Assembly (NCBI GenBank): GCA_030168575.1
Contig: CP115555.1
Span: 124,001-188,000, forward strand
Reading direction: 5' to 3'
Length of the DNA: 64,000 nt
Source: Methanomassiliicoccales archaeon LGM-RCC1
GTDB lineage: Archaea; Thermoplasmatota; Thermoplasmata; Methanomassiliicoccales; Methanomethylophilaceae
Shown here: positions 1-64,000 of the stretch, in pieces
How positions within the stretch are numbered: position 1 is the stretch's first letter
How the letters are laid out: each line of letters opens with the position of its first letter
Made by a program: the position numbers and the translations under genes
Notes under the pieces: model-generated
Told to the model about the DNA's origin: nothing
Seen by the model: the letters and a program-made list of their open reading frames with translations, nothing else
The model's database searches: none

Positions 1-217
1 TGTGGGCGATGATCTCCTCGAACAAGGGCGTGATGCTCTCATACTCCTTACCGTCGTCACCCTCGATCTTACCGGTGTAGAATTCCACACTGTCGATAGC
101 CATCTTGGGTATGTCGGACAGGAGCGTTCTCCTGAGCGCATTCGCCATGGCCGGGGAAGAGTTCCTGAGTACGAACTTTGCCTTCCTGTCGGCCATTTCG
201 ATAATCTCTATGTCCAT
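1..217 (-). CDS. rpoD: DNA-directed RNA polymerase subunit D (N-terminal part)
   Basis: Archaeal RNA polymerase subunit D, the homologue of eukaryotic Rpb3 and of the bacterial alpha N-terminal domain, which nucleates RNAP assembly with subunit L. Only the first 72 codons lie in the window. Translation from the ATG at 217 begins MDIEIIEMADRKAKFVLRNS, followed by AMANALRRTLLSDIPKMAID, the conserved assembly motif of the family. It lies 12 nt after rps11, in the order rps13-rps4-rps11-rpoD usual for archaeal ribosomal operons, so it is almost certainly co-transcribed. A long open frame on the opposite strand here is a shadow. Confidence 0.93.
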   Translation of the reverse strand, partial: MDIEIIEMADRKAKFVLRNSSPAMANALRRTLLSDIPKMAIDSVEFYTGKIEGDDGKEYESITPLFEEIIAH

Positions 218-229
218 GGGATATCCCCC

Positions 230-616
230 TCAGACCCTGCGTCCTCTGCGTCCGCCCTTCTTCTTGGTTCCGTCGTGCGGTATGGGTGTGACATCCTCGA
301 TGCGACCGATCTTGAGTCCGGCCCTTGTGAGAGCACGGATTGCGGCCTGAGCACCGGGTCCAGGCGATACGGACTTGTTTCCTCCGGGAGCACGTACCCT
401 GACGTGGATTCCGACGTACTCCTTCTCCTTAGCGACCTCGGCAATCTTCTCGGCTGCCCTCTGTGCCGCGTAAGGCGAAGACTGGTCCTTCGCCTGCTTT
501 ACGACCATTCCACCGGTGACCTTTGCAACGGTCTCTGCTCCGGTGATGTCTGTCAATGTGATCATGACGTTGTTGTAGCTAGCAAAGATGTTAGCGACTC
601 CCCATTTTGCGGCCAT
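230..616 (-). CDS. rps11: 30S ribosomal protein uS11 (Rps11)
   Basis: Small-subunit protein on the platform, near the 3' end of 16S rRNA and mRNA exit. The product (128 aa) begins [16 protein letters not shown] and ends in the basic tail [13 protein letters not shown] typical of archaeal uS11. Family signature residues such as [11 protein letters not shown] and RVRAPGGN are present. I chose the ATG at 616, which overlaps the rps4 stop (TGATG); a GTG one codon upstream at 619 is also possible. It is the third gene of the rps13-rps4-rps11-rpoD transcript. Confidence 0.97.
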
Positions 617-1263
617 CACTGCTCACCATCCTCGATTGTAATTCCTGCCTCTTCCGCGTCTGCCTTTGCTGCTGCGGCGGCTGCGGCCTCTGCTTCTGCC
701 TCCGACTTGGCCCTGATTGCGGCGTTCTCTGCTGCCTGCTCTGCCGAGATCCTCATGGGGTGCATCTCGTCGGTGAAGGGCGAGGAGGGGTTGTACTCGA
801 TTGAGGACTCCTCCTTCCTGGTGACGATGTATCCTGGAACGGTAACCTTGTGTCCGTTCACGAAGATGTGTCCGTGAGTGATCATCTGCCTTGCCTGCTT
901 GATTGTGCTGGACAGTCCCTTCTCGTAGACGATAGTCTGGAGACGGCGTGAGAGAACATCCTCGTCCTTCAGTGTGAGGATGTCGTTCAGGGTAGCGTCA
1001 GTGGTGAGGAATCCGAGCCTTCCGCACTTTGCGAGAAGGGCGTCTGCCTCGATCTTTGCCTGCGCATCGCCTGTTCTGAGACGTGCCTGGAGTGTCCTGG
1101 ACTGGCCCCTCAGGTTCCTGAGGACGGTCTGAGCCTTCCAAACCTCTCTCTTGTTCTTGAGTCCGAAGGCGTTGACGACCTCGACCTCAGCCTTGATCCT
1201 CTCTCCCTGCCAGGGGTGCGAGGGGGTGTCATATGTCTTTCTTGAAAACTTAGGATCTCCCAT
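616..1263 (-). CDS. rps4: 30S ribosomal protein uS4 (Rps4)
   Basis: Primary 16S rRNA-binding protein that starts small-subunit assembly. The product is 215 aa. It starts [20 protein letters not shown], the archaeal uS4/eS9 N-terminus, and carries the S4 RNA-binding domain around residues 105-165 ([28 protein letters not shown]). The C-terminal 35 residues are Ala/Glu rich, a low-complexity tail common in this family. The gene starts 11 nt after rps13 and its stop overlaps the rps11 start, consistent with translational coupling. Confidence 0.97.
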
Positions 1264-1274
1264 TCAAACCACCT

Positions 1275-1748
1275 TCATTTCTTGGAGACTCCCATGGTGA
1301 GTCCGTGTCTTCCGTTCGAGCGAGTCCTCTGACCCCTTACCTTGTGGTGGGTCTCATGCCTGATTCCGCGGTAGCAGCGGATCATCTTCATCCTGTTGAC
1401 ATCCTCTTTCTGGATGATCTCCAGGTCCTGTCCGAACAGGTGCATGTCGGCTCCGGTCTCGTAGTCCATCTGCCTGTTGATAGCCCATGTGGGGGCGTAC
1501 TCGACGTAGGACTTGACGAGTGCCTCGATCTCTTTCACTTTGTCGTCGGGGAGGGATCCGATCTTGACGGACGGGTCGACCTGTGCCTTCTTGGCAACGA
1601 TCTGTGCGACCCTCTTTCCGACTCCCTTGATGCTCTGAAGGCCGATGACTGTCCTCTTCTGACCGTCGATATCGGAGTTGACGATACGGACGATGTAGTT
1701 GAAGTTCTCATCCTCGGTCTGCTGCGAGTCTTTCTTCGCTTTGGCCAT
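1275..1748 (-). CDS. rps13: 30S ribosomal protein uS13 (Rps13)
   Basis: Head protein of the small subunit that contacts tRNA and the 50S subunit. The 157 aa product has a Lys-rich N-terminal extension (about 18 residues), then the uS13 helix-two-turn-helix region (GLQSIKGVGKRVAQIVAKKA) and the C-terminal basic RNA-binding segment ending VRGQRTRSNGRHGLTMGVSK. First gene of the operon here. The ATG at 1748 is preceded by a GGAGG-like stretch (ggaggaatgaaaa). TATA-like sequences lie upstream in the otherwise empty interval 1749-1931. Confidence 0.97.
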   Translation of the reverse strand: MAKAKKDSQQTEDENFNYIVRIVNSDIDGQKRTVIGLQSIKGVGKRVAQIVAKKAQVDPSVKIGSLPDDKVKEIEALVKSYVEYAPTWAINRQMDYETGADMHLFGQDLEIIQKEDVNRMKMIRCYRGIRHETHHKVRGQRTRSNGRHGLTMGVSKK

Positions 1749-1878
1749 TTTTCATTCCTCCGTAAATGATCCCCAAAGGGATTCAATCAAGCTCTTTTCC
1801 TTCCGGAAAGGGCTCTCAGTTTTCACTCCCATTTAGAGAGTGGGTCCTGAGTTTACGTAAACGGCGGGATGTTCTTCT

Positions 1879-1926
1879 TATTTATAAAACAGTAGGTCGC
1901 GTAAGAGTTATCTTATTATAAAGGGG
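1879..1926 (-). promoter_or_regulatory. Putative promoter region of the rps13-rpoD operon
   Basis: On the minus strand the interval upstream of rps13 holds two archaeal TATA-like boxes, TTTATAATAAG (about 1911-1923) and TTTTATAAATAAG (about 1877-1889). The nearer one would give a leader of roughly 100 nt before the rps13 ATG. Nothing else with coding character is visible in 1749-1931. Confidence 0.45.
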
Positions 1927-1931
1927 TTGGA

Positions 1932-1953
1932 CGAGGGGGGGTCTCCCCCCTCG
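1932..1953 (-). terminator. GC hairpin downstream of the permease gene
   Basis: Perfect 9-bp inverted repeat CGAGGGGGG / CCCCCCTCG with a 4-nt loop, starting 9 nt beyond the stop of the permease gene (minus strand). No long U tract follows. It belongs to a set of similar GC hairpins at gene ends in this window. Confidence 0.6.
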
Positions 1954-1961
1954 AAACAGTT

Positions 1962-3731
1962 TCACTCCTTGTCGTAATTCCTTTCAACATTCATGTAGTT
2001 CTTTATCTTCGAGCCCTTGCCATCGACATTGGCGGTACCGAAAGTGAGCTCGTAGCAGATCGGGCACATGTTGACGTAGATGTCTCCGACGAGTACGATG
2101 GGCAGAGAATCCATCTCATCCATCTTGTCCTGGTGCTCCGCGAAGTCGCGGTGGGAGTCGTTCAGGATGTAGGAGTTGTAGTCCTCCACGGACTTTCCGC
2201 AGATGTAGCAGCTCTCCTCAGCCTTTCCGGCCCTCCACTGGAGGATGACCCAGACAGGGACATAGATCAACAGGATGATGGCACCGATGACAACGGAGAA
2301 CAATCCGTTCTCGATTCCGCCGTTTATGCACCAGAATGCGAGACAGGGGATCAGGACGAACCACTGATAGATGCACAGGAAACAGGCCACATAGTACCAT
2401 CCCTTGGGGGCCTTGAAGGGCCTCTCGAGGTCCTTGAACCTGGGGTTCCTGTACGAAGTGATGTATGCGAGCATCGCAGAACCCAATGCGAAACAGAATC
2501 CGAATGAGGATGCTGCCAGGATCATTCCCACAGAACCGAAGTGGATGATGATGACAAAGATCACACCCATGGTGAACTGGAAGAACATGGCCACGAGAGG
2601 CGCACCGTTCTTATTGGTGTAGGTGAAGATCTTGGGCATGTTACCCTCGTGACCCATGAAGTACAGGGTCCTCGAGGAACCGAGGAATGCGGTCTGGATA
2701 AGCATGATCATCGCTGCGGTGAACAAGACCAGTGCAATGACCAATCCGATGCTTCCGAAGTCGAACTGTGCGATCGGGTACATGGTGGAGATTCCCCAGT
2801 CATCGATCTGACCAGGAGTCATCATTCCGTACACGACGAACGGTACCATGAAGTACAATGCAAGACAGATGAGACCTGCGGAGATGAGCGCCTTCGGTAC
2901 GTCCTTTCCAGGGGTCTTGTACTCTGCTCCATAGGTTGCAGCGGACTCCCAAGCGCATGCACACCACTGAGCATACGCGAACATTCCAAAGACCATCATG
3001 AAGTCGCCGGCACCCCAGCCCCATCCTTCGGGGACAAGGTTCTCGAATATCCTGTCCAGGGAGAATCCGGTAAGGCCGGACGATGCGTCGCCTACGGTAG
3101 CACCGATCAACGGCGTTATGACGACGACGAGCAGCGGGACGATAGCGATCAAAGCGAGGATGAGCCCCATCTTCGCTCCGCCGGACAATCCTTTGGAACC
3201 GACATAGATAATCAGACTGTAAACTGCGATACCGAACAGGATCTGGAATGCGAACATAATGTTGTCATCGAACGGTCCTATTCCGAGACCATACTCCAGA
3301 TATTTGGTGATGTAATCGATCGCAGTACAAGTGAAAATCGGGATAACAGGGGTCCACGTGAACCAATACGACCATGCCGTGAACGCTCCCATGAATTTTC
3401 CAACACCGAATCTCCCTCCATTCGGTTTCGTGAAAATCTTCTGCGCACAACCACCAATACCGGGTGTCTCGAGTGCAGCTGCCAACTCACCGATGGCAAG
3501 ATTTTGAGCGAAACCTTGGATAACGGAGATGGTCCAAATGAAGATACTGAGTCCCCAGGCGGTTCCTGCAATATCGTAAATACCCGGAAGGATCAGGATG
3601 GGCACACCCATTGCGATGATGACTCCCTGCCTCCAGTCGATGGATTTGACCAGACCCGTTTCCTCGGTAAAACCTCCTCCAAAAGAGTGGCTGTTACCTT
3701 CGGCAAGGATCCTTACTCCATGCTTAGCCAT
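1962..3731 (-). CDS. APC-family permease with C-terminal Zn-binding tail, probable methylamine permease
   Basis: Integral membrane transporter, 589 aa, with about 12 hydrophobic segments between residues 35 and 490. The pattern is that of the amino acid-polyamine-organocation superfamily, the superfamily to which methanogen monomethylamine permeases (MtmP) have been assigned. The C-terminal cytoplasmic tail (about 500-589) has two Cys pairs, CYIC at 508-511 and CPIC at 556-559, a likely zinc site that is unusual for a permease. I chose the ATG at 3731: a GTG-initiated frame is open 18 nt further upstream, but it would contain the GGAGG ribosome binding site itself. The substrate is inferred; mtmB and mtmC are not in the window, though a methylamine operon lies 6 kb away. 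Confidence 0.72.
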   Translation of the reverse strand: MAKHGVRILAEGNSHSFGGGFTEETGLVKSIDWRQGVIIAMGVPILILPGIYDIAGTAWGLSIFIWTISVIQGFAQNLAIGELAAALETPGIGGCAQKIFTKPNGGRFGVGKFMGAFTAWSYWFTWTPVIPIFTCTAIDYITKYLEYGLGIGPFDDNIMFAFQILFGIAVYSLIIYVGSKGLSGGAKMGLILALIAIVPLLVVVITPLIGATVGDASSGLTGFSLDRIFENLVPEGWGWGAGDFMMVFGMFAYAQWCACAWESAATYGAEYKTPGKDVPKALISAGLICLALYFMVPFVVYGMMTPGQIDDWGISTMYPIAQFDFGSIGLVIALVLFTAAMIMLIQTAFLGSSRTLYFMGHEGNMPKIFTYTNKNGAPLVAMFFQFTMGVIFVIIIHFGSVGMILAASSFGFCFALGSAMLAYITSYRNPRFKDLERPFKAPKGWYYVACFLCIYQWFVLIPCLAFWCINGGIENGLFSVVIGAIILLIYVPVWVILQWRAGKAEESCYICGKSVEDYNSYILNDSHRDFAEHQDKMDEMDSLPIVLVGDIYVNMCPICYELTFGTANVDGKGSKIKNYMNVERNYDKE

Positions 3732-4029
3732 TGAATTTCCTCCTAACACTGTCAGTTTCCTTTCAGTTGGTTAGAATTTGTATTGATGGTTTAAAAAGAT
3801 AACTCATAATTAGGCATAGTTATTTATATGGTTGTAGGAAAATGGCTTCATTTTCTTTCAATTTCATTTTTACCATATTTAAAAATTATCAATTACTGCA
3901 GAATCGGTTTTTACCATTGTATTTAATGATTTTTGGTCCGTATTAAAAGTGTAAATTGGTATATATAAGTTGGACTATATATCCAATTAGAATTCCGCCC
4001 GCGAGTTCGACCTTTCTAGAAATGAAGGA
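3732..4029 (-). promoter_or_regulatory. AT-rich upstream region of the permease gene
   Basis: About 300 nt without a gene. On the minus strand, TATA-like boxes at about 3821-3832 (CATATAAATAA) and 3793-3803 (CTTTTTAAACC) could drive the permease, leaving a 40-65 nt leader. Near 3955-3990 an imperfect inverted repeat (ATTGG-TATATATA ... TATATATCCAAT) sits just past the stop of the next minus-strand gene and may be its terminator. No other structure was recognised. Confidence 0.4.
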
Positions 4030-4440
4030 TTACAAGTTGCGAACTCTCTTCATCGCAGTCATATACTGCACGATCGAGCCCAACATTATCAGTGCGCCTG
4101 CGAGATATGAGATCCATATGCCCATGTCCTGCGCCATCTTTGCCTCCGCTGGGACCCACATGGTAAAGAACGACGTTGCCAGAAGCACGGCCATGCCTAG
4201 GAATAGGACCAGGAACGGCATGAACCATGGCGTACCCAGAACGATGCTGAAGGCCGATAGGCACATTACTGCAACGCAGAGGATCAGAGCCACCATCGGG
4301 AGATACTTCTGGAAATCCTCATAGGAACTGTCTATGAGATCCATTCCGGTTAAACCCAGAATCCATGGACTCAGGAATGCCCAAATCCCTACTATGCCGC
4401 CGATCAGCGAGATCGCGGGAAGATACGTCTGGTAACTCAT
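4030..4440 (-). CDS. Four-segment membrane protein of unknown function
   Basis: A 136 aa protein with four predicted membrane spans (about residues 8-28, 46-68, 74-96, 108-128), short loops and a small basic tail (MKRVRNL). I do not recognise a family. A minus-strand TATA box, GCTTTATATCG (about 4464-4474), lies about 25-30 nt before the ATG, so the transcript is probably leaderless or nearly so. It follows the 4508-5472 gene pair with a separate promoter. It may be a generic small membrane protein; no enzymatic motif is visible. Confidence 0.7.
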   Translation of the reverse strand: MSYQTYLPAISLIGGIVGIWAFLSPWILGLTGMDLIDSSYEDFQKYLPMVALILCVAVMCLSAFSIVLGTPWFMPFLVLFLGMAVLLATSFFTMWVPAEAKMAQDMGIWISYLAGALIMLGSIVQYMTAMKRVRNL

Positions 4441-4507
4441 GGATGGTCATTCAGGATTGAACGATATAAAGCCTCTGAAATCCTCTTGGACCGTTAGAGT
4501 GCACTGC

Positions 4508-5047
4508 TCAGGATGAGTTCTTGCCTGAGGTCTTCAGGACCCTCTTCTTCCTTCTGGCGAGAATCCTTCCGAGCTTCATGACCAACTCTGTCGATTCCTC
4601 ATCGAGACGACTCCTGGGGATCACGACGACCTCGCTTCCCTTTCCGACCATTGTGAAGACGTACTCGTTCATGTTTATGCCGCTGAACTGATCGTACATC
4701 AGGAGGGTATCCTTCCCTTCCTCATGCTCGATGAGACCGTCCTCATAGAAATCATAGCTGATAGGGAACTTCTTCTTCAGATTGTCAGCTATGCTCCTTG
4801 ATCCGAACTCCAGGTAGACGGCGATTTGAACCAACAGAACGATGTACAGCATTATAGCAATACGATTGATGAAAATCGTGATGAGAGCGATCAGCAGGGT
4901 TATTATGATCACGGTGGCGATCATCTTCTTCTGGTTCCTGTACTGGATCGCACGGCCGATCTTCTTCATCTCCTCCCTGGTGAGGCTGTCGTCGAGAGTG
5001 AATGAGAAGCGCTTCCTTCCGATGTCTACTTCCATGGTATCTCTCAC
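4508..5047 (-). CDS. Membrane protein with YcxB-like C-terminal domain
   Basis: A 179 aa product (175 aa if it starts at the ATG at 5035). An N-terminal soluble segment (IGRKRFSFTLDDSLTREEMKK) is followed by two adjacent membrane spans (about residues 42-60 and 63-80). The C-terminal half (about 95-165) is predicted to be beta-rich and resembles YcxB-like/PH-type domains found on small membrane proteins. The function is unknown. The GTG at 5047 overlaps the TGA of the preceding gene (GTGA), so the two are likely translationally coupled. Family assignment is by general pattern only. Confidence 0.65.
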   Translation of the reverse strand: MRDTMEVDIGRKRFSFTLDDSLTREEMKKIGRAIQYRNQKKMIATVIIITLLIALITIFINRIAIMLYIVLLVQIAVYLEFGSRSIADNLKKKFPISYDFYEDGLIEHEEGKDTLLMYDQFSGINMNEYVFTMVGKGSEVVVIPRSRLDEESTELVMKLGRILARRKKRVLKTSGKNSS

Positions 5048-5472
5048 TGGGATTTTCTGAGTCTCTCAATCTTCTGGAGGGTCTGGGCCCTAAGCTTACT
5101 GAGAGCACGTACCTCTGCCTCAAGCTCTACCTTCTCCCTCGTGTTGCCGTTCTTTGCGGCGTTTGCCGCACCGTTCTCCAACATCCCTACGCGCTGCCAC
5201 ATGTCCTTGAGGCCTTTGTCAAGCACTTCCGGATCGTCACTGTCCAGATGGAAGTGCTCTATAAGCTCTGCCTCATCTACAAAATTATCCAGTTCTTTGA
5301 CGCGATCCGCATAGGGCATCAGGATTTCATCGATCTTCTCTATACAGGCTCTGTTCTCCTTCAGCTCCTCGATGGATTTCGGATTGATTCCATCCTTCTC
5401 GTGTTTCTAAAGGATCAATTTCTCGATGTCTTCATCTGTGAGATTTGAATAATCTTGAGCCTCGCTGGACAT
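5044..5472 (-). CDS. Small coiled-coil protein with in-frame UAG (candidate pyrrolysine protein)
   Basis: Reading from the ATG at 5472 gives MSSEAQDYSNLTDEDIEKLIL, then TAG at 5407-5409 as codon 22, then KHEKDGINPKSIEELKENRA and on without interruption to the TGA at 5044: 142 residues if UAG is decoded. Both sides of the UAG look like the same acidic, helical, charged protein, and the downstream part is a predicted coiled coil (HLDSDD, KLRAQTLQKIERLRKSQ). A minus-strand TATA box TTTTTATATG (5493-5503) sits about 25 nt before the ATG, supporting this start and a leaderless mRNA. In an organism that reads UAG as pyrrolysine, this is a candidate Pyl protein that is not a methyltransferase. The alternative is a shorter protein starting at the ATG at 5319 (91 aa). 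No family recognised. Confidence 0.6.
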
Positions 5473-5492
5473 GAAACGCTCGACGGAGTTAA

Positions 5493-5503
5493 CATATAAA
5501 AAT
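5493..5503. promoter_or_regulatory. TATA-like element between divergent genes
   Basis: The sequence catataaaaat reads as a TATA box on the minus strand for the UAG-containing gene (about 25 nt before its ATG at 5472). On the plus strand it could serve the chelatase operon (ATG at 5561), where ctatattcg and ctttattaac further downstream are alternatives. Confidence 0.45.
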
Positions 5504-5560
5504 CTGGCTATATTCGACATATCCTTTATTAACGGCTATTGAATCTAGCCCGCAGGTAAT

Positions 5561-6589
5561 ATGACAACGGAATCGATTATGTTCCCATTTGTCCGTGTAG
5601 TCGGACAGGATTTGATGAAAAAAGCATTGCTCCTGAACATCATCGACCCTGGAATCGGCGGGGTTTTGATCAAAGGGGAAAAGGGTACGGCGAAGTCCAC
5701 CTCCATCAGATCCTTGTCACAGATTCTCCCTATGAGACCAACCGTTATCGGCTGTCCGTTCCACTGCGACCCCAGATATCCCAAGAGGATGTGCATCCAA
5801 TGTCGCGAAAAACTCTCGAAAGGGGAAGAACTGAAATCCGAGGAAATGCCGATGACCGTTGTGGAACTCCCTCTGAGTGCGACCGAGGACCGTGTGTCCG
5901 GAACGTTGGATTTGGAACATGTCCTCAAAACAGGAGAGAAGAAGTTCGAACCTGGAGTTCTCGCACAGGCAAACGGGAACGTTCTCTATGTGGATGAGGT
6001 CAACCTTCTGGACGACCATATAATCGATCTGCTCCTTGATTCCGCCGCGATGGGTGTCAACTACATCGAGAGGGAGGGCGTATCATTCTCCCATCCTGCC
6101 AAGTTCATTCTCATCGGAAGCATGAACCCCGAAGAGGGAAGCCTCAGGCCCCAGTTATTGGACAGGTTCGGACTCTGTGTCGATATCGAGGGAGAGAAGG
6201 AGGTCCCCACCAGGATGGAGGTCATCAAGCGCAGGATGGAGTTCGACAAGGATCCCGAAGGATACCTGGAATCCTGCAAGGACGAGATAGATGAGCTCCG
6301 CAAGAAAATCGTCACCGCAAGAGAGACTCTCTCTGAAGTGAAGCTCGACGACAAGATAATCCATGATATCGTCATGGTATCGATACACTTCAAGATGGAA
6401 GGGCACAGAGCCGACATCACCATGATGAGGGCTGCCAAAGCCAATGCCGCGCTGGACGGGAGGAAAGAGGTCACCAAACAAGACCTCCGCGAGATCGCTC
6501 CCCTGGTCCTGTCACACCGTCTCAAGAAACGTGCATTCGACAACGTCACCTTCGATGAGAAGGAGTTGGATGTATGTCTGGGAATTTGA
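5561..6589 (+). CDS. Magnesium/cobalt chelatase-type AAA+ ATPase (ChlI/BchI-like)
   Basis: The ATPase subunit of a class I metal chelatase-like complex, 342 aa. Walker A GEKGTAKS is at about residues 39-46, Walker B NVLYVDEVN at about 143-151, and sensor/arginine-finger region SLRPQLLDRFGLCVDIEG follows. The Cys-containing insert (CPFHCDPRYPKRMCIQCREK, about 67-86) is typical of BchI/ChlI proteins. The last four codons and stop overlap the next gene by 16 nt, so the two form an operon. Family members drive metal insertion into tetrapyrroles. In methanogens related I/D proteins are thought to act with CobN-like subunits, but no CobN lies here, so the substrate is open. Start ATG at 5561 preceded by caggtaat. 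Confidence 0.85.
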   Translation: MTTESIMFPFVRVVGQDLMKKALLLNIIDPGIGGVLIKGEKGTAKSTSIRSLSQILPMRPTVIGCPFHCDPRYPKRMCIQCREKLSKGEELKSEEMPMTVVELPLSATEDRVSGTLDLEHVLKTGEKKFEPGVLAQANGNVLYVDEVNLLDDHIIDLLLDSAAMGVNYIEREGVSFSHPAKFILIGSMNPEEGSLRPQLLDRFGLCVDIEGEKEVPTRMEVIKRRMEFDKDPEGYLESCKDEIDELRKKIVTARETLSEVKLDDKIIHDIVMVSIHFKMEGHRADITMMRAAKANAALDGRKEVTKQDLREIAPLVLSHRLKKRAFDNVTFDEKELDVCLGI

Positions 6590-8514
6590 AGACGGCCTAC
6601 TATCCTTTCTCTGCAGTATACGGGATGGATCAGACCAAGAAAGCACTGATGTGCGCGATAGCGAATCCACGCATCAAATCAGTACTAATCAGAGGTCCGT
6701 CCGGTACCGGGAAGACACTGGTAGCACGTTCGCTCGGACAGATTTCCGGAAAATCGATAGTGAACATTCCGCTGAATGTCACCGACGAGCAACTGTTCGG
6801 CTGTCTCGATATAGAACTGGCGGTCAAAGAAGGGAAGCTATCTCTTCAGGAAGGATTGCTCAATAGAGGTGACCACAACATCCTGTACATGGATGACATC
6901 AACCTATTCGAACACAGGATCATCACAGGAGTCATTGATGCTGTCCTGTCAGGTCAGGTGAGGATTGAGAGGGAGAACATGTCCACGTCGTACAAGGTGG
7001 ACACCATCCTGGTCGCCACCATGAACAACAGTGACTCGTACCTCTCCCCTCCGATCCTGGACCATTTCGACATGTGCGTCACCGTGGACTATCCAGAAGA
7101 TTCGGCAGGGAGAGAAGAGATCCTGAGGAGGAGCATCGCCTACGACGATGACCCTGATGTATTCATGGAGAAGTACCGCGAGGCGGATGATGAGGTCCAC
7201 GACAGGATAACCCGTGCCTCGGATATCCTGAAGGATGAGGAGCCTTCAGATGCTCTGATGGAGGCCATAGCCGGCGTGTGCAACAACATGGGCATCGATG
7301 GCCACCGCGGAGACCTCTCTGCGGCAAACGTCGCCATGACTCTGGCTGCGCTGGATGGAAGAACGGAGACAAACGAATCCGACATCATGGAAGCGTCCGT
7401 CCTCTGTCTTAACCACAGAGTGAAAGTCGTCAAAGGAAGAAGGGTTGACAAGAAGCAGAAACTGGCCAGGTCAACCGTCGGATTCAACACGGATTCCAAA
7501 GCTGCAAAGAAGCTGTTCACCAACAGAGAGGACAACGTAGATCTGTCGGGCGACGGCATCACCGATATGTCGGCCAACCAGCCTGTGGAAGAAGGTAACG
7601 GACCTAAGTTCAAAAGGAAAGAAACAGAGGACGTCATCACTAAGATCGGAGAGACGTTCAAGACCATCGATCTTTTCGAACAGGACACTGCGAAGGCAAA
7701 GGGCGAAGCGTCTGCCAATGGGAAGAGATTCCAGCAGAAGACCAAAGAGAGGAACGGCAGATACGTCGGTTCCAGAGTCACCGATGAGAAGAATCCTGAT
7801 CTCGCCTTCGATGCGACCGTGCGCGCTAGCGCCCCCTATCAGATGAAACGCCATAAGGAGAATGACACCGATATGGCCGTCATCATCGAGAAACAGGACA
7901 TGAGGGAGAAGATCAGGGAGACGAGGAGCTCCTCAACCTTCTTGTTCGCAGTGGATACAAGCGGTTCGCTCATTATCCGTAACAGGATGGTCGCGGTCAA
8001 AGGAGCAATCCTTTCCCTGCTCAAAGAACACTATGTCAAGAAGGACCGCGTAGGTTTCATGACCTTCAACGAGAAGGCCATCACAATGCTTCTGCAACCC
8101 TCAAGAGAGGTGGAGGTCATTTACAAGATGCTTGATGATCTGGCCATAGGCAGGAAGACCCCGCTCTCCGGTGCTATACAATACCTCAGCAACTATATGG
8201 CGATGTACACCAAGAAACGTCCCAACGATGATTGCTATGTGGTATTGGTCACAGACGGAAATGCCAACCTTCCGTTGGATCCGGACGATAAGGAAACTGA
8301 TCCCCTCAAGCAGGCCCTCGAGATGGCCGAGAAAGTCAACCTCCCCACGGTAAAATGGATCGTCATCGATACTGAAAAACGCGAGGATGTGGAGCATAAC
8401 GCAGTGAAATTCGCAAATGCCCTTCATGCAAAGTACTACACTCTGGACGATCTCCGCATAGAGACCTATGAGGAAATCAATCTGGTGCGTACCGCTAACG
8501 CGAAAATCATATGA
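6574..8514 (+). CDS. Chelatase D-type protein: AAA+ domain fused to VWA domain
   Basis: A 646 aa partner of the upstream ATPase. The N-terminal AAA+ domain (about 1-300) has an intact Walker A (GPSGTGKT, about 41-48) and Walker B (ILYMDDIN). A charged linker (about 300-440, with repeated Lys/Glu/Asp) follows, then a C-terminal von Willebrand A domain whose MIDAS motif DTSGS is at about 470-474 and whose TDGNA follows near 572. The order AAA-linker-VWA is that of ChlD/BchD/CobT-like proteins, which bridge the ATPase ring and the metal-inserting subunit. Unlike many D subunits, the AAA nucleotide site looks intact. It overlaps the upstream gene and is followed by a strong hairpin. A corrinoid link is plausible next to corrinoid methyltransferases but is inference. 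Confidence 0.83.
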   Translation: MSGNLKTAYYPFSAVYGMDQTKKALMCAIANPRIKSVLIRGPSGTGKTLVARSLGQISGKSIVNIPLNVTDEQLFGCLDIELAVKEGKLSLQEGLLNRGDHNILYMDDINLFEHRIITGVIDAVLSGQVRIERENMSTSYKVDTILVATMNNSDSYLSPPILDHFDMCVTVDYPEDSAGREEILRRSIAYDDDPDVFMEKYREADDEVHDRITRASDILKDEEPSDALMEAIAGVCNNMGIDGHRGDLSAANVAMTLAALDGRTETNESDIMEASVLCLNHRVKVVKGRRVDKKQKLARSTVGFNTDSKAAKKLFTNREDNVDLSGDGITDMSANQPVEEGNGPKFKRKETEDVITKIGETFKTIDLFEQDTAKAKGEASANGKRFQQKTKERNGRYVGSRVTDEKNPDLAFDATVRASAPYQMKRHKENDTDMAVIIEKQDMREKIRETRSSSTFLFAVDTSGSLIIRNRMVAVKGAILSLLKEHYVKKDRVGFMTFNEKAITMLLQPSREVEVIYKMLDDLAIGRKTPLSGAIQYLSNYMAMYTKKRPNDDCYVVLVTDGNANLPLDPDDKETDPLKQALEMAEKVNLPTVKWIVIDTEKREDVEHNAVKFANALHAKYYTLDDLRIETYEEINLVRTANAKII

Positions 8515-8521
8515 ACAGGAT

Positions 8522-8546
8522 CGGGGCGTCCTTCTCGGACGCCCCG
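8522..8546. terminator. Bidirectional GC hairpin between convergent genes
   Basis: Perfect 10-bp stem CGGGGCGTCC / GGACGCCCCG with a 5-nt loop. It lies between the stop of the chelatase operon (plus strand) and the stop of the SMR gene (minus strand), so it can terminate both. Confidence 0.7.
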
Positions 8547-8553
8547 GTTGAAA

Positions 8554-8931
8554 TCATTTCTCCTCGTCGATATACTCGACAGGCGTCATCTTCAATCCGA
8601 TGACACCGGCGATGATAAGGGCGAGGCACATGCCCATTCCCCACGAGAACCCTGTGCTCTCCAATCCTAGGATATAGGAGATCACCACCGTGAGGAACAC
8701 GCCGATACCAATCCACACCGCATACGCGGTCGTGAATGCAACACCCATCCTCATTGGATATTCCAGACAGATCATGCTCAGAACAAGGAACACGATAGTA
8801 ACGATATCCCATGCGATGTTGGTGAAAGATTCGGTATAGGCAAGACCTACCGACCATCCCAACTGAAGGAAACCTCCGAGGATGATCAGAAGCCAAGCAA
8901 TCTTCGTATTAGTCTTCCAGCTATCGTCCAT
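8554..8931 (-). CDS. SMR-family (SugE/Gdx-like) subunit lacking the essential glutamate
   Basis: A 125 aa protein with four membrane spans and clear small-multidrug-resistance features: W at the family position after helix 1, TAYAVWIGIG in helix 3 and GVIGLKM in helix 4, closest in pattern to SugE/Gdx guanidinium exporters. The membrane-embedded Glu of helix 1, which couples protons to substrate in this family, is replaced by Gln23 (segment GGFLQLGW; codon CAG). The C-terminus is extended by an acidic tail (EYIDEEK). It starts 4 nt after the stop of the other SMR gene, so the two probably form a heteromeric transporter in which only the partner carries the catalytic Glu. Confidence 0.82.
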   Translation of the reverse strand: MDDSWKTNTKIAWLLIILGGFLQLGWSVGLAYTESFTNIAWDIVTIVFLVLSMICLEYPMRMGVAFTTAYAVWIGIGVFLTVVISYILGLESTGFSWGMGMCLALIIAGVIGLKMTPVEYIDEEK

Positions 8932-8935
8932 CCTA

Positions 8936-9271
8936 TCACCCTGAGATTAACCTCACACCGATTATCCCAACGACGATCATCGCTATGAAAACCAGCTTCC
9001 TTGCAGTCAATTTCTCTTTGTACAGGACCCTTCCGATGATGACGATACCGGCTGCGCCGACACCTGCCAATATGGAGTACGAGACTCCGGGACCTATATT
9101 CTCTGGATTGGACGGTATGGACAGAAGGTACAGACATAGAAGGACCAGAATAATAGCTGCTGCTCCCCAGCCCTTCTTCTTGAAATTCTCGGATTTATCG
9201 AGACAGGTGACCCATATCGGCTCTATGATACTGGCCACTATCAGGATGATCCATGCCCAGATTACATCCAT
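8936..9271 (-). CDS. SMR-family small membrane transporter subunit
   Basis: A 111 aa, four-span SMR protein. Helix 1 keeps the essential Glu (Glu17 in SIIEPIW), and the helix 3 segment GVSYSILAGVGAAG and helix 4 IAMIVVGIIGVRL match the family. It pairs with the downstream SMR gene, which lacks this Glu, as in known two-gene systems such as EbrAB or YkkCD. The substrate is unknown; SMR pumps export quaternary amines, guanidinium and other small cations, which is notable next to a methylamine operon. A hairpin at 9322-9339 lies between that operon and this gene, so it may be transcribed separately or by read-through. Confidence 0.8.
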   Translation of the reverse strand: MDVIWAWIILIVASIIEPIWVTCLDKSENFKKKGWGAAAIILVLLCLYLLSIPSNPENIGPGVSYSILAGVGAAGIVIIGRVLYKEKLTARKLVFIAMIVVGIIGVRLISG

Positions 9272-9321
9272 TTTATCAGCCTATTATCGAGCGGGGCAAT
9301 CCCCCTGGAAGATGTTTATTG

Positions 9322-9339
9322 GGAGGGGTTTCCCCCTCC
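9322..9339 (-). terminator. GC hairpin at the end of the methylamine operon
   Basis: Stem GGAGGGG / CCCCTCC (7 bp) with loop tttc, located 25 nt after the stop of the last small gene of the methylamine operon. A second short hairpin (GGGC / GCCC) lies at about 9343-9355. Together they probably end the transcript. Confidence 0.55.
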
Positions 9340-9363
9340 GTTGGGCCTTAGCCCTAATGAGTT

Positions 9364-9525
9364 TCAGACTTCTCTGTAGATCTTTCTGGACTTAATCAGT
9401 CCGTAGGCACAGAGTCCGAGGATGAAGACGGTCATGACTACCATTCCGCCGACTCCTCCGAAGATACCGGGCTCCAGGTAATCCACGACTGCTTGCCAAA
9501 CATCATATGTTGCTTCTGCTGCCAT
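9364..9525 (-). CDS. 53-residue single-span membrane peptide of the methylamine operon
   Basis: From the ATG at 9525 to TGA at 9364. The product begins MAAEATYDVWQAVVDYLEPG, has one glycine-rich hydrophobic span (about residues 20-43, containing GGVGGMVVMTVFILGLC) and ends in the basic tail KSRKIYREV, predicting the N-terminus outside and the C-terminus in the cytoplasm. It begins 2 nt after the stop of the winged-helix gene and shares its transcript; an AGGTGTGAATATG context gives a plausible ribosome site. Size and position, downstream of a permease, suggest an accessory subunit or regulator of the transporter, but I recognise no family. Confidence 0.68.
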   Translation of the reverse strand: MAAEATYDVWQAVVDYLEPGIFGGVGGMVVMTVFILGLCAYGLIKSRKIYREV

Positions 9526-9527
9526 AT

Positions 9528-9836
9528 TCACACCTTCTTGACCTTAACGGTCTTCTTGAGATAATCGAGATAGTCCGATCCGTAGCTAGTGAGAGAATAT
9601 GTGGTGAGGAGCTTTCCCTTATCCAGGATGCCTTCCTCATCAACAATGGCGCCGTCGTCAGAAATCAGACCGTAGGATGCCATCTCGATGCAGTCGAACT
9701 TGATCATTCCTCTTCCGTATGCGCTGTCGTATCCCTTGTACTCCTTGGAGAGTGCGAAACAGATCTCATCGGTCCTCTTGGGGCCGTTCTCAAGGAACTC
9801 GAGGATACGGAACTTGACTGGGGTATTCTCCATCAT
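9528..9836 (-). CDS. Winged-helix DNA-binding protein of the methylamine operon
   Basis: A 102 aa protein with a predicted winged-helix fold: helix KFRILEFLENG, helix RTDEICFALSKEYKG, recognition helix around GRGMIKFDCIEMASYGLI and a beta wing GAIVDEEGILDKGKLLTTYSLT, then a basic C-terminus. It starts one nucleotide after the permease stop and ends 2 nt before the 53 aa peptide gene, so it is part of the methylamine operon. It may be an autogenous transcription factor for methylamine use. The ATGATG start allows Met1 at 9836 or 9833. Confidence 0.7.
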   Translation of the reverse strand: MMENTPVKFRILEFLENGPKRTDEICFALSKEYKGYDSAYGRGMIKFDCIEMASYGLISDDGAIVDEEGILDKGKLLTTYSLTSYGSDYLDYLKKTVKVKKV

Positions 9837-9837
9837 T

Positions 9838-10911
9838 TCAATTACCGTCCCTTATAGATGCCATTTCTTCAGAGTCTTCGGTTGCCAACAGGTATGCTCC
9901 GAACAGACAGATGACCAGTCCGAGGATAGTCGAACCGACGATCATGACCATAGTGTCTTCGGTGTATCCGAGACCTGCTTCAGGTCCGAGGAACATAGCC
10001 AGGAATATGACTCCGCATGCTGCGTACAGTGATCCGATTGCCTGACCCCTTGCGAGTCCGATCATCGGGAAAGACTTGTACCACGAAACATAACACCATG
10101 CGAAGGAGAATCCGATCATCAGGACCATCAGGAAGGTGGTCGGGTCGAACAGCCATCCGATAGAGTCAAAGATCGGGAATCCGCAGATGAGGATAACAAT
10201 CATCACACAGGTCCAGAACAGGGCCTCGAATATGAATCTCAGGTGGATACCGATATCAGGCTCAGTGAGATCCAATGCCTTTGCGGCGGCGACTCCCTCG
10301 AATCCCCATCCGAAGGCTGCCATGAGTCCTCCGATGATTCCGTAGATCTGAACGGTAGGGTCAGCGATGATACTTCCTGCGTAAAGGGTGATACCTCCGA
10401 CGATCAGGACAATAACTGCGTAGTATGCCCTCTTAGAGACCTTCTGCTTCAGGTAGAGAACGGACATAGCGGTTCCTACAATCGGGTACAGAAGTCCAGC
10501 GACAGCTGCAAAACCGGGACTCAGGAACAGAGCTGCGAGGTAGGTACCGGAAACGGCACATGCTCCGCAGATTCCTGCAATGACGTAGTACTTGGTGACT
10601 GACTTGAACTGGACGAATGTCCTCACCAATTCCCTGTTCTTTCCAAGTCCTCCGTTCCAGATGAACAGAAGGACTGCACAAGCGACAGCGTTGATGAATG
10701 TCAGGAACAGTGCCTGGAAGACGAGTGCGAGATCGTTTGCCGCTCCTGCGTCCAGCATGTTTTGATAAACATCATCAACCAGAGGAGACTTGTAAATTGC
10801 GTAACCAGGTACGTACCATACTCCCCAATACAAGGCACAGAGTATTCCCATCAACAGTCCGATCTTCTTCTTCCTGTCGTGGTCCAAGTGCCTTATTTCA
10901 TTAACATCCAT
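9838..10911 (-). CDS. mttP: DMT-type permease, probable trimethylamine permease
   Basis: A 357 aa integral membrane protein with ten predicted spans, in the DMT/GRP sugar-permease-like fold. It follows mttC, the place where methanogens carry the putative trimethylamine permease MttP, and its length fits that protein. The N-terminus is charged (MDVNEIRHLDHDRKKKIG) and the C-terminal tail is acidic (EDSEEMASIRDGN). Between mttC and this gene is a cUUCGg-type hairpin (10937-10954) that could lower transport gene expression relative to the methyltransferases. The substrate is inferred from context; other quaternary or tertiary amines are possible. Confidence 0.72.
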   Translation of the reverse strand: MDVNEIRHLDHDRKKKIGLLMGILCALYWGVWYVPGYAIYKSPLVDDVYQNMLDAGAANDLALVFQALFLTFINAVACAVLLFIWNGGLGKNRELVRTFVQFKSVTKYYVIAGICGACAVSGTYLAALFLSPGFAAVAGLLYPIVGTAMSVLYLKQKVSKRAYYAVIVLIVGGITLYAGSIIADPTVQIYGIIGGLMAAFGWGFEGVAAAKALDLTEPDIGIHLRFIFEALFWTCVMIVILICGFPIFDSIGWLFDPTTFLMVLMIGFSFAWCYVSWYKSFPMIGLARGQAIGSLYAACGVIFLAMFLGPEAGLGYTEDTMVMIVGSTILGLVICLFGAYLLATEDSEEMASIRDGN

Positions 10912-10936
10912 ACATTAACCTCCTAATGTAGTGTGT

Positions 10937-10954
10937 GGGGTGCCGAAGCACCCC
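10937..10954 (-). promoter_or_regulatory. Intergenic hairpin with UUCG loop between mttC and permease
   Basis: On the minus strand the transcript reads GGGGTGC-TTCG-GCACCCC, a 7-bp stem closed by C-G around a UUCG tetraloop. It starts about 20 nt after the mttC stop. It may be a partial terminator or an mRNA-stabilising 3' end that sets high mttBC over permease levels. Confidence 0.6.
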
Positions 10955-10974
10955 TTGGTAATTGGTTTTTTAAT

Positions 10975-11619
10975 TCACTTCTCGAAAGCGGCGGCGAACT
11001 TCGCAGCTGCATCAGAGGCGTTCTCTGTGTACAGGTCTGCTCCGATCTCGTCGGCCCACTGCTGGGTGACGGGTGCTCCACCGACGTTGGTGAGGCACTT
11101 GCCCTTCAGTCCGGCCTTTGCCATCTTCTCCTCGAAAGTCTTCTGTCCGACCATGGTCGATGTCATCAGTGCGGATGTTCCGACTGCGACAGCGTTGTTG
11201 TCGATACATGCCTGGACGATCGTGTCAAGAGGTACATCCCTTCCGATGTTCTTGACGTTGAATCCAGCGACCTTGAGCATAATTGCGACGATGTCCTTTC
11301 CAATGGAGTGGATGTCTCCCTCGATGGAACAGATGACGACTGTTCCAAGTCCGGTTCCGGTTGATCCTCCGAGCTTTGCGATCTCGGGCTCGAGAATCTC
11401 CATTGCTGCGTTCATTGTCGCGGCTGCTGCCATGACGTGGGGCAGGTACAGCTTCTTTGCCTCGAAGAGTGCACCGACCTCTGTCATTCCGGCAGAGTAT
11501 CCGTTCTCGATCAGGTCAACAAGGTCTGCTCCCTCTGCGACTGCCTTCTTGGCGATCTCGGCGGCGCCCTTGTTGTCGTATTTCATAATTGCATTCTTTG
11601 CGTCTTCTGCAAGTGTCAT
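10975..11619 (-). CDS. mttC: Trimethylamine corrinoid protein MttC
   Basis: Cobamide-binding protein (214 aa) that accepts the methyl group from MttB and presents it to the MtbA-type methyltransferase that methylates coenzyme M. It has the N-terminal helical cap domain (about 1-90) and the Rossmann B12-binding domain with the base-off motif DIHSIG (His104 as the cobalt ligand) and GTSALMTST. It starts 37 nt after mttB with a strong AGGAGG site. Its first 84 residues are identical to a second corrinoid protein at 30124-30768, and only 11 of 214 positions differ overall, which signals recent duplication or gene conversion. Confidence 0.95.
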   Translation of the reverse strand: MTLAEDAKNAIMKYDNKGAAEIAKKAVAEGADLVDLIENGYSAGMTEVGALFEAKKLYLPHVMAAAATMNAAMEILEPEIAKLGGSTGTGLGTVVICSIEGDIHSIGKDIVAIMLKVAGFNVKNIGRDVPLDTIVQACIDNNAVAVGTSALMTSTMVGQKTFEEKMAKAGLKGKCLTNVGGAPVTQQWADEIGADLYTENASDAAAKFAAAFEK

Positions 11620-11656
11620 TTTTACTATTCCTCCTTCAAATCAAATATGTTTCAAT

Positions 11657-13150
11657 TCACTCTTTTCCCTTAAGGAAGTCATCGTCGGCCTGCTTGACGA
11701 TTGCTTCCATCTTCTTTGCGATCTCAGGGTCAATGGGTGCAACGACGTGGTTCTTGAGTACATCAACAACGATCTCGTGGGCGACGTCTACACATGCCTT
11801 GGATCCCTGTGCTCTCCAGTCTCCGATCATGTCCCTGTTGAACACAGTGGGGTCTGATGCGAGGTCGATGTTTGCCATGGTGGTGGGGTGTCCGATGAAG
11901 TCCTTTCCGACTCCGAGCTCCTTGATGACGGGGACTGCCAGGGTCTCGTCGTTGACGACGATTCCCTCGAGTGCCTTCCTCTCCATTGCGATGATGTCGT
12001 TGTCGATAACGAGCTGCTCGAGTGAGAAGGTCTGTCCGAGCTCAAGCATTCCGGATCCGTAGATCATGTTGACTCCGGCCATTGCGGGGAGAAGAGAAGT
12101 GATGGTCTTCTCGTGGGCTGCCTGGGAGTCAGGGACTTTGGCGTCGGTCTACATACCGGCCGTGAAGACGGGAAGTCCGTAGTACCTACCGAGCTCTCCT
12201 ACAGCTGCGGAGATGAGAGCGAGCTCGGGTGCTCCGACGGGTGCGGTTCCGTGCTTGAGGTCGAAGATCGTAGTGGAGGATCCGTAGTAGACGGGTGCTC
12301 CGGGCTTGACGATCTGAGCGAGGATGATTCCAGAGAGAATCTCTGCATTGTGGGTGACGAGTGTTCCTGCGAGGTGAACGGACGAGGATCCTCCAGCCAT
12401 TGCCATGGACAGGACGTTGACGGGGATTCCGAACTCTGCTCCCTGCTTGATAACCTGTGCTGCGTTGTGTGACAGCTCGAGAGGTGATGTGGGGCAAACG
12501 AGCATGGACATCAGGGGCCTGTCGCGGGCCTTCTCTGCGTCTCCTCCGTAGTATGCCTTGAGCATCTCCCAGTAGTACTTCACATGCTCAGCGACGGGGT
12601 CGATGTGGTGGAAGTGCTTGACGGTGTTGGCGATGGAGATGTACATCTCGTGGACATCCTCTGCTCCCTTTCCTGCCCAGTCTCTTGCGGAAACGGGAAG
12701 GGAGAAGTAGCTGATTCCATCTGCCCAGTCACAGAGCCTTGCAATCTGAGCAAGGTCCTCGCTGTTGGAGTCACGGGTCTCGTACTTTCCGTCGCCGAGG
12801 TAGTTACAAACCTGGATTCCGGTTCCGAAACAGGTGTAGTGGACACGTCCGTTCCATGCCTGCTCGACTGTGTGGTCGTCATCCCTTCCGTAGAGGTAGA
12901 ATGTCTTGGGGGCGGATGCGAGTGCCTTGTTCAGAAGGAAGTCGGGGATCCTGACCATCTTTGTCTCGTAGTTGACGATACAGCCGGCGTCCTCGAAGAT
13001 CTTGATACACTCGTCGTCAGAAACCTGCACTCCGTAGTTCCAGAGAACATCCCTTGTTGCAAGGTCGATTGACACGCAGTCATCATGGGTGAACAGGTTC
13101 ATCTTGATACCGTTCATTCCGATTTTTCCAGGGTACTGGATTTGTTTCAT
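11657..13150 (-). CDS. mttB: Trimethylamine methyltransferase MttB, pyrrolysine-containing
   Basis: Transfers a methyl group from trimethylamine to the Co(I) corrinoid of MttC. The frame is 498 codons including the stop, with a single in-frame TAG at 12149-12151. This is codon 334, exactly the pyrrolysine position of the Methanosarcina enzyme, in the context FTAGM[20 protein letters not shown]. The sequence continues in the same frame to TGA at 11657, so it is an intact gene, not a pseudogene. Typical motifs include [10 protein letters not shown] and [16 protein letters not shown]. It starts at ATG 13150 behind aggaggaaaacaa, 104 nt after mtbB, with a 10-bp hairpin in that gap. pylT and pylSBCD are not in the window. 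Confidence 0.97.
12149..12151 (-). other. In-frame UAG, pyrrolysine codon of mttB
   Basis: The codon reads CTA on the plus strand, TAG on the coding strand, as codon 334. Upstream and downstream peptides align as one continuous MttB protein, and position 334 is the established Pyl site of this family. Confidence 0.96.
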
Positions 13151-13213
13151 TTGTTTTCCTCCTTTTGGATTAAAGACGTTTCGAAGTCGTTTTTCATCTA
13201 GATGAGGACTTGT

Positions 13214-13242
13214 AAGGGGAATCGCCTTCCGCGACTCCCCTT
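13214..13242 (-). promoter_or_regulatory. Hairpin between mtbB and mttB
   Basis: Arms AAGGGGAATCGC / GCGACTCCCCTT pair over 12 bp (one G-U) around a 5-nt loop, starting about 12 nt after the mtbB stop and 64 nt or more before the mttB start. No U tract follows on the minus strand. Probably a processing or partial termination site that separates the mtbCB and mttBC parts of the transcript. Confidence 0.6.
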
Positions 13243-13253
13243 TTTAGTCGATA

Positions 13254-14660
13254 TCAGCGTTTCTGTGTCTTCTCGCGGAACTTCTCACAGCTGTTGATCT
13301 TGATGTCGAGAAGGTTCTCGATGTTCATCTTGGCTGCGATTCCGCGGGGTGCTCCGGGCACTCCGGTGACGATTCCGATTCCGAGCTCCTCACGGAGGTC
13401 CCTCATCACGAACTCGTCTGCAAGTTCTACAGCGGTGACACCGAGCTTCTTCGCGACGTACTCTTTAGCATCCTTGATTCTCATGTTCTTTCCGAACTGC
13501 ATCCTGGCGATGAGATCTCCGGTGGTCCTGATTCCTCCCATTCCCGATGTCAGGAAGTGAGGCAGGTCCATTCCGGCGGGGTCTCCTACTCCGCACTAGA
13601 TACCGTCGACTCCGGCGATCTCGACCATTGCCTTGCTGGCCCTGGAGACGGCGTCGATCGGGGGTGTCTCGCACATCGGGATTCCTCCGACTCCCATTCC
13701 CATGTCCGCGTGGATCGGGATGTTGGATGTCTTGACGGCCTCCTTGATGAATGTGACCGCCCTTGCGATGTTGAATGCGAGTGACTTGCTGGTGTTGGAG
13801 TTACAGACTGTTCCGCAGACGTTTGCTCCTGCCTTCTCTGCAAGGTGGACGTACTGGTGGGGGTACATTCCCGCGACGACCTGTCCCTCGAACTCGATCA
13901 TTCCGTGGATTCCCATGATGGACTCTCCAGCGAAACCGACCTGGATGTATGCCTCGGGGCACTGCTCCCTCAGGATCTTGACTCCGTTGAGTGTTCCGAC
14001 GCAGTCCGCATCTCCTGCGGAACCGGTTGTGTCGAAGTTGAATCCATCGGATCCGGCTGCCTGGAGCCTTGTTGCAACGTACTCGATATCCCTTGTAACG
14101 TGCTGGGATGCGAGCTCGGACTGCTGCATGGACTCCTCGATCTTGAACTCCCTCATGAGGTCTGCGGGGTTTCCGTAGGGTCCGTCAGGGGCATAGTAGA
14201 GTCCCTGGTTGGGCATAGCTCCGTAGAAGAACGGTGCGATGATCTCGGCCTGGATCTCCTCCATGGTCTGCATCTCCATGGAGATGACAGGCTTTACAGG
14301 CTTGATGGAGTAATCGGAGTGTGCGAGCTCGAATGTGTCGGCTCCAAGGGCCCTCTCGTGCAGCAGTGCTGCCTCGAGCCTTCCCATGTCGACTCCGTTT
14401 CCGGAGTTTCCGTTGTCTCCTGTGAAGTCCAGCTGTCCGATATCGTACGAAAGGACGACCTCCTGGCCGGGCTCTACTCCGACGACCCTGTCCTGACACA
14501 TGATGATCTCGGCGATGTGCTCGATAGCGTTCGCGTCCAACTGGGGGATGGAAGCCATGTCTGCTGCATCGGCGGTACCCTCATGGATATCGTCGAGGAT
14601 CTTCTCCTTGGTCATGGTGACTCTCTTTCCGTCACCCATTCTTGTGTAATACTCGCTCAT
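13254..14660 (-). CDS. mtbB: Dimethylamine methyltransferase MtbB, pyrrolysine-containing
   Basis: Demethylates dimethylamine, passing the methyl group to the corrinoid of MtbC. The frame is 469 codons including the stop, with one in-frame TAG at 13596-13598 (codon 355, matching the family Pyl site near 356) in the context [10 protein letters not shown][21 protein letters not shown]. Upstream family segments include [20 protein letters not shown] and [13 protein letters not shown]. The reading frame resumes without shift and ends in TGA at 13254. It follows mtbC by 13 nt with the weak GGTGAG site, so the pair is one transcriptional unit. Confidence 0.97.
13596..13598 (-). other. In-frame UAG, pyrrolysine codon of mtbB
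   Basis: CTA on the plus strand, TAG on the coding strand, codon 355 of mtbB. The surrounding protein is continuous and matches the known active-site Pyl of dimethylamine methyltransferases. Confidence 0.96.
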
Positions 14661-14673
14661 TTACTCACCTATT

Positions 14674-15318
14674 TCAGTCTGAAGCTAATGCTGAGGCTTT
14701 CTTGGTCGTCTCGGATGCGGACTCTCCGTAGAGGTCTGCTCCGATCTTATCGGCGTATCCCTGCGTGACAGGTGCACCTCCGACCATGACGGTAACGTTA
14801 TCACGGATACCGTCGGCTTTGAGGTTATCAATGACTGTCTTCATTCCAGTCATGGTTGTCGTCATGAGTGCGGACATTCCGCAGAAGTTGCAGCCGCCCT
14901 TGACCTCCTCGATGAAGTTCTTGAGGGGCACATCCCTTCCGAGATCGTGTACCTCGAATCCTGCACACTGGAGCATCGTAGAGCAGATTGACTTTCCGAT
15001 GTCGTGAACGTCTCCCTCGACTGTACCCATAACTACAGTTCCCTTGCTCTGTCCGGCGCCTGCACCGGCCTTGAGCTCAGCATCGAGAACATTCATGGCG
15101 TTCTTCATTCCTGCTGCCGCACTGAGTACGTGGGGCAGGAACAGCTTTCCCCTCTCGAACAGAACTCCGACGTCGGACATTGCTGCTCCGAGGGCATTGA
15201 TGATATCCTCAGCAGGCATGCCGGCATCGTGTGCCGCCTGCACCGCTGTAGCGATATCAGGAACCTTACAGGATATCAGAGCATCCTGAAGTTTCTTTGT
15301 TTCCTCCTCATAAGCCAT
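14674..15318 (-). CDS. mtbC: Dimethylamine corrinoid protein MtbC
   Basis: Corrinoid carrier for MtbB, 214 aa, with cap domain (about 1-90) and B12 domain containing DVHDIG (His105 as the lower cobalt ligand) and SALMTTTMTGMK. First gene of the methylamine operon. ATG at 15318 with a strong aaaggaggaaaacaa ribosome binding site. It is clearly diverged from the two MttC copies, as expected for a distinct methyltransferase partner. Confidence 0.95.
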   Translation of the reverse strand: MAYEEETKKLQDALISCKVPDIATAVQAAHDAGMPAEDIINALGAAMSDVGVLFERGKLFLPHVLSAAAGMKNAMNVLDAELKAGAGAGQSKGTVVMGTVEGDVHDIGKSICSTMLQCAGFEVHDLGRDVPLKNFIEEVKGGCNFCGMSALMTTTMTGMKTVIDNLKADGIRDNVTVMVGGAPVTQGYADKIGADLYGESASETTKKASALASD

Positions 15319-15612
15319 TTGTTTTCCTCCTTTTTTAGCAATAGGTTTGCTTGAGTATGAGCAATACTCGTTAATTAATAAGGATATGTAATTAGGTCTA
15401 TATAGAAGAATTAATCAACCCAATGATATACCATTTCTAACCTGTTTCAAATATTTAAAGTTTATTGGATTTTTAACATATGTTTAAATAGGTTTATTGA
15501 TAAAAAATCACAAATTATCACTTTTTTCATATGTTATATTTAATACAATACTATGGATGTATGTAATATCCATATATATCTGCTTTTATGACCGATGGAG
15601 AGAGAAAATTTT
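15319..15612 (-). promoter_or_regulatory. AT-rich promoter region of the methylamine operon
   Basis: On the minus strand TTCTATATAGACC (about 15397-15409) is a good TATA box and would give a leader of about 55 nt before mtbC, in which GAGTA...TACTC forms a short inverted repeat. Further upstream (15430-15600) the sequence is very AT rich, with two similar segments reading gtttattgga and gtttattgat on the plus strand, possible operator half-sites. No gene is visible. Confidence 0.5.
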
Positions 15613-15640
15613 ACCGATTTTTCTATCCCTGAAAATCGGT
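15613..15640 (-). terminator. Terminator downstream of tRNA-Leu
   Basis: Perfect 9-bp inverted repeat ACCGATTTT / AAAATCGGT with a 10-nt loop, followed on the minus strand by taaaattttct. It lies 78 nt beyond the 3' end of tRNA-Leu. Confidence 0.6.
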
Positions 15641-15717
15641 CGGTCAAAGATGATTGGATTGTAATTACCGCCAACGAAATCAAGTTTATCCAATTTATAT
15701 TATTGGAATAATAAAGA

Positions 15718-15805
15718 TGGTGCTGAAGACCGGATTCGAACCGGCGAACTCCTACGAGAAGGGATCTTGAGTCCCTCGCCTTTGACCAGGCTTGGCAACT
15801 TCAGC
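15718..15805 (-). tRNA. tRNA-Leu (anticodon CAA)
   Basis: An 88-nt class II tRNA with the 3' CCA encoded. Acceptor stem GCTGAAG / CTTCAGC, discriminator A, T-loop GGTTCGAATCC, and an anticodon stem GGGA/TCCC enclosing CTCAAGA, so the anticodon is CAA, reading UUG. The long variable arm fits tRNA-Leu. It lies 34 nt downstream of map and may be co-transcribed. Confidence 0.95.
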
Positions 15806-15839
15806 TTAATGCGGGAGAAGGGGAGTTTGGTTAAAACGT

Positions 15840-16730
15840 TTATGGAAGTGTAGTGACCTCGCCACGCTTTCCATCGATGTAGAATGTATACTCGTGCTGG
15901 GAGACCAAACCTCCCGAGACCTCCACCAATTCTGCATAGCAGGACAGCACACCGTGGCGCATGAGGCTCTTCACACGCTTCTCAGCATCAGGGAACTCGC
16001 AGCTCCTGGCGCAGAATGGCTGCTGGAAGAATTCCTCCTTGATGTATTCGTAGAACTCCTGGTCCTTGGGATCGGCGAGCGGCCTCTCCCTTATGATACG
16101 GACGATGTTGCCGGGCTTCCCGTTCTTGATCTGTCCCTTACCATTGGTGGCGAAAGGTTCGATGGCCACGGTCATGCCGGCCTCGATCTTGGTCTCGTCA
16201 CCGTTGTCGTAGTTGGGCACGGAGAATCCAGCATGAAGCTGATGCCTTGAGATCTGATGACCGCAGAGGTTCACGATGGGTGCGTAGCCTGCTCCCCTGA
16301 TGGTCCTCTCAACGGCGCTGCCGATGTCCTTCAGAGGGACGCCTTCGCCTATGAACTCTGCGACCGTGTTCCTGGCGGTCTTGCTGATCTCCACGAGATC
16401 GGGATAGCTGCGGGAGCCTACCTCGACGGTTCCTGCGGTATCTCCGATGAAACCATCCAATATCCCTCCGCAATCGATCTTGACGATATCCCCTACCTCG
16501 AATACTGTGTTGTCGTTGCAGCTGGGCGTTGCATGTGCAGCGATCTCGTTCCTGCTTATGTTGCAGGGGAAGGCGAGCTTGCATCCGTGACTGCGGATAT
16601 ACCCCTCCACTTCCTGAGCGACATCGTACAGCTTGGCCCCAGGCTTGCACATGGACATCCCGAGCTCTCTGGCCTCTGCGGAGACCCTTCCTGCCTTGCG
16701 CAGCTTCTCTAACTCTTCGCTCGTCAACAT
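15840..16730 (-). CDS. map: Methionine aminopeptidase, type II
   Basis: Removes the initiator Met from new proteins. At 296 aa it has the size of archaeal type II enzymes. The pita-bread fold metal ligands are recognisable: Asp in VKIDCGGILDGFIGDTAGT (two Asp), His in NLCGHQISRHQLHAG, and Glu in AIEPFATNG and near the C-terminus. It starts at ATG 16730, and this start overlaps the end of the Sua5 gene by 7 nt, so map is translated from the same mRNA. It ends in TAA. Confidence 0.95.
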   Translation of the reverse strand: MLTSEELEKLRKAGRVSAEARELGMSMCKPGAKLYDVAQEVEGYIRSHGCKLAFPCNISRNEIAAHATPSCNDNTVFEVGDIVKIDCGGILDGFIGDTAGTVEVGSRSYPDLVEISKTARNTVAEFIGEGVPLKDIGSAVERTIRGAGYAPIVNLCGHQISRHQLHAGFSVPNYDNGDETKIEAGMTVAIEPFATNGKGQIKNGKPGNIVRIIRERPLADPKDQEFYEYIKEEFFQQPFCARSCEFPDAEKRVKSLMRHGVLSCYAELVEVSGGLVSQHEYTFYIDGKRGEVTTLP

Positions 16731-17362
16731 TCTAAGACTTCCATGATCTGTTTCTCGGATATGGCGCCCTGACGTATGATCTCAACCTGGTCATCCATCA
16801 ACCAAACGATGGTCGACGGCTTCCCAAGATTGCAGGCACCTGCGTCGATGTATGTGTCTACAGCATCCCCGAAATCCTCTATTGCGGCGTTGACGCTGAT
16901 CGCATCAGGGTGGGAGTGCAGGTTGGCCGATGTGGTGATGATGGGGCCGGTGCGCTTGATGAGCTCCAGTGCGAACCTGTTGTCGGGTATGCGGATCCCG
17001 ACCTTCTGTGATGAAGAGGTCACTATGTCGGGTACGCTGGGCTGTTTCTTGACTATGAGTGTGAGAGGTCCCGGGAGGAATGCCTTGATGAGCTTCTCTG
17101 CGTTCTCGTTAAGAACGGCGACCTTTTCGATCATGGCCTTGTCGGATACCGCGACGGAGAGGGGCATGTCGAAGGGCCTCTTCTTCGCGAGATAGAGGTT
17201 CTTCACAGCGGCCTCGTTGTAGATGTCTGCGCCGATACCATACACGGTCTCTGTGGGGTAGACGACGAGCTTTCCTGCCATGATGTCTTCGGCAGCCGCC
17301 TTTACCGCTTCTTCGCATTGAACACCGAAACCGCTAGAATAGTCGCACTTGATTATCTTCAC
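16724..17362 (-). CDS. sua5: L-threonylcarbamoyladenylate synthase (Sua5/YrdC)
   Basis: Makes threonylcarbamoyl-AMP from Thr, bicarbonate and ATP for t6A at position 37 of ANN-decoding tRNAs. The 212 aa product is a single YrdC domain with the signature KLVVYPTETVYGIGAD (about 31-46), the KKRPFDMPLSV segment and PGPLTLIVK. It lacks the extra C-terminal Sua5 domain, as expected for this length. GTG start at 17362, directly after the stop of the MBL hydrolase gene. Confidence 0.92.
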   Translation of the reverse strand: MKIIKCDYSSGFGVQCEEAVKAAAEDIMAGKLVVYPTETVYGIGADIYNEAAVKNLYLAKKRPFDMPLSVAVSDKAMIEKVAVLNENAEKLIKAFLPGPLTLIVKKQPSVPDIVTSSSQKVGIRIPDNRFALELIKRTGPIITTSANLHSHPDAISVNAAIEDFGDAVDTYIDAGACNLGKPSTIVWLMDDQVEIIRQGAISEKQIMEVLEC

Positions 17363-18001
17363 TCAATCACCTACTATTTCCATTCCTCTCATTATGGCGG
17401 CATGACCATCAGTAGCCGTGCTGCCATGTCCGGGATACAATCCCTTGATTGGCATGTCTATCAAGTATTTTATAGAATTTCTCAGGAGTTTGATCGACCC
17501 GCCGTTGAAATCCGTGCGGCCGACCCCGTCCTCGAAGACAGTGTCGCCTGAGAATAGCGAGGATGAGATCTCATCATAGAAACAAATCCCTCCCCGAGTA
17601 TGGCCTGGGGTATCGATGACACGTAGCCTGTGGTCTCCTAGATCGATGATGTCTCCATCAAATAGATCCTCGACAGGATACGGCGGGATATTGAGCCCGA
17701 AATCGTTTGCTAGGGTGTATAGGGAATCCCCCTCCCTTACAGCAGGAGCATCCTTGGCTCCCGCATATGTCTTGCATCCAAAAGCGTTCATGATCGCAGG
17801 GGCACCGCCGATATGGTCGAAATGACAATGGGTAAGAAGTATCATATCTATAGTGCCAGCATCACCAATTATCAGCTTGATCGCATTGATGATATAGCTG
17901 GTGGTGAGACCGGTACCGGTATCGATTATGGCGTTACGATCGCCGGTAAGAAGGTAGATATTGGAGTCCGCACCCATGTACGGACCTATCTTATGGATCA
18001 T
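17363..18001 (-). CDS. MBL-fold metallohydrolase (glyoxalase II-like)
   Basis: Metallo-beta-lactamase-fold hydrolase of 212 aa from the ATG at 18001. Metal-binding motif THCHFDH has HxHxDH at residues 58-63, followed by DTPGHT, SGDTVF and the terminal PGHG. I reject the longer frame that reaches 18127: its first 42 codons run through the 23S trailer arm at 18082-18122. A minus-strand TATA box TTTTATAGGG (about 18025-18036) sits 25-30 nt before this ATG, supporting a leaderless start. The substrate is unknown; thioesters such as S-lactoylglutathione analogues are the family norm. Confidence 0.88.
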   Translation of the reverse strand: MIHKIGPYMGADSNIYLLTGDRNAIIDTGTGLTTSYIINAIKLIIGDAGTIDMILLTHCHFDHIGGAPAIMNAFGCKTYAGAKDAPAVREGDSLYTLANDFGLNIPPYPVEDLFDGDIIDLGDHRLRVIDTPGHTRGGICFYDEISSSLFSGDTVFEDGVGRTDFNGGSIKLLRNSIKYLIDMPIKGLYPGHGSTATDGHAAIMRGMEIVGD

Positions 18002-18081
18002 CGAGACCACTAACGGTAGAACCCTATAAAACAATAGAGATGAAGAAAAGGTAAAGGATTTCCTGAGGATGAGAATTAATT

Positions 18082-18122
18082 CATACGAAACCTGTTTAAC
18101 TGCTAGATCACACTCCAGCGAC
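18082..18122 (-). other. Trailer arm of the pre-23S processing stem
   Basis: This segment is complementary, within the RNA, to 21021-21062. The arms share CATACGAAACCTG (13 bp), GCTAGATCA (9 bp) and CCAGC, separated by short internal loops. The long helix brings together the ends of 23S rRNA for cleavage by the archaeal splicing endonuclease. Confidence 0.85.
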
Positions 18123-18129
18123 GTCAAAA

Positions 18130-21018
<2,889 letters not shown>

Positions 21019-21020
21019 AT

Positions 21021-21062
21021 CGCCGCTGGCGTATGATCTAGCACACGTCCAGGTTTCGTATG
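21021..21062 (-). other. Leader arm of the pre-23S processing stem
   Basis: Pairs with the trailer arm at 18082-18122 (see that entry) just upstream of the mature 5' end of 23S rRNA. Confidence 0.85.
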
Positions 21063-21187
21063 ATCGGTGATCACTGGGCTGATCCGCTCTCATCCTCCGT
21101 TTACGGGGCCCTACACCACTTCCCCGAGACAGGACCTCTGTTCGGGTGCATGTTACATTCGATTTGAATCGCTGCCATTACTGACAT

Positions 21188-21222
21188 GCGCGAAATGCCC
21201 GTACAAGCAGGAAGTATTTAAC
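21188..21222 (-). promoter_or_regulatory. 23S promoter-like element 3 (proximal)
   Basis: On the minus strand TTAAATAC is followed, 29 nt from its first base, by CGCGC in GCATTTCGCGCATG. It is the weakest match to the TATA + GGGGTTGCGCGATG unit seen three times upstream of both rRNA genes. Confidence 0.55.
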
Positions 21223-21300
21223 TCTTGCTTGGCCGGTCTTTCTCTCAAATGATTCGATCTTGACCAACGTGCTATGCACTGGCCACACGACTGGTTGAGT

Positions 21301-21337
21301 CGCGCAACCCCCTGTAATCGAACCAAGTACTTAAAGC
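21301..21337 (-). promoter_or_regulatory. 23S promoter-like element 2
   Basis: Minus strand: TTTAAGTAC, then GATTACAGGGGGTTGCGCGAC, with 29 nt from TTAAGTAC to GCGCG. The initiator segment GATTACA-GGGG-TTGCGCG is nearly identical to element 2 of the 16S gene. Confidence 0.68.
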
Positions 21338-21427
21338 TTAGCAGGACCACGTTTTGGGGTAGCTCGAACCTTCGAACTTATCTCAATCGACAGACACACT
21401 GGCTGTCAACTACACGATGGGTCTCAT

Positions 21428-21461
21428 CGCGCAAAGTCGTGTATTCTGGAGTCATATAAAA
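21428..21461 (-). promoter_or_regulatory. 23S promoter-like element 1 (distal)
   Basis: Minus strand: TTTTATATGAC box, then AATACACGACTTTGCGCGAT, with 27 nt from TTATATGAC to GCGCG. It lies just downstream of the stop of the UPF0216 gene and would start the longest pre-23S transcript. Confidence 0.68.
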
Positions 21462-21470
21462 CCCTTGTGT

Positions 21471-21863
21471 TCAGGGTGTGAAGACCATCATGATGGCATC
21501 AGGGATCTTAGCCCTTAAGTCCTTCAAATCAGGATGATACAGACGAACTAGACCCTCTTTGAACATCTTCTTGCCCAGGATCCTAGCTACAACATCTGCA
21601 TCCGGACTTCCCTCGACCTTCCATGCCCCCGAATCTGAGGATATATCCGTGGAGACGTAGATCGGAAGCCTCAGCCTGATCTTCTCCGACTCATCGCAGA
21701 TGCTCCAAATGAAATCTATCTGCTCCTTCGGGATATCGATGACGGAACCGCTCTTCGTACGGTAGGTGTAATCACTAGAGTCTATCATCTGCTCTATCGT
21801 CCTCTTGCCGACGGCGAGATTGGAATTGAGCTCCGACATGACCGATGCTAGGAAATCCACCAT
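21471..21863 (-). CDS. UPF0216 (DUF61) family protein
   Basis: A 130 aa archaeal protein of unknown function. The core SELNSNLAVGKRTIEQMI followed by YRTKSGSVIDIPKEQIDFIW and RLRLPIYVSTDISSDSGAWKVEG is the pattern of archaeal UPF0216 proteins. I chose the ATG at 21863, preceded by gggagacac and about 25 nt downstream of an AT-rich TATA region (AATAAATATAAT); the ATG at 21881 and the full open frame to 21923 are alternatives. It lies between the MATE gene and the 23S promoters, all on the minus strand. Confidence 0.75.
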   Translation of the reverse strand: MVDFLASVMSELNSNLAVGKRTIEQMIDSSDYTYRTKSGSVIDIPKEQIDFIWSICDESEKIRLRLPIYVSTDISSDSGAWKVEGSPDADVVARILGKKMFKEGLVRLYHPDLKDLRAKIPDAIMMVFTP

Positions 21864-21919
21864 GTGTCTCCCAATGTTCATATTATATTTATTATAATAA
21901 TAAGAGAAGAATCGGATCG

Positions 21920-23305
21920 TCATTCGTTAGAGCGGATGATACGCCTCAATTTCTTGAACTGCCATACCGCTAGTGCGTTGATTATCACTCCGCTCAGGGA
22001 GTACACGATAACCATGATGTAGATGATCCCATCGAAGGGATCCACTCCAAGCAGCCCATAGGCGCTCAGCGCATACAGCACCATGCGCACGGAACCCCAG
22101 AACAGGTCGAAGTACATCGGTATCTTCGCTTTCTTCATTGATTGGAGCAGTGCGGCACCGACTCCTCTCAGCGCCATGAATGGCAGTATTATGCAGGACA
22201 GCTCCAGGCACCAGACCAGCTTGTCCAGCAGGGAATGCATGGATTCCTCATAGGTCATGATGGACATCAGCGGTTCAGCGAACACGAATATCAGAACGGT
22301 GGCCACAATGGATATCGCAGCAGTCAGCTTGAAGCTGTACACGTATGCCGCCCACATCTTGTCGGTATCGCCTTGGCCATGTGCTGCGGAGCTCACCGGG
22401 ATCAGACTGCTCTCGAAGGCCTTGCCCGGAAGCATGAACAGCGAGATGAACCTCCACGGATAGTTGTACATCGTCACTGCCGCCGTACCTCCGGCTATCA
22501 CGAAGAAGATCCTCTGGATGAAGGTCATGGCGCTGCCGATGAGCTCATTGACAGTCCTTGGTCCGCCCACGGTCAGGACCTCCCTCATCATGCCCTTATC
22601 CGCCTTGAGGGTGGAACGGTCCATCCTGATGAGGGTCTTGCCCCTCACGTACCATGACAGCCCGATCATCAAAGATATCGTGGCTGACAGACCGGTTGCC
22701 AGACCGGCACCGGATATGCCCATCCCCAACACGTATATGAGTATCGGATCCAAGACCATGTTCAGAAGGGCTGCGGTTATCTGTATGATCGTGGATCTCC
22801 TGGCCGCACCCTCGCCCCTGAGATTGCCTCCCATGACCGTGAGCAGGGTCATCGGTGCGTTCAGCAATATCATCGGTAGAAGGTAATCCCAGCAATTCTG
22901 TCTGATGCTGTCTACACCGAGCACGTCTATGGCCGTGTCCAATATCAGCAACAGGGCCAGAGATGCTACCATGGACATCCCGATCCCCAGCAACAGCGCA
23001 TTGGATGCGAGCTTTGATGCGTCCTCGATCTCCCCGCGGCCGACACGGAACGCGACAGAGGTCGTTGAACCTACGGATATCCCTATGCCTGTGCACATCA
23101 GAAGAATGTAGAACGGGATGATCGTGGAGATGGCTGCTGCAGACTGGGTTCCCAATCCTGATATCCAGAACGTGTCCACGAACTGGTTGATCTCGATGAT
23201 CGCGAATGCTATCAGGAACGGAGTGAACATGCTGCGGATGGCCTTCTTAGGTTCCCCCAACAGTGTGTCCAAATCATTACTGTCCGACCTGAGCAGCTGC
23301 ACCAT
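21920..23305 (-). CDS. MATE-family efflux transporter
   Basis: A 461 aa membrane protein with twelve predicted spans in two homologous halves, the multidrug and toxic compound extrusion pattern: AIIEINQFVDTFWISGLGTQ in helix 1, AAAISTIIPFYILL, and GNLRGEGAARRSTIIQITAAL in the first half. It is likely a cation-coupled exporter or polyspecific drug pump. No substrate can be read from the sequence. It is followed, after a short AT-rich gap, by the UPF0216 gene. Confidence 0.9.
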   Translation of the reverse strand: MVQLLRSDSNDLDTLLGEPKKAIRSMFTPFLIAFAIIEINQFVDTFWISGLGTQSAAAISTIIPFYILLMCTGIGISVGSTTSVAFRVGRGEIEDASKLASNALLLGIGMSMVASLALLLILDTAIDVLGVDSIRQNCWDYLLPMILLNAPMTLLTVMGGNLRGEGAARRSTIIQITAALLNMVLDPILIYVLGMGISGAGLATGLSATISLMIGLSWYVRGKTLIRMDRSTLKADKGMMREVLTVGGPRTVNELIGSAMTFIQRIFFVIAGGTAAVTMYNYPWRFISLFMLPGKAFESSLIPVSSAAHGQGDTDKMWAAYVYSFKLTAAISIVATVLIFVFAEPLMSIMTYEESMHSLLDKLVWCLELSCIILPFMALRGVGAALLQSMKKAKIPMYFDLFWGSVRMVLYALSAYGLLGVDPFDGIIYIMVIVYSLSGVIINALAVWQFKKLRRIIRSNE

Positions 23306-23396
23306 TTGCCTCCCTCCCCCTTCGATTGACTAGTACGATAATAATCTACTGGAAGACAGTATCTTTTTTAAGAGAGTCCGCGATGTGAAACGAGCC

Positions 23397-24629
23397 ATGG
23401 ATATTCCCGAGAACATCAAGAAAGCATTATCGGAGCATCCCTGCTTCTGCGAGGATGCCCATCATACGTTCGCGAGGATGCACCTGCCGGTGGCACCTAG
23501 GTGCAACATCCAATGCAACTACTGCAACAGGAAGTTCGACTGCTGCAACGAGTCCAGGCCCGGTGTGACCAGCGAGGTATTGTCACCGGAGCAGGCACTG
23601 GCCAAGGTGAAGGCGGTGAAGGAACAGATCCCCCAGCTGTCGGTCATCGGAATTGCTGGTCCTGGAGACCCGCTTGCCAACGAGAACACATTCCAAGCTC
23701 TGGAGCTTATAGGAAAAGAGATGCCGGAGCTGACGCTCTGCGTATCCACCAACGGATTGGCGCTCCCGGACTGCGCCCAGAGATTATACGACCTGAACGT
23801 AAGGTTCGTGACCGTCACCATGAACTGCACCGATCCGGAGATCGGGGCCAAGATCTACGATGCCGTGATCTTCGAAGGCAAGAAGCACTCCGGTGTCGAA
23901 GGTGCGACCATCCTCAGGGACAGACAGCTCGAAGGCATCAGAAAATGCGTGGACCTGGGGATGCTGGTCAAGATCAACATCGTCATGGTTCCCGGGATCA
24001 ACGATGACCACATCCCCGACCTGGTGAAGCAGGTCAAGGAGATGGGAGTGTACATCGTGAACATCCTTCCGCTCATCCCTGTTGAAGGGACCAAGTTCTC
24101 AGACCTCAAGGCACCTACTCCCTTGGAGAGAAGGGACATGATGGACCGCTGCGGTCTGGACATGAGGATGATGCGTCACTGCAGGCAATGCCGTGCGGAT
24201 GCCATCGGACTTCTGGGCGAGGACCGTTCCCAGGAATTCACGCACATAGAAGGATGCGGGCTGAAGGATAATCCGATCAATGTCTCCATCGAAGTCGAGA
24301 AAGACGAGTCCAAGGTAGCTGTGGCAACCAGCGACGGAAAGACGGTCAATTCCGGATTCGGCAACGCATCGGAGTTCAGGATATACGCTACCGATGGGAA
24401 CACGGTCAGGTTCCTAAGGACCGTGCCTATCGATAGGTCCGAGACCGTTGCGGGACAGGATCACAGGCATCATATCGAATCCATCGTGAAACAGATCGGG
24501 GAGTGCGGAACGGTCATTGTCGAGGAGATCGGCCCCATGCCGTCGAAGATCCTTGCCAGCCTTGGGATCAAGGTCGTGATCTCTGGCGGCGATGTCAACG
24601 AAGCTGTCAGACAAACATTCTCCCAGTGA
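23397..24629 (+). CDS. nifB: NifB-like radical SAM protein with NifX-type C-terminal domain
   Basis: A 410 aa protein. The radical SAM cluster motif CNIQCNYC (Cys36, Cys40, Cys43) is followed by the extra Cys residues CCNES and later the CRQCRADAIGLLGED motif, as in NifB, which builds the 8Fe-9S-C NifB-co precursor. Residues about 295-405 form a NifX/NafY-like cofactor-binding domain (GNASEFRIYATDG, HHIESIVKQIGECGTVIVEE), giving the two-domain NifB architecture. A GTG frame opens at 23385, but the ATG at 23397 suits the family N-terminus. No nifHDK or other nif genes lie nearby, so a role outside nitrogen fixation is possible. Confidence 0.9.
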   Translation: MDIPENIKKALSEHPCFCEDAHHTFARMHLPVAPRCNIQCNYCNRKFDCCNESRPGVTSEVLSPEQALAKVKAVKEQIPQLSVIGIAGPGDPLANENTFQALELIGKEMPELTLCVSTNGLALPDCAQRLYDLNVRFVTVTMNCTDPEIGAKIYDAVIFEGKKHSGVEGATILRDRQLEGIRKCVDLGMLVKINIVMVPGINDDHIPDLVKQVKEMGVYIVNILPLIPVEGTKFSDLKAPTPLERRDMMDRCGLDMRMMRHCRQCRADAIGLLGEDRSQEFTHIEGCGLKDNPINVSIEVEKDESKVAVATSDGKTVNSGFGNASEFRIYATDGNTVRFLRTVPIDRSETVAGQDHRHHIESIVKQIGECGTVIVEEIGPMPSKILASLGIKVVISGGDVNEAVRQTFSQ

Positions 24630-24661
24630 CTGGTATATATTTGCGACCCGGTTCATTCAAT

Positions 24662-25618
24662 ATGAATTCCAAGATTGCGATAGTCGTCATAGCGGCGATC
24701 GTGGTGATAGCATGCTTAGCTACATACATGCTGTACAACCCCGGTGACCAGGGCGACAGACTAAAGGAGGAAATCAAAGTGGGCGACTACTACGAGATGT
24801 CTTACACCCTCGACGAGAATCTCGAAGGGTACATGTCCGTCTCCCACTTTATCGAGGAGTACTTCGTCGATCTGGATGATATAGTCGGCGGCGTTGAGGA
24901 CAGGGTCGAGTTCAAAGGAGAGGAGATCGACTGCATCAGATTCACCAACCTATCGGACGAGATCTGTTATGTGAACGCAGATTCCGGATTCATCTACAAG
25001 ACTGTCAAAGGCACCGGTGACGACCGGATCGTCAAGCAGGTCACGGACACGAACCTGGACATCGACTCGGTCCCCGGGGATGATCCGCCTCAGGTAGGGA
25101 CCTTTGTGATCGTAAAGCACAACGAACCACCCTATGGATTCACAACCCATTACGAGGTCGAATCCATCGACGGAAGGACAATCTACGGAAAGACCACCGT
25201 CAGCAGTCTGACCGACTCTGTACGCTACCAGGTCACATCCGTCGATGACGGTAACATCGACTTCAAAGTGAACTCCGTGGAATTAAGTGGCGACAGGAGC
25301 TATTTCCTCCAGGGCATATCCCTCGAATCATTCCTCGAATACGTCAGCAAAGACGCTGTCAAGACCGATGAGAAGGAAGAGAGGATAGAGACTGCCTTCG
25401 GCATAAGGGACACCACCGTGTACACCTACAAGATCGATCTTGTAGACGACGGCCTCGAGGGAAGCTCCGCCTATAAGCTGTGGGTGGGAAAGAACGATGT
25501 AATCTATTGTGTCGAGTACAGCTACACAGTCGATTATTACGATGATGAAGAGGATTATCTCGAAACTGATGTGGGTATTGAGATCTACAAACTTATCGGA
25601 ACGAACCTGTTCGTCTGA
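24662..25618 (+). CDS. Membrane-anchored extracytoplasmic protein, unknown
   Basis: 318 aa. An N-terminal signal anchor (NSKIAIVVIAAIVVIACLAT, residues 2-21) is followed by a hydrophilic, Asp/Glu-rich, beta-type domain with a regular strand pattern (GDYYEMSYTLDENLEGYMSV and similar). I recognise no family. I chose the ATG at 24662 because the earlier open frame overlaps nifB and lacks a membrane anchor. Downstream is a GC hairpin. The product is probably exposed on the outer face of the membrane. Confidence 0.72.
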   Translation: MNSKIAIVVIAAIVVIACLATYMLYNPGDQGDRLKEEIKVGDYYEMSYTLDENLEGYMSVSHFIEEYFVDLDDIVGGVEDRVEFKGEEIDCIRFTNLSDEICYVNADSGFIYKTVKGTGDDRIVKQVTDTNLDIDSVPGDDPPQVGTFVIVKHNEPPYGFTTHYEVESIDGRTIYGKTTVSSLTDSVRYQVTSVDDGNIDFKVNSVELSGDRSYFLQGISLESFLEYVSKDAVKTDEKEERIETAFGIRDTTVYTYKIDLVDDGLEGSSAYKLWVGKNDVIYCVEYSYTVDYYDDEEDYLETDVGIEIYKLIGTNLFV

Positions 25619-25629
25619 AACCTTAATTA

Positions 25630-25648
25630 CAGGGGGCGCCTGCCCCTG
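25630..25648 (+). terminator. Short GC hairpin after the anchored-protein gene
   Basis: CAGGGG / CCCCTG stem with an inner GC pair, 11 nt beyond the stop of the gene ending at 25618. Confidence 0.45.
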
Positions 25649-25720
25649 AATTCCTCTCCACTAGCGTAACATTATTAATATGCGCGCGATAGCCACCCTC
25701 ATTAGATAGGAGTGTACATC

Positions 25721-27496
25721 ATGGACGCTCAAGAGATGAGAGAGACTTTCGTCAACTTCTTCAAGGAGAGGGGGCACGCTTACATCAGCTCTGCCTCGCT
25801 CATACCTGAGAACGACCCTACCGTTCTGTTCACGACCGCGGGAATGCATCCGCTCGTTCCCTACCTGCTCGGAGAGAAGCACCCTGCAGGCAAGAGACTG
25901 GTGGACTTCCAGAAATGCGTTAGGACCGGGGACATAGATGAGGTAGGGGACGCCAGCCACCTCACCTTCTTCGAGATGCTCGGCAACTGGTCGCTTGGAG
26001 ACTACTTCAAGAAGGAGTCCATCGAGTTCAGCTACGACCTTCTGACCAAGGTCCTCGGCATCAAACCGGAACAGCTGTCCGTCACCGCATTCGCCGGAGA
26101 CGCTGACGCGCCCAGGGACACTGAGACGGCTGAACTGTGGAAATCCCACGGACTCACCGACGAGCAGATCTACTTCTATCCCAAGTCGGACAACTGGTGG
26201 GGACCTGCGGGACAGACAGGACCCTGCGGACCCGACACCGAGATATTCTACGACGACGGAAGGCCCAAATGCGGACCGAACTGCGGACCCTCATGCCACT
26301 GCGGTAAATTCACCGAGATTTGGAACAACGTCTTCATGCAGTACAACAAGAACGCTGACGGAACCTTCTCTCCTCTGGCGCAGAAGAACGTCGACACCGG
26401 AATGGGTCTGGAGAGGATCCTCCGTATCCTCAACGGCAACGAGACCGTGTACGACACTCCCCTGTTCACCCCCATCATCGACAAGATCGCGGAGATCACC
26501 GGAAAGAAGTACGGAGAGAACGACGATGACACCAGGGCATTCAGGATCATAGCGGACCACATGAGGGCCGCCACATTCATCCTGGGCGACGGGGTTGTTC
26601 CGGCGAAGATCGGACAGGGATACATCCTCAGGAGGCTCATCAGGAGATCCTCCAGGTATATGTCCAAACTCGGCTACGAGGAACCCTTCATGCAGAAGAT
26701 CGCAGAGGTCATCGTCAGCAACTACAGCATGGCATACCCCGAGCTGGAGAAGAACAAGGACTTCATATTCACAAACATCAACAACGAGGAGCTCAAGTTC
26801 CACAAGGCTGTGATGAAAGGACTCAGGAGATTCGACCAGATGGTCGCAGAGAACGGTGACAGCCCAGTACTGAACGGAGAGACAGTCTTCAGGCTTTACG
26901 ACACCTACGGATTCCCCATCGAAATGACTGTGGAGCTGGCGGCTGAGAAGGGCCTGAAGGTCGACATGGACGACTTCAACGGCAGGTTCAAGAAGCACCA
27001 GGACGTCTCAAAGGGAGACGGCGGAACATTCAAGGGAGGTCTCGCCGATCACAGCGAGGAGACCACCAAGCTGCACACCGCCACACATCTTCTCAACGCG
27101 GCTCTGAGGAAGTTCGTATCGCCGGACATCCACCAGAAGGGATCCAACATCACAGCTGAGAGGCTCAGATTCGACTTCAACCTTGACAGGAAGGTCACGC
27201 CCGAGGAGCTCAAGCAGATCGAGGACTGGGTGAACGAATGCATCAAGGCCGAGATCCCTGTGGAGTGCATCGAGATGCCCTACGAGCAGGCCAAGGACGA
27301 GGGAGTCGAGGGAGTTTTCACCACAAAATACGGCGAGATCGTCAAGGTCTACAGGATCGGCGACGTTTCCGCAGAGATGTGCGGAGGACCTCACGTCAAG
27401 AACACAAAGGAGCTTCAGGGATTCAAGATCAAGAAGGAAGAGAGCTCCGCAGCCGGCGTCAGGCGTATCAAGGCAGTCGTCGGCAAGTTCGACTGA
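25721..27496 (+). CDS. alaS: Alanyl-tRNA synthetase, short bacterial-type form
   Basis: Charges tRNA-Ala. The 591 aa product has the class II catalytic domain (about 1-240, FTTAGMHPLVPYLLGEKHPA, EMLGNWSLGDYFKKES), the tRNA-binding middle domain and the editing domain (HTATHLLNAAL, CGGPHVK). It stops about 280 residues short of usual AlaRS because the C-terminal C-Ala/coiled-coil oligomerisation part is missing. The wording of the catalytic domain is bacterial, not archaeal, and the short form recalls AlaRS of Patescibacteria (CPR). Start at ATG 25721 with taggagtgtacatc upstream; a GTG 9 nt earlier is unlikely. Confidence 0.9.
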   Translation: MDAQEMRETFVNFFKERGHAYISSASLIPENDPTVLFTTAGMHPLVPYLLGEKHPAGKRLVDFQKCVRTGDIDEVGDASHLTFFEMLGNWSLGDYFKKESIEFSYDLLTKVLGIKPEQLSVTAFAGDADAPRDTETAELWKSHGLTDEQIYFYPKSDNWWGPAGQTGPCGPDTEIFYDDGRPKCGPNCGPSCHCGKFTEIWNNVFMQYNKNADGTFSPLAQKNVDTGMGLERILRILNGNETVYDTPLFTPIIDKIAEITGKKYGENDDDTRAFRIIADHMRAATFILGDGVVPAKIGQGYILRRLIRRSSRYMSKLGYEEPFMQKIAEVIVSNYSMAYPELEKNKDFIFTNINNEELKFHKAVMKGLRRFDQMVAENGDSPVLNGETVFRLYDTYGFPIEMTVELAAEKGLKVDMDDFNGRFKKHQDVSKGDGGTFKGGLADHSEETTKLHTATHLLNAALRKFVSPDIHQKGSNITAERLRFDFNLDRKVTPEELKQIEDWVNECIKAEIPVECIEMPYEQAKDEGVEGVFTTKYGEIVKVYRIGDVSAEMCGGPHVKNTKELQGFKIKKEESSAAGVRRIKAVVGKFD

Positions 27497-27503
27497 AAAC
27501 ATC

Positions 27504-27523
27504 ATGTGGCCTTATGGCCACAT
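27504..27523 (+). terminator. Intrinsic terminator of alaS
   Basis: ATGTGGCC / GGCCACAT, 8-bp perfect stem with TTAT loop, 8 nt after the alaS stop and followed by ccttttt: a classical hairpin plus U-run. Confidence 0.8.
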
Positions 27524-27638
27524 CCTTTTTCTAAAACATATTATACTATAGAACGAAAGTTCCTTTAGCGGAAGGGAAGATTCACCGGATGTTTGATGAT
27601 GTTCCTCTGTTCGGAGGCAACTCATGAAGGAGGACGGA

Positions 27639-28253
27639 TCATTCGTCCTCATCATCGGAAGGATATTCTTCAAGCTCCTCCGGATCCTTGAGTCTGGATC
27701 CGTACTCGCTGATGTCCTTCACATACTCTATGAAGCGCTTCCTCTCCGGAGTGGCGATCATATTCTTCCTTGTGGTGAAGAGGACCTCGGATATCCGGAA
27801 AGTGCTGAAGTAATCATTCGAGACATGCCTGAGGAGATCAAGGTACTTGTTGGCATCCGTAGCGTTGTTGGCCAGGAATATGGTGACCATATCGAAAGCC
27901 CCGGTACATGTGTAATCGTCCTCCGGTATGATGTCCAGATTCTTCTCTCTCATCTCTTCCAGGAAGACCTTGGAATACAGCGATCCGTTGAGTGTGCTCT
28001 GGTCCGAGGGGCGGCCACTCCTGGTAGCGAAAATTATGAATCTCTTCTTACCGACCTTCGAGAGGTCGATCATCATAGGGTTGCCGTATACGATTCCTTC
28101 CTCCTCCAGGTGGCGCAGGATCCTGTATACCTGCTGAGTGGAGAGATTGCAGTCATCCGCTAGGGTCTGCACAGTGCATCCAGGGTCCCTCAGGAGACGG
28201 TCCATGACACGATTCCTGTCTATCGCGTTCTGACTCTTAGAATTCTTAGGCAT
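27639..28253 (-). CDS. Lrp/AsnC-like transcriptional regulator
   Basis: A 204 aa regulator. The N-terminal winged helix (about residues 10-62, with DPGCTVQTLADDCNLSTQQV and RILRHLEEEGIVYG) is followed by an alpha-beta domain compatible with an Lrp RAM ligand-binding domain (about 75-165) and an acidic tail (EELEEYPSDDEDE). It is placed directly downstream of the non-Pyl methyltransferase gene on the same strand but separated by two hairpins, so it may be a separate unit that senses the substrate of that locus. The 13-bp inverted repeat just upstream of its start could be its own operator. Confidence 0.75.
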   Translation of the reverse strand: MPKNSKSQNAIDRNRVMDRLLRDPGCTVQTLADDCNLSTQQVYRILRHLEEEGIVYGNPMMIDLSKVGKKRFIIFATRSGRPSDQSTLNGSLYSKVFLEEMREKNLDIIPEDDYTCTGAFDMVTIFLANNATDANKYLDLLRHVSNDYFSTFRISEVLFTTRKNMIATPERKRFIEYVKDISEYGSRLKDPEELEEYPSDDEDE

Positions 28254-28283
28254 CGTCCCTCCGGATGTTGATGAAGGTGTTTA

Positions 28284-28321
28284 AATGGTTTGCCGGAAGA
28301 AGGAAGAACCGGCAAACCATT
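28284..28321 (-). repeat. 13-bp perfect inverted repeat upstream of the Lrp-like gene
   Basis: AATGGTTTGCCGG / CCGGCAAACCATT with a 12-nt purine spacer (aagaaggaagaa), 31 nt before the regulator ATG. Its spacing suits either a dimer-binding operator or a strong RNA hairpin. Confidence 0.7.
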
Positions 28322-28349
28322 GATGTTCAGCATCCTCCGGCTCCGCTGA

Positions 28350-28381
28350 CCCCGAAGATCGTTCAATGCCGATCTCCGGGG
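28350..28381 (-). terminator. Hairpin downstream of the methyltransferase gene
   Basis: CCCCGGAGATCG / CGATCTTCGGGG on the minus strand, 12 bp with one G-U pair and an 8-nt loop, 13 nt after the stop of the MttB-like gene. Likely its terminator. Confidence 0.65.
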
Positions 28382-28393
28382 CGGACATGGAGC

Positions 28394-29848
28394 TCAGTAC
28401 ACGCTGGTGCTGTTCCTGGCGGCTTCATCGGCTTTGTCAACGACCTTCTTGAGCTCATCAAGCAGGTCCCTGTCGATCGGCTCCGGAGTGTAGTTGTCGA
28501 TGAGATCCTGGACCTTGTCATGGGCTATCCTGAGGCTGTCCTTGCCTCCGAAGGACTCCATCCAGGTTCCCTCGTCCTGCCTGTTGAATATGGCAGGATT
28601 CGATTGGGTGTCCATCCTGGCCAGGGTCATGGGGAGCGACAGGAAGTCCCCTCCAGGTCCGACATTATAGATATCCTCCAGCGCCAGTTCCTCATCGTTG
28701 ACGAGGATACCGTTGTCGGCATACTTCATCATCTCGATGTTGTCGCTGTCCAGCATCAGCATCTCAGGGGATGTGGAAAGGCCTCCTTCGAGCATACCGG
28801 GCCCGAAGTGCATCGATGCCTTGGCAAGGGTGGCAGTGTATCCTGTGATGGTCTTCTCGTGTCCGGCCTGATAGTCAATCCTCTTCGAGTCCGTCTCCGG
28901 ACCGGCGATGAATGAGGGCATGTTGTAGTATGCCGCCATGTTGGCATATGCGGCGCTGATCAGCGCACGCTCAGGTGCACCGCAGGAAGGGCCTCCGTTC
29001 TTGAGGTCCATCATCGTTCCGGAGCTTCCGAACCAGACGGCATTGCCCGGGTTGAGCATCTGACTTATCGCAACCGTCGCCAAAGATTCCGCGATAGGGA
29101 CCACCAGTCCGCCTCCTAGGGAGATAGGGCAGGTAGCTCCGTTCAGGGCCATTCCCATGGCCATGGTCGGCATGTTGTACTTCGTGGATTCGATGATGTT
29201 CCCCGAGAACCTGTCATCGAAGGTGAGGGGCGATGCCGAAGGGCAACCGATCGTGTACAATGGTTTCTTGTACGCCTCCTCCTCGCTTCCGCGGAGTATC
29301 TTCGTGAATTCGAATCCGTACTTTATGTTCTTAGCGACCCAATCGGCCATGAAATGACCGGTGAATCCCTGGATTGCCTGAAGCTGCTCATGGGCGTCTT
29401 TGGAGACCCCTGCGGATATCAGCTCGTTGGCAGAACAGGGCGTGACGGACATGTCATAGCATTCGATAGCATCTGTGAGCTTGGACATCATATAGACGTC
29501 GTCTATGTTGGAGGCCCTGCTGGTGTAGTTGCCGTTGTCATCGATCCTTCCAATCTTGACAGCGGTTCCGAAGTTGGCGAACCTGGATTGCATGTCCACA
29601 CCGACCTTGATAGGTTTTTTGCTCCTTCCAGAGATCTCGAAGGAGTTCGGGACTTTCTTGAGGCAGTCCTCTATGAGTCCGCGAGGGAATTTGATTATCC
29701 CTGTCTTCTCATCGACATCGCATCCGTTCTTCTTGCACAGTTCGAAGATCCTGGGGTCCATGAATTTACCGCCGGTCTTCTCGAGTACCTTGAGCGCGCC
29801 CTCATGGATCTGGGCGCATTCCTGTTTTGTCAATACCTCTAGTTTCAT
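28394..29848 (-). CDS. MttB-superfamily corrinoid methyltransferase without pyrrolysine
   Basis: A 484 aa member of the MttB superfamily. It aligns with MttB throughout, but the Pyl position is Glu318: FIAGPETDSK, against FTAGM-Pyl-TDAK in MttB. Other shared segments are YQAGHEKTIT, LISAAYANMAAYYNMP and GAPERALI. Non-Pyl members demethylate quaternary amines such as glycine betaine (MtgB), proline betaine or carnitine, so this one probably transfers a methyl group from a related substrate to the corrinoid protein encoded upstream at 30124-30768. The start is ATG 29848 with aaggagatagagt. It has its own AT-rich upstream region, so it can be expressed separately from the corrinoid gene. Confidence 0.88.
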   Translation of the reverse strand: MKLEVLTKQECAQIHEGALKVLEKTGGKFMDPRIFELCKKNGCDVDEKTGIIKFPRGLIEDCLKKVPNSFEISGRSKKPIKVGVDMQSRFANFGTAVKIGRIDDNGNYTSRASNIDDVYMMSKLTDAIECYDMSVTPCSANELISAGVSKDAHEQLQAIQGFTGHFMADWVAKNIKYGFEFTKILRGSEEEAYKKPLYTIGCPSASPLTFDDRFSGNIIESTKYNMPTMAMGMALNGATCPISLGGGLVVPIAESLATVAISQMLNPGNAVWFGSSGTMMDLKNGGPSCGAPERALISAAYANMAAYYNMPSFIAGPETDSKRIDYQAGHEKTITGYTATLAKASMHFGPGMLEGGLSTSPEMLMLDSDNIEMMKYADNGILVNDEELALEDIYNVGPGGDFLSLPMTLARMDTQSNPAIFNRQDEGTWMESFGGKDSLRIAHDKVQDLIDNYTPEPIDRDLLDELKKVVDKADEAARNSTSVY

Positions 29849-30123
29849 ACTCTATCTCCTTGACGTTGCAGGTACTACGCAATCGATATCTGCAATTGAA
29901 AAATCAAATTCTCCAGTATTTAAAAGCAACCTGAAATAATGAATTTTATAAAAATTATTATTGTAAATATGTATTTTATAAGAATTATTATATTAAAAAA
30001 TGGCAATTTTATGAATATAATTGATTTAAAATGAAATGGTTTCCATCGGTAAAAGCGGCCTCCCGCCCCGTTCGAAGAAAGGATATCCGAGGCAAGAGGC
30101 CATTAGATAAATCGTTTGTCGAT
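29849..30123 (-). promoter_or_regulatory. AT-rich intergenic region with tandem repeat upstream of the non-Pyl methyltransferase
   Basis: About 275 nt, no gene. It contains two copies of TTTTATAARAATTATTAT at 29944-29961 and 29974-29991 (30-nt period, about three helical turns), which on the minus strand also supply TATA-like boxes. Nearer the start, at about 29920, attttaaatac is another TATA candidate. At 30055-30100 arms GGCCTC/GAGGCC can pair across a 32-nt loop past the stop of the corrinoid gene. Confidence 0.5.
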
Positions 30124-30768
30124 TCACTTCTCGAAAGCGGCGGCGAACTTTGCAGCCGCATCCGAGGCGTTCTCTGTGTACAGGTCTGCTCCGATCTCGT
30201 CTGCCCACTGCTGGGTGACAGGTGCTCCACCGACGTTGGTGAGACAGATGTCCTTAAGTCCAGCTGCCTTCATCTTATCCTCGAAGGTCTTCTGCCCCAC
30301 CATCGTGGAGGTCATCAGAGCGGATGTCCCGACAGCAACGGCGTTGTTGTCCTTCACCGCCTGAATGATCGTGTCGAGAGGCACGTCCCTTCCGATGTTC
30401 TTGACGTTGAATCCTGCTACCTTCAGCATGATTGCGACGATGTCCTTTCCGATGGAGTGGATGTCTCCCTCGATGGAACAGATGACGACTGTTCCAAGTC
30501 CGGTTCCGGCCTCTGCTCCGAGCTTCGCGATCTCGGGCTCGAGTATCTCCATAGCGGCGTTCATCGTTGCAGCAGCTGCCATGACGTGGGGTAGGTACAG
30601 CTTCTTTGCCTCGAAGAGTGCACCGACCTCCGTCATTCCGGCAGAGTATCCGTTCTCGATCAGGTCAACAAGGTCTGCTCCCTCCGCGACTGCCTTCTTG
30701 GCGATCTCGGCCGCGCCCTTGTTGTCGTATTTCATGATTGCATTCTTTGCGTCTTCTGCAAGTGTCAT
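30124..30768 (-). CDS. Corrinoid protein, near-identical paralogue of MttC
   Basis: 214 aa, B12-binding motif DIHSIG with His104. It matches MttC (10975-11619) at 203 of 214 residues; the first 84 are identical. The 11 substitutions fall in four clusters: 85-87 (linker), 135-139, 164-167 and 172-173, on the face that could contact the methyltransferase. It is encoded upstream of the non-Pyl MttB homologue, its likely partner. The start has the same tattcctcct-type site (AGGAGG on the coding strand) as mttC, suggesting that the duplicated segment includes the ribosome binding site. Confidence 0.93.
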   Translation of the reverse strand: MTLAEDAKNAIMKYDNKGAAEIAKKAVAEGADLVDLIENGYSAGMTEVGALFEAKKLYLPHVMAAAATMNAAMEILEPEIAKLGAEAGTGLGTVVICSIEGDIHSIGKDIVAIMLKVAGFNVKNIGRDVPLDTIIQAVKDNNAVAVGTSALMTSTMVGQKTFEDKMKAAGLKDICLTNVGGAPVTQQWADEIGADLYTENASDAAAKFAAAFEK

Positions 30769-30825
30769 TTTTTGCTATTCCTCCTCTGGATCTTAATTCG
30801 TTCCTTCCCTTGAAGGGTAATGGGA

Positions 30826-31398
30826 TCAAGCGGCCCCTGGCCCTCCTTTGGCCGCGAACACAGTCAATACGAGAGATATCATCAGGGTGTTGAACATCGG
30901 CATTCCGACCATCATGCCCTGGGAGATTCCCATGTAGATTCCCCAGCAGGAGACAGCCATCATCGCTACGAACAATATGATGATCACGATCTTCATCGTT
31001 CCCAGGGTCTCCTTGGACTTCACCATATACGCTACGATCGCAGCGCATATGCCTATCACGATGTCCAGGACGTATTGGTATACGAGACCTATCGGGTTCG
31101 CGATCGCATAGTTCGCGATCAGTCCGAATATCCCTATCAGGATGAACATCACTCCGACGGCCAGTGCCGACGTTCCATAGACGATCGGCATGTTGTCGAT
31201 CTTTTCCTTCCTGAATTTGAATCCGAGTGCACCAAGGGTGATCCCCAGGATGACATATGCAACAGTCATGATTATCGGCCCTTCAGTCTGCCCCTCGTAA
31301 GCGGGCAGAAGCATAGGCAGAGTTCCCAGGGTCATCACAAGGGTGAATGCACACCCGATGAACATGCCTTTTCCATAGCCTTCTCCATACGTAGTCAT
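30826..31398 (-). CDS. Six-span membrane protein of the second methyltransferase locus
   Basis: 190 aa with six predicted membrane spans: residues about 10-30, 40-58, 72-95, 103-125, 133-152 and 160-182. The loops are short and mostly positive inside. I recognise no family. It is the first gene of the block membrane protein-corrinoid protein-MttB homologue, and ends 57 nt before the corrinoid gene start. By analogy with mttP/mtbP it may be the permease for the methylated substrate, but six spans without known permease motifs leave this open. Confidence 0.7.
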   Translation of the reverse strand: MTTYGEGYGKGMFIGCAFTLVMTLGTLPMLLPAYEGQTEGPIIMTVAYVILGITLGALGFKFRKEKIDNMPIVYGTSALAVGVMFILIGIFGLIANYAIANPIGLVYQYVLDIVIGICAAIVAYMVKSKETLGTMKIVIIILFVAMMAVSCWGIYMGISQGMMVGMPMFNTLMISLVLTVFAAKGGPGAA

Positions 31399-31415
31399 TG
31401 TTTCACTTCCGAATG

Positions 31416-31556
31416 TTGAATGACATTATGCGTCGATATCACTCGATTATTCAAATTCCCAAGGCATTTATTTAAATAATATCATTTTTTATCAATAATA
31501 CAATAATTATTATCATAATATTGACAAATATAAAAGAAATATTGTTATAAACAACG
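31416..31556. promoter_or_regulatory. Divergent AT-rich promoter region
   Basis: About 140 nt. On the plus strand TATAAAAG (31529-31536) lies 28 nt before the ATG at 31557, so that gene is leaderless. On the minus strand, AT-rich segments (ATTTAAATAA, about 31466-31478, and attatgataataattatt) could serve the membrane protein gene at 31398 and resemble the repeat upstream of the methyltransferase gene. Confidence 0.45.
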
Positions 31557-31817
31557 ATGATTGGATGTATAGGGATATATCGTACCTTGCCGGTTTCAGT
31601 ACCGTCGACGGTATCGGAAGCCATGAGGGACATTATTGATTCTGGCAAGAAGAAGGTGCGCATCATCCCGCTATCCGTAGCGTTCTACGGCCCGTCTGCG
31701 CTCAAGGCCAGAATGGAGATAGAATCCTTCGGGCTGGAGACGGAATTCTCAAGACCGATTTCTCATCTGGAATCGTTCTATCTGATACTGGATTCCAAAG
31801 TCCCCGAGGGATGGTGA
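31557..31817 (+). CDS. Small conserved-looking hypothetical protein
   Basis: 86 aa, soluble, mixed alpha-beta composition (MIGCIGIYRTLPVSVPSTV, ARMEIESFGLETEFSRPISH). No family recognised. A TATA box 28 nt upstream and a normal codon pattern support it. It lies about 100 nt ahead of dinB on the same strand. Confidence 0.55.
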   Translation: MIGCIGIYRTLPVSVPSTVSEAMRDIIDSGKKKVRIIPLSVAFYGPSALKARMEIESFGLETEFSRPISHLESFYLILDSKVPEGW

Positions 31818-31915
31818 GGATTGCATAATACGATGCGACCGAGTCGGTGATTATGCACATAAAGTTATCATAACATGCACTCCATCCACCTGTAGGTGGG
31901 GATTGTTTGGATCGC

Positions 31916-33115
31916 ATGATCATCCATGTTGATATGGACTGCTACTACGCATCTGTCGAGATGAGGGACGATCCCTCTCTGAGGGACAAACCCGTAGTGG
32001 TACTCTCCCCCTCGGACCAGATTCAGGTCGTGGGAACATGCAACTATCCTGCCAGGGAGGCGGGCTTGCGCTCGGGCATCTCCGTTCAGGAAGCGAAGCG
32101 CATCTGCCCCACTGCCGTATTCATCAACGGTAACATGAAGAAGTACCGTGCAGCAACAGAGGAGCTTCACAGCCTCTGGTCGGAATATACGGACGTCATG
32201 CAGCCTGTGATGCTTGACGAAGCATACCTGGACGTTACCAATACTGCAGGAGACTTGGACGGGGCCAGACGGTTCGCGCATGAGATCAAGAGACGCGTCA
32301 GGGACGAACTGGGCATGGGATGCTCCGTTGGACTAGGGTACAATATGGTATCCGCGAAGGCCGGAAGCGAGGAGATGAAGCCTGACGGATACTTCGAGAT
32401 ACTGTCCCCGCAGGAGTTCATGGATCTGATGGATGGACGCGATATCGGAGAGATAAATTCGATCGGTCCGAAGACGTATGAGAAACTTCATTCGATCGGT
32501 CTGATCACACCTAAGGACGTACGCGAGCATAGAGCCGAAGTCATTGGTTTGTTGGGCTCTCAGGCACAGAGGATCCTTGACTTGGCCGAAGGTCTGGACT
32601 CCAGGGTGGTGACGCCGCATCTCCCGGAGGATTCCAAATCCATCTGCAGGAGCCTGACTTTTCTGAGAAATATCGATGATTACTGGCTTCTTTCAGACGT
32701 GATGTTCCTGATGTGTGTTGATATAGTGAACAATCTGAATAGGTACGGTAAATTCGGGAACGGTATGTTCGTCATGGGCTCGTACACCGATAGGACCGCA
32801 TTCTCGGCCAACAGATCCATGAAGGCATGTGATGATCCGACAGAGCTGCACGAAGTCGCCATGTCGCTCTTTGACGAGCTCCCTTTCCGTCCAATCAGGC
32901 GCGTAGGCATCAATGTGTACAACCTGACGAAATCGAATCCTAACCAGACCACCTTGGATTCTCTTCTGGGAACAGATAAAGACGACTCGGAGCTGACTGA
33001 TCGGTTGGAATCCATCAGGAAAAGGTATGATATGGATTCCTTGGGTAGATACGATATCGACAGGGATACCATTCGCACCATTGCCGAGCATATGAGGACG
33101 CATAGGGCCAGATGA
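31916..33115 (+). CDS. dinB: DNA polymerase IV (Y-family, DinB/Dbh)
   Basis: Translesion DNA polymerase, 399 aa. Catalytic residues are in IIHVDMDCYYASVE (Asp of the first motif) and LDEAYLDVT (Asp-Glu pair), with NYPAREAGLRSGIS in the fingers and a helix-hairpin-helix thumb region around INSIGPKTYEKLHSIGLIT. The little-finger domain fills the C-terminal third. I chose the ATG at 31916, the usual family start (MIIHVDMD); an in-frame TTG at 31907 is less likely. No PCNA-binding motif of canonical form is evident at the C-terminus. Confidence 0.94.
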   Translation: MIIHVDMDCYYASVEMRDDPSLRDKPVVVLSPSDQIQVVGTCNYPAREAGLRSGISVQEAKRICPTAVFINGNMKKYRAATEELHSLWSEYTDVMQPVMLDEAYLDVTNTAGDLDGARRFAHEIKRRVRDELGMGCSVGLGYNMVSAKAGSEEMKPDGYFEILSPQEFMDLMDGRDIGEINSIGPKTYEKLHSIGLITPKDVREHRAEVIGLLGSQAQRILDLAEGLDSRVVTPHLPEDSKSICRSLTFLRNIDDYWLLSDVMFLMCVDIVNNLNRYGKFGNGMFVMGSYTDRTAFSANRSMKACDDPTELHEVAMSLFDELPFRPIRRVGINVYNLTKSNPNQTTLDSLLGTDKDDSELTDRLESIRKRYDMDSLGRYDIDRDTIRTIAEHMRTHRAR

Positions 33116-33291
33116 ATAGAGAAACCGAAGGAAGAGGATTGCGAGGGTGCACAAGGTTTGCTAGCACTTCTCGAAAACCCTGTCTTTCCATATTTCACAT
33201 CGGCTGATTACCTTCTGCGGACCGCTATATATGATGCGAAAACACCCGCCACTATCAGGATCAACAGAGCATCGGTATCCACAGGCAGTAC

Positions 33292-33567
33292 ATGATCAGG
33301 AGATGCAGCGAATGTGTTGAACTTTTCAGAGCCTACGACTGGGTCCACGACAACGTAAGCAACTACGTAAGGTACATCCAGGACAACGAGGCAGTCTGCT
33401 TCGCGCAGCATTACTGCGTGGTCATGACCACTTATCTGAGAAACAAGGAACGCCTGAAGGATAACGGCCAGACACTTACGGACTTTGCAAAGTTCACACC
33501 ATTCGCAGTATCAGATCTGGAATTCGCACCGAAGAACAACGACCTCGTCATGGACGGACCCTTCTGA
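33292..33567 (+). CDS. Hypothetical protein
   Basis: 91 aa, soluble, Cys-containing at the N-terminus (MIRRCSECVELFRAYDWVHD). No family recognised. A TATA-like box, GCTATATATGA (about 33223-33233), lies about 60 nt before the ATG. The interval 33116-33291 holds no other gene. Confidence 0.45.
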   Translation: MIRRCSECVELFRAYDWVHDNVSNYVRYIQDNEAVCFAQHYCVVMTTYLRNKERLKDNGQTLTDFAKFTPFAVSDLEFAPKNNDLVMDGPF

Positions 33568-33713
33568 GCCGGACAGCTTCTTCCTCAGACGCCAGGCAAG
33601 GGCGTTCCCCAGCGGAGCCTCCGTCCGATCGGGGGATCGTGAATCGTCCCTTTTCAAGCCATATCATGTCGAGGACCCCCTCGGACGACCGGATACTGAA
33701 TGGATACCGAGGT

Positions 33714-34295
33714 TCAATCCTTCTTGGCCATATCGCCTTCGATGATCCCGATCATCTCCGATATGATGCCGGCGACCTTCCTCCCCTTGTCCGTGATGAC
33801 GATGACCTTGGAATCCGTCCTCCCGGTGCGATACATCTCGATCAATCCCATCGACAGCAGGTCGTTCAGCTTGTCGGTCATCCTCCCGCTGCGGGAGATG
33901 TCGTTGTAGATGTCGGACTTGAGAACGGGCGACATCCTGTCAAGGTAGATCAGGAGCGCCATCATGTACTTTCCTTCAAGCTTCGACAGGGTGGAGCGCT
34001 CAGGATTCCTCGTCGCACTCCGCTTGAGCAGCGCTTCGCGGACCTCCGGCGGAAGGTCGTCGAAGTCGTGCGGCTCCTCCTTCACGTTGGAGCGGCCGTC
34101 TATGCCCTCTCCCAGACGGAGGGACCGCACAGCCCCCCCCCCCTCTTGCGTCCTCCCGTCATCGGCCCCGGATGACATCTCACGATCCGGCGACGGTCCC
34201 GACGGGTTCCGCGAGTCTACAACATCCCGATCCGGCGACCGATAGTCGGACGGTGTCATCCCGAATCCCGGCAGGAAGCGGTCTTGATCTCTCAT
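33714..34295 (-). CDS. Winged-helix DNA-binding protein with poly-G tract
   Basis: 193 aa. The N-terminal half (1-80) is disordered and rich in Arg, Asp, Ser and Gly; the C-terminal half (about 95-190) is a winged helix (SKLEGKYMMALLIYLDRMSP, KSDIYNDISRSGRMTDKLND, GRTDSKVIVITDKGRKVAGI). The coding strand contains 11 consecutive G at 34133-34143, encoding Gly-Gly-Gly in QEGGGAV. A change in tract length would shift the frame before the DNA-binding domain. A TATA box CTTTAAATCC sits about 25-30 nt before ATG 34295. The next gene, divergently oriented, encodes a giant adhesin. Confidence 0.7.
   Translation of the reverse strand: MRDQDRFLPGFGMTPSDYRSPDRDVVDSRNPSGPSPDREMSSGADDGRTQEGGGAVRSLRLGEGIDGRSNVKEEPHDFDDLPPEVREALLKRSATRNPERSTLSKLEGKYMMALLIYLDRMSPVLKSDIYNDISRSGRMTDKLNDLLSMGLIEMYRTGRTDSKVIVITDKGRKVAGIISEMIGIIEGDMAKKD
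34133..34143 (-). repeat. Homopolymeric G tract (11 G) in coding sequence
   Basis: Eleven C in a row on the plus strand (G on the coding strand) inside the winged-helix gene. It is long enough for slipped-strand mispairing and is the longest homopolymer I saw in a coding region of the window. Confidence 0.9.
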
Positions 34296-34659
34296 ACATG
34301 AGGATTCCAGGACGAGGATTTAAAGCGGACATGGATTCCCGATTAATTCTACGCTATTGGTGAAGACACAAGATGCACATAATCGGGAGCGCCCAATCTG
34401 TGCCCGTTTCAGCGCCCGAAATCGAACCTTTGACCCCTTCTTAATACTCCGTCCCGAATCAACTCATCGACCGTATCTTTCTCCGTCAAGGGAAATTAGG
34501 GGCCCGAGACGGGATAAGAGGGTCGGGCGGTGAAAGGCCCGCGGGATCCCATTATAGGGATGAGGGTCCTGCAAGTAAACGGAGATTTTTCGACATCACC
34601 TTCGTAAGAAGGCAACCCGGATCAGAGGTAACATCACCGCTGAAAAGGAGAAATGAAAT
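34296..34659 (+). promoter_or_regulatory. Leader region of the adhesin gene
   Basis: About 360 nt without a gene. The part nearest the adhesin is GC rich with competing arms: TCGGGC at 34523-34528 can pair with GCCCGA at 34502-34507 or, in part, with GCCCG at 34537-34541, and ATCCC/GGGAT (34546-34561) forms another small stem. This suggests a structured 5' leader. The ribosome site aaaaggagaaatgaaat lies directly before the ATG at 34660. I found no clear TATA box; taatactccg and cattataggg are candidates. Confidence 0.4.
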
Positions 34660-37600
34660 ATGAATACAAAAGGAATGAAATTCCTGGCAGTCTTGGCTGT
34701 ATTGGCTATGGCGTTCGCCGCATTCGCTGTCGTCGCACCCGCGGAGACAGATGATGCCGTACAGAGTGAGTCAGCTATACTCACACCTGAAACAGAGAAT
34801 TTCAATACAGGAACAGTTGCTAATTCTTACATAGCAACGGAAGGAATCACCGTTACCGATACTGGAGCTGGAAATGTATACCTCGCTCCAGGAATCACTG
34901 TCACTGTCGTTAACGGAGCGTCAGCTGGTGCAGTAGTATTCTATGTAGCCGAGACCGATCTGGATGCAAGCAGTAAAGTCAAATACACCGCGACCACCAA
35001 GTTCTCAGTTACAACCATTGCAGATGTAGTGTATGACATCACAGCTGCATATGATGAGGAGAATGGTGCATCGATCACAGTTGCCGCAGGTACTGGATGG
35101 AATGCACAGGGAACCATCGTGTTCGGTAAGAACGTCACCTATGACGGAGATTTCACACTTGCAGGGAACACAACAATCTTCCCTGCGGCATCCGATGTGA
35201 CGATCGACGGAGACCTCATTGTTACCGGTGCATCCACTATCTATGGAAAGGTCGCAGTGACCGGAGATGTCAAGGTCGATGCAGCAAGTAATGCTCCAGC
35301 CACACTTACTCTGGGAACAGCAGCATCGCTTTCCCTTGCCGAGGGAAAGGCCGTGGAGCTTCGCGCTTTCACAACAGATACAGTGGCAGCAGCGAATTTC
35401 GCACCAGGCAACGTTTTCACCGGAACCGTTGAATCGTATGCTAAGGATGCAACAGCAGCCACCAACAGCGTGGCCCTTGAGGGATTCGTTGGAGCTGTGA
35501 CCGCTACTTCCGCTGAGACGCCAGCCCTTAATTTGACCACCATCAGTTACGGAACGATCACCCCTGGTACGACCACACTTCCTGGTATCCCGGCTGCGGC
35601 CATAGGGGCAGCTTCTAAGACCACGACTCTCAACATGGATGTTTCCATCGGAGGCGCTTATGCTTTCAATGGAAACATCATCATCAATGGTAATTTGAGC
35701 CTCACTGGTGCAAACACAGTGGTTTTGACCGTTAATGCTGGCTCGCTGACAGTTGCCTCCGGAAAGGAGATCAAACTTACATCTTCAGAGACCACAGCAG
35801 GACCTTCAGTGACATCCGTTGCCAAGATAAACGCTACGGTCAACGCCTACGTAGGATCGACAGTCAAGGGTAGCGCAGTATTGACTGACTTCGTCGGAAA
35901 AGCAGCAAACAATGCCTCTGACAAGCTTGAGTTCGGCAACAATGGATCTTCGGACATCTCTGGAAGCATCACTGGATTGACCGGAGGAGCTCTTGGAACA
36001 TCCACAGTTGCCGCAGCAGGACTCGTTATCGGAGGACAGGCGACTCTTGCGGATGATGCCGTCATTACAGCGGACAGCGGAGCCATCACTGCAGACTTGA
36101 TCGATGCAGCAGGAAATAACGTCATTTTCACTGGTGCGAAGGCTACGTATACACAGGCAGCAAGCGCAGTTCTTGGAGATGTAGTTTCAGGAACCGTCCT
36201 CCTGAAGGCAGGTTCGTTCACTACTACCGCGGATGTCGTTGTCGGAAGCAATGATGCTGACGCACCCACCGCAACTCTGAACATCGGGGTTAATGCGACA
36301 CTCACGCTTGGAAACGGTGGAGCAGAAGACTATAATGGATGCGATGTAGCAATTGCAGACTCCGGTGTCGTCAACGTCTACGGAACCGTGCAGGCAGCCA
36401 ACACTACTACTGGTAACGCTTCTGAAATCAAAGATCACACTTCCTCTACCAAGGGAAAGCTTAACGCATACGAGGGAGCGGTCATCAAGACCACCAAGCT
36501 CAACATCACGGCGGCCAACGTCAACATCGAGGGCGCGAAGGAGACCGTCAAGATCAGCGGAACCCTTGCGGGACCCACCCATCCATACTCTCAGATGCAG
36601 ATCGTCATCGTCGAGGGCAACCTCACGATCCCCGACAACGTCGTCCTGACCATCGCGGGAGACCTCATCGTCAACGAGGGCGTGGAAGTCCTGATCAAGA
36701 ACGGCGGCCAGCTCGTTATCGACAGCTCAACCGCCACAGCCGAGATCTACGGTACCATCACCGTCGAATCCACCACCGCAACACCTGCAGCAGGATTCCT
36801 CGTCACATCAGCCGATACCATCACCGTCGAAAACGGAGGAAGCGTCGTTGTGTCCGGTACTTCTGCAGCACCTGCACTCATGACCATCACTGACGCCGAT
36901 TTCACCGTCAAGAAGGGCGGAGAGGTCGAGGTCGGAGAGTACGGAAAAGCTATTCTTGGAGCAGACAAGTTCACTGTCGCCGCCGGAGGAACCTTCAAGG
37001 TCGAGGGCGGAGTGCAGGGAACATTCCTCAACAAGGGAACCGTCATCATCGACGGATACCTTACTGGAGCACTCACCGTAAACATGCTTGGCAGCGCGAC
37101 CGTTGACATTAGATCCGTAGACCTGTATAACGGTGCTAACAGCCAGTTGAGCATCACCGACGGGGGATTAGTACCCAAAGGATCTTCAACCGTTGCTGGA
37201 CTTAATGAAATCAACAACATCACTCTCAATGAGACAAGGACCGCTGGAGACGTTGTAGGAATCCAGGGATTGGTCGTCAAGACATCCTACACATCCTACA
37301 CCCTGTCCGGTATCACGTACTACTACAACTACATGGATCTTTCCGGAGCCGTCAACAAGCACGCTATGCAGACCTCCGGAGACGACACGACGATCGCTAT
37401 CGCATCCGGAAAGGGACTCACAGTCGCCGACACATTCGCACTTGCAGGATCTGATGTTGTATTCGATGTAGGAGCCGATGGAACGGAACTCACCGTTTCC
37501 GGAATCCTTCTGCAGCCCAATGGAACTGCAGCATTCATTGGTGACGCTGCGGCTAAGATTTCTGTGACCGGAATGATGAAGACATATAACCCCGTCACTT

Positions 37601-39723
37601 CGGAGGTTGCTATCGTCTCCGCATCCATGTACAAGGTCACCGAGAACCTCATCCAGATGTATGTGTACACATCGCTCCAGAAAGCCATCGACAGCGGTGC
37701 CACCGAAATCACCACAACCGGCACGCTGAAGGTCACAGACATGGTCACCATCCCCGCGGGAGTCACCGTGGATGCAAGGACTGCCACCGTAACCGTCGGA
37801 GATTCCGACTACAGGAACGCAGTACTCGCAGTCGCTGACGGAGGAGTGCTCAAGATCAACGGGGCCACCGTTGACGGAACCCTCACAGCCGAGGTCGCCA
37901 GGACCGGACTCAGGAACACCGGCACCATCGTGTCCGACGTTTTCACCACCGACGGCACCGATGCAACATACACCAACATCTACACCGCCATGTCCCTCGC
38001 AGAGGCAGGCGACGAGATCACCATCACCAAGGCCGACACCGTCGAGCTCGACAAGAACCTGACCGTCAAGTCCGGAGTGGACCTCATCGTCCCCGCAGGC
38101 AAGACCCTCAAGCTCAACGACGGCGTCACCGTGACCATCGACGGAACACTCGAGGCATGGGACGTCATCCAGGCGGAGACAAAGTTCGCCGCCAAGGCAG
38201 CCGACACCGCCACCGAGAAGGCATCCGCCATCGTCAACAAGGGAGTCTTCGCATCAGTCGGAGACCTCACCTATGACTACTACAAGATCGCAGGAGCCTA
38301 CTTCACGTACACCACCGACGAGGCCACGTTCAACCTCAACACCTCCGTGTCCGTGTTGCCCGTGCTCTTCGCTGCAGAAGCGACTGGATCCTCGTTCAGC
38401 ATCTACGGAAGCAACACCGTTTCCGACATAATCCTCATGAACTCGAAGACCACCGAGAAGACCGTCACCGTCAAGGCAGGTTACGACCTGACCGCGACAG
38501 AGATCGCCCTCTCCGGAAAGGTCAAGGTAGTCGTAGAGGACGGAGCAGGACTCTCCGCAAAGGTCTCGAGCGAGATCGGAGACGTCACCGTGAAGGATGT
38601 CGACAGCATCGTACTTCAGCTGACCACCGGCGACAGCGCAGCTTTCAACGTGTCCGGAACCCCCGACGACGGAGTCATCGAGGGAACCACCGCCAAGGCA
38701 GTCACCGTCTCCGACGGTATTGTCAATCTCGGAGCAGCATTCAACGTCTCTGCAGTCACGTTCACTGTCGCAGAGGGTGCGAACCTGACCGTAGACGGAA
38801 AGGCCTTCACCGGAAAGACCGTCACAGTCAACGGAGCCCTCATCGTTAAGAACGGCGGAACCGCCACGATCGACAAGCTCGTCGTTGCGGGAACATTCTC
38901 CGTGGCCGAGGACGATGCAGATCTGGAGATCACCGCCGGATCAGCTGATGTCAAGGTCGCGCTCGTCGGGGTCTCAAGCAAGGCCATGAACCTGTCCGGA
39001 ACCGCCATGCTCCTCGGAGAGGCTTACACCGGACTCACCATCGTCGCAGCGGCACCCACCGCAGTTGTCGACGATGCGATCATCGAGGACATGCACAAGA
39101 CCATTTACACCGTTAACGGAACCGAGTACATGTATGTGTACGTGCCTACCAGCAGTACCCAGACCGTGGATGTCGTCAAGACGCCATCTGTAGAGAACGC
39201 CGTTGTCAACTCTTGGATGTACGTCAAGTCCGGAACGCCCGCCATCGCCGATGAGGTCAAGCTGACCAATGTCGACTCGGTGTATGCAGATATCGACAAG
39301 GCCATCTACAAGGTCTCGATCATCACCGACGCGGGAGTCAAGTCCGTCGCAATCGACGGAATCCAGCTGGTAAGCGGCGGTCTCATCGGAAACAACGTGT
39401 ACACCACTGTCAACAACCTCGAGGCCGGTACCCACACCGTTTCCTACACGCTCATGTCCGGATACGAGGGAACCGCCCAGCTGTACACCCAGGACGGAAC
39501 CATACTCAAGGACCTGAAGTTCGTTGTGTCCGGAGTGCCCGAGGACGGAGAGACCGTGGTTTCCGAGGTCTTCCAGCTCTACGGAACCGAGCAGATCATC
39601 GCACCCGAACCCACACCCGTCGAGCAGAACGAGTGGACCATCACCACCATCCTGCTCGTCATCCTTGTGATCCTGATCGCCATCATGGCAGTCATCGTCG
39701 CGCTGAGACTCAACAGGAGCTGA
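34660..39723 (+). CDS. Giant cell-surface adhesin-like protein
   Basis: 1,687 aa. A signal peptide (residues 1-30, FLAVLAVLAMAFAAFAVVAP then ETDDA) is followed by a very long Thr/Ala/Val/Gly-rich body of short beta-strand repeats (IIINGNLSLTGANT, TIDGDLIVTGASTIYGKVAV and many similar), as in right-handed beta-helix adhesins. It ends in a Pro/Glu spacer (PEPTPVEQ), one membrane span (about 1656-1680) and a short basic tail (RLNRS). It should be anchored in the membrane and project through the cell surface. Codon choice changes along the gene: A/T third positions are common at about 34660-36440 and 37100-37620, while C/G ones dominate at 36450-37080 and after 37660, a mosaic pattern. It resembles adhesin-like proteins of gut methanogens. 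Confidence 0.85.
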   Translation: MNTKGMKFLAVLAVLAMAFAAFAVVAPAETDDAVQSESAILTPETENFNTGTVANSYIATEGITVTDTGAGNVYLAPGITVTVVNGASAGAVVFYVAETDLDASSKVKYTATTKFSVTTIADVVYDITAAYDEENGASITVAAGTGWNAQGTIVFGKNVTYDGDFTLAGNTTIFPAASDVTIDGDLIVTGASTIYGKVAVTGDVKVDAASNAPATLTLGTAASLSLAEGKAVELRAFTTDTVAAANFAPGNVFTGTVESYAKDATAATNSVALEGFVGAVTATSAETPALNLTTISYGTITPGTTTLPGIPAAAIGAASKTTTLNMDVSIGGAYAFNGNIIINGNLSLTGANTVVLTVNAGSLTVASGKEIKLTSSETTAGPSVTSVAKINATVNAYVGSTVKGSAVLTDFVGKAANNASDKLEFGNNGSSDISGSITGLTGGALGTSTVAAAGLVIGGQATLADDAVITADSGAITADLIDAAGNNVIFTGAKATYTQAASAVLGDVVSGTVLLKAGSFTTTADVVVGSNDADAPTATLNIGVNATLTLGNGGAEDYNGCDVAIADSGVVNVYGTVQAANTTTGNASEIKDHTSSTKGKLNAYEGAVIKTTKLNITAANVNIEGAKETVKISGTLAGPTHPYSQMQIVIVEGNLTIPDNVVLTIAGDLIVNEGVEVLIKNGGQLVIDSSTATAEIYGTITVESTTATPAAGFLVTSADTITVENGGSVVVSGTSAAPALMTITDADFTVKKGGEVEVGEYGKAILGADKFTVAAGGTFKVEGGVQGTFLNKGTVIIDGYLTGALTVNMLGSATVDIRSVDLYNGANSQLSITDGGLVPKGSSTVAGLNEINNITLNETRTAGDVVGIQGLVVKTSYTSYTLSGITYYYNYMDLSGAVNKHAMQTSGDDTTIAIASGKGLTVADTFALAGSDVVFDVGADGTELTVSGILLQPNGTAAFIGDAAAKISVTGMMKTYNPVTSEVAIVSASMYKVTENLIQMYVYTSLQKAIDSGATEITTTGTLKVTDMVTIPAGVTVDARTATVTVGDSDYRNAVLAVADGGVLKINGATVDGTLTAEVARTGLRNTGTIVSDVFTTDGTDATYTNIYTAMSLAEAGDEITITKADTVELDKNLTVKSGVDLIVPAGKTLKLNDGVTVTIDGTLEAWDVIQAETKFAAKAADTATEKASAIVNKGVFASVGDLTYDYYKIAGAYFTYTTDEATFNLNTSVSVLPVLFAAEATGSSFSIYGSNTVSDIILMNSKTTEKTVTVKAGYDLTATEIALSGKVKVVVEDGAGLSAKVSSEIGDVTVKDVDSIVLQLTTGDSAAFNVSGTPDDGVIEGTTAKAVTVSDGIVNLGAAFNVSAVTFTVAEGANLTVDGKAFTGKTVTVNGALIVKNGGTATIDKLVVAGTFSVAEDDADLEITAGSADVKVALVGVSSKAMNLSGTAMLLGEAYTGLTIVAAAPTAVVDDAIIEDMHKTIYTVNGTEYMYVYVPTSSTQTVDVVKTPSVENAVVNSWMYVKSGTPAIADEVKLTNVDSVYADIDKAIYKVSIITDAGVKSVAIDGIQLVSGGLIGNNVYTTVNNLEAGTHTVSYTLMSGYEGTAQLYTQDGTILKDLKFVVSGVPEDGETVVSEVFQLYGTEQIIAPEPTPVEQNEWTITTILLVILVILIAIMAVIVALRLNRS

Positions 39724-39774
39724 AGGTAACTTCGGAACGATGTTGAAAGAGAACCAATAACCGAAAGACAAACA

Positions 39775-39790
39775 GGGCCCGCAAGGGCCC
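39775..39790 (+). terminator. Hairpin after the adhesin gene
   Basis: GGGCCC-GCAA-GGGCCC, a 6-bp stem with a GNRA loop, 52 nt after the adhesin stop. The rest of 39791-40070 shows no gene; ccttatatcc at about 39834-39843 is a TATA-like sequence with no clear target. Confidence 0.55.
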
Positions 39791-40070
39791 ATTCCCTTCT
39801 TGTAGTGGACAATCCGCGAACTCTCTCGCAGAACCTTATATCCTATCCTCACATATCCCTTCCTGCAGCCGATTGCGGTCAACGGGAAGACAGGCATCCA
39901 TGGAGATATCCGAGATGCCCATCGGCGTCGACCCGTACCATTTCTGAGCATCCGGCATCATAGAGTAAGGTATCGTCCGGGAACATCATTCCAGCGCAAG
40001 CGTCCGTTCCCGTTCGAAGGTCACGAGGACCGCGATCCCTCCGAAGCGTCGCGAGGAAAAGTGACCATAA

Positions 40071-40460
40071 ATGTCAAACCAGATCAATGATACAATCACA
40101 GTGGATCTCCACGACCAGATAATCTCGGACCTTCCGATAACCGATCCCGATGAGCTCGAGGATATCCTCATCAACGCCGCCGATAGGCTCACCGACGGCA
40201 GAGAGCCCGTCATCCTCGAGGCCCTCATGAATACTCTCGTCGACTTCTACGTCTTTACCATGGAACCCGGCAACGATGAGGAGGATATCGGATTCCTCGT
40301 CTCCGACATCGAGGACAAGGTGTGCGATGCGGTCTCGTTCAGGAAGACAATGATCGATAACGGGCATACGACTTCCCGGATGACGAAGAGCCTGTCGAGG
40401 ATGACGAGGACGACGATCTCCCCCAGACATGGACCTCCTCCCTCCTGGCCCTTCTGCTGA
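40071..40460 (+). CDS. Hypothetical protein, 3' end uncertain
   Basis: The first 95 residues (SNQINDTITVDLHDQIISDL, PDELEDILINAADRL, EALMNTLVDFYVF) look like a normal acidic helical protein. The last 30 codons in the same frame give a basic Ser/Thr/Arg/Pro-rich sequence, while a different frame from about 40361 encodes an acidic stretch DFPDDEEPVEDDEDDDLPQ, so a frameshift near 40340-40360 is possible. The end overlaps the convergent nucleotidyltransferase gene on the other strand. No family recognised. Confidence 0.45.
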   Translation: MSNQINDTITVDLHDQIISDLPITDPDELEDILINAADRLTDGREPVILEALMNTLVDFYVFTMEPGNDEEDIGFLVSDIEDKVCDAVSFRKTMIDNGHTTSRMTKSLSRMTRTTISPRHGPPPSWPFC

Positions 40461-40734
40461 ACCCATCGTCCGAAAGACATGAGCGGTCCACGATGTCCAC
40501 CGGTCTTCCGAGCGCCTCCGAGAGCTCATCCGTGAACCCGCAGTAATCTGAGAACGAGAAGTCATCGGTCGTATCGAGGATGAAATCATAATCGCTGTCC
40601 GGCCCGTTCCTGCCGGTCGCCCTCGATCCGAACAGATATACGGCGGTTACGTTGTGGCGTTCCGCTATCGGCGCCACTATCGATGCCATCTCATCCGCGG
40701 TATATCCGTGCCGTCCGTTCCCTCCGTCGCTCAT
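40339..40734 (-). CDS. Minimal nucleotidyltransferase (MNT/MntA-like)
   Basis: 131 aa. The nucleotidyltransferase signature is clear: VYLFGSRATGRNGPDSDYDF, with GS and the two catalytic Asp, and the third Asp in PVDIVD. Such small proteins are usually AMPylating antitoxins paired with a HEPN toxin (HepT). I found no HEPN gene next to it, so it may be solitary. The C-terminal 28 residues (RSSSSSSSTGSSSSGKSYAR and onward) are low complexity and read antisense over the gene at 40071, so the true end may be nearer 40430. Confidence 0.65.
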   Translation of the reverse strand: MSDGGNGRHGYTADEMASIVAPIAERHNVTAVYLFGSRATGRNGPDSDYDFILDTTDDFSFSDYCGFTDELSEALGRPVDIVDRSCLSDDGFSRRARREEVHVWGRSSSSSSSTGSSSSGKSYARYRSLSS

Positions 40735-40861
40735 TTCAGACCTCCGTCAGCGATCGTCATCAGCGTGGCGACCGCTTGCGCTATGTCTCTTTGATGCATC
40801 TGCTAACATATCATCGTATCCTTTGAAAGGGAGGATGTCCCCCTCCCCCCGTTTGTCCGGA

Positions 40862-41338
40862 TCAGACCTCCATCATGACCTGGTCCAGCCACTGTTTGGC
40901 GGTCTCGGCCCCGGCGAATCCGTTCGCAAGCTCGTTGACCTCCCTGTTCCTCTCGACGTTGTCGATGCCGAACGGGATCAGGATGTTCGCAAGCTCGTGC
41001 AAGAGGCAGTAATCGAGGACCTCCTTCAGGACCCTGTCGTCCAGGAACCTCCTGTTCATGATCACCGTCCTCATCAGGCAGCTCGACTGTCCCGCTTTGG
41101 ACACCGACTCCCCCTTGGACCAGAACAGCCTCAGGTCCTCGATCTCTTCGATCAGACCGTTGTCCACGAGCCTGTAGTAGGCGTCCCACAGCCTATCCGT
41201 GTCCTCGGAGCCGATGTCTATCGATCTGCTGCGCCCGATGTACTTCTCCTGGTTCAGCATCCTGAACTCGTGGGATGTCAGCCAGTCCTTGGTCCCCTCG
41301 GAGTACCCGTCGGTCTCCTCTCCGCGCATCCTCGCCAT
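40862..41338 (-). CDS. SprT/YgjP-like metalloprotease-like protein, degenerate motif
   Basis: About 158 aa from the ATG at 41338; the frame is open to 41521, but that extension is unlike protein sequence. The C-terminal segment VLKEVLDYCLLHELANILIP resembles the zinc-protease helix of SprT/YgjP-type proteins, in which HExxH is the norm; here it reads HELAN, so the second His is missing and activity is doubtful. The N-terminal half (DWLTSHEFRMLNQEKYIG) is unassigned. It follows no operon and lies between tRNA-Ala and the nucleotidyltransferase. Confidence 0.45.
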   Translation of the reverse strand: MARMRGEETDGYSEGTKDWLTSHEFRMLNQEKYIGRSRSIDIGSEDTDRLWDAYYRLVDNGLIEEIEDLRLFWSKGESVSKAGQSSCLMRTVIMNRRFLDDRVLKEVLDYCLLHELANILIPFGIDNVERNREVNELANGFAGAETAKQWLDQVMMEV

Positions 41339-41536
41339 GATGCGGTCCGCAAGACCTGGTCCGATGCCTCTGATGAAACCCTTTCCGAAACCCCCCTTAA
41401 CCCCACCGGATAGGGGAGTTACGATAACGAGCGGACAATGGGCCAACTGTGACTGGTGGACAGACACAGAAAAAAGGTGGACATTGCTGAAATCGATGAC
41501 AATGTAACCTGTGCGGGTCACTTTTGATGGAATAAG

Positions 41537-41609
41537 TGGACAGTGTGGGATTTGAACCCACGACCTCCTGCTTGCAAAGCAGGCGATCTTCCAGCTGATC
41601 TAACTGCCC
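41537..41609 (-). tRNA. tRNA-Ala (anticodon TGC)
   Basis: 73 nt with no encoded CCA. Acceptor GGGCAGT / ACTGTCC (with G-U), anticodon stem around CTTTGCAAG giving TGC, T-loop GGTTCAAATCC. It is downstream of rps10 in the str operon orientation. Confidence 0.95.
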
Positions 41610-41695
41610 AGTAATCCCCCCTATTTGAATAATGGATATAAACCTTATGGTCTGCCCATCCAGACATCAAATCAAAGGGAAAAATAGAAGGTAAT

Positions 41696-41713
41696 GAGGG
41701 GGCGAACCCCCTC
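41696..41713 (-). terminator. GC hairpin after rps10
   Basis: GAGGGGG-TTCG-CCCCCTC on the minus strand, 7-bp stem with a UUCG loop, 16 nt after the rps10 stop. It ends the str operon. Confidence 0.6.
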
Positions 41714-41728
41714 GTAAGGGTTTGTTGT

Positions 41729-42043
41729 TCAAGCGCTGCGGAGCACAATCTCAATGTTGACTCCATCGGGCACCTGGATCCTCATGAGCTGCCTGAGGGC
41801 ACGCTCGTCGGCATCCAGATCGATGAGCCTCTTGTGAATGCGCATTTCCCAGCGATCCCATGTCTCGCTTCCCTCTCCGTCGGGGCTCTTCCTGCAAGGA
41901 ACCTTCAGCTTCTTGGTGGGAAGGGGGACGGGTCCGCGGATGTCCACTCCAGTCCTCTGGGAGATTCCCTTGATCTGGGCGCAGACACTGTCGACCTTTG
42001 CGGGGTCGGTTCCGCTGAGAGAGATTCTTGCGCGCTGTGACAT
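41729..42043 (-). CDS. rps10: 30S ribosomal protein uS10 (Rps10)
   Basis: 104 aa; [20 protein letters not shown] at the N-terminus, [20 protein letters not shown] in the loop that contacts 16S r[16 protein letters not shown] near the end. ATG at 42043, overlapping nothing and starting 12 nt after the tuf stop. It is the last protein gene of the str operon, in archaeal order tuf-rps10. Confidence 0.97.
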
Positions 42044-42054
42044 CGGAATCACTT

Positions 42055-43320
42055 TCAAGCCTTTTGGACTTCAATGCACATTCCGGCAGCCACGGTCTGT
42101 CCCATGTCACGGATGGCGAACCTTCCGAGAGGCGGGAAGTCCTTAGCGGTCTCGACGACCATGGGCTTTGTGGGCTCGACCTTGACGATTGCGATGTCTC
42201 CGGTCTTCAGGAAGTCGGGGTGCTCCTGCTTTGCCTGTCCAGACTTGGGGTCGATGGTCTTGATGAGCTCAACGAACCTGCATGCGGTCTGGGTGGTGTG
42301 GCAGTGGAACACGGGTGTGTATCCGACTGTGATGACGGAGGGGTGGTTCAGGACGACGATCTGTGCTGTGAAAGACTTAGCAACAGACGGAGGGCTGTCG
42401 AGAGGTCCTGCGACGTCTCCCCTCTTGATGTCGTTCTTTGCGACTCCACCGACGTTGAATCCAACGTTGTCTCCGGGCAGTGCCTGGGGCAGCTGCTCGT
42501 GGTGCATCTCGATGGTCTTGATCTTTCCCTTCACGTTGGAGGGGTTGAAGATGACATCCATGTTGGGCTTGAGAACTCCAGTCTCGACACGTCCGACAGG
42601 AACGGTTCCGATACCGGTGATGGTGTAGACGTCCTGAACGGGCAGCCTGAGGGGCTTCTCTGTGTGCTTCTCGGGAACCTTAAGGTTGTCGAGTGCTGCG
42701 ATGAGTGTGGGTCCCTTGTACCAGGGGGTGTTGGGGGATGCAGTCTTGACGTTGTCTCCCTCGTATGCGGATACGGGGATGAAGGGGACCTCATCTGTCT
42801 TGACACCGACCATCTTCATCAGCTTGGTCATTGCCTCTTTGGCCTCGTTGTACTTGGCCTCGTCGTACTTCACAGCGTCCATCTTGTTGATGGCGACGAT
42901 GATCTGCTTGACACCGAGGGTGGTTGCGAGGAAGACATGCTCCTTTGTCTGAGCCTGGGGTCCCTCGATAGCGGAACAGGTGATGACTGCTGCATCTGCC
43001 TGGGATGTTCCGGTAATCATGTTCTTGACGAAGTCACGGTGTCCGGGAGCGTCGATGACGGTGAAGTAGTACTTGTCTGTGTAGAACTTCTTGTGAGCGA
43101 CATCGATGGTAACTCCCCTCTCCCTCTCCTCTTTGAGTCCGTCCATGACCCATGCGAAGTAGAAGGATCCCTTTCCCTTCTCCTCTGCCTCTTTCTTGTA
43201 CTTCTCGACTAAGTGGGGGTCGATTGCACCGGTCTCGAGCAGGATCCTTCCTGTGAGGGTGGATTTTCCGTGGTCGACGTGTCCGATGATGACCAGATTC
43301 ATGTGTTCTTTCTCTGCCAT
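42055..43320 (-). CDS. tuf: Translation elongation factor EF-1 alpha (aEF1A)
   Basis: 421 aa GTPase that brings aminoacyl-tRNA to the ribosome. G1 [10 protein letters not shown]3 DAPGHRDF, G4 NKMD and G5 (near SAYEGDN) are intact, followed by the beta-barrel domains 2 and 3. ATG at 43320 behind a ggaggaacaa site. Start 57 nt after the fusA stop in the str operon. Confidence 0.97.
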
Positions 43321-43377
43321 ATTTGTTCCTCCAATGGAATCTTATTTTATGCGTAAACTAGTTTCATATTAAAAGGT

Positions 43378-45663
43378 TTAGAGCCCTGAGTAATACTTGT
43401 CGTCATAGGGTTCAGGGTTGAGTCCCTTACGGGTCCTGATCTCTGTGACCACTTTCTTCTGCAATTCGGGCACGAGCTTTTCGAATCCAGCGTTCTCGAT
43501 TGACCAGATCGCACGTCCCTGTGTGCTTCCACGGATATCGGATGAGAATCCGAACATGTCGGCGACAGGACAGATTGCTGTCACGGTCGAGTCTGCTCCG
43601 TCCTGTCCCATCTCGAGGATGGTACCGCGGCGCTGGTTGATCAGGTTGACTGCGCCTCCCATGTAATCCGGGGGAACGCTGATGAAGACCTTCTGCATGG
43701 GCTCGAGCAGGATTCTTCCTGCCTGGCACATTGCTCCGTAGATACCGTCCCTGACTGCAGGGATGATCTGAGCGGGTCCTCTGTGGATGGTATCCTCGTG
43801 GAGTTTTGCATCCATGAGCTTGACTTTGAGTCCGGCGACCTTCTCGTTTGCGAGGGGTCCCCTCATCATGGCCTCTTCGAAGGCCTGCTTCACGAGCTCC
43901 ATTGTCTCGTGGAGGTACTGGATACCCTTGGTGCAGTCGATAAGAACATTGTTGTTCTTGAATCCGACAACTCCCTTGGCCTGGTCGACGTCCATTCCGC
44001 AGTCGACGAGGACCTTTGCGAGCTCCTTGGGATCCTTGATCTTGGCCTCTGTGTCGATCTCTCCCTTGCGAATGGCCTCTTTGACGCCGTCCTCGAGGGG
44101 CTCCACGATGAAGTAGAACTTGTTGTGCTTGTTGGGTGACTTACCCTCGAACTCGTTCGGGTTGGGTCCCTTGACGGACTCCTGGTAGACCACGATAGGA
44201 GGCGAGGAGACGATGTCGACACCCTGTTCGTTGACGATCCTGTACTCGGTGATCTCGAGGTGCAGCTCTCCCATTCCGGACATGAGGTGCTCCCCGGTCT
44301 CGTTGTTGATCTCGATGCTCAGCGAGGGGTCGGCCTTTGCGATGACCCTCAGAACCTCGACCAGCTTGGGCAGGTCCGCCATGCTCTTGGCCTCGATGGC
44401 CTTTGTGATGACGGGCTCGGAGTAGTGAGTCATCTTCTCGAAGGGCTCCATGTCCTTCAGTGTGGACACGGTGGATCCTGCGATTGCGTCCTTCAGTCCG
44501 GTGACCGCGACGATGTTTCCGGCCTTACACTCCTCGATGGGTGTCCTGTCTGCTCCGACCATCAGTGCGACGGTCTGGACACGCTGGGGTGCGGGCATTC
44601 CGGATACATAAAGGGTCATTCCCTTCTTGACGGTTCCAGAGAACAGCCTTCCGATAGCGATCTCTCCGGCCTGCTTGTCCATGATGATCTTGGTGACCAT
44701 CAGTGCGACCTCTCCGTTGGGGTCGCAGTTCAGCATCTGCTTTCCGAGATCGGAGTTGAGGTCTCCCTTCCAGATGGTGGGGATACGGACCTTCTGTGCC
44801 TCGGTCGGGTTGGGGATGTGGTTGATTGCCATCTCCAATGCGACATCTGCGATGGGGATGATCTTGGCGAGCTTCTCCTGTCCGCCCTCCTGAGCACACA
44901 GGTCGAAGACCGTGTTGAGATTGAAGGGCTTGGATGCGAGCTGGTCCTTCAGTTCGGGACAAAGGTCCATGGCCCTCTTGTTGACCTCAGGCCTGCTGAG
45001 GTAGGGGATTGAGACTGCCCAGTTGTTGTAGGCGGATCCCAGTGCGACGGTTCCGTCCTGAAGGCTGACCTGCCACTCCTTGTTGAGGGGTGCGGGCAGG
45101 ATGTCCATGATCTTCTGGTTGAACTGTGTGATGATCTTCGAGAACTTGTCGATCATCATCTTGGGGGTCAGCTGCTGCTCGACGATGGCCCTGTCGACCT
45201 TGTTGATGAACAGCATGGGTCTGACACGCTCCTTCATTGCCTGCCTGATGACAGTCTCTGTCTGGGGCATGATTCCCTCGACTGCACAACAGAGGATGTA
45301 TACTCCGTCCAGTGCCCTCATTGCCCTGGTAACGTCTCCACCGAAGTCGACGTGTCCGGGTGTGTCGATGAGGTTAACGAGGTAGTGCTTCAGCTCTCCC
45401 GTCTTGGGCTCCCTGTAAGGAACGACCATTGCAGCGGATGCTGCGTTGATGGTGATTCCCCTTGCTGCTTCCTGCTCATCGTAGTCGAGCAGACGCTGCT
45501 CTCCTGCTGTCTCGGAGGACATCATTCCGGCTCCTGCGATCAGGTTGTCGGAGAAGGTTGTCTTTCCGTGGTCGATATGAGCGGCAGTTCCGAGGTTCCT
45601 GATGAGGGTCTGGTCCTTCATCAGCTCTACTGCTTTCTTTGCGTTGTCTTCTCTGCGTCCCAT
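43378..45663 (-). CDS. fusA: Translation elongation factor EF-2
   Basis: 761 aa GTPase for ribosomal translocation. G-domain motifs AAHIDHGKTT, DTPGHVDFGG and NKVDRA are present; domain IV holds the diphthamide-bearing loop with the target His in DTIHRGPAQIIPA. I chose the ATG at 45663, preceded by aggtgagtga; a GTG 6 nt upstream is open. It is slightly longer than the usual 730 aa. It follows rps7 by 18 nt. Confidence 0.97.
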   Translation of the reverse strand: MGRREDNAKKAVELMKDQTLIRNLGTAAHIDHGKTTFSDNLIAGAGMMSSETAGEQRLLDYDEQEAARGITINAASAAMVVPYREPKTGELKHYLVNLIDTPGHVDFGGDVTRAMRALDGVYILCCAVEGIMPQTETVIRQAMKERVRPMLFINKVDRAIVEQQLTPKMMIDKFSKIITQFNQKIMDILPAPLNKEWQVSLQDGTVALGSAYNNWAVSIPYLSRPEVNKRAMDLCPELKDQLASKPFNLNTVFDLCAQEGGQEKLAKIIPIADVALEMAINHIPNPTEAQKVRIPTIWKGDLNSDLGKQMLNCDPNGEVALMVTKIIMDKQAGEIAIGRLFSGTVKKGMTLYVSGMPAPQRVQTVALMVGADRTPIEECKAGNIVAVTGLKDAIAGSTVSTLKDMEPFEKMTHYSEPVITKAIEAKSMADLPKLVEVLRVIAKADPSLSIEINNETGEHLMSGMGELHLEITEYRIVNEQGVDIVSSPPIVVYQESVKGPNPNEFEGKSPNKHNKFYFIVEPLEDGVKEAIRKGEIDTEAKIKDPKELAKVLVDCGMDVDQAKGVVGFKNNNVLIDCTKGIQYLHETMELVKQAFEEAMMRGPLANEKVAGLKVKLMDAKLHEDTIHRGPAQIIPAVRDGIYGAMCQAGRILLEPMQKVFISVPPDYMGGAVNLINQRRGTILEMGQDGADSTVTAICPVADMFGFSSDIRGSTQGRAIWSIENAGFEKLVPELQKKVVTEIRTRKGLNPEPYDDKYYSGL

Positions 45664-45681
45664 GTTCACTCACCTGGAGAA

Positions 45682-46266
45682 TCACCTAGCGGACTGAGCG
45701 ACCCTCTCGATCTCCTCTTTCTTGGCGACCGAGAACGATGTCATGTCACCCTTGGCAGCGAGCATGATCTCGTCTGCAAGGCACTCGTAGATGGGCTTCT
45801 TGTTCTTGGACGAAGCGTTGACGACTCCTGTGCTCAGGTTGCGCAGGGCGATGTCGAGCCTCCTCTGGGGAGAGACATCCACTGCCTTGGGCACGGAGAT
45901 TCCACCGAACTGCAGCCTTGTGACTTCCTCACGGGGTGCTGCGTTCTCCAGAGCCTCGACGAGGACCTGGATGGGGTTCTTCTTGGTCTTTGCTGCGACG
46001 ATGTCGAAGGCCTGGGAGACCGCCTTGTACGCCTTCATCTTCTTTCCGGTGTACTTCTCGGTCCTCATGATGTTGTTGATGAGCCTCTCGACGATGCTGA
46101 GCTTGGACTTTCCGAACCACCTGTTGGCGTGCTTTCCACCGGAGTGGGGCACGTTGGTGGGCGTAAGGTCGATGTATTTTGCGAGTCCTCCGTCGTTGAC
46201 GACGACCTCTGTGGAGTCGTACTTGCCGAACATGAGGGCCTTCTGTGTGATGATCTCGTCTGCCAT
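45682..46266 (-). CDS. rps7: 30S ribosomal protein uS7 (Rps7)
   Basis: 194 aa head protein that nucleates assembly of the 3' domain of 16S rRNA. Recognisable segments: NRWFGKSKLSIVERLINNIM, ALENAAPREEVTRLQFGGIS and the C-terminal RNA-binding region ending EIERVAQSAR. ATG at 46266 behind aggtgattacc. The frame upstream to 46275 is not needed. Confidence 0.96.
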   Translation of the reverse strand: MADEIITQKALMFGKYDSTEVVVNDGGLAKYIDLTPTNVPHSGGKHANRWFGKSKLSIVERLINNIMRTEKYTGKKMKAYKAVSQAFDIVAAKTKKNPIQVLVEALENAAPREEVTRLQFGGISVPKAVDVSPQRRLDIALRNLSTGVVNASSKNKKPIYECLADEIMLAAKGDMTSFSVAKKEEIERVAQSAR

Positions 46267-46271
46267 GGTAA

Positions 46272-46700
46272 TCACCTAACAGGCTTGTCGATCCTTCCCC
46301 TGACCATTTCGTCGAGGGACACGTTGTTGACCTTGATAACCTTGTAACGGACTCCGGGGATATCTCCGTAGGACCTACCCATCCTTCCTCCGATACCTTC
46401 GATCATAACCTCGTCGTGCTCATCGATGAAGTTGATAGCACCGTCTCCCACAGCGAAAGCTGTGATCTGACGTCCGTTCTTGATGAGCTGGACTTTCACG
46501 CACTTACGGATAGCGGAGTTGGGCTGCTTAGCCTCGATTCCGACTTTCTCCAGTACGATTCCACGGCCCTGGGCGGATCCCTCGAGAGGATCGGACTTCT
46601 CCCTGAGCTTGAGGACCCTCTTCTTGTATCCCCTGTCTAACCAGCGGAACTTCTGACGGTCCGTCTTCATTTTTCTTGCTGTGTACAAGCCATTTCCCAT
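46272..46700 (-). CDS. rps12: 30S ribosomal protein uS12 (Rps12)
   Basis: 142 aa decoding-centre protein. Family segments KAQ-like [20 protein letters not shown] and [20 protein letters not shown] are present. I take the ATG at 46700, preceded by aggtgaaatt; the open frame reaches 46760, but that extension does not match the family. First gene of the str operon here (rps12-rps7-fusA-tuf-rps10). Confidence 0.96.
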
Positions 46701-46795
46701 AATTTCACCTTCAGAACCTTGCGATTCCAATTGATCATGAGTGCGTTGGTCATCCTCCATAGGATGTACTCAAAGCAATCTGCGTAGCCACAAGT

Positions 46796-46835
46796 GGTAT
46801 TTAATAAGTAGCACGCGTGAAGTCGCGTGTATATA
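46796..46835 (-). promoter_or_regulatory. Putative str operon promoter region
   Basis: On the minus strand CTATTATATACACG (about 46820-46833) and TTATTAAATACC (about 46796-46807) are TATA-like. Between them lies an inverted repeat CACGCG..CGCGTG. Leaders of about 75-110 nt to rps12 would result. Confidence 0.45.
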
Positions 46836-46845
46836 ATAGAAAAGA

Positions 46846-46858
46846 GGGGGAATCCCCC
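46846..46858 (-). terminator. Short GC hairpin after the 46866-48743 gene
   Basis: GGGGG-aat-CCCCC, just past the stop of the large hypothetical gene on the minus strand. Confidence 0.4.
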
Positions 46859-46865
46859 GTGGTTT

Positions 46866-48743
46866 TCATTCGAAGTCCTTGAAGGCCTTCAATATCATCT
46901 CGGACGTCACGCCCTTGAGCTCGGGGTTCATCCTGACGATCCTCTCATGCCATGACCTGATGGCGGCGGTGTCGGGCTGTCCGTCCTTGTAGAGCTCTCC
47001 GGGGAGTGGGATGCGCTTGTCCTTGGAGACGTACATCCACTTGTCGCCCATCGAATCCTTGATCAGGAAGGGCAGTGTGCGAACCATGACGACTATGGTC
47101 GTACGAGGCTGTCCCTTGTACATCTCGATGACCTCGGCCTCGATTACATCCTGAGATACTGGCACATTAGGATTATCCAATGTTATGGGCACCTCTTGGA
47201 CCGACTTGTCGATCTTGTAGAGACGGCATACGCAGTCCTTGACGGAGGGGTCGAGCTCGGCTACGATGTTGCCCTCCTCGAATTTGGCGCTGATCCTTAC
47301 GGGGTTCTTGATGGTCATGAACTTCCTGTTGGGGAAGGAATTGACCGTGATGTAGAAGCAGAAGGTGGACGACGGTGCCGCCATGACCTCATCGATGATG
47401 GGCTGGAGATCGATGTCGTAGCTCTCCTCTTCCCAGTCAGGGGTCACGTCCTTCTTCTTTCCTGTGACGCCTCCGAAGAAGACTGCCTTCTTCCTAGCTC
47501 CACGCACTGTGACCGTCATCTTGTCCTTGAGCTCCAGGACATCCACGTCCACGGTGTCGAAGGGCTGTGGACCGTTACCGATGTCATATGTGACGTAGGG
47601 CACGCACCAGACGACCTTGAAGGTCATTCCGTCGTAGGTGAAGGTGTACGGGTCCTCCGAGGATACATCCTTGGTTCCCTTCTCACCGAACACGTTGTAG
47701 GACACCTGCAGATCGTCTGTGATGTCTCCCTTTCCAGCATACTGGCAGCTGAACCCGGGGATGATGAAGTATTTGGACGAAGCGAGCTTCTTGCTGCCTT
47801 TCTCCAATGTGACCGTCACGGGGCCTCCGTACTTACCAGTGTCCACATACATCTGCGCGGCTGCGGACGTGTTCAGTATCTCCCCGTCCTTGCCCACGGC
47901 ACGGACGATGCATTCGGAAGGCTCGCATCCAGTGACGGATACGGACATGATCGGTTTCTCAGCGTACAGAGGGAGCTTCTCGCCGTCGTAAATGACATCG
48001 GCATCGGCCGATGGCTGCGACAAGGTGAACTCTCCCTTGGCTGCCTTCTTGGAGGGCTTCTTCTTGGGAACCTCCTTGACCTCAGGCTCGGGTTCCGGCT
48101 TGGGCTCCTCCTTGACCTCCTCCTCTGGAGGCACCTCGGAAATGCCCTCGACCTTGGCAGTACCGGACACCAGAACGTTGAGCTTGAAGATGGACAGACC
48201 GTTCTTCACGGTGCTCTCCAGGAGCTCCGTCTTGAACAGCTTCAGTTCAGCACCGGCCCTGGCCACTGCGGTGACCTCTCCCATCGGCCTGACGACCGGG
48301 GATCCGACGCTGTTGTAGAATGAGATGGGGTGGGCCTTGTTGACGAACGCCTTCTCGCCGTCGATGGTTACGGTGAAGTCGTCCATGGGAGTGACCTCGG
48401 CAGGAGTGAGATCCACTGTCGAAGGGCGTGTGACTCTTCCCCCTCCCTGTTTGACCGACTCGAGGCGGTGCATCGGGATGACGTTGTCCCCGAACTCCAC
48501 CGCAACGTTGAAGCGATCGTTCTCTAGACCTTTGTATCTGGGGACGTAAAGCAAGAACTTGCCGTTGTTGAAGTTGATCTTCGGACCGGATCCGATGAAT
48601 CCGCGTCCAGTCGCAGGCACGGCCTCAGGATTGGCCTTCTTGACTGCTTCAGCCTTCCTGTTGGCCTCTCTTTCCGCCTTGGTCTTGGACTCGGAAAAGA
48701 ACTCTTCGAAACTCATATCGGTAATGTCCTTTTGGTCACCCAT
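46866..48743 (-). CDS. Large hypothetical protein with beta-type domains and charged linker
   Basis: 625 aa from the ATG at 48743 (GTG at 48755 also possible). N-terminal coiled segment (about 1-35, FEEFFSESKTKAEREANRKA), then a beta-rich region (about 45-205, KINFNNGKFLLYVPRYKG), a Glu/Pro/Lys linker (about 210-240, EVPPEEEVKEEPKPEPEPEV), and a second, longer beta-rich region (245-590) ending in a helical tail (HERIVRMNPELKGV). No signal peptide or membrane span, so it is cytoplasmic. No family recognised. A TATA-like AATATTTTAG lies about 30 nt upstream. Divergent from aIF2-beta. Confidence 0.65.
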   Translation of the reverse strand: MGDQKDITDMSFEEFFSESKTKAEREANRKAEAVKKANPEAVPATGRGFIGSGPKINFNNGKFLLYVPRYKGLENDRFNVAVEFGDNVIPMHRLESVKQGGGRVTRPSTVDLTPAEVTPMDDFTVTIDGEKAFVNKAHPISFYNSVGSPVVRPMGEVTAVARAGAELKLFKTELLESTVKNGLSIFKLNVLVSGTAKVEGISEVPPEEEVKEEPKPEPEPEVKEVPKKKPSKKAAKGEFTLSQPSADADVIYDGEKLPLYAEKPIMSVSVTGCEPSECIVRAVGKDGEILNTSAAAQMYVDTGKYGGPVTVTLEKGSKKLASSKYFIIPGFSCQYAGKGDITDDLQVSYNVFGEKGTKDVSSEDPYTFTYDGMTFKVVWCVPYVTYDIGNGPQPFDTVDVDVLELKDKMTVTVRGARKKAVFFGGVTGKKKDVTPDWEEESYDIDLQPIIDEVMAAPSSTFCFYITVNSFPNRKFMTIKNPVRISAKFEEGNIVAELDPSVKDCVCRLYKIDKSVQEVPITLDNPNVPVSQDVIEAEVIEMYKGQPRTTIVVMVRTLPFLIKDSMGDKWMYVSKDKRIPLPGELYKDGQPDTAAIRSWHERIVRMNPELKGVTSEMILKAFKDFE

Positions 48744-48948
48744 AATCTCACTCACGCCCCAATGTCGCTCCTATCTAAAATATTTGGGGAGGGGTGGATA
48801 GGAAAGTTCGCACATACTCTCTTCAAAGTCCGCCGTTTCAGAGCAAAAACGATGAGGATTCGCGATATTTCGACTCATATAGCTCAGACGCGCGCGTATG
48901 TAAACCTTTATAAGTAAACCCCCAATAGCCCAACCCAAGGTGTATAAC

Positions 48949-49584
48949 ATGGCCGGAGACGATGATTACTTGGCATTGCTCGACAGAGCAAAAATTGCCT
49001 GTCCTGAGACGATCGAGAACCACGAGAGGTTCGAACTCCCTGAGATGGATGTCCTCCAAGAGGGAAAGATCACAGTTCTGAGGAACTTCATCGATATCAC
49101 CGACAAGCTGAGGAGGGATCCCCAGCACCTGCTCCAGTTCATGCTCAAGGAACTGGGAACCCCCGGAAACATCGAGGGACGCAGGGCTGTTTTCAAAGCC
49201 AAGATCGGTCCCCAGCAGATCAACGACAAGATCCAAATGTACACCGAGACCTATGTTATATGTTCCGAGTGCGGCCTGCCCGACACCAAGATGACCAAGG
49301 ACGGAAGGACACTGATGCTCGAGTGCGAGGCATGCGGTGCACGCAGGCCCATCACCGTCAGGAAATCCGTCAAGGCCGACACCGCCAACACCATCAGGGA
49401 AGGCGACATCATCGAGGTCACAATCTCCGATGTTGGAAAGAAGGGCGATGGGGTCGGAAAGGTCTTCGACTACCTGGTCGTCGTTCCCGGAACAGTCAAG
49501 GGCGCAACGGTCCACGCGAAGATCACCAAGATCTCGGCCAAGACCGCTTTCGCAGTCCCCACCACCGAGCCCTGCACCCGCTGA
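48949..49584 (+). CDS. Translation initiation factor aIF2 subunit beta with TRAM domain
   Basis: 211 aa. N-terminal helix and alpha-beta domain (DDYLALLDRAKI, PQHLLQFMLKELGTPGNIEG), zinc ribbon ECGLPDTKM..LECEACGARR with CxxC pairs, then a C-terminal TRAM RNA-binding domain (IREGDIIEVTISDVGKKGDG, residues about 150-205). The TRAM extension occurs in several euryarchaeal aIF2-beta proteins. Together with alpha and gamma (elsewhere) it delivers initiator tRNA. ATG at 48949, TATA TTTATAAGTAA about 35-40 nt upstream. Its stop overlaps the next gene start (TGATG). Confidence 0.93.
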   Translation: MAGDDDYLALLDRAKIACPETIENHERFELPEMDVLQEGKITVLRNFIDITDKLRRDPQHLLQFMLKELGTPGNIEGRRAVFKAKIGPQQINDKIQMYTETYVICSECGLPDTKMTKDGRTLMLECEACGARRPITVRKSVKADTANTIREGDIIEVTISDVGKKGDGVGKVFDYLVVVPGTVKGATVHAKITKISAKTAFAVPTTEPCTR

Positions 49585-50813
49585 TGAAGTACTACGTTGA
49601 ATCGTACGGCTGTACGATGAACTACGGGGAAGGGCGCAAGCTCTCCCGCGACATGGCGTCCATGGGTTACCAGGAGGCATCCTCGCCGGAAGACGCGGAC
49701 ATAGTCATCCTGAATACCTGCACAGTTGTAGAGACCACCGAGAAGCACATGCTCTCGAGGATCTCCGAGCTCAAGAAGATGAAGAAGGAGGTCATCGTCA
49801 CCGGATGCATGGCTAAGGTTCAGCCCAAGAGGGTCGAGATACGCCTTCCAGAATCCATCGTTCTGGCGCCTTCTGACTACCATCGTTTCGCCAAGGAGGT
49901 CGCTGACAGATACGGAATAGCCGGGCCTCCTCTTGCAGTGCATGAAGGGACGGATGCCATTCTGCCGATAGCTCAGGGATGCTTGGGCAATTGCACTTAT
50001 TGCATCACCAAGTTCGCGAGAGGGAGGCTTCAGAGCTACCCTGAGAATGAGCTTGTTTCGGAATTCAACAGATTCATTGATGACGGAGCCAAGGAGGTCC
50101 TCATAACCGCTCAGGACACCGCCTGCTATGGTGCGGACAGTAAGACTGATCTGCCTTCGTTGATTCGTTCAATGCTACAGAAAGATGGAGATTACAGGGT
50201 GCGCATAGGCATGATGAACCCCAACCATCTGAAGAAGATCGTCGACGGCCTCATAGAGACTATGGATGACAGCAGGATGTACAGATTCCTGCATATCCCG
50301 GTTCAGAGCGGAAGCGATACTGTGCTCAAGAACATGCGCAGAGGATACACCGCAGAGACGTTCATGGAATTGGTTGACACCCTACGTGCCAGCATACCAG
50401 AAATCAGCATCGCCACAGATATCATAACCGGCTTCCCCGGAGAGACTGATGAGGATCATGAGAAGACCAAGATGCTCATAAAGGATCTTCACGCAGATAC
50501 CCTCAACATCACGAGATTCTCATCGAGACCGGGTACCGAAGCTGCCTCCATGGAACAGCTCCACGGCAGAATACTCAAAGAGAGATCCACCGAACTGACA
50601 GAGCTGAAGAATTCAGTGGAGTACGAAGTGAACAAAAGGCTCATCGGTCAGAGATTCAGAACTTTAGCGACAGAAGTGGGCAAGGAGGGAACCATAGTCC
50701 GCACCGAGTATTACCGTCCAGTAGTCATCAGGGAGGACATCCCGCTCGGAACCTTCGTCGACATCGAGGTCACCGATTGCAGACCCACATATCTGTTCGG
50801 ACAAAGGTTGTAA
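49584..50813 (+). CDS. tRNA threonylcarbamoyladenosine methylthiotransferase (archaeal MtaB/CDKAL1-like)
   Basis: 409 aa radical SAM enzyme that makes ms2t6A at position 37. N-terminal methylthiotransferase domain with MKYYVESYGCTMNYGE (Cys and Asn of the first cluster), NTCTVV and GCMAK; radical SAM cluster GCLGNCTYCITKFARG (CxxxCxxC, about 134-141); C-terminal TRAM domain (about 345-405). The ATG overlaps the aIF2-beta stop. It pairs functionally with Sua5, encoded in this window, which supplies the t6A precursor. Confidence 0.9.
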   Translation: MKYYVESYGCTMNYGEGRKLSRDMASMGYQEASSPEDADIVILNTCTVVETTEKHMLSRISELKKMKKEVIVTGCMAKVQPKRVEIRLPESIVLAPSDYHRFAKEVADRYGIAGPPLAVHEGTDAILPIAQGCLGNCTYCITKFARGRLQSYPENELVSEFNRFIDDGAKEVLITAQDTACYGADSKTDLPSLIRSMLQKDGDYRVRIGMMNPNHLKKIVDGLIETMDDSRMYRFLHIPVQSGSDTVLKNMRRGYTAETFMELVDTLRASIPEISIATDIITGFPGETDEDHEKTKMLIKDLHADTLNITRFSSRPGTEAASMEQLHGRILKERSTELTELKNSVEYEVNKRLIGQRFRTLATEVGKEGTIVRTEYYRPVVIREDIPLGTFVDIEVTDCRPTYLFGQRL

Positions 50814-50840
50814 TAAGACAACTGTATCATCTGGACACAG

Positions 50841-50916
50841 AGTCCCGTAGTGTAGTGGTCAATCATGCCGGCCTTTGGAGCCGGCGACTCCGGTTCGAAT
50901 CCGGACGGGACTACCA
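50841..50916 (+). tRNA. tRNA-Gln (anticodon TTG)
   Basis: 76 nt including encoded CCA. Acceptor AGTCCCG / CGGGACT, discriminator A, anticodon stem CCGGC / GCCGG with loop CTTTGGA, so anticodon TTG; T-loop GGTTCGAATCC. It starts 27 nt after the methylthiotransferase gene. Confidence 0.93.
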
Positions 50917-50979
50917 TCATCAATTCTTAATCCATGTTAGGACGAAAGATTAATTCTGAATACTGACTAACCTTCAACC

Positions 50980-51609
50980 ATGACCAAAATCGTTGCAATC
51001 AACGGTAGCCCGCGCAAGAACTGGAATACGGACATGCTCGTCCAAGAGGCTGTGAAAGGAGCTGAATCGGAAGGGGCGACCGTGGAGAAGTACGACCTCT
51101 ACAAGCTGGGAGGAATCTCCGGCTGTGTCTCCTGCTTCGGATGCAAGAGGAAGGATCATGAAGGGGAATGTATCTTCAAGGATGCATTGAAACCCGTTTT
51201 GGATTCGATAAAGACCGCTGACGGACTGATAATGGGTGCTCCCAACTATTTTGGAGACCTGTGTGCCGAATTCAAACTCTTCTACGAGAGGCTGATCTTC
51301 CCGTACCTCACGTATAACCTGGAAAGGCCATGCTGCAACGACCATTTCATCCCAGTGATGCTCGTGATGACCAGCAACGCAGATGACACGATGTATGTGG
51401 ACAAGATTAACGGTTACAAGGCAACCATCGAAAGGTTCATTGGTCCCACCCAGACCCTGATATCCGGAAACACTATGCAGGTCAACGACTACAGCAAATT
51501 CAGCTGGACGTTCTTCAATGCAGAAGAGAGAATCGAGAGAAGGGAGAAAGTGTTCCCCGAGGAGCTGAAGAAAGCATTCTCGATGGGGGTTTCCATCGCC
51601 AGAAGGTAA
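50980..51609 (+). CDS. NADPH-dependent FMN reductase / iron-sulfur flavoprotein-like
   Basis: 209 aa flavodoxin-fold protein. The FMN-binding loop NGSPRKNWNTD is at residues 8-18. A Cys cluster follows (SGCVSCFGCKRKDHEGEC, about 47-64) resembling the compact CxxCxxC motif of archaeal iron-sulfur flavoproteins. The rest (LIMGAPNYFGDLCAEFKLFY) fits the NADPH-dependent FMN reductase family. Likely an electron-transfer or detoxifying flavoprotein. It converges on the next gene with only 1 nt between stops. Confidence 0.87.
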   Translation: MTKIVAINGSPRKNWNTDMLVQEAVKGAESEGATVEKYDLYKLGGISGCVSCFGCKRKDHEGECIFKDALKPVLDSIKTADGLIMGAPNYFGDLCAEFKLFYERLIFPYLTYNLERPCCNDHFIPVMLVMTSNADDTMYVDKINGYKATIERFIGPTQTLISGNTMQVNDYSKFSWTFFNAEERIERREKVFPEELKKAFSMGVSIARR

Positions 51610-51610
51610 A

Positions 51611-52084
51611 TCATCTGTTCTCTGTGAACAGGAAAAGCGGCTCCAGACCAGATTCGTCATAGAAGCTGCCGCCATTCATCATAGCATCGAACAATGGGCC
51701 AGTGCGATCATCGAATCCCCTCAGCTTGTAGAATGCGCAGAGGAAATCGAAGAAGAGCCTATCGAAGATGTTCAGCTTCTTGCGGTCGATCCATCCCCTC
51801 AGATGATAGAACGGGACATTGATGCTGTTCTGGTCCTTGACCTTTGCCCACCCGAACTCCGGAGTTTCTTCCAGGGAGACGGATGCCACGGCCAGGAGCC
51901 TCTGCTTGTTGATCTTGTCTATTCCCACTATTGCAGGTCCTCTCAGCCATCCGAAGAACACGATCATCTCATTCGGATCATATTCGTCCTTAACCGAATA
52001 GCACAAATAACCTTTCTTAGAAGCGAAGGCCTCTGCGTATTTCTTTGAAGAACCTGTTTTAGAGGAATAAACAACGATTGTCAT
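51611..52084 (-). CDS. Flavodoxin-like protein
   Basis: 157 aa. The N-terminus TIVVYSSKTGSSKKYAEAFA carries the FMN phosphate-binding loop SSKTGSSKKYA, as in flavodoxin/protoporphyrinogen oxidase-like proteins. The C-terminal half is variable. It begins 25 nt beyond the end of the 16S processing arm on the same strand, so it could be transcribed by read-through from the 16S promoters. Confidence 0.78.
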   Translation of the reverse strand: MTIVVYSSKTGSSKKYAEAFASKKGYLCYSVKDEYDPNEMIVFFGWLRGPAIVGIDKINKQRLLAVASVSLEETPEFGWAKVKDQNSINVPFYHLRGWIDRKKLNIFDRLFFDFLCAFYKLRGFDDRTGPLFDAMMNGGSFYDESGLEPLFLFTENR

Positions 52085-52108
52085 TGAAAGTACCTGATAG
52101 AAATGAAG

Positions 52109-52147
52109 TGACGTTCGATGCTACGTTTAGTGCATGGTAAGCTGCCA
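52109..52147 (-). other. Trailer arm of the pre-16S processing stem
   Basis: 52109-52125 (TGACGTTCGATGCTACG) is perfectly complementary to 53821-53837 (17 bp). A second, inner segment, 52133-52147, pairs with 53747-53761 over 15 positions with one mismatch. Together they form the long helix around 16S rRNA that precedes cleavage. Confidence 0.88.
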
Positions 52148-52206
52148 AGGAATTGCGGGAAATCCTTTACGAATTTCCTTGCAATTGTTACGCGTTAATT
52201 TTGAGA

Positions 52207-52228
52207 GGGATGGGGCGAACCCCATCCC
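52207..52228 (-). other. Hairpin in the 16S trailer
   Basis: GGGATGGGG-TTCG-CCCCATCCC on the minus strand, 9-bp stem. Although it looks like the terminators of this genome, it lies between the mature 3' end of 16S and the processing arm, so it is more likely part of the precursor than an end point. Confidence 0.6.
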
Positions 52229-52231
52229 TGC

Positions 52232-53703
<1,472 letters not shown>

Positions 53704-53746
53704 CAAATCATTGACTTATTTCGTCTTTGATGGATGAAATTGAAAC

Positions 53747-53837
53747 TGGCAGTTTACCATGTTTCACCGCTGTCCCGCTAAACGGCACACTCTTTCGAAT
53801 ATTCCGTCTAACGGAACATTCGTAGCATCGAACGTCA
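53747..53837 (-). other. Leader arm of the pre-16S processing stem
   Basis: Two segments, 53821-53837 and 53747-53761, pair with the trailer arms at 52109-52125 and 52133-52147. The arrangement matches the archaeal rRNA precursor helix. Confidence 0.88.
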
Positions 53838-53912
53838 GAATTCATGAGGGCACGACAGGATGGTGTTTCCCTGCCGGGGATCATGATTCTCCATGATTGC
53901 GGCCATATCGGA

Positions 53913-53949
53913 CCGCGCATTCCCCTGTATATTGCTCAAGTATATAATC
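53913..53949 (-). promoter_or_regulatory. 16S promoter-like element 3 (proximal)
   Basis: Minus strand: TTATATAC box, then CAATATACAGGGGAATGCGCGG, with 29 nt from the box to GCGCG. Same spacing as element 2 of both rRNA genes. Confidence 0.66.
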
Positions 53950-54029
53950 CTATATGGAAGGCCACCGAGCCACATACATGGAACGTGACTTGACCGCCAG
54001 TGACTCTGGGAGTCGACCTGACGTCGCAT

Positions 54030-54066
54030 CGCGCAACCCCGTGTAATCTGAGGGAGTATATAAGAA
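54030..54066 (-). promoter_or_regulatory. 16S promoter-like element 2
   Basis: Minus strand: TTATATACTCC, then GATTACACGGGGTTGCGCGAT, with 29 nt from the box to GCGCG. The initiator segment is almost the same as element 2 of 23S. Confidence 0.7.
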
Positions 54067-54155
54067 TTCCTGACGGAGTTCTTTTCCCTCGAAACCTCGG
54101 GGTCGATCATCATCGCAAATCGGTCCGGACAACCACTGGGTGGTCGCCGCCTCAT

Positions 54156-54190
54156 CGCGCAACCCCCCCTATTTTCACGTATTATAAAAA
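54156..54190 (-). promoter_or_regulatory. 16S promoter-like element 1 (distal)
   Basis: Minus strand: TTTTTATAATAC box, then AAAATAGGGGGGGTTGCGCG and ATGAGG, with 27 nt from TTATAATAC to GCGCG. It would start the longest pre-16S transcript. No gene is visible in 53838-54378 apart from these promoter-like elements. Confidence 0.68.
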
Positions 54191-54378
54191 CATTGAGGAT
54201 GAGGGTTTTCAAAGGTCCATGATACTATCCAAAAATAACATTCCATCTTCTATTTCACAGCTTATTCTGATTGGATAGGCATCTTCTCCAATAATCATCT
54301 TATCTATAATATAAGTAAGAAGAGAACTAGTGATGCGACCAAACCTTTATTAGAGATATATCATTCCCCAGAATACAA

Positions 54379-54464
54379 GTGGAGGTGGCCCAGCCCGGTA
54401 AGGCGCCAGCCTGCTAAGCTAGTGCGCTATGCGCTCGCGTGTTCAAATCACGTCCTCCACGCCA
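54379..54464 (+). tRNA. tRNA-Ser (anticodon GCT)
   Basis: 86 nt with encoded CCA and a long variable arm. Acceptor GTGGAGG / CCTCCAC, discriminator G, T-loop GTTCAAATC, anticodon loop CTGCTAA giving GCT (one mismatch in the anticodon stem). It is divergent from the 16S gene. Confidence 0.93.
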
Positions 54465-54565
54465 TTCTCACCTCTTCTATCTGACAAATGACCCTAGGCT
54501 GTCGGCCTTTCTTCCGCAAACAACTTTTAGAATCATCGCAATTCCTCTCCGCAACAAGTGGTCCG

Positions 54566-55522
54566 ATGGATAAACGGAATTGGAGAATGAGAGCTCTCAA
54601 AGCCTTCAAGATTCTACCCTATGCCCTAGGCATAGCCATGGGGATTCTCTTGTTAGCATACGGAGGATACCTCCTCTACAAAGACGTCTACGTCTCCATC
54701 GAACCTTCCTCGCTGATTGTCATCGCACACATTATTATGACCATTTCAGGACTGTTCATCATCATTGTCGGAAGAAGAGACCTGATAAGATGCATAGGAC
54801 TCTATGCGGTTTCCCTAGGATTGTCCCGTTTTGCCCTGAGATTGGATATATTGGACTTCGATGACATGGTGCCCGCGGCCATCAACTGTGTCATGATATT
54901 GCTGGCGATTAACCTGATGTACACCGGTGCATCCTTCTGCATGGGAAGGGTCATCAGGCGCCTGTCCATGTCAATCACATCCATCATACTCGCAATGATC
55001 GATCTGCTCATGCTGGTCGCCAATGGATCCCAGAGCATACTGCCCTTCACACCATATATTGACACCAATACAAGGTTCGTAGAGTGCATAATGTACCTGG
55101 TGCTGCTCATCTTGCTAGATACGGAGTTCATTCGTTATGGAACATCGGAAGGCCGGATAGTCACCCACCTGACCCGCATACGTGAGAACTACCGCATGGA
55201 TGACGATGCACATATCAACCCTATTGTAGCGGAGAATCTCCTGAACCGCGACGGAAATCTTTGGATAAGGAACAACGACGGCCCAGTCGACCGTGAGATG
55301 ACGTTCACCATCACCGGGAATACCATGGAGGCGAACGTGACCGCACAGATATGGAAAGGGCATGACGGCATATATCTGACCATCTCTTCCAACCCAGGTT
55401 CCATCATACACGCCAACAGGATAAAGGTGGACGTTGTTCGCAGAGAGGGTAACGTCCTCCACATGTACGGCAAAGACGGTACCGACTTCATAGTCGGTCT
55501 CAGCAAGGGGGCGAGATCCTGA
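54566..55522 (+). CDS. Membrane protein with C-terminal cytoplasmic domain (paralogue A)
   Basis: 318 aa. Six predicted spans in the first 190 residues (starting AFKILPYALGIAMGILLLAY), then a soluble domain (about 205-318) ending in beta strands (EANVTAQIWKGHDGIYLTIS, GNVLHMYGKDGTDFIVGL). I take the ATG at 54566; the frame is open to 54488, but that extension overlaps nothing useful. No family recognised. The next gene has the same layout and starts 8 nt later, so the two form an operon of paralogues. Confidence 0.7.
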   Translation: MDKRNWRMRALKAFKILPYALGIAMGILLLAYGGYLLYKDVYVSIEPSSLIVIAHIIMTISGLFIIIVGRRDLIRCIGLYAVSLGLSRFALRLDILDFDDMVPAAINCVMILLAINLMYTGASFCMGRVIRRLSMSITSIILAMIDLLMLVANGSQSILPFTPYIDTNTRFVECIMYLVLLILLDTEFIRYGTSEGRIVTHLTRIRENYRMDDDAHINPIVAENLLNRDGNLWIRNNDGPVDREMTFTITGNTMEANVTAQIWKGHDGIYLTISSNPGSIIHANRIKVDVVRREGNVLHMYGKDGTDFIVGLSKGARS

Positions 55523-55530
55523 ACAACGGG

Positions 55531-56562
55531 ATGAACAGGAGCAAGATTGGCAGACATATGTCCGTACTCCCCAAGGTGTTGCTTGTCCTGATAGCCATTG
55601 GCTGTCTGTCCATCTTCGTCGCGACACTGATCCTGATAATCGTCCCGAAGGAAGTGTTCGATATCACCACAGAGTGGGCATCACTCGCGTACATTATCCC
55701 CGCAATCCTTGTCATACGCTACATAAACAGGCCGCCGAGGTTCGCTATACTGACGATTGCAGTCTGCATCCCGGTGATTGAAATGGGGACCTTGATCCCC
55801 GAATTGATGGAAGCACCCGGTATGGCCATCCTGTTCTTCATGGATCTCGTCATGATGGTGAGCGGAATTCACTGTTTCATCGGAGACGAACACAGTGTGA
55901 CCCGTCTTATATACGTCAGCATAACCATGATGATTCTTAATCTGGCCGCCAGTTTCATGATCCTCATCATCGCCATCTTAAGCCTGGAAGTCGATCTGAT
56001 GCTGCTTGCAGTGTACAACCTTTCATCGGTCTTCATCTATCTCCTCTTCACGCTCTTCCTTATCCAGAGGGACGTCCGTGAGGAAAGTATGGGCTCGAAG
56101 CTCAGAGGAGGCATAGAGGCCACGGATGCATTGCTGTCCTCCGGGCCCGGGGCGTACATCTACACGGAGGAGGTCTATCCCCTCCTAGGAATGGACATGA
56201 GCAAATGGTATGTAACTGGTCTAGACTGCCCGATCGAGGCCCTGTACACAGCCACAGTCCACGACGGCAAGAGATCCCTGCTGCTCACCTCCAAGAAGTG
56301 GAGAGGCGAGAACAGGATCAGGATCAGCGTCGATGAGGATCTGAAGACCCGCCCGTACGGTACCGGTTTCCCTCTCAACTACCATTCATTCGAACAGGCC
56401 AGCGAGGGCCTGTACCTCCGTTTGTACGGGGATGAAGGCTTCTTCATGAGGATCCGCATCAAGGACAAGCCGAAGGTGCAGCCCAGATTCTTCCAAACTG
56501 CCGACCTAGATATCTACGAGTGGGAAGAACAGCTACAGGAAGAGTATCCCCAGAATGATTAA
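55531..56562 (+). CDS. Membrane protein with C-terminal cytoplasmic domain (paralogue B)
   Basis: 343 aa with the same architecture as its neighbour: six spans (from about residue 12 to 178) and a C-terminal soluble domain (about 190-335) with beta strands (ALYTATVHDGKRSLLLTSKK, GLYLRLYGDEGFFMRIRI). Ends in TAA. Sequence identity to paralogue A is low, but layout and order of strands match. The function is unknown; a sensor or receptor-like membrane pair is possible but cannot be supported further. Confidence 0.7.
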   Translation: MNRSKIGRHMSVLPKVLLVLIAIGCLSIFVATLILIIVPKEVFDITTEWASLAYIIPAILVIRYINRPPRFAILTIAVCIPVIEMGTLIPELMEAPGMAILFFMDLVMMVSGIHCFIGDEHSVTRLIYVSITMMILNLAASFMILIIAILSLEVDLMLLAVYNLSSVFIYLLFTLFLIQRDVREESMGSKLRGGIEATDALLSSGPGAYIYTEEVYPLLGMDMSKWYVTGLDCPIEALYTATVHDGKRSLLLTSKKWRGENRIRISVDEDLKTRPYGTGFPLNYHSFEQASEGLYLRLYGDEGFFMRIRIKDKPKVQPRFFQTADLDIYEWEEQLQEEYPQND

Positions 56563-56586
56563 TTACGGAACTCCTGATTACGTATC

Positions 56587-57228
56587 ATGAAATTCCTACT
56601 GATCACAGACCTCCATCAGAACGCATCCGCTCTGGATTGGATCAACAAGGAGATCGAAGAGCACAAGGTCGACTTCGTCATACACTTGGGTGACGTCACT
56701 GATATGGGTACGGCGGATCAGGCTGTCGAGCTACTATCCAAGATCAAAGGTAGGGTGTACGTCCTTCCCGGTAACTGCGATGCTAGGGATATGCCGTCCA
56801 AGGTCGGTAATATCGCCATCGATATGCACAAGAAGAAGACCGTAATCGACGGATACGACCTTGTCGGTCTGGGCGGCGGGAACAGGAGCCCCTTCGATTC
56901 GCCTTTCGAACTGGAGGAGGATGAGATCTACAACAGTCTGAAACCGATATCCTCGAAGGGTATGATCCTCATGACTCACGCGCCTTCCTATGGAATCCTG
57001 GATGAGATTCCCTCCGGAGCGCACGTCGGGTGCCCTGCGATCAAGAAGATCGTCGATGAGTACAAACCTATTCTGGCGATGTCCGGACACATCCATGAAG
57101 CGATCGGATGCAAAGAGATCGACGGAACGGTCTTCGTCAACCCCGGTCCTGCAAAGGACGGTTACAGCGCAATCATCACTGTGGACGGCGGAAAGGTCGT
57201 CGATGTGATGATGCTCCACAAAGAATGA
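56587..57228 (+). CDS. Metallophosphoesterase (calcineurin-like)
   Basis: 213 aa. Metal-binding motifs FLLITDLHQNASALDW (D-x-H), VIHLGDVTDMG (GD), PGNCDARDMP (GNxD form), THAPSYG and SGHIHEA. The closest pattern is the YfcE/YmdB-like group of small phosphodiesterases. It overlaps the 3' end of the acetyltransferase gene on the other strand by 53 nt. Confidence 0.9.
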   Translation: MKFLLITDLHQNASALDWINKEIEEHKVDFVIHLGDVTDMGTADQAVELLSKIKGRVYVLPGNCDARDMPSKVGNIAIDMHKKKTVIDGYDLVGLGGGNRSPFDSPFELEEDEIYNSLKPISSKGMILMTHAPSYGILDEIPSGAHVGCPAIKKIVDEYKPILAMSGHIHEAIGCKEIDGTVFVNPGPAKDGYSAIITVDGGKVVDVMMLHKE

Positions 57229-57727
57229 ACTTCACAACTGATGGTCGTCGCAGGTCGACGGCCATCAGATCTGTGTAAGCACCGCTCTCGTATTCTCTGA
57301 CGCCCACTTTCTTGAATCCCAATCCCGAATAGAATCTCTTTGCATTCTCATTCTTGGGATTCACTTCCAGAACAGCCCTCTTGCAGGCCCTGGCCCTACC
57401 GTAATCCAATACCAGCTTCACAGCTTCGCTGCCGTAACCCTCGCCCCTGTGCTCAGGAGCGATGTAGACTTTGCTGATGAATAGTTCGTCGCCTTCCTTG
57501 CCGGCGGACATCAGGCCCAGGATCCGCCCGTCCTTGACAGGGTATGCGTAGAAATGGCCCATTGACATATCCTTCCTGATCCTCCCCGGGCCGACCCAAT
57601 CATCGAATATGTCCTCGGCGTGCTGCCTTCCGCCCTTGATGATTGGAGCATACGTGTCCACCCACATATCATGGATGTACTCCGAGATGGATTCGGCATC
57701 GGATTCATTCAGGAATATCAATTCCAT
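57176..57727 (-). CDS. GNAT-family N-acetyltransferase
   Basis: 183 aa from the ATG at 57727. The acetyl-CoA binding region is VYIAPEHRGEGYGSEAVKLVLDYGRA (core R/QxxGxG/A as HRGEGYG), followed by LEVNPKNENAKRFYSGLGFK with the usual Asn-x-x-Ala and Tyr. The substrate is unknown; it could be a protein N-terminus, an aminoglycoside-like amine or a polyamine. The C-terminal 17 residues are encoded antisense to the phosphoesterase gene. Confidence 0.87.
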   Translation of the reverse strand: MELIFLNESDAESISEYIHDMWVDTYAPIIKGGRQHAEDIFDDWVGPGRIRKDMSMGHFYAYPVKDGRILGLMSAGKEGDELFISKVYIAPEHRGEGYGSEAVKLVLDYGRARACKRAVLEVNPKNENAKRFYSGLGFKKVGVREYESGAYTDLMAVDLRRPSVVKFILCGASSHRRPFRRPQ

Positions 57728-57839
57728 GACTGGAAATCGGTTTGCTGATAAATACTGGTAGCGCACAAGAATTCTGATTTTTTATGCACAACCAATACCC
57801 CCTATAGGTATAGTTAAATAGAATGCAATCAGATAGTGC

Positions 57840-57976
57840 TACACCCATCCAATGGGGTAGAGACTCGAGGATGTCCAGTTCAACCACTCTGTGTCTCGTG
57901 GCCGATGGCGAGATCGGTCATCATCGACAATCTCTCTGGACATTCGGGGTTTCGCCGGGAGATTCATCTCTCCCGG
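57840..57976 (+). ncRNA. Candidate structured non-coding RNA
   Basis: A gene-free interval (57728-58042) with nested inverted repeats on the plus strand. CCCAT..TGGGG makes a small 5' hairpin (57844-57857). ATGTCCAG (57871-57878) pairs with CTGGACAT (57936-57943). Inside this, GGCCGAT (57900-57906) pairs with ATCGGTC (57913-57919) around a 6-nt loop. A strong CCGGGAGA / TCTCCCGG hairpin (57955-57976) then reads like a terminator, followed by T-rich sequence. A TATA-like TATAGTTAAATAG lies at about 57806-57818. I do not recognise the family. No open frame longer than 63 codons fits. Confidence 0.5.
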
Positions 57977-58005
57977 ATCTTCCTGGTATCTTATTTCTGA
58001 TAACT

Positions 58006-58016
58006 TTTATATAGAG
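58006..58016 (+). promoter_or_regulatory. TATA box of rps8e
   Basis: ACTTTTATATA about 27-35 nt upstream of the ATG at 58043, implying a very short leader. Confidence 0.6.
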
Positions 58017-58042
58017 CACTATAATTAGAGGGCTCGATTACT

Positions 58043-58423
58043 ATGGCACTTTGGCAGGGTAAATCCAACAGAAAGCCCACTGGAGGCAGACTCGTCCCCA
58101 GTCAGGGAAAGAGAAAATTCGAGATCAGCAGAGAGAAGCAGTACACCAAGATCGGTGCAACGAATCTCAAGCAGTATCGCGGAATGGGCGGAAGTGTCAA
58201 GGTTGGTATGCTCAGCACAGAGTACGCAAATGTAATGGACAAGAAGACTAACAAGGTCACAAAGGCAAAGATCCTGACCGTTAAGTCCAACCCCTCGGAT
58301 CCCAACTATGTTCAGCGTAACATCATGAACAAGGGAGCCACCATCTCCACAGAGATCGGAGATGCCATCATCACATCCAGGCCTGGCCAGGATGGAGCAA
58401 TTAACGCAGTGCTCATCGAGTAA
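58043..58423 (+). CDS. rps8e: 30S ribosomal protein eS8 (Rps8e)
   Basis: 126 aa archaeal/eukaryotic-type small subunit protein. Begins MALWQGKSNRKPTGGRLVPS, with the conserved NPSDPNYVQRNIMNKGATI and the terminal SRPGQDGAINAVLIE. Single gene with its own TATA box; ends in TAA. Confidence 0.97.
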   Translation: MALWQGKSNRKPTGGRLVPSQGKRKFEISREKQYTKIGATNLKQYRGMGGSVKVGMLSTEYANVMDKKTNKVTKAKILTVKSNPSDPNYVQRNIMNKGATISTEIGDAIITSRPGQDGAINAVLIE

Positions 58424-58525
58424 TCACATTGACACAAACCCTTTACTTACCCCTCTCGGGTAAGGATATTTCTTTTTGAACAATAATTCGGAAACCATTA
58501 TTAGTCCGACTTCTATCCCACAATC

Positions 58526-58822
58526 ATGACATACGATCCGGATGTTGCGATTACGCTATGGCCAGAGTATTTCGACGCTAACCTGACCAGGGCACAGGGA
58601 AGGAGGCTGCCCAAGGAATTGTGCGTACCCAGCCCTAATCTCGACCTCATCGCAAAGGGTGCGATGATTTTGGATCTTGAATTCGAGATACGCGAGGACA
58701 TGTCCTACCCCAAGTTCCCCCGTGAGAAGCACGGATGCGTCAAAGTGGAGAGGACCGACATGTCCAAGACCGAGCTTCTGCCCAAGATCGCAGAGGTCCT
58801 GGTGAAGAATCAGGGAAGGTGA
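58526..58822 (+). CDS. srp19: Signal recognition particle protein SRP19
   Basis: 98 aa. Binds helices 6 and 8 of SRP RNA and promotes SRP54 assembly. The segment ITLWPEYFDANLTRAQGRRL is the family N-terminus, followed by RVPKELCVPSP-like KELCVPSPNLDLI, and SYPKFPREKHGCVKVER. It lies 5 nt ahead of nnr, so the two are probably co-transcribed. A polyadenine TATA-like stretch (tatttctttttgaacaataattcgg) is upstream. Confidence 0.94.
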   Translation: MTYDPDVAITLWPEYFDANLTRAQGRRLPKELCVPSPNLDLIAKGAMILDLEFEIREDMSYPKFPREKHGCVKVERTDMSKTELLPKIAEVLVKNQGR

Positions 58823-58827
58823 GGCCC

Positions 58828-60210
58828 ATGATATCCGGTCTTGATTCAAGAGTGATCGATGCCAACTCGGAAGCCTTGGGTATCCCCGTGTCCACCCTGA
58901 TGGACAATGCTGGGAAGGTCGTTTCCAGCTTCCTTATCGAACATTACCCCCAGAGCCGTATACTGTTCGTATGCGGGCCCGGCAACAACGGCGGTGACGG
59001 ATTCGCCGCCGCATTGCTCATGGATCCTTCCATGGTCACAGTGGCGCTCCTAAGGAAATCCAGCGCCATCCACTCCGAGATCTCCAAGCAGAGGTACTCC
59101 AAGCTTCAGTGTAGAGTGGAGGAATACAATTCAAGCCTTCTCAATGAGGCGGATGTCATTGTCGACTGCGCACTGGGCACAGGTATCAGGGGCAAAGTAA
59201 AGGACCCTTACAGGAGTTTCATACTGGAGGCCAATGCATCAGGCCTCCCCATCGTATCGGTCGATGTCCCATCGGGACTCGGATCCGATGTCACCATCGT
59301 CCCTCGGACGACCATCACATTCCATGATGTCAAGACAGGGATGAACGACGACAACTGCGGTAACATCCTCGTTGCCGATGTGGGAATCCCCGTGGATGCC
59401 ATGAAGTTTATCGGACCTGGGGACGTCCTCAGATACCCTGTTCCGGACGAGAACAGCCACAAAGGGGAGAACGGCAGGCTCATGATCATTGCAGGAGGAC
59501 CCTATTATGGGGCTGCCGTCATGTGCTCCCTATCAGCGCTCAGGACCGGAGCGGACATCGTCAGGCTCTACACGCCGGAGACCGTCGCACCCATCGTTGC
59601 GACATATTCTCCGGTCCTCATGATCACCCCCCTTCCCGGGAACCATCTGACCACCGAATCAGTGGATATGCTCCTGGCGGAATCCATGAACTACGATGCC
59701 GTCCTTATCGGACCCGGCATCGGGAAGGACCCCGACACAATGCTCGCAGTCAAAGAGTTCGTCAGGAAGTGCAAGACACCCATGGTCGTCGATGCCGATG
59801 CGCTGTCTGCGATCATCGGGATGGAGATCCCCACACCTACGATCCTCACACCCCACAAAGGAGAGTTCCGCAAGCTGGATTCCCAGTACGGAGGACCTGA
59901 GCCCCTCGCACAGTTGATGAATGTCACGCTTCTCCTGAAGGGACACGTGGACACGATCACCAACGGAAACGCGACCAGATACAACAGGTCCGGAACCGCG
60001 GCGATGACCGGGGCAGGAACCGGTGACGTCCTCTCTGGAGCCGTCGCCGCTCTGCTGTCCAAGGGCCTCAGTACCATGGAGGCCGCCTCGCTCGGAGCGT
60101 TCCTATCTGGAAAAGCTGGGGAATATGCCTTCAAGGACAAGTCCTACGGACTGGTGGCCACCGACATCATAGAGGAGATCCCCCACGTTCTGAGAGACAA
60201 CCTGAGGTGA
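58828..60210 (+). CDS. nnr: Bifunctional NAD(P)H-hydrate repair enzyme (epimerase/dehydratase)
   Basis: 460 aa. N-terminal YjeF_N epimerase domain (about 1-210, FVCGPGNNGGDGFAAALLMD and DVPSGLGSD), C-terminal ribokinase-like dehydratase domain (about 225-460, NGRLMIIAGGPYYGAAVMCS, GPGIGKDPDT, MTGAGTGDVLSGAVAALL). Repairs NADHX and NADPHX. I chose ATG 58828 with aggtgaggccc upstream; the frame is open to 58735 inside srp19. Stop codon overlaps the GTG/ATG start region of the next gene. Confidence 0.94.
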   Translation: MISGLDSRVIDANSEALGIPVSTLMDNAGKVVSSFLIEHYPQSRILFVCGPGNNGGDGFAAALLMDPSMVTVALLRKSSAIHSEISKQRYSKLQCRVEEYNSSLLNEADVIVDCALGTGIRGKVKDPYRSFILEANASGLPIVSVDVPSGLGSDVTIVPRTTITFHDVKTGMNDDNCGNILVADVGIPVDAMKFIGPGDVLRYPVPDENSHKGENGRLMIIAGGPYYGAAVMCSLSALRTGADIVRLYTPETVAPIVATYSPVLMITPLPGNHLTTESVDMLLAESMNYDAVLIGPGIGKDPDTMLAVKEFVRKCKTPMVVDADALSAIIGMEIPTPTILTPHKGEFRKLDSQYGGPEPLAQLMNVTLLLKGHVDTITNGNATRYNRSGTAAMTGAGTGDVLSGAVAALLSKGLSTMEAASLGAFLSGKAGEYAFKDKSYGLVATDIIEEIPHVLRDNLR

Positions 60211-60212
60211 AG

Positions 60213-61007
60213 ATGGACCTTCAACCGGTCTACGGCATACCCGCCCTCAAGGCCGGAAACAGCCTTGTGATCACCGACCTACACATCGGTCTGGAATCCC
60301 ATCTCAGAGCCAAAGGATTCCATCTCACATCTCATACCTCTGATATGCATCAGGCCATCCTGGATGCTGCCGATGATGACATCAACAGACTCGTGGTCAT
60401 AGGCGACGTCAAGGACTCCGTTCCCGGATCCACGAAACAGGAGTATGCTGAGATTCCGGATTTCTTCGAGAGCCTGTTCGAACGCTTCAATTCCATAGAT
60501 GTTGTGCGGGGCAACCACGACACGATGATCGAGGAATTCCTCCCGTCTAAAGTCAGGATACGTCCTGCCACCGGTCTCAAGATAGATGGCCTTGGACTCA
60601 TCCACGGCCATACGTGGCCCTCGGAGGAAGTCATGGACTGCGACACCCTCATCTTAGGCCACAACCACCCTGCGGTCATGTTCAGAGACGGTGTCGGAAG
60701 GCAGATGACAGAACCGTGCTGGTTCAGGGGAACCTTCGCCAAGACAGAGGATGAGAAGTATCAGAAGCTGCCTCGCAACTTCATCGTGGTCCCTGCGTTC
60801 AACAGGATGCTTGGCGGTTCTCCGGTGAACGTCATCGGAGAGGATCTTCTGGGGCCTGTTCTGAACAGTGACCTGTTGGATCTGGACAATGCGCATCTGT
60901 ATCTTCTGGACGGCATAGATCTCGGAAAGAGATCGAACAACATGATATCCGGAAGGGAAAACACCAGATTCAAACAGGGCCCTCAGAGCCGTGCGAAGTA
61001 CAGTTGA
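60213..61007 (+). CDS. Archaeal calcineurin-like metallophosphoesterase
   Basis: 264 aa. Metal motifs VITDLHIGLESHLRAKG (DxH), VVIGDVKDSVPG (GD), VVRGNHDTMIEEF (GNHD) and IHGHTWPSEEVMDCDTLILG (GHT, GHNHP follows). This matches the archaeal phosphoesterase family of unknown substrate often linked to DNA-repair helicase genes, though none lies here. ATG at 60213 behind gaggtgaag; the GTG 6 nt upstream is alternative. Confidence 0.9.
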   Translation: MDLQPVYGIPALKAGNSLVITDLHIGLESHLRAKGFHLTSHTSDMHQAILDAADDDINRLVVIGDVKDSVPGSTKQEYAEIPDFFESLFERFNSIDVVRGNHDTMIEEFLPSKVRIRPATGLKIDGLGLIHGHTWPSEEVMDCDTLILGHNHPAVMFRDGVGRQMTEPCWFRGTFAKTEDEKYQKLPRNFIVVPAFNRMLGGSPVNVIGEDLLGPVLNSDLLDLDNAHLYLLDGIDLGKRSNNMISGRENTRFKQGPQSRAKYS

Positions 61008-61054
61008 TCTTTTTCAATAATCAAAACGCAGAAGTAAGAAGTGGTTTTGCGGGC

Positions 61055-61074
61055 GGGAGGGGTTGCCCCCTCCC
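61055..61074. terminator. GC hairpin between convergent genes
   Basis: GGGAGGGG-GCAA-CCCCTCCC on the minus strand, 8-bp stem with GNRA loop, between the stops of the phosphoesterase (plus) and mvhA (minus). Plus-strand T-rich sequence follows it (cttttattg). Confidence 0.65.
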
Positions 61075-61085
61075 TTTTATTGTTT

Positions 61086-62603
61086 TCAGTTCCTGGTGAC
61101 CGTGTCGTAGACAGATCCGTCAGAGTTCCTGATGACTGCTGTCAGAGGCATCTGTCCAGGCAGGCTGTGGGTTGCACAGGAGTTGCAGGGGTCGTATGCC
61201 CTGAACGCCATCTCAACCATGTTCAGCAGACCGGGGGAGACCTCATAGTTGTGGATGAGTCCCTTTGCGACCTTGGCAACGTCCATACAAATGGGTCCGT
61301 TGTTGTTGGTCGTTCCGACGACAAGGTTACATGCAGTGACAATACCGTTCTCGTCACAGGTGTAGTCGTGTGTCAGGGTTCCGCGGGGAGCCTCGACGCA
61401 TCCTACTCCGCGTCCGCCGGCGTGGATGTCCTTCTGCTTGATGTCGCTGCTAGTCAGGTCAGGGCACTGTGCGTCCTCGAAACACTTCTCAGCGCAGCAG
61501 AGCAGCTCGATAAGCCTTGCCCAGTGAGTGACCAGTGTGTGCTGGCAGGGTCCCTCGACTCCAGCGTCCTTGAGGATTCCCTTGTACTTCTCGAACTCTT
61601 CCTGAGCGAGAGGTGTGGGCATCTCCTTCGCGACGTTAAGCCTAGAAAGGGGCGATGCTCTGTACATTCCACTGTCGGGTCCGGGAACGAGTCCCTTGTA
61701 TCCGGGCTTCTTCAGGTAGGGGAACTTCTCGTAGGACCAGGGCTCGACTGCCTCTCCGATGTGGTCGAGGTAATCGTAGGGGTCGTAAAGATCCCAGTCC
61801 TCTCCCTTCTGGTTGACGACCTTGACCTTTCCGTCGTGGATCTCGAACTGTCCCCTCTCGTTGACGAGTCCCATGTGGTATGTCTCGTTGTAGTAGAGGT
61901 CGGGGTTGAGGACGATGTCCATGTACTCCTTGTTTCCGAGAACGACATCGTTGAAGACCTGCATAGAGGTCTTTGCGAAGTCGATCATTCCCTGAGCGTA
62001 GCCGATGATCTCCTTCTGCTGCTCCTTTGTGATAGCAGTGGTGACTCCACCAGGGACTCCCATCACGGGGTGAGTGGGCTTTCCTCCGATGATAGCCTGA
62101 ACCTTCTGGGCCTCCGCACGTGTCTTGAGGACTGCTCCTCCGAGTTCGAGTCCTACGCGGGCTACGACTCCGAGAACGTTCCTCTCCGCGGCAGGTGCTG
62201 CGGGTCCGCAGACGAAGTCGGGTGCTGCCAGCGCATAGAAGTGCGCGATGTGGCTGTGCACGAAATGGGCGTTGTAGAACGTGTCCCTGAGGAGGTACGC
62301 GACCTCTGTGGGCTTCGTGTTGTAGCATCCGTCAATCGCCTTTGTCGAGGCCATGTGGTGTGCTCCGGGGCACACTCCGCACAGCCTTGCTGTGATCTGG
62401 TTGAGCTCTGTTACTTTCCTTCCGATACAGAATCTCTCGAATCCCCTGACCTCGGGAACCTGCCAGTATGCGTTGGCAACGTCTCCCTTGTCGTCGAGGA
62501 AGATCTCGATCTTTCCGTGTCCCTCGAGACGTGTGATGGGGTCGACGGTCACTTTGTTTCCGGTGACCTTCTGCTTCTCGTCCCAAATGATAGGTCCTGT
62601 CAT
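61086..62603 (-). CDS. mvhA: F420-non-reducing hydrogenase large subunit MvhA
   Basis: 505 aa NiFe hydrogenase large subunit. The N-terminal Ni ligands are in ARLCGVCPGAHH (Cys75, Cys78) and the C-terminal ones in DPCNSCATH (Cys473, Cys476). After His479 there are 26 further residues, the C-terminal peptide normally removed by a maturation protease. Upstream on the strand is mvhG. Together with HdrABC the Mvh complex oxidises H2 and reduces ferredoxin and CoM-S-S-CoB heterodisulfide. This fits an H2-dependent methylotroph. Confidence 0.96.
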   Translation of the reverse strand: MTGPIIWDEKQKVTGNKVTVDPITRLEGHGKIEIFLDDKGDVANAYWQVPEVRGFERFCIGRKVTELNQITARLCGVCPGAHHMASTKAIDGCYNTKPTEVAYLLRDTFYNAHFVHSHIAHFYALAAPDFVCGPAAPAAERNVLGVVARVGLELGGAVLKTRAEAQKVQAIIGGKPTHPVMGVPGGVTTAITKEQQKEIIGYAQGMIDFAKTSMQVFNDVVLGNKEYMDIVLNPDLYYNETYHMGLVNERGQFEIHDGKVKVVNQKGEDWDLYDPYDYLDHIGEAVEPWSYEKFPYLKKPGYKGLVPGPDSGMYRASPLSRLNVAKEMPTPLAQEEFEKYKGILKDAGVEGPCQHTLVTHWARLIELLCCAEKCFEDAQCPDLTSSDIKQKDIHAGGRGVGCVEAPRGTLTHDYTCDENGIVTACNLVVGTTNNNGPICMDVAKVAKGLIHNYEVSPGLLNMVEMAFRAYDPCNSCATHSLPGQMPLTAVIRNSDGSVYDTVTRN

Positions 62604-62604
62604 T

Positions 62605-63804
62605 TCACTGACCTCCTTCTACAACTGCTTTCCTAATCAATGACTTACCGAGAGTGAATGCGTAGAAGTATCCGAGCGGGTCCTTGACTTCCGACATGAT
62701 CTTCACGATCTCGCTCTCTCCGATGATTCCGTCGTCCTCGCGGATGGGGAACATCGAAGCGATAGCTGTGAACACACTTGCTCCGTGCTCCTGGACATCG
62801 GATGTGGGTCCGTAGCATCCACGGCAGGGCTGGCCTACCTTGGTGCACCTTGCACCGCATCCACCGACTGTTGCGGGTCCGAGGCACAGGATTCCCTGGT
62901 CCATCAGGCACACGTCGGGCTTGACATCGATCTCGTGGGGCTCGTAGATGTGCTCGATTCTGAGGTTCTCCTTCTTCCTGGGGCACTCCTCGCACAGGGT
63001 CTTGGTAGTGACTCCGATCTCGGTTCCCTTGGGCGGGAGGGGAACTCCCCTGTAAGCAAAGTCCGCGACTGCCTTGAGCAGGACGCTGATGGACTCCTGG
63101 AGGGGAGGACATCGGGGGACGTAGTAGTCGACGTCGATGACCTGGTCGAGTGTCTTGACTGTGTCGTAGAACACAGGCAGAGTGAGCTCTCCCTCAGGTG
63201 CCTGGTATGAGGTCTGGGGGACAACGGGTGCACCGGCGTGGTAATCCGCCTGGAAGTTGGCTGTCGTGGGAGTCTTCTGGTAGACGTACTCCAGAATCTC
63301 CTTTCCCTCTCCGGGGACGAGGTTTGCAAGGGCGGGGCTTCCACCGAAGCATGCACAGGTTCCGTATGAGACAACGACCTTGGACTTCTTCCTCAGAAGC
63401 TTGACCATGTGCTCGTTCTCGGAATTCCTTACTGCTCCGGAGATGATGGAGACGAGAATCTCTCCGTCTTCCATTGCCTCGATGTCCTTCTCCTTTCCGT
63501 CGGCTGCGATAGGCCACATTACGATGTCTGCCATGTCACCGATGGTGAGGATCCTCTCGTTTGTGTCGAGGAGTGAAACGTCGCATCCTCCACAGGCTGC
63601 TGCCCAGTAGATAGCGAGCTTGAACTTTCCTCCTGGAGGTGCTCCGGGGAGAAGCTCTCCAAGGTCTGCTGCCTGGAGTCCGATGGGCTCCTTGGGTCCG
63701 TCTGCGACAGGTGCAGCTGCTGCCTTGGGTGCCGCGGCTGCCTTTGCTGCCTTAGGCTCCTCTTTCTTCTCTCCCTTCTTGAATAACTTATCGAAGAATC
63801 CCAT
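62605..63804 (-). CDS. mvhG: F420-non-reducing hydrogenase small subunit MvhG
   Basis: 399 aa small subunit carrying iron-sulfur clusters. Proximal cluster Cys in AACGGCDVSLLD and GTCACFGGSPAL; additional Cys in CEECPRKKENL, CLMDQGILCLGPATVGGCGA and GQPCRGCYGP. The first 40 residues form a Lys/Ala/Pro-rich extension (KKGEKKEEPKAAKAAAAPKA) not found in most MvhG proteins. It starts 1 nt after the mvhD stop, and 1 nt separates it from mvhA. Confidence 0.95.
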   Translation of the reverse strand: MGFFDKLFKKGEKKEEPKAAKAAAAPKAAAAPVADGPKEPIGLQAADLGELLPGAPPGGKFKLAIYWAAACGGCDVSLLDTNERILTIGDMADIVMWPIAADGKEKDIEAMEDGEILVSIISGAVRNSENEHMVKLLRKKSKVVVSYGTCACFGGSPALANLVPGEGKEILEYVYQKTPTTANFQADYHAGAPVVPQTSYQAPEGELTLPVFYDTVKTLDQVIDVDYYVPRCPPLQESISVLLKAVADFAYRGVPLPPKGTEIGVTTKTLCEECPRKKENLRIEHIYEPHEIDVKPDVCLMDQGILCLGPATVGGCGARCTKVGQPCRGCYGPTSDVQEHGASVFTAIASMFPIREDDGIIGESEIVKIMSEVKDPLGYFYAFTLGKSLIRKAVVEGGQ

Positions 63805-63805
63805 A

Positions 63806-64000
63806 TCAGTTCGCCTCCTCTTTCTTGAGCGGTGTGGGTCCGAGCTGCTTGATCACATCGACGAAGTCGACGATTGTCTTCTGGAATTTCTCTCCCTCTG
63901 ATGCGGAGACCCACTCAAGTTTGAGTCTCTTGGGGTCGAAACCGTACTGCTCGAGGACCATCCTCAGCAGAGCAATTCTTCTCCTGGCCCTGTAGTTACC
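63806..64000 (-). CDS. mvhD: F420-non-reducing hydrogenase subunit MvhD (C-terminal part)
   Basis: The last 64 codons are in the window; the translation contains NYRARRRIALLRMVLEQYGF and DPKRLKLEWVSASEGEKFQK, typical of the C-terminus of MvhD, the iron-sulfur protein that links the hydrogenase to HdrA. The stop TGA at 63806 is followed after one nucleotide by the mvhG ATG. The remainder lies beyond the window end. Confidence 0.92.
   Translation of the reverse strand, partial: GNYRARRRIALLRMVLEQYGFDPKRLKLEWVSASEGEKFQKTIVDFVDVIKQLGPTPLKKEEAN

Follow-up and report, generated by a model that had tools for sequence, protein, structure and literature searches.

What is encoded by the short open reading frame that closes a methylamine operon of the Methanomassiliicoccales archaeon LGM-RCC1, and how is it related to the permease gene lying upstream? 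The frame occupies positions 9364-9525 of the stretch of DNA analysed here (64,000 nucleotides of contig CP115555.1, hereafter the window), and a first-pass annotation had described it as an overlooked 53-residue membrane peptide of the operon and a candidate regulator of the upstream permease. The coordinates were right, and the gene lies on the minus strand: reading of the sequence places an ATG at 9525, followed by 53 codons and a stop that ends at 9364, and the plus-strand reading of the same positions was rejected as the gene. The start falls 2 nt past the TGA of the preceding gene, as had been noticed before, and a Shine-Dalgarno-like AAGGTG (9531-9536, minus strand) stands 5 nt ahead of it, overlapping the end of that gene; an SD-like 4-mer is found ahead of the start in 131 of 153 unique relatives. 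The product is a 53-aa single-span membrane protein (SMP), called on the open frame, its relatives, dN/dS, charge and a tail motif, with one hydrophobic span that is acidic on its N-side and basic on its C-side.

SMP is the last gene of an operon on the minus strand (as are all the features that follow), in the order mtbC-mtbB-mttB-mttC-permease-winged helix-SMP. The dimethylamine corrinoid protein gene mtbC (14674-15318) has MtbC as its best NCBIfam match, at 271 bits missing the cut-off of 350, and reaches that of TIGR02370; mtbB (13254-14660; PF09505, E 1e-241) encodes the dimethylamine methyltransferase by amber readthrough, mttB (11657-13150; PF06253, E 7e-84) the trimethylamine methyltransferase by amber readthrough (pyrrolysine), and mttC (10975-11619) a methylamine corrinoid protein (TIGR02370, 221.2 bits against a cut-off of 215.3). 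The remaining genes form a trio: an EamA/DMT permease of MttP type (357 aa, 9838-10911; PF00892, 33.7 bits against a cut-off of 28.2), a PadR/RosR-like winged-helix protein (102 aa, 9528-9836; assigned from an AlphaFold2 model and its fold matches in the PDB) and SMP itself. The permease that the first-pass annotation spoke of is indeed present, but it lies one gene further up, and the immediate upstream neighbour of SMP is the 102-aa winged-helix gene, which that annotation had left out.

Downstream, a 92-bp gap separates the SMP stop from two same-strand genes for SMR-family transporters, at 8936-9271 (PF00893, E 4e-17) and 8554-8931 (PF00893, E 1e-11); the first adjoins the trio without being a member, and the pair adjoins it in several relatives only. 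These two SMR genes (8554-9271) possibly encode a paired exporter for quaternary amines, next to the importer. Inside the gap, past the SMP stop, lies a GC hairpin (9339-9322, GGAGGGG-GAAA-CCCCTCC) with a 7-bp stem and a GAAA loop. The whole spacer folds with z = -1.96, and a GC stem recurs at the same place in 8 of 8 folded spacers (the window and seven relatives), so that the hairpin probably marks where the operon ends on its 3′ side, or stabilises it. The earlier description of an operon-end hairpin holds as far as the hairpin goes; since the hairpin in the window has no T-run, a search there for a canonical terminator found none and the first SMR gene starts at 9271 on the same strand, the operon end is a plausible candidate.

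Whether so short a frame is a gene at all can be judged from its relatives. Searches of Pfam and NCBIfam leave the window SMP without a family. The earlier label of an overlooked gene holds only in part, a gene at the same position in Methanosarcina mazei having been published in 2024 (PMC11456600). Among 147 genomes of the order Methanomassiliicoccales, an SMP match was obtained in 23 at E<=0.01 (50 at E<=1, many of them spurious), and the winged-helix gene lies directly upstream in 22 of the 23 fetched loci, the 23rd starting inside SMP at a contig end; this set leaves out one match (E 0.002, genome G091, contig C8). The permease is matched at 1e-20 in 54 of the 147 genomes. Following the suggestion of the first-pass annotation, the same peptide was sought after mttP in other members of the order, and a winged-helix gene and a small membrane ORF were present in 57 of 60 fetched permease regions, the other three reaching the contig border. 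Four of the 60 are remote paralogues whose permease is about 30% identical, still accompanied by a winged helix and a membrane ORF of 39-51 aa. The genome of the window itself has a second, remote trio (L120, contig C1, about 598301-599745), near mtbB/mtbC-like and mttB-like genes.

Comparison of the SMP gene with five relatives gives dN/dS values of 0.18 (the nearest relative), 0.26, 0.43, 0.20 and 0.75, the last of these (against L067) being near neutral and weak evidence given the very short gene. As a control, gene ends were screened with a single strict hydropathy rule: of 154 winged-helix genes, 121 have a small membrane ORF behind them, against 3 such cases at 519 ends of genes for methyltransferases, corrinoid proteins, SMR transporters and amino-acid permeases from these loci. 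The conservation, the dN/dS of 0.18 and this control therefore argue against a chance frame and, judged by these sequence comparisons, the SMP ORF is a real, conserved protein gene under purifying selection. Some loci are irregular: in L071 (8651-9904) the winged-helix-SMP pair stands in a tandem duplicate (96% identical, 435 nt) beside a permease-winged-helix fusion, and the permease of L104 (about 7458-8570) and the winged helix of L078 are split between frames, by sequencing errors or decay.

How far the trio extends was determined by scanning genome contigs with the permease alignment and taking the best 80 of 216 relatives, which partly overlap the 60 regions above. The trio is found in the same order in 79 of these best 80, the last one ending 15 nt past the permease. 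Its archaeal carriers among them include Methanomassiliicoccales, Methanosarcina, Methanococcoides, Methanolobus, Methanimicrococcus and Methanohalophilus, and its bacterial carriers Pseudogemmobacter humi, Roseovarius, Sedimentitalea, Desulfobacula, a Synergistaceae bin and an Actinophytocola bin (bins may be mis-sorted). Carriage by bacteria is confirmed on complete plasmids of Paracoccus aminovorans, Azoarcus and Cupriavidus; the gene tables of the Paracoccus aminovorans and Azoarcus plasmids, which are incomplete, list the permease and the winged helix and omit SMP. Permease matches are common across the Methanosarcina order, with 88 of 185 genomes (30 loci and 39 fetched regions, rather than all places, were read from these), and rare both in the family of Roseovarius (4 of 394) and in the Desulfobacula phylum (2 of 297, including one distant permease that has no partners). 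One batch of regions was picked for divergent or odd copies and another arbitrarily. Most archaeal trio loci adjoin methylamine methyltransferase genes, and the trio on the Paracoccus aminovorans plasmid adjoins ETF, HdrD-like and aminomethyltransferase genes. Bacterial trios at L203 (1-9056) and L201 (7545-12872) stand beside genes for ETF, HdrD/DgcB-like iron-sulphur proteins and aminomethyltransferases. The make-up of the bacterial neighbourhoods suggests demethylation of methylated amines or betaines.

The linkage is close to one-to-one. Counting permease genes that match the model at E<1e-60 and have at least 700 nt downstream, both partners follow 218 of 227, or 153 of 161 with duplicates removed. 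One exception (L104) is the first half of a split permease whose second half carries the trio. The others lack one or both partners: they are second permeases in tandem pairs (L256-L259), a copy on a Methanohalobium plasmid close to a transposase gene (L205/L265) and fragments (L263, L267). In the tandem pairs, all from Methanosarcinales, only one permease of each pair has a winged helix and SMP, so that a single set may serve both permeases. Neither partner accompanies the more distant permeases (L255/L275). On an Enterococcus raffinosus plasmid (L207, 4761-6057), the gene after a distant permease encodes a 94-aa protein related to the winged helix (profile E 3e-8), and SMP is absent, in the setting of a choline cut microcompartment operon (choline trimethylamine-lyase); the link to the winged helix is thus broader than that to SMP. 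Permeases lacking SMP, whether at L207, in tandem pairs, on the plasmid or in fragments, indicate that the permease fold can exist without it.

A search of Pfam and NCBIfam with 45 SMPs returned scattered matches only, to one or two members each, no credible relative of solved structure was found (best E 0.055), and the search of viral contigs gave one 16-residue match without clear meaning (L032). A profile of the Methanomassiliicoccales SMPs (A4) matches the SMPs of Methanosarcina loci at about E 1e-12 to 1e-17. Of the 153 unique peptides, 140 have R at position -7 and 7 have K; 151 have A, S or G just before it, at -8, and every one ends in F, I, L, V or M, giving a tail motif [A/S/G]-R-x6-end with a hydrophobic last residue. 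In 151 of 151 unique peptides of up to 64 aa (two longer ones left out), the flank that follows the span is more basic than the one that precedes it, which points to an N-out, C-in topology; by hydropathy and the charge rule, SMP is predicted to reside in the membrane in this orientation. The single span with charged ends that had been read in the window is accordingly shared by these relatives, but the glycine richness noted along with it, present in the window SMP, is no trait of the family.

The middle protein of the window trio has no Pfam family above the cut-off, a PadR profile matches only 2 of 24 winged-helix partners, below its cut-off (best E 0.071), and a PDB sequence search with the winged-helix profile gave nothing to E 1. 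Its AlphaFold2 model (mean pLDDT 95.5, pTM 0.87) resembles PadR, RosR and MarR in the PDB at Z about 10-11 (matches within 1 Z being tied). The permease has LicB as its sole sequence relative in the PDB (E 2e-17). In two unrelated lineages, permease and winged helix form a single open frame, joined by a short linker: this is so in two genomes of Methanomethylophilaceae (L071 and L074, the latter also present as NZ_LOPS01000011.1, L130) and, independently, in a bacterium of the Roseovarius family (L253). The model of a fused archaeal relative (mean pLDDT 88.6, pTM 0.85) superposes its permease half on LicB with Z 30.9 and 2.3 A over 276 residues, the next structural matches being other DMT transporters at Z <=24, and its pTM may reflect an ordered arrangement of permease and winged helix. 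From the model and the sequence match, the permease of the window is a predicted LicB-like importer of the EamA/DMT class, with trimethylamine as a putative substrate. In the DMT fold the C-terminus of the permease is cytosolic; the fusion to this C-terminus would therefore place the winged helix on the cytosolic face. Internal Met codons in or near the fusion linker make a separate start of the winged helix possible.

Parts of this arrangement have been met before. Small single-span subunits of the KdpF, CydX and AcrZ type have a single short membrane helix, and their genes share an operon with that of a large membrane protein. SMP is like them in this, although its trio has an extra gene, for a soluble winged-helix protein, in between. 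To our knowledge, LicB, the choline importer of Streptococcus pneumoniae, works without a winged-helix or single-span partner. It belongs to the DMT superfamily (PDB 7b0k, 7paf) and resembles the permease in sequence and structure, with a quaternary amine as its substrate, but is only about 16% identical in the structural match to the fused relative. PadR and RosR regulators share the fold of the middle protein, which differs from them in reaching no curated family cut-off, in being mostly acidic and in its fusions to the permease in two lineages. The closest precedent is sORF_05 (MM_RS18880) of M. mazei, a small hydrophobic helical protein that is translated according to ribosome profiling and western blot, occurs mainly in the membrane fraction and is encoded together with the trimethylamine permease MM_1691 and the hypothetical MM_1692; its overexpression slowed growth, its relatives were reported only within Methanosarcinaceae and its authors speculate that it is a permease subunit (PMC11456600). 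Both it and the window SMP come directly after genes for a putative trimethylamine permease and a small hypothetical protein, and Methanosarcina loci show the same trio, so the two are likened by gene order and by the Methanosarcina relatives. The passages of that paper on sORF_05 describe no fusions, bacterial members or tail motif, and leave MM_1692 hypothetical; the Methanomassiliicoccales and bacterial members, the fixed trio, the tail motif and the fusions are new relative to that work. In Methanomassiliicoccales, mttP/mtbP or putative transporters have been named in passages that do not mention SMP (PMC5688252, PMC4153887), an account of MttP states that its transport is still to be validated (PMC11708041) and an MttP/LicB-like EamA gene is described in a choline cluster (PMC12155760). 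A search of the open-access literature found no other description of the trio, of the winged-helix partner or of a small subunit of a DMT permease, and no report of physical interaction among the parts.

That SMP is a dedicated component of the permease is strongly supported, and the transporter is probably a three-part machine made of permease, winged helix and SMP: one SMP gene and one winged-helix gene per permease, paralogues included, argue for dedicated parts of one transporter. The more specific reading that we favour, and hold to be likely, is that SMP is a dedicated stoichiometric accessory subunit of the MttP-type (LicB-like) methylamine permease, with which we infer a physical complex. 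SMP would make a single pass through the membrane, leaving its basic C-terminus with the invariant spacing in the cytosol, and would pack against the ten-helix permease; next to the C-terminus of the permease, its cytosolic tail would form or stabilise a docking site for the winged-helix protein, which would sit on the cytosolic face. The trio would act as one unit that imports tri- or dimethylamine or related methylated amines for the co-encoded methyltransferases, the likeliest job of SMP being to assemble or stabilise the complex and to couple the winged helix to the transport state. Mutual-information covariation across 152 trios says nothing on contacts, since it amounts to only 58 effective sequences and the pairs between proteins are no stronger than those within proteins or background.

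The main rival of the subunit model, and in our judgement a rather unlikely one, reads the winged helix as a transcription factor: a DNA-binding protein held at the membrane by SMP and the permease, and released or switched by substrate, with SMP as tether or clamp. PadR, RosR and MarR as the closest folds (Z about 10-11), the natural fusion to the permease C-terminus, by which a winged helix can work at the membrane, and its single copy per permease, also in paralogues, all fit such a transport-coupled regulator. However, a shared fold does not amount to DNA binding, most of the winged-helix proteins are acidic (net charge -3 on average and between -13 and +4 in 74 sequences) and a fused winged helix stays at the membrane unless it is cleaved or separately started. 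In both this reading and the subunit model, SMP has the role of a clamp.

Bacterial small single-span proteins often modulate transporters, and the first-pass annotation had accordingly proposed an optional modulator of permease activity or turnover. The slower growth of M. mazei on overexpression of the protein at the same position (PMC11456600) points the same way, although any membrane peptide in excess may act in this way unspecifically. The permease link that this proposal presupposed is strong, but near-obligate linkage, a fixed length and a fixed tail exceed the needs of an optional modulator; because the linkage is strictly one-to-one and both length and C-terminus are fixed, a structural subunit fits better, and modulation as such appears improbable. 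An untranslated frame in the 3′ region of the operon, kept for RNA structure or coupling, would suit the recurrent GC hairpin just downstream and is rejected as next to impossible in view of amino-acid conservation across archaea and bacteria, dN/dS, the SD-like motif, the fixed C-terminus, the control of 3 in 519 and the detection of the M. mazei protein by ribosome profiling and western blot (PMC11456600).

Beyond the subunit model, it can tentatively be proposed, as an idea with some chance of being right but more of being wrong, that MttP-type importers of archaea and bacteria are obligate three-part machines in which SMP clamps a PadR-like winged-helix sensor to a LicB-like permease at its cytosolic face, and amine flux directly switches methyltransferase expression or gates the transporter. 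If true, this transporter family would have a one-component regulator built in, an arrangement not described in the open-access literature searched. The trio makes the question of the partners of MttP directly testable and, with one small partner unlabelled in plasmid gene tables, offers a simple way to annotate the gene that is missing there. In guts and sediments, methylotrophic methanogenesis draws on imported trimethylamine, the precursor of TMAO, which is thereby removed; if the transporter needs both small partners, studies that use the permease only may fail for that reason.

Follow-up and report, generated by a model that had tools for sequence, protein, structure and literature searches.

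The 16S and 23S rRNA genes of Methanomassiliicoccales archaeon LGM-RCC1, a gut-type methanogen, are unlinked, and the leader of each contains three TATA units. As judged from the sequence, these units are very probably tandem core promoters, three for each gene, with an apparently rRNA-specific initiator that is best accounted for by one constraint on both genes. The initial annotation had described three minus-strand TATA units in the 16S leader and had proposed them as tandem promoters that use a dedicated initiator. All three units were present at that place, and the proposal was well supported by the spacing, a matrix that left out the own genome, the conservation of the elements and a comparison with tRNA and 5S promoters. 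In this study, we also found two more 23S units, an AA in the BRE, a TA at -11/-10 and a hairpin that starts most of the predicted transcripts.

The genome is a single contig of 1.66 Mb. The window, the whole 64-kb stretch that was analysed, carries both rRNA genes about 31 kb apart (Table 1). The two copies of the 5S gene (L001 and L002) both lie outside the 16S and 23S loci. Rfam matches to the pyrrolysine insertion elements PYLIS_3 mttB and PYLIS_2 mtbB were found in the window at 12052-12151 and 13499-13598 on the minus strand, which suggests genes for methylamine methyltransferases that contain in-frame amber codons. In another genome of the family (G079), there are two 16S genes, at C1:1740638-1742103 and 1550807-1552273. 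The 16S or 23S matches of the relatives G035, G039 and G008 were fragmented at recurring model positions (L018-L022, L050-L057), which could be a search-splitting effect or real insertions.

Table 1. Features of the 16S and 23S loci in window coordinates. Promoter scores are from a matrix trained on other genomes; a slash marks the predicted start.
Feature	Position	Strand	Score or match	TATA element	Predicted +1 (nt from mature rRNA)	Start region	Predicted RNA hairpin
16S promoter P1	54153..54198	(-)	46.2 bits	54189-54182	54160 (-457)	GGGGGGGTT/GCGCGATG	
16S promoter P2	54027..54072	(-)	55.1 bits	54063-54056	54034 (-331)	CACGGGGTT/GCGCGATG	
16S promoter P3	53911..53956	(-)	42.9 bits	53947-53940	53918 (-215)	CAGGGGAAT/GCGCGGTC	53916-53899
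Probable 16S processing stem, 5' arm GACGTTCGATGCTACG	53821..53836	(-)	exact complement of 52110-52125				
16S rRNA gene	52234..53703	(-)	RF01959, 1485 bits				
Probable 16S processing stem, 3' arm CGTAGCATCGAACGTC	52110..52125	(-)					
23S promoter P1	21425..21470	(-)	37.6 bits	21461-21454	21432 (-403)		21432-21412
23S promoter P2	21298..21343	(-)	48.6 bits	TTTAAGTAC, aligned positions 21334-21327	21305 (-276)	CAGGGGGTT/GCGCGACT	21305-21285
23S promoter P3	21185..21230	(-)	28.1 bits	TTAAATAC, 21221-21214	near 21192 (-163)	ATTT/CGCGCATG (degenerate)	
23S rRNA gene	18115..21029	(-)	RF02540, 2725 bits				

We searched the window for the pattern TATA-N21-TGCGCG. Four matches were found, three in the 16S leader and one in the 23S leader, whereas 100 dinucleotide shuffles of the window gave a mean of 0.04 and a largest count of 1. 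In all three 16S units, exactly 21 nt separated TATA from TGCGCG. The distances from box to GCGCG had previously been given as 29, 29 and 27 nt, values that reflect the point chosen as the beginning of the box. The copies had been placed at about -210, -330 and -455, in good agreement with the predicted starts in Table 1. A segment of unit 2 had also been described as recurring almost exactly in the 23S leader. Indeed, GATTACAcGGGGTTGCGCG (54048-54030) of the 16S leader and GATTACAGGGGGTTGCGCG (21319-21301) of the 23S leader were identical at 18 of 19 positions, but the 23S leader has three units and not one. A duplication origin common to the 16S and 23S promoter blocks was considered and rejected, since the matches between them were short (10-20 nt) and confined to the promoter cores.

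To determine the promoter anatomy, we took 29 sites from six genomes of the genus and aligned them by their start motif. In the BRE, position -34 was A in 79% of the sites and position -33 in 97%, and the TATA element TTATATAC occupied -29 to -22. A promoter proximal element followed, with T at -11 (97%) and A at -10 (93%), then the G-rich stretch GGGG at -8 to -4, T at -1 and GCGCGATG at +1 to +8. The sites thus have a BRE near -33/-34, a TATA element near -26/-27 and an AT-rich element near -10, as expected of archaeal TATA/BRE core promoters. In the leader, neither sigma-70 promoters with -35/-10 hexamers (0 sites) nor terminators were found.

Genome-wide specificity was examined with pattern searches and sequence-model searches. 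GGGGTTGCGCG occurred three times in the 1.66 Mb, each time in a 16S or 23S leader. The loose pattern TATA-N17..26-TGCGCG gave 12 matches genome-wide against 11 in the control; only the exact spacing together with the full elements is therefore informative. No other non-coding RNAs were found at the loose-pattern matches. One exact-spacing match, C1:212106-212136, was considered as a further promoter and taken as chance, as it is antisense to protein genes. When the matrix was trained without the own genome, the six rRNA sites were the top six of the window with 28.1-55.1 bits, and the seventh site scored 7.5 bits. A genome-wide sequence model, built including the own six sites and with 150 of 293 first-look candidates scored, also ranked the six rRNA sites first (E 1e-10 to 1e-5), with the next at 0.005 and beyond. 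Because of how this model was built and applied, the leave-out matrix is the cleaner test. Two of the four next-ranked sites of the model lay directly before tRNA-Gly and tRNA-Asp. Occurrence at random genes had been named in the initial annotation as evidence against the promoters; in the genome-wide searches, no genes other than those of 16S and 23S had the full motif, and the promoters were thus not refuted by this check.

The tRNA and 5S promoters share the BRE, TATA, TA and T at -1 with the rRNA promoters, and of the 16 best tRNA/5S sites, 94% had T at -11. Their inferred +1 usually precedes the mature 5' end by 2-4 nt, which supports the placement of the rRNA +1 within a few nucleotides. 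GGGG and GCGCGATG together were not found at the two 5S genes, about 30 tRNA genes, SRP RNA and RNase P RNA, the other stable-RNA genes in which the motif had been suggested to be sought. One tRNA begins GCGCGGG, owing to its own sequence. Both 5S copies have TATA promoters with the start region CYGTATT/GGTATG, which lacks the rRNA initiator, and 5S would therefore stand outside the 16S/23S signal. From these comparisons, GGGG and GCGCGATG look rRNA-specific. The closest non-rRNA match of the window to the rRNA promoters, at 7.5 bits, was the tRNA-Ala promoter (41612, minus), which has TATA and, in its start region, AATAGGGGGGATT. tRNA-Ala has TAGGGGGGATT, and GGGG in the melted region thus also occurs outside rRNA genes. 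A GC-rich melted region was not retained as a peculiarity of rRNA promoters, as the GC content of -9 to -1 was 0.58 for rRNA and 0.51 for tRNA/5S, not a clear difference.

We infer that all three promoters of each gene are active, with high output and co-regulation of 16S and 23S, by the following factor binding, start and mechanism. TBP and TFB would bind at each of the three sites, to the TATA box and the BRE AA, and recruit RNA polymerase, which would melt the DNA from the TA at -11/-10. The start of transcription would be the G in TT/GCGCGATG or a base no more than two positions from it. GGGG (-8 to -4) and GCGCGATG (+1 to +8) probably form an rRNA-specific extended initiator or initially transcribed sequence. 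One constraint on 16S and 23S, for example at melting of the start site and escape from the promoter or through a common factor, would then match their outputs.

We also investigated the predicted 5' ends of the RNAs. The folding z score at +1 to +30 averaged -1.68, compared with averages of +0.37 to -1.02 at other offsets, and 45 of the 57 predicted transcripts had their first paired base at +1 to +3. In the hairpin of the 23S type, 98% of the cells were paired; changes on both sides occurred at three of eight pairs, a level equalled in 2 of 500 shuffles, within a set of seven sequences that were chosen because they pair. The predicted hairpins of other families differ in sequence but are also 5'-terminal. 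These results are consistent with a start segment that acts mainly as RNA, GCGCGATG being a 5' hairpin arm that protects the triphosphate end or binds a processing or antitermination factor, with a secondary role as DNA. We consider this unlikely. The selection of the covariation set for pairing weakens its support, GGGG at -8 to -4 lies upstream of the transcript, and 16S P1 and P2 keep GCGCGATG although it is not predicted there as an arm of a strong hairpin. The hairpin alone thus does not explain the conservation of the sequence.

Leader alignments within the genus comprised four genomes for 16S and three for 23S. Identical columns made up 90% of the promoter elements and 36% of the remaining positions in the 16S distal leader, and 88% and 50%, respectively, in the 23S upstream leader. 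Among circular shifts of the element mask, 1 of 342 and 1 of 357 reached the observed conservation, the unshifted mask being counted in both. The part of the leader that follows the last promoter was 93-95% conserved throughout, as expected of a processing region, in which the probable 16S stem is located. By sequence, the three sites at 16S and the three at 23S are kept in relatives, some of which have degenerate initiators.

It could be argued that the single nearest or strongest promoter matters and that the rest are duplicates that are redundant or in decay. In other genera of the family, there are one or two such promoters instead of three, with TGCGCG-like starts in several. In the 16S leader of G014 (L013), the units with boxes at -361 and -238 (P2 and P3) are nearly identical over ~40 nt (CACAAGGCTTATATACCTCT..CGATATACA.GGGAATGCGCG), which suggests recent copying or homogenisation of promoter units. 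However, the elements are kept in all three units while their surroundings diverge, and in another family (f6) as many as three sites are likewise present at each of the two genes. A single effective promoter is therefore improbable, and we retain tandem promoters at each gene.

Other families of the order have TATA with a different start sequence. Family f6 has GGGAAA/GCY at as many as three sites per gene, on 16S as well as 23S, and the 16S genes of families f2 and f5 have GGGGATTCT/GCGC and GGGGGCTA/CGC, respectively. By sequence comparison, the initiator of these families is roughly common to their own 16S and 23S genes. A comparable triple array was absent from the leaders sampled in other orders of the class. 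We compared 16S with 23S across four families, with sites outside the own family picked by eye. Identity at -9 to +6 was 0.64 within and 0.46 between families, that of the spacer was 0.385 and 0.372, and that of the TATA segment was 0.66 and 0.54. The family matching of initiators ranked first among 24 permutations. This test is weak because the sites were hand-picked, only four families were compared and the TATA segment also depends on family, if to a lesser degree; co-change of the 16S and 23S initiators by family is suggestive.

The presence of the initiator in all six promoters, and of a different version common to 16S and 23S in another family, points to one constraint on both genes. Equal 16S and 23S are needed here without a common transcript, and the six promoters on two unlinked genes form a natural experiment in an archaeal setting in which the balancing of rRNA synthesis is poorly known. 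We tentatively raise the possibility of a lineage-specific initiator code (GGGGNTT/GCGCGATG here and GGGAAA/GCY in another family) that coordinates the unlinked rRNA genes of the order. A common factor or RNA polymerase might read it at melting or escape in a discriminator-like manner, and the 5' hairpin might be a second shared signal. Should coordination indeed act through the initiator, this sequence would correspond in archaea to the bacterial rRNA discriminator.

The repeats might also be elements of pre-rRNA processing or RNA folding rather than promoters, as the leader in which they sit is structured and undergoes processing. This is very improbable, since the stem 53821-53836/52110-52125 lies downstream of all three 16S repeats, and TATA, BRE and TA stand in the geometry of tRNA promoters, without a known processing role. 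Chance repeats in a base-biased leader, to which the loose-pattern counts and the antisense exact-spacing match would lend themselves, have a negligible probability, as high scores occur only at rRNA leaders when the exact spacing and full elements are required, and the leader conservation test refutes chance.

A literature search found no mapped starts in Methanomassiliicoccales, and we compared the promoters with those of other archaea. Stable-RNA promoters of Methanococcus consist of box A and box B, a TATA element and a TGC-type motif at the gene start, with box B present at tRNA as well as rRNA genes. The rRNA promoters here likewise combine TATA with a TGC-type start, but the tRNA and 5S genes lack GCGCGATG. 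Thermoplasma, which belongs to the same broad group as this archaeon, also has separate 16S, 23S and 5S genes. In Sulfolobus, 16S and 23S form one operon with one promoter, in contrast to three promoters on each unlinked gene here. The initially melted region of the Sulfolobus 16S/23S promoter adds to its strength and sets its TFE dependence (PMC4495717), and duplex stability near the start has been proposed as a conditional promoter element (PMC8448881). By this start-region effect and proposal, a common initiator would let the unlinked 16S and 23S genes respond alike.

The promoter of Thermococcus onnurineus has an A-rich BRE, TATA, an AT-rich -10 element, a pyrimidine at -1 and a purine at +1 (PMC5316973), and the core promoters here are of the same type. 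Published archaeal positions of the BRE (-33/-34), TATA (near -26/-27), PPE (-10) and initiator also fit (PMC5316973, PMC8943987). The start region of T. onnurineus is weakly specified, whereas nearly all six promoters here have an apparently rRNA-specific sequence of 8-12 nt. Serial promoters before 16S are shared with haloarchaea. Halobacterium cutirubrum has up to five tandem rRNA promoters, one of them growth-rate regulated, and the three mapped starts of Haloferax volcanii, at -185, -293 and -444 of 16S, resemble the -215, -331 and -457 predicted here (PMC4983044). The haloarchaeal promoters, however, drive one linked 16S-23S-5S operon, whereas here the genes are unlinked and have three promoters each with a common initiator. 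Tandem archaeal rRNA promoters are thus already known, and their repetition on unlinked 16S and 23S genes with an rRNA-only, lineage-specific initiator is a variant of them.
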